Below, piece by piece: positions 1-7,581 of a DNA stretch of 7,581 bases (position 1 is the stretch's first letter; every line of letters starts with the position of its first letter). Made by a program: the position numbers and the translations under genes. This DNA is from JBHIBR01 sp046759145 [NCBI: Nitrospinota bacterium] (GTDB lineage: Bacteria; UBA8248), in NCBI GenBank assembly GCA_046759145.1, contig JBHIBR010000081.1, forward strand, positions 1 to 7,581, in the 5' to 3' direction. The notes below the pieces were generated by a model, which was given only the letters and a program-made list of their open reading frames with translations, made no database searches and was not told where the DNA came from.

Positions 1-7
1 CCCTTGG

Positions 8-94
8 TGGTGCCCAAGGCCGGACTCGAACCGACACGGGGTTGCCCCCACCAGCCCCTCAAGCTGGCGTGTCTACCAGTTCCACCACTTGGGC
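8..94 (-). tRNA. tRNA-Leu, anticodon GAG
   Basis: Class II tRNA of 87 nt including an encoded CCA end (positions 10-8). The acceptor stem GCCCAAG (94-88) pairs perfectly with CTTGGGC (18-12), with discriminator A at 11. The anticodon stem CCAGC/GCTGG encloses the loop TTGAGGG, which gives anticodon GAG and decodes the leucine codons CUC and CUU. The long variable arm GGGG-CAA-CCCC is typical of leucine tRNAs. The T arm is GTCGG, loop TTCGAGT, CCGGC, with one G-U pair. The same isoacceptor lies directly after secG in E. coli (leuU); here three importer genes separate them. Only 7 nt follow before the window edge, so no terminator can be assessed. Confidence 0.97.
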
Positions 95-115
95 CCGACA
101 TTCACATCTAACATA

Positions 116-144
116 CCTATAGCCCTCCCCCCCTCGGCTGTCAA
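116..144 (-). promoter_or_regulatory. Sigma70-type promoter of tRNA-Leu
   Basis: On the minus strand a perfect -35 box TTGACA (144-139) is followed after exactly 17 bp by TATAGG (121-116), which matches four of six bases of the -10 consensus including the first four (TATA). The stretch after it is AT-rich against a GC-rich background. A start about 7 nt downstream (near 109) would leave a leader of roughly 15 nt before the tRNA 5' end at 94, typical for a tRNA gene. It lies in the gap after the permease stop, so the tRNA can be expressed independently of the importer operon. Confidence 0.75.
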
Positions 145-161
145 GCGGGCCCTAGGCCCGC
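145..161 (-). other. Perfect GC hairpin enclosing the permease stop codon
   Basis: GCGGGCC and GGCCCGC form a perfect 7-bp inverted repeat with a 3-nt loop. On the minus strand the loop is the TAG stop codon of the DppC-type permease. No run of T follows, so it is not a canonical intrinsic terminator. It could slow or end transcription of the upstream operon, protect the 3' end of the mRNA, or be chance in GC-rich DNA. The -35 box of the tRNA promoter starts directly beside it. Confidence 0.4.
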
Positions 162-1471
162 AACCTCGGGTTCAGGGCGTCCCGCAAGCCTTCCCCAAAG
201 AGGTTGAACGCCAGGACGACGATGAGGATGGCCGTGCCGGGGATGAAGGTCAGCCAAGGGGCGTCGAAAATGTATTTCTTGCCGCCGGAGAGAATGTTCC
301 CCCAGGTGGCCTGGGGCGGCGGGACGCCAAAGCCGAGAAAGCTGAGCGCGGCCTCGACAAGGATGGCAGTGGCGATGCCGATTGTGGCCGAGACGAGCAC
401 CGGGGCGAGGGAATTCGGCACGAGGTGACGGAAGATAAGGCGGAAGTCGTTCATCCCCAGGGCCACCGCCGCCTCGATGAAGGGCCGCTCCCGCAGGGAA
501 AGGATCTCGGCCCGCACGAAGCGTGCGGGGCCCACCCAGCCCGTCACGCCGATGACGATCATGATGTTCCATATGCTGGGAGGGAGCAAAGCGATGACGG
601 TCAGGATCAGGAAGAAGGTGGGGAAGGAGAGCTGGACGTCTACCAGTGCGATGAACATCGTGTCCACCCGGGGAAGATGAGACCTCCGCAAGGCGCCGCG
701 GAAGTCGGAGGCGTAGGCGGCCGCTCCCAGTGCCGCCGCCGCGCCCAGGGTGATGGTCCAGCGAGCGACGGCGGTGGGGGAGAAGAAGAGGAGCGCGATG
801 TGGGCGATCACCCCGCCGATGAAGGCGGCGAGCAAGACCGAAGCGCCTTTCTCTTTCTCCGCCCGGCCCCCGAGGATTCCTCCCAGGACGGGGAAGCCCA
901 CCATGGCAAGCAACGCCCATAGAGACTGCAGGAGGAATCCCGTCGGAAGCCATCCGAAGCTGCGCCAGATGGCGATGCCGGTTGCAAGAGCCGCGAGCGC
1001 ACCCAGCACAGGGGCGGCGCCCGGCTGGCGCTCCCCGTAGAAGCCGGCGGTTCCTCCCATCACCACCCCGAGGACGACGGCGATGCCCACCGCCACGAAG
1101 CCCACCGCCATGGAGACCGTCGCTCCCTCGAGCATGCGCGCGAACACGTCACGGCCCAGCTCGTCCGTCCCGAAGAGGTATCGCCCCAGCCGCGGGAGGG
1201 CTTCGGCAGGCACCAGCTCGCGGTCCGGGTTCGGGCGGGAGAACGGGGGCTTCAGCCTGTCGGGGAGCCGCACCTGGCTCGAGTTGAAGTAAGGCTCTGG
1301 CCCCGACGTCCCCCGCCAGCCCACGATTGCGATGAGGACGAACAGGACGAGCATGGCACCCCCGGCCATCGCCAGGCGGTTCGAGACGAGGTTCTGCCAG
1401 ACGCGCTGCCAGGGGGTGAGTTCGTCGCCGAGGGTCTCTTCGGTTTCCATCGGGCGCACCGCTTGGGTCAT
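152..1471 (-). CDS. ABC importer permease, DppC/OppC type, with an extra four-helix insertion
   Basis: Inner-membrane permease, the second half of the same importer channel. It has 439 residues where DppC-like proteins usually have about 280-300. The family parts are clear: N-terminal cytoplasmic segment WQRVWQNLVSNRLAM, helix 1 (about 36-51), periplasmic loop, LFGTDELGRDVFARML (99-114), helix 2 ending GTAGFYGE (about 140-147), then VDTMFIALVDVQLSFPTFFL (269-288), the coupling loop EAAVALGMNDFRLIFRHLVP (333-352) and EAALSFLGFGVPPPQATWGN (373-392). Between GFYGE and VDTMF, which are nearly adjacent in ordinary members, about 118 residues (149-266) are inserted. They hold four hydrophobic segments near 152-168, 178-200, 210-230 and 238-254. 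The ATG overlaps the DppB-type stop by four bases. No ATPase gene follows; the next gene is a tRNA. Confidence 0.93.
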   Translation of the reverse strand: MTQAVRPMETEETLGDELTPWQRVWQNLVSNRLAMAGGAMLVLFVLIAIVGWRGTSGPEPYFNSSQVRLPDRLKPPFSRPNPDRELVPAEALPRLGRYLFGTDELGRDVFARMLEGATVSMAVGFVAVGIAVVLGVVMGGTAGFYGERQPGAAPVLGALAALATGIAIWRSFGWLPTGFLLQSLWALLAMVGFPVLGGILGGRAEKEKGASVLLAAFIGGVIAHIALLFFSPTAVARWTITLGAAAALGAAAYASDFRGALRRSHLPRVDTMFIALVDVQLSFPTFFLILTVIALLPPSIWNIMIVIGVTGWVGPARFVRAEILSLRERPFIEAAVALGMNDFRLIFRHLVPNSLAPVLVSATIGIATAILVEAALSFLGFGVPPPQATWGNILSGGKKYIFDAPWLTFIPGTAILIVVLAFNLFGEGLRDALNPRLRA

Positions 1472-2427
1472 AGCCGGATCCGCGGGTCGACTACCACGTA
1501 GAGGACGTCGGAGATGAAGGTGCCGATGACAACGAGGATGGCCGCGATGAAGTTGAGACTGATGATGATGGGATAGTCGCGCGTGAGCACTGCTTCGAAG
1601 GCCATCCGCCCCATGCCGGGCCAGGCGAAGATCGTCTCGATGATGACAGAGCCGCCAATGAGGCCCGGGAGCAAGAGGCCGAACATCGTCACGAAGGGGA
1701 GGGCGGCGTTCCGCAGGGCGTGGACGTAGTACACCGTCTCCTCGGGCAGGCCTTTGGAGAGGGCCGTCCGGACGTAGTCGGATTCAATAACCTCGATCAT
1801 CTGGCCGCGCACGTAGCGCGAGAGGAATGCGACGCCCGCCGTCGCCCCCAGAAGGCTCGGCAGGACGAGATGCCACATGCGGTCGTTGATCTGAAAGAGG
1901 GCGGCGGCGCCCTCCCTCCCGAAGGTGCGGATGCCCAGGACGGGCACCTCGAACCAGTTCGCGACGAAGATGATCAAGATGTAAGCGAAGAAGAAGCCGG
2001 GCAGCGAGATCAAAAGATAGCTCAGGAATGTGGTCGTCTGGTCAAAGGCCCGTCCCCGCCGGAGCGCCGCCCCGATTCCCATCGGAAAGGCGAGGCACCA
2101 CGTAAGGAGGCTCCCCACGATGAAGATGGGGAGGCTGTTGAGGAAGCGCTCCCAGATCTTCCCGAATACGGGCTGGTTGTCTTTGAAGCTCTTGAGCTCG
2201 CCGGTGAAGAACTTCTTGTAGAAGAGGAAGTACTGCTGGTAGAGCGGCTTGTCGAGATCGAAGGCGGCGCGGTAGCGGGCGATATCCTCCTTGCGGAACC
2301 GGGGGTTGAGGGGGTCGATCTGGCTCGGCTCGCCCGGGGCGAGATGGACGATCAAAAAGCTCACGACCGAGATGATCACGAGCGTGATGGCCTTGAAGAA
2401 CAGCGAGCGGATGACAAAGGTCAGCAC
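1468..2427 (-). CDS. ABC importer permease, DppB/OppB type
   Basis: Inner-membrane permease, one half of the translocation channel of a peptide/nickel-type ABC importer. Its 319 residues match the usual family length. It has the DppB-type opening: helix 1 (about 10-30) ending in IVHLAPGEPSQ, then a periplasmic stretch with FRKEDIARYRAAFDLDKPLY. Core hydrophobic segments lie at about 100-122, 133-157, 186-205, 241-264 and 286-310. The cytoplasmic coupling (EAA-type) loop that contacts the ATPase is SDYVRTALSKGLPEE through HALRNAALP (216-244), followed by IETIFAWPGMGR. The C-terminus DVLYVVVDPRIRL is standard. The GTG start lies 4 nt after the binding-protein stop without a strong Shine-Dalgarno sequence, and the last four bases overlap the next gene as ATGA, so translation is probably coupled on both sides. 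No insertion is seen here, unlike its two partners. Confidence 0.94.
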   Translation of the reverse strand: MLTFVIRSLFFKAITLVIISVVSFLIVHLAPGEPSQIDPLNPRFRKEDIARYRAAFDLDKPLYQQYFLFYKKFFTGELKSFKDNQPVFGKIWERFLNSLPIFIVGSLLTWCLAFPMGIGAALRRGRAFDQTTTFLSYLLISLPGFFFAYILIIFVANWFEVPVLGIRTFGREGAAALFQINDRMWHLVLPSLLGATAGVAFLSRYVRGQMIEVIESDYVRTALSKGLPEETVYYVHALRNAALPFVTMFGLLLPGLIGGSVIIETIFAWPGMGRMAFEAVLTRDYPIIISLNFIAAILVVIGTFISDVLYVVVDPRIRL

Positions 2428-2431
2428 GGCG

Positions 2432-4507
2432 CTAGCTCTCGAACACCGGGGCTATGGGGAGCTTGACCCACATGCGGAAGTCGTAAGAGTAGTTCCCCGT
2501 CCGGGTGGGGGTGATCTTCTTGTGGCGGATTCCCCCCCCGGGAAGCCTCTCTCGGATGACGATTTTGCGGTCGAGCAGGGCCGTCCATTTCGTGACGTAG
2601 AGAAAGGTGTAGGGCTGGTCCGCGTAGATGATCCGGTGGAGCTGGTGCGCGTAAGCCACCTGCCTCTTCAAATCGTATTCCTGCCGGATCTTTACGATGA
2701 GGCGGTCCGCCTCGGGGTTCTTGTAACCGACGAAGTTGAGTTGACCCGGATTGGTCTGGCTCGAGTGCCAGATCTGGTAGAGGTCGGGGTCGAGCCCCAA
2801 CCGCCAGCCGAGGATGACGGCGTCGAAGTTCAGGGCGTTGATGTATTTCTTGAGGAAGACGGCCCACTCGACGGTGTCGATCCGCACGCGGACGCCGATG
2901 CGCTTCCAGGCGTCCTGGACGACGATGGCGATGGCCTTGCGTATATCGTTTCCGTGATTGGTGATGAGGGTGAATTCTAAAGGCTTCCCATCCTTCACCA
3001 TCCTGCCGTTCACCTTGCGCCAGCCCGCCTCGCGGAGGAGCCGCTCCGCCCCTTTCCGGTCGTATGGAAAGGGGCGAACGGCACGGTTGTAATAGTCGCT
3101 CTGTTTTACGAAGGGCCCGGTGATGTCCTCAGCCTGGTTATAGAAGAGATACTTGTGGATCTTCCGCGTGTCGATCGCCATGCTGAGAGCCCGCCGCACT
3201 CGAACGTCGTCGAAGGGTTTGCGGCGCATGTTGTAGCCGATGTAGGTAAAGCCGAAGGAAAGGCCCGAGAAGACCTGGAAACGTGTGTCCTTGCGCAGGC
3301 GGTCGACCTGGTGGGGTTCCGCCCCGTAGCTGTCCTCCGTCCCTGCGTAGAAGGCCATCTCCTGGGTCAGGACGTCGGGGATAATGCGGTAGATGTACTC
3401 CTCGTACTCGGGAGCGCCTTCCCAGTAGTCCTCGTTGCGGACGAGGCGGATCAGCTCGTCCGAGCGCCACTCCTTGAAGCGGAACATGCCCGTGCCAATG
3501 GGGTGCCGGTTGAATTCGCTGTCCCGAAGCGTGAATTTCGCAGGGTCCTTCCCGCGGCGGCGGGCCTCGGCCTCCAGCGCCTCCCGATTGAGGAGGTGCT
3601 CGGGCAGGATGCCCATGCCCCAGGTTCCGAAGGCGGGCGAGTGGAGGCGCTTGTAGACCACCCTGACGGTGTACCGATCCGGCGTCTCGACCCGCTGGAC
3701 GGGCTCGTAGTCGGGGATGCGCGGCGAGAGGTTGCGCGAGTCCATGATGGCCTCGTATGTGAACCGCACGTCGCCCGAGTCGAACTCGTGGCCGTCGTGG
3801 AAGCGCACCCCGCGGCGCAGGTGGAAGACGATGATGGGGTTGTGCTCGGTCAGCTTCACCCTCCCGAGGGCCGCCCGCCGGATCGGCCCCTCGAGGTTCT
3901 CCTTGAGGAAGGGGGCGGCGTCGCGGGCGATGGCCTCCGGCCCCAGGAGCGCTGCAAGCTCTTCAAACAAATCCTGGTCGACCTTCTTCAGGGTGAGCTT
4001 CACCCGGGCCGGGTAAGCGATCGTAACGGCCGCACGTCCCGGCTGCTTTTTTCCCTTCCGCGGGGGGGTAGGGACGGAGGTCTTTTCCTCCGCAGGTGGG
4101 ACGATCTCCACCCTCTCAATGTTGGCCACCCACTTGGGCCGGCCCACAGCCCGCCCACGCTCTATCCGCTGGCGGAGGTCTTCGGCGGAAGGCCCGCCGG
4201 GGCGGGGGACGAAGTATGCCTCTTCATAGATGCGCCAGGAGGTGGCCAGGCGCCCGCGGAATTTGAGGTCCTTGTCGCGGTCGATGAGCCCGTCGAAGAC
4301 CAGGTCCACGATGGTGCCGCTCGAGACGTCGGCGTGCAGGATGGGGTTGAGGATCTGGGCGTCTCCGATGGAGCCCTGGATGTATTGGCGCAGGCGCCGG
4401 TCGCTCCCCTTGGTCTGGTCGCTGAAGGTGGGGACCCAGAGGTAGGACTGAAGCAGGAGGACGGTGATGAAGAGGGGAACGAGAAGGAGAAGTCGCTTGA
4501 TGAGCAT
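2432..4507 (-). CDS. ABC importer substrate-binding protein, family 5 (peptide/nickel type), with an internal insertion
   Basis: Extracytoplasmic binding protein that should deliver peptides or another small ligand to the two permeases encoded next. It is 691 residues from the ATG at 4507 (family usually 500-600). SBP_bac_5 hallmarks are DAQILNPILHADVSSGTIVD (about 50-69), VFHLRRGVRFHDGHEFDSGD (227-246), GTGMFRFKEW, IGYNMRRKPFDDVRVRRALS (423-442), a lobe-II run VQDAWKRIGVRVRIDTVEWA, and DLYQIWHSSQTNP near the C-terminus. An N-terminal hydrophobic stretch (about 5-22) should act as a signal peptide or membrane anchor. It contains no lipobox cysteine, and the protein has no cysteine at all. About 125 residues (near 96-223) interrupt lobe I between SWRIYEEA and the VFHLRRG strand. 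GTG at 4510 is an alternative start, but AGGAGG lies 7 nt before the ATG. The ligand cannot be named from sequence. Confidence 0.9.
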   Translation of the reverse strand: MLIKRLLLLVPLFITVLLLQSYLWVPTFSDQTKGSDRRLRQYIQGSIGDAQILNPILHADVSSGTIVDLVFDGLIDRDKDLKFRGRLATSWRIYEEAYFVPRPGGPSAEDLRQRIERGRAVGRPKWVANIERVEIVPPAEEKTSVPTPPRKGKKQPGRAAVTIAYPARVKLTLKKVDQDLFEELAALLGPEAIARDAAPFLKENLEGPIRRAALGRVKLTEHNPIIVFHLRRGVRFHDGHEFDSGDVRFTYEAIMDSRNLSPRIPDYEPVQRVETPDRYTVRVVYKRLHSPAFGTWGMGILPEHLLNREALEAEARRRGKDPAKFTLRDSEFNRHPIGTGMFRFKEWRSDELIRLVRNEDYWEGAPEYEEYIYRIIPDVLTQEMAFYAGTEDSYGAEPHQVDRLRKDTRFQVFSGLSFGFTYIGYNMRRKPFDDVRVRRALSMAIDTRKIHKYLFYNQAEDITGPFVKQSDYYNRAVRPFPYDRKGAERLLREAGWRKVNGRMVKDGKPLEFTLITNHGNDIRKAIAIVVQDAWKRIGVRVRIDTVEWAVFLKKYINALNFDAVILGWRLGLDPDLYQIWHSSQTNPGQLNFVGYKNPEADRLIVKIRQEYDLKRQVAYAHQLHRIIYADQPYTFLYVTKWTALLDRKIVIRERLPGGGIRHKKITPTRTGNYSYDFRMWVKLPIAPVFES

Positions 4508-4514
4508 CACCGGG

Positions 4515-4520
4515 CCTCCT
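4515..4520 (-). promoter_or_regulatory. Strong ribosome binding site of the substrate-binding protein gene
   Basis: A full AGGAGG on the minus strand, 7 nt before ATG 4507 and only 4 nt before the adjacent GTG 4510, so it favours the ATG. It is the strongest Shine-Dalgarno sequence in the window, which fits independent and high translation of the binding protein compared with the coupled permeases. Confidence 0.75.
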
Positions 4521-4589
4521 GCACTACGGGCAATGCGCCGTTAGCAGCCTGCGGATGATCATGGGGGCGAGGAGAGCCCCTCCCCGTTG

Positions 4590-4907
4590 CTAGCGCGAAG
4601 GGCCGGGCGAGCGGGGCGCGGGCGCAGGCGCCGGTGCGCTCGCCGGCGGGGGCGTCCCCACCACGGCCGAGGTGCGCCCCTCACGGGAGCTCAGGAAGGC
4701 CAGGCTCAGCGAGGTCAGCATGAAGAGCACCGCCATGGCGGTCGTCAGCTTGTGCAGGAAGCTGGCGGGGCCCCGGGCGCCGAAGACGGTCTGGCTCGCC
4801 CCTCCGAAGGCCGCCCCCAGGGAGGCGCCCTTCCCCGTCTGCAGGAGCACGATCATGATGAGGGCAAGGCTCGCGACCACGTGAAGGATGCGGAGGACGA
4901 TCTCCAT
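4590..4907 (-). CDS. secG: Sec translocon subunit SecG
   Basis: Small inner-membrane subunit of SecYEG that assists SecA-driven protein export. The 105-residue protein has the SecG layout: hydrophobic helix 1 at about residues 4-22, the conserved loop VLLQTGKGASLGAAFGG (20-36), then QTVFGARGPASFLHKLTT and helix 2 at about 57-73 with the typical ending LTSLSLAFLSS. The last 25 or so residues form a Pro/Ala-rich tail (PPPASAPAPAPAP), a low-complexity end often seen in SecG. The ATG at 4907 is preceded by GGGAG at 4915-4919 with a 7-nt spacer, which supports this start. It follows tpiA by 27 nt, and tpiA-secG adjacency is widespread in bacteria, so it is most likely the last housekeeping gene of the glycolytic operon. 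TAG ends the gene. Confidence 0.95.
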   Translation of the reverse strand: MEIVLRILHVVASLALIMIVLLQTGKGASLGAAFGGASQTVFGARGPASFLHKLTTAMAVLFMLTSLSLAFLSSREGRTSAVVGTPPPASAPAPAPAPRSPGPSR

Positions 4908-4914
4908 GGCTTCT

Positions 4915-4919
4915 CTCCC
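4915..4919 (-). promoter_or_regulatory. Ribosome binding site of secG
   Basis: GGGAG on the minus strand, 7 nt before the secG ATG at 4907. It is the clearest ribosome binding site in the glycolytic part of the window and fixes the secG start. Confidence 0.6.
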
Positions 4920-4934
4920 GACCGCCCGCCCCGC

Positions 4935-5717
4935 TCAGGCGGCCTGCTTCTCGGCGGCGGCCACGATGGTGAGGAAGGATTCGGCCTTGAGGCTCGCCCC
5001 CCCCACCAGGGCGCCGTCCACGTCCGCTTGAGTCAGGAGGGAGGAAACGTTCTCGGGGTTGACGCTCCCGCCGTAGAGGATGCGAGTCGCTTCCGCCGCG
5101 GCGGGCCCGAAGCGCTCCTTCAGCAACCGCCGGATGAATCCGTGGGCCTCCTGCGCCTGCTCCGGGGTGGCCACCTCGCCCGTCCCGATGGCCCAGACGG
5201 GCTCGTAGGCGATGGCCGTGCGCCCGAGGCCATCCGCTCCGGCCAACCCCTCCAGCCCCCCCAAGAGTTGGCCCTCTACCACCTCGAGCTGCCGCCCCGC
5301 GCGGCGCTCCTCGAGGCGCTCGCCCACGCAGAGGATGGGCGCGAGCTCCGCCGCCAGGGCCGCCCGGAGCTTCCGGGCCAAAAGTGCGTCCGACTCGCCC
5401 AGATGGATGCGGCGCTCTGAGTGGCCCAGGATCACGTGGGTGCAGCCCGCGTCCCGGAGCATGGGGGCCGATACCTCCCCCGTGAAGGCCCCCCACTCCT
5501 CCCAGGAGGCGTCCTGGCCCGCGACGCCCACGCCCGAGCCCTTCACCGCCTCGCGCACGGTGGGGACCGCGAGATAAGGGGGCGCCAGCACCACCTCCGT
5601 GCGGGGGCATCGCCGCGCGCCCTGGGCCACTTGGGCCGCGAGCCCCCCCGCCTCGGCGAGCCGCTTGTTCATCTTCCAGTTGCCGACGATGAGGTAGCGC
5701 CGCACAGAGGGACTCAC
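4935..5717 (-). CDS. tpiA: Triosephosphate isomerase
   Basis: Cytosolic TIM-barrel enzyme that interconverts dihydroxyacetone phosphate and glyceraldehyde-3-phosphate. From the GTG at 5717 the protein is 260 residues (family about 250). All catalytic elements are present: GNWKMN at 12-17 with Asn13 and Lys15, ILGHSERR at 96-103 with the electrophilic His99, and YEPVWAIGTG at 171-180 with base Glu172 and the flexible loop 6. The phosphate-binding YGGSVN (215-220) and DGALVGGASL (234-243) are also intact. The first GTG forms a GTGA overlap with the pgk stop, so translation is probably coupled to pgk. A second GTG at 5705 would give 256 residues and sits closer to the conserved core. No strong Shine-Dalgarno sequence at a good distance distinguishes the two starts. 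The frame is also open upstream through pgk, which I read as a GC-bias shadow rather than a fusion. Confidence 0.96.
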   Translation of the reverse strand: MSPSVRRYLIVGNWKMNKRLAEAGGLAAQVAQGARRCPRTEVVLAPPYLAVPTVREAVKGSGVGVAGQDASWEEWGAFTGEVSAPMLRDAGCTHVILGHSERRIHLGESDALLARKLRAALAAELAPILCVGERLEERRAGRQLEVVEGQLLGGLEGLAGADGLGRTAIAYEPVWAIGTGEVATPEQAQEAHGFIRRLLKERFGPAAAEATRILYGGSVNPENVSSLLTQADVDGALVGGASLKAESFLTIVAAAEKQAA

Positions 5718-6946
5718 ACCTTCTTGTCCGTGAGGGCCGCCAGGGCGGGCAGCTCCTTCCCCTCCAAGAGCTCCAGGAAGGCGCCCCCGCCCGTGGAGAT
5801 GTAGGAGATCTTGCTCGATTCCCCCGCCGCGTGAACGGCCACGTCTGTGTCCCCGCCGCCCACGATGGTGAGGGCGTAGGAGTTCGCCACGTGGGAGACG
5901 ATGGCGAAGGTGCCCCGGCTGAAGGCGTCCACCTCGAACACCCCCATGGGGCCGTTCCAGACGATGGTCTTGGCGCCCTGGAGGGCCTCCCCGAACAGGG
6001 TGGTGGTGGCGGGCCCGATGTCCAGGGCGTACCAGTCGTCGGGGATCTCCTGCACCGGCACCACCTTGGTCTCGGCCGACGCCTCGAACTTGTCCGCCAC
6101 CACCACGTCGACCGGGAGGTAGAGCTTGACGTCGTTTTCGGCCGCCCGCCTCAGGATCCGGTCGGCCAGCTCCACCATCTCCTCCTCCACGAGGCTCTTG
6201 CCCACCTTCAATCCCATGGCCCGGAAGAATGTGCCCGCCATGCCGCCCCCGATGAGGATCTTGTCCACCCTGTTGGCCAGGTTCTCGATGAGGCCGATCT
6301 TGTCCGACGCCTTGGCGCCCCCCAGAATGGCCACCACGGGGCGCATGGGGTTGTTGATGGCGCGGCTGAGGTAGTGGACCTCCTTCTGCATCAGGAAGCC
6401 GGCGACGGCCGGCTGGAGGTGGCGGGTGATGCCTGTCATCGAGGCGTGGGTCCGGTGGGCGTTGCCGAAAGCGTCGTCCACATAGACCTCGGCCGGGGAA
6501 GCCAGCTCCCGGGCGAAGTCGTCGTCGTTGGCCGTCTCGCCCGGGTGGAAGCGTAGGTTCTCCAGGAGGATCACCTCCCCCTTCCCCATCTGCTCCACCA
6601 TGTGCCGCACCTCGGGGCCCACGCAGTCGGGGGCGAGGCGCACCTCCTTGTCCAGCAGGCGGCTGAGGCGCCGCGCCACAGGGGCCAGGGAGAGCCTGGG
6701 GACGGGTTTTCCCTTGGGCCGGCCCAGGTGGGAGGCCAGCACCACCCTGGCCTCCTCGTCCAGGAGGTAGTTGATCGTGGGGAGCACCGCCCGGACGCGC
6801 GTGTCGTCGGTGATCTGGAGGCGGTCGTCCAGGGGCACGTTGAAGTCGCAACGGACCAGGACGCGCCTGCCGCGGACACCCACGTCCTCAATGGTGAGCT
6901 TGGGATTCCCCTTCTGGTCGATGCTCGCGTAGATCTGGTTCCCCAC
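5714..6946 (-). CDS. pgk: Phosphoglycerate kinase
   Basis: Cytosolic glycolytic enzyme that transfers phosphate between 1,3-bisphosphoglycerate and ADP to give 3-phosphoglycerate and ATP. From the GTG at 6946 the protein is 410 residues, slightly longer than the usual 390-400. The N-terminal signature [13 protein letters not shown] (27-39) has Cys where Val is usual. Also visible are [10 protein letters not shown], the lysine-containing [35 protein letters not shown], the nucleotide-binding VGGGDT and the C-terminal [20 protein letters not shown]. The frame is open further upstream to an ATG at 7024, but that start would overlap gap by 58 nt and add non-homologous residues. The GTG at 6946 lies 20 nt after the gap stop, with a G-rich stretch and AGG 4 nt ahead, and is preferred. 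About 14 residues still precede the usual family start. The TGA stop overlaps the tpiA GTG by four bases. Confidence 0.96.
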
Positions 6947-6966
6947 GGTACCTGCCCCCCGGCCCC

Positions 6967-7581
<615 letters not shown>

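What the first reader, a model, noticed from the sequence alone, without database searches (positions are those of the whole stretch)
673..1027. Four extra transmembrane helices inserted in a DppC-type permease
Seen: the 439-residue permease has about 118 residues between GFYGE (helix 2 end) and VDTMFIALVDVQLSFP (helix 3), which are nearly contiguous in ordinary DppC/OppC proteins. The insert has four hydrophobic stretches. Its internal connector GGRAEKEKG and its exit SDFRGALRRSHLPR are rich in positive charge, while the other two connectors are nearly uncharged. With both ends on the cytoplasmic side, this fits the positive-inside rule and an even helix number, so the core topology is kept. 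Inference: a real membrane module was added to the permease, perhaps for extra lipid or partner contacts, a regulatory role, or an altered substrate path. It is in frame, with no sign of decay.
Basis: partly seen in the sequence, partly recalled or inferred. Interest (0 to 1): 0.72.

Follow-up and report, generated by a model that had tools for sequence, protein, structure and literature searches.

The report
Extra membrane helices in a permease
One lineage of uncultured bacteria has added a variable set of extra membrane-spanning helices, probably two, four or six, into one peptide-type import protein at a spot where its relatives have only a short turn; this is a real but modest new variant whose purpose is untested.

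Summary
The 439-residue OppC/DppC-type permease (152-1471, minus strand) has 122 residues (147-268, window 668-1033) between TM2 and TM3, where E. coli DppC has 2. No Pfam, NCBIfam, PHROGs or PDB sequence search gave a significant match. All 14 of 14 readable orthologues in one 18-genome phylum-level group carry an insert of 65-183 aa, whereas 29 of 29 best matches read in a second group of 77 genomes and 40 of 40 paralogues read in four insert-bearing genomes do not. Insert carriers form one clade (ultrafast bootstrap 100). The 122-183 aa inserts are homologous; the window's lacks helices b and c of the long type, L008's lacks e and f. The 65-aa type sits at the same place but its homology is weakly supported. 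AlphaFold2 gives four helices in the window insert at low confidence (pLDDT 49-74) on an intact DppC core. The insert is under purifying selection weaker than the core's. Best reading: a single-origin, lipid-facing accessory module outside the pore; its role is inferred, not shown.

The parts
152..1471 (-). OppC/DppC-type ABC permease with inserted membrane module, 439 aa
   Evidence: Pfam PF12911 residues 19-76 and PF00528 residues 263-438; fold match to 8z1w_B, 281 residues, 2.2 A
668..1033 (-). the insert, residues 147-268 (122 aa), in the TM2-TM3 turn (cytoplasmic side inferred)
   Evidence: alignment to DppC 8z1v and to 80 related loci; coordinates computed
959..1018 (-). insert helix a (residues 152-171)
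   Evidence: AlphaFold2 secondary structure; hydropathy peak
854..943 (-). insert helix equivalent to d of the long type (residues 177-206)
   Evidence: alignment to long inserts
782..844 (-). insert helix equivalent to e (residues 210-230)
710..772 (-). insert helix equivalent to f (residues 234-254)
   Evidence: weakest hydropathy (1.31)
683..703 (-). short exit helix (residues 257-263) before TM3
   Evidence: the LP that follows is invariant in the ten aligned inserts of 122-183 aa
1468..2427 (-). partner permease of DppB type, 319 aa; its end overlaps the start of the DppC-type gene
2432..4510 (-). family 5 substrate-binding protein, 692 aa, with N-terminal hydrophobic stretch
   Evidence: PF00496
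4590..4907 (-). secG
   Evidence: open frame, conserved position; the name is recalled, no family search was run on it
8..94 (-). tRNA-Leu (gag) downstream of the permease gene

Best explanation
The permease is the DppC-side membrane subunit of a binding-protein-dependent (type I) ABC importer encoded with its partner DppB and a family 5 binding protein that looks membrane-anchored. In the ancestor of one lineage a membrane segment, most likely of six helices, was inserted into the short cytoplasmic turn between TM2 and TM3. Because both ends of the turn face the cytoplasm, only inserts with an even helix number keep the core upright, and the forms now seen fit 6, 4 and 2 helices, reached by loss of helix pairs in at least two, probably three, lineages. 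The module follows TM2, outside the TM3-TM6 bundle that forms the substrate path, so it most likely sits in the lipid at the edge of the transporter and works as a packing or lateral docking element, leaving the transport cycle as in ordinary DppBC. Shown: the insert, its homology among the 122-183 aa forms, clade restriction, core fold and motifs, purifying selection. Inferred: membrane topology, ancestral six helices, position in the complex, function.
For: Insert site and size. Insert carriers split from ten insert-free homologues (L010-L019) with ultrafast bootstrap 100 in trees of SBP+DppB+DppC core and of DppC core alone. Same gene order as the window in L001-L008 and, from tpi onward, L009. 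Insert present in 14 of 14 genomes with a match at E<=1e-65 among 18 in the group. Homology of the window insert to L098, L099, L009, L002 and L008 inserts: shuffle Z 12.4, 11.0, 13.6, 6.6, 4.2. Window lacks b and c, L008 lacks e and f. Helices: four in the window model, six in the L005 model (low confidence). K+R count 7-10 in presumed cytoplasmic versus 0-4 in presumed outer connectors in each of 10 inserts. dN/dS of the insert below 1 in 23 of 23 pairs. Core superposes on 8z1w_B. TM3-TM6 form the path (PMC12136057, passages).
Against: AlphaFold2 confidence in the insert is low (49-74 in the window, 31-48 through most of the L005 insert). At a hydropathy cut-off of 1.2 the long inserts show 6, 5 or 4 peaks, because some helices, a and f above all, are only weakly hydrophobic, so six helices rest on L009, homology and a weak model. 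The 65-aa inserts are not clearly homologous to the rest (L001 shuffle Z -0.3 to 2.3 against five others; hhalign probability 28.8, E 6e-4, over helix a alone), so they might be a separate insertion. Some nodes inside the clade are weak (52 and 81; 35 and 77 in the core-only tree). dN/dS is higher in the insert than in the core in 23 of 23 pairs, which fits a loosely constrained or dispensable element. The d/e connector, cytoplasmic in this topology, has net charge -3 in L002-L006. No partner was identified.
Confidence: 0.55

Rival explanations
1. The insert is a nearly neutral, lipid-exposed addition: once gained it is tolerated as long as it keeps an even helix number and hydrophobicity, and it does nothing specific. 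Loss of helix pairs is its slow erosion.
For: Higher dN/dS than the core in 23 of 23 pairs, up to 0.47 within groups; length varies from 65 to 183 aa; only seven invariant columns, Gly and Trp in helix a, Gly in helix d and the exit LP, across ten inserts.
Against: Present in 14 of 14 readable orthologues in the group; dN/dS still below 1 in 23 of 23 pairs.
Confidence: 0.25
2. The module is a specific docking or regulatory site, for example for a shared ATPase pair, for the N-terminal anchor of the binding protein, or for another membrane protein.
For: A motif scan (Walker A plus signature) found no ABC ATPase frame in L001-L009, while the insert-free L018 and L019 have one directly after dppC. 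Downstream reach is about 7 kb only in L001, L002, L003, L005 and L008, and 0.2-2.5 kb in L004, L006, L007 and L009; the window itself ends 151 bases after the gene. Each of 6 genomes has 2 to 8 oligo_HPY matches elsewhere. The binding protein has an N-terminal hydrophobic stretch.
Against: The anchor is present in insert-free orthologues too (L015-L019, L025), and insert-free L016 also shows no ATPase frame within about 7 kb downstream, so neither trait tracks the insert. The coupling (EAA) loop looks ordinary.
Confidence: 0.13
3. The insert changes the substrate path, for instance giving lateral access from the membrane for hydrophobic peptides.
For: It is probably membrane-embedded and part of the permease; nothing more specific.
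Against: It follows TM2, which is not among the helices named as forming the path in DppBCDF; the core is superposable.
Confidence: 0.04
4. The insert is an assembly, frameshift or translation artefact or a decayed gene.
For: The window's exact four-helix form is seen in this record only; G015, whose DppB is 86% identical, has its contig end about 39 residues into DppC.
Against: In frame, homologous to inserts in separate genome assemblies, purifying selection, GC3 0.82 in the insert versus 0.89 in the core.
Confidence: 0.03

Closest known systems
DppC/OppC permeases of peptide ABC importers (E. coli DppBCDF, PDB 8z1v/8z1w; M. tuberculosis DppABCD and OppABCD)
   Same: Same core fold (281 residues aligned, 2.2 A to 8z1w_B), OppC_N and BPD_transp_1 domains, encoded next to a DppB-type subunit and a family 5 binding protein.
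   Different: 122 extra residues with four predicted helices in the TM2-TM3 turn, which is 2 residues in E. coli DppC and 1-2 in 40 of 40 paralogues read.
Helices HA and HB of prokaryotic proton-coupled oligopeptide transporters (POT family)
   Same: A peripheral transmembrane hairpin added between parts of a transporter core; [quoted passage not shown]
   Different: An unrelated transporter superfamily (MFS); one hairpin rather than a variable set.
MalF of the maltose importer, with extra N-terminal helices (recalled, not tested)
   Same: A type I importer permease with more helices than the common core.
   Different: Its extra helices are at the N-terminus, not in this turn (recalled).

Membership tests
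OppC/DppC-type permease (Pfam OppC_N + BPD_transp_1) | both Pfam domains above the gathering score | tested here: met
   PF00528 91.9 bits (cut-off 26.4), PF12911 41.1 bits (cut-off 23.9)
OppC/DppC-type permease (Pfam OppC_N + BPD_transp_1) | six-helix core fold of DppC | tested here: met
   Z 28.1, 2.2 A, 281 aligned, target length 282, 8z1w_B
OppC/DppC-type permease (Pfam OppC_N + BPD_transp_1) | EAA coupling loop with conserved G between TM4 and TM5 | tested here: met
   IEAAVALG read; R320, G339, P352 and N353 invariant in alignment A1 of 46 sequences
OppC/DppC-type permease (Pfam OppC_N + BPD_transp_1) | paired DppB subunit and binding protein encoded beside it | tested here: met
OppC/DppC-type permease (Pfam OppC_N + BPD_transp_1) | OppD/OppF-type ATPases that power it | tested here: inconclusive
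   no ATPase frame found in L001-L009 (motif scan; downstream reach 0.2 to 7 kb); 2 to 8 oligo_HPY matches elsewhere in each of 6 genomes; which one serves it is unknown
Named NCBIfam equivalogs (Opp4C, Opp2C, NikC, DppC, GsiD and others) | score above the curated cut-off | tested here: not met
   best 250.6 bits for Opp4C against a cut-off of 350; none of the 21 families listed for this protein reached its cut-off, so it is filed under none of them and no substrate is assigned
POT family (HA/HB hairpin) | major facilitator fold | tested here: not met
   Pfam finds only BPD_transp_1 and OppC_N in the whole protein at E<=1; likeness is of layout only

The most novel reading that the evidence does not exclude
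A clade-specific membrane module of two to six helices, grafted once into the TM2-TM3 turn of one peptide-type importer, serves as a docking platform through which a transporter without an ATPase gene beside it recruits or is controlled by shared partners, and its helix pairs are gained or lost as units.
Probability: 0.12. Interest if true: 0.65.

Novelty: new variant of a known kind. Interest (0 to 1): 0.42.

Why it matters
The TM2-TM3 turn was only 1-2 residues long in all 40 paralogues read here, yet in one clade it holds up to 183 residues. Forms consistent with two, four and six helices in one conserved locus make a natural series for testing how membrane proteins gain and lose helices in pairs without turning the core upside down. 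It also shows where a type I importer tolerates extra helices, and resembles the unexplained HA/HB hairpin of POT transporters. If it proves to be only passive packing, it matters as a curiosity of membrane protein evolution.

Tried and rejected
Insert as a known domain: no family reached significance; the lowest E-values were 0.033 (Pfam DUF6056, window), 0.044 (Pfam MFS_1, L001) and 0.013 (NCBIfam GldE, L008), all below the curated cut-off scores, and 0.42-0.49 in PHROGs; no PDB sequence at E<=1 with the profile. Insert alone against genome contigs: no relative. Insert profile in other phylum-level groups: 0 of 77 (where the tool warns that an empty answer without a positive control shows nothing) and 1 of 95 with a partial match at E 8.3e-4 in a frame with one stop, taken as chance (I looked only at the first 300 bases of that locus). 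The same profile rang in 9 of 18 genomes of the insert group, each once and at the permease gene; it missed the 5 genomes with the 65-aa form, so it could also miss short or diverged stand-alone relatives.

Origin by hairpin duplication: shuffle tests between hairpins gave Z from -1.3 to 2.0 in 8 inserts, no support. Origin from DppC, DppB, SecG or the SBP anchor: Z up to 3.2 in single cases out of 30 comparisons, not consistent between homologues, rejected. Second helix of the 65-aa type as helix d: suggestive for one pair (L007 with the window, Z 4.1) but not for most, so left open.

Wider control: of 60 plasmid-borne relatives listed at even steps out of 2916 records, 58 span the turn and none is longer there than the query (differences -35 to -2 codons). 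This set is biased to plasmids of Klebsiella and rhizobia, and an insert carrier could show up as a shortened match.

Papers: searches listed 1, 0, 1 and 1 papers, none with a title on extra helices in OppC/DppC; I opened none of these three. They cover open-access full texts and exact phrases only, so this does not show that nothing is in print. Passages were seen of PMC12136057 and PMC4527243; the other papers listed were seen as listings only.

Full report
What is there. The window holds, on the minus strand, gap (partial), pgk, tpi, secG, a family 5 binding protein, a DppB-type permease, a DppC-type permease and a tRNA-Leu (gap, pgk, tpi and secG are names recalled from the sequences, no family search was run on them). 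The DppC-type permease is 439 aa. OppC_N matches residues 19-76 and BPD_transp_1 residues 263-438. Against E. coli DppC the alignment breaks after residue 146 and resumes at 269, while the chain goes from 127 to 130. So 122 residues sit where DppC has two.

Is the insert a membrane segment? Hydropathy gives four peaks. AlphaFold2, with an alignment of 46 sequences from the window and the search for related loci, gives helices 152-171, 177-206, 210-230 and 234-254 plus a short helix 257-263, with block pLDDT 49-74 there and a mean of 79.9 overall. The model's core fits DppC 8z1w_B over 281 residues at 2.2 A. In each of ten inserts the presumed inner connectors hold more Lys+Arg (7-10) than the outer ones (0-4); acidic residues partly offset this, and the d/e connector is net negative in L002-L006.

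Who has it? The window's own genome is not held. A scan of genome contigs with the whole permease kept the best 80 of 380 confirmed loci. Of these 80, 9 (L001-L009) have 65 to 183 residues at the site and 71 have 2 to 13. In L001-L008 the order gap-pgk-tpi-secG-SBP-DppB-DppC is that of the window; L009 is cut at tpi and its DppC gene is split between two frames upstream of the insert. Insert-free orthologues backed by gene order are L016 (whole order), L017 (from tpi) and L018 and L019 (from secG), with spacers of 13, 13, 2 and 2. The phylum-level group of L002 holds 18 genomes; 14 have a match at E<=1e-65 and all 14 carry an insert. Of the other four, G015 has a DppB 86% identical to the window's but its contig ends about 39 residues into DppC, and G017-G019 have no DppB match at 1e-50. 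In the separate group of G010, 77 genomes, 59 have a match at E<=1e-62; in the 29 new loci read the spacer is 8 (23 loci), 9 (1), 13 (4) or 29 (1, L127), never like the insert. The other matches of that group were not read, and gene order was not tested for these 29. Among the loci, L004-L009 and L010-L015 bear the label Nitrospinota, Nitrospinae or Nitrospinaceae, while L001-L003 are labelled only bacterium. Of 42 paralogue places in G001, G002, G008 and G009 at E<=1e-30, I read 40 and all 40 have a spacer of 1 or 2 residues.

History. Trees of SBP+DppB+DppC core and of DppC core alone both split all insert carriers from the ten insert-free homologues L010-L019 with ultrafast bootstrap 100 (SBP was missing for L010-L014). 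Inserts come as 173-183 aa (L002-L006, L009, L098, L099), 133 (L008), 122 (window) and 65 (L001, L007, L100-L102). Those of 122 aa and more are homologous by shuffle tests (window to L098 Z 12.4, L009 to L002 Z 33.6, L008 to L002 Z 8.1). Named a to f in the long form, the window lacks b and c, L008 lacks e and f. Since b-c and e-f each occur on both sides of the deepest split in the clade, the long form is most simply ancestral, with pairs lost later. The 65-aa form aligns by profile only in helix a (probability 28.8, E 6e-4), so it may be a strongly reduced form or a second insertion. Weak nodes inside the clade (52 and 81; 35 and 77 in the core-only tree) limit the count of losses.

Caveats on helix number. 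With a plain hydropathy cut-off the long inserts show 6 (L009), 5 (L098, L004) or 4 (L002, L003, L005, L006, L099) peaks; the six-helix reading rests on L009, homology and the low-confidence L005 model (helices 151-171, 173-188, 196-211, 235-264, 268-290, 295-314). An even number is required by the cytoplasmic position of both ends, which itself is inferred from the DppC topology (periplasmic TM1-TM2 and TM3-TM4 regions, coupling helix between TM4 and TM5 in the cytoplasm; PMC12136057, passages).

Selection. In 23 of 23 pairs examined, dN/dS of the insert is below 1 and above that of the core: 0.19-0.31 versus 0.07-0.15 among L002-L006, 0.17-0.44 versus 0.10-0.21 in the 65-aa group, 0.47 versus 0.18 for L098/L099, and 0.56-0.62 versus 0.18-0.21 for the window with L098/L099, where synonymous change in the insert is near saturation. 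The module is kept as protein but loosely constrained.

Function. The insert follows TM2, and in DppBCDF the path is formed by TM3-TM6, so an altered path is unlikely. No ATPase frame was found in the loci of L001-L009 (motif scan; reach about 7 kb downstream in five of the nine and 0.2-2.5 kb in four), although OppD/F-type matches exist elsewhere in 6 of 6 genomes searched. The binding protein looks membrane-anchored. Both traits also occur in insert-free orthologues (L016 for the first, L015-L019 and L025 for the second), so neither explains the insert. I therefore favour a peripheral packing or docking element, with a near-neutral addition as the main rival. The closest parallel in layout is the HA/HB hairpin of prokaryotic POT transporters, whose function is also called unclear (PMC4527243, passages).

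Verdict. A real, clade-specific variant of a well-known permease family; no known domain was found to match the insert. It is a new variant of a known kind, of moderate interest because of its series of lengths and not because of any shown function.

Noticed in passing
window 2432-4510 (-): The binding protein has an N-terminal hydrophobic stretch followed by a conserved QSYFWVP-like motif, and about 120-150 residues between LATSW and the FHLRRGV stretch, where L034, L035, L021 and L030 have 7; both features occur in L001, L002, L007-L009, L098, L099, L015-L019 and L025.
   Followed up: partly
L001-L009, L018, L019: No ATPase frame was found beside the importer genes in L001-L009 (downstream reach 0.2 to 7 kb), whereas L018 and L019 have one right after dppC.
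   Followed up: partly
L009 3975-5571: The dppC gene is split between two frames upstream of the insert, a sequencing error or a frameshift.
   Followed up: no
L127: A 29-residue spacer at the same site in one match of the second genome group, rich in charged residues, apparently a separate small insertion.
   Followed up: no
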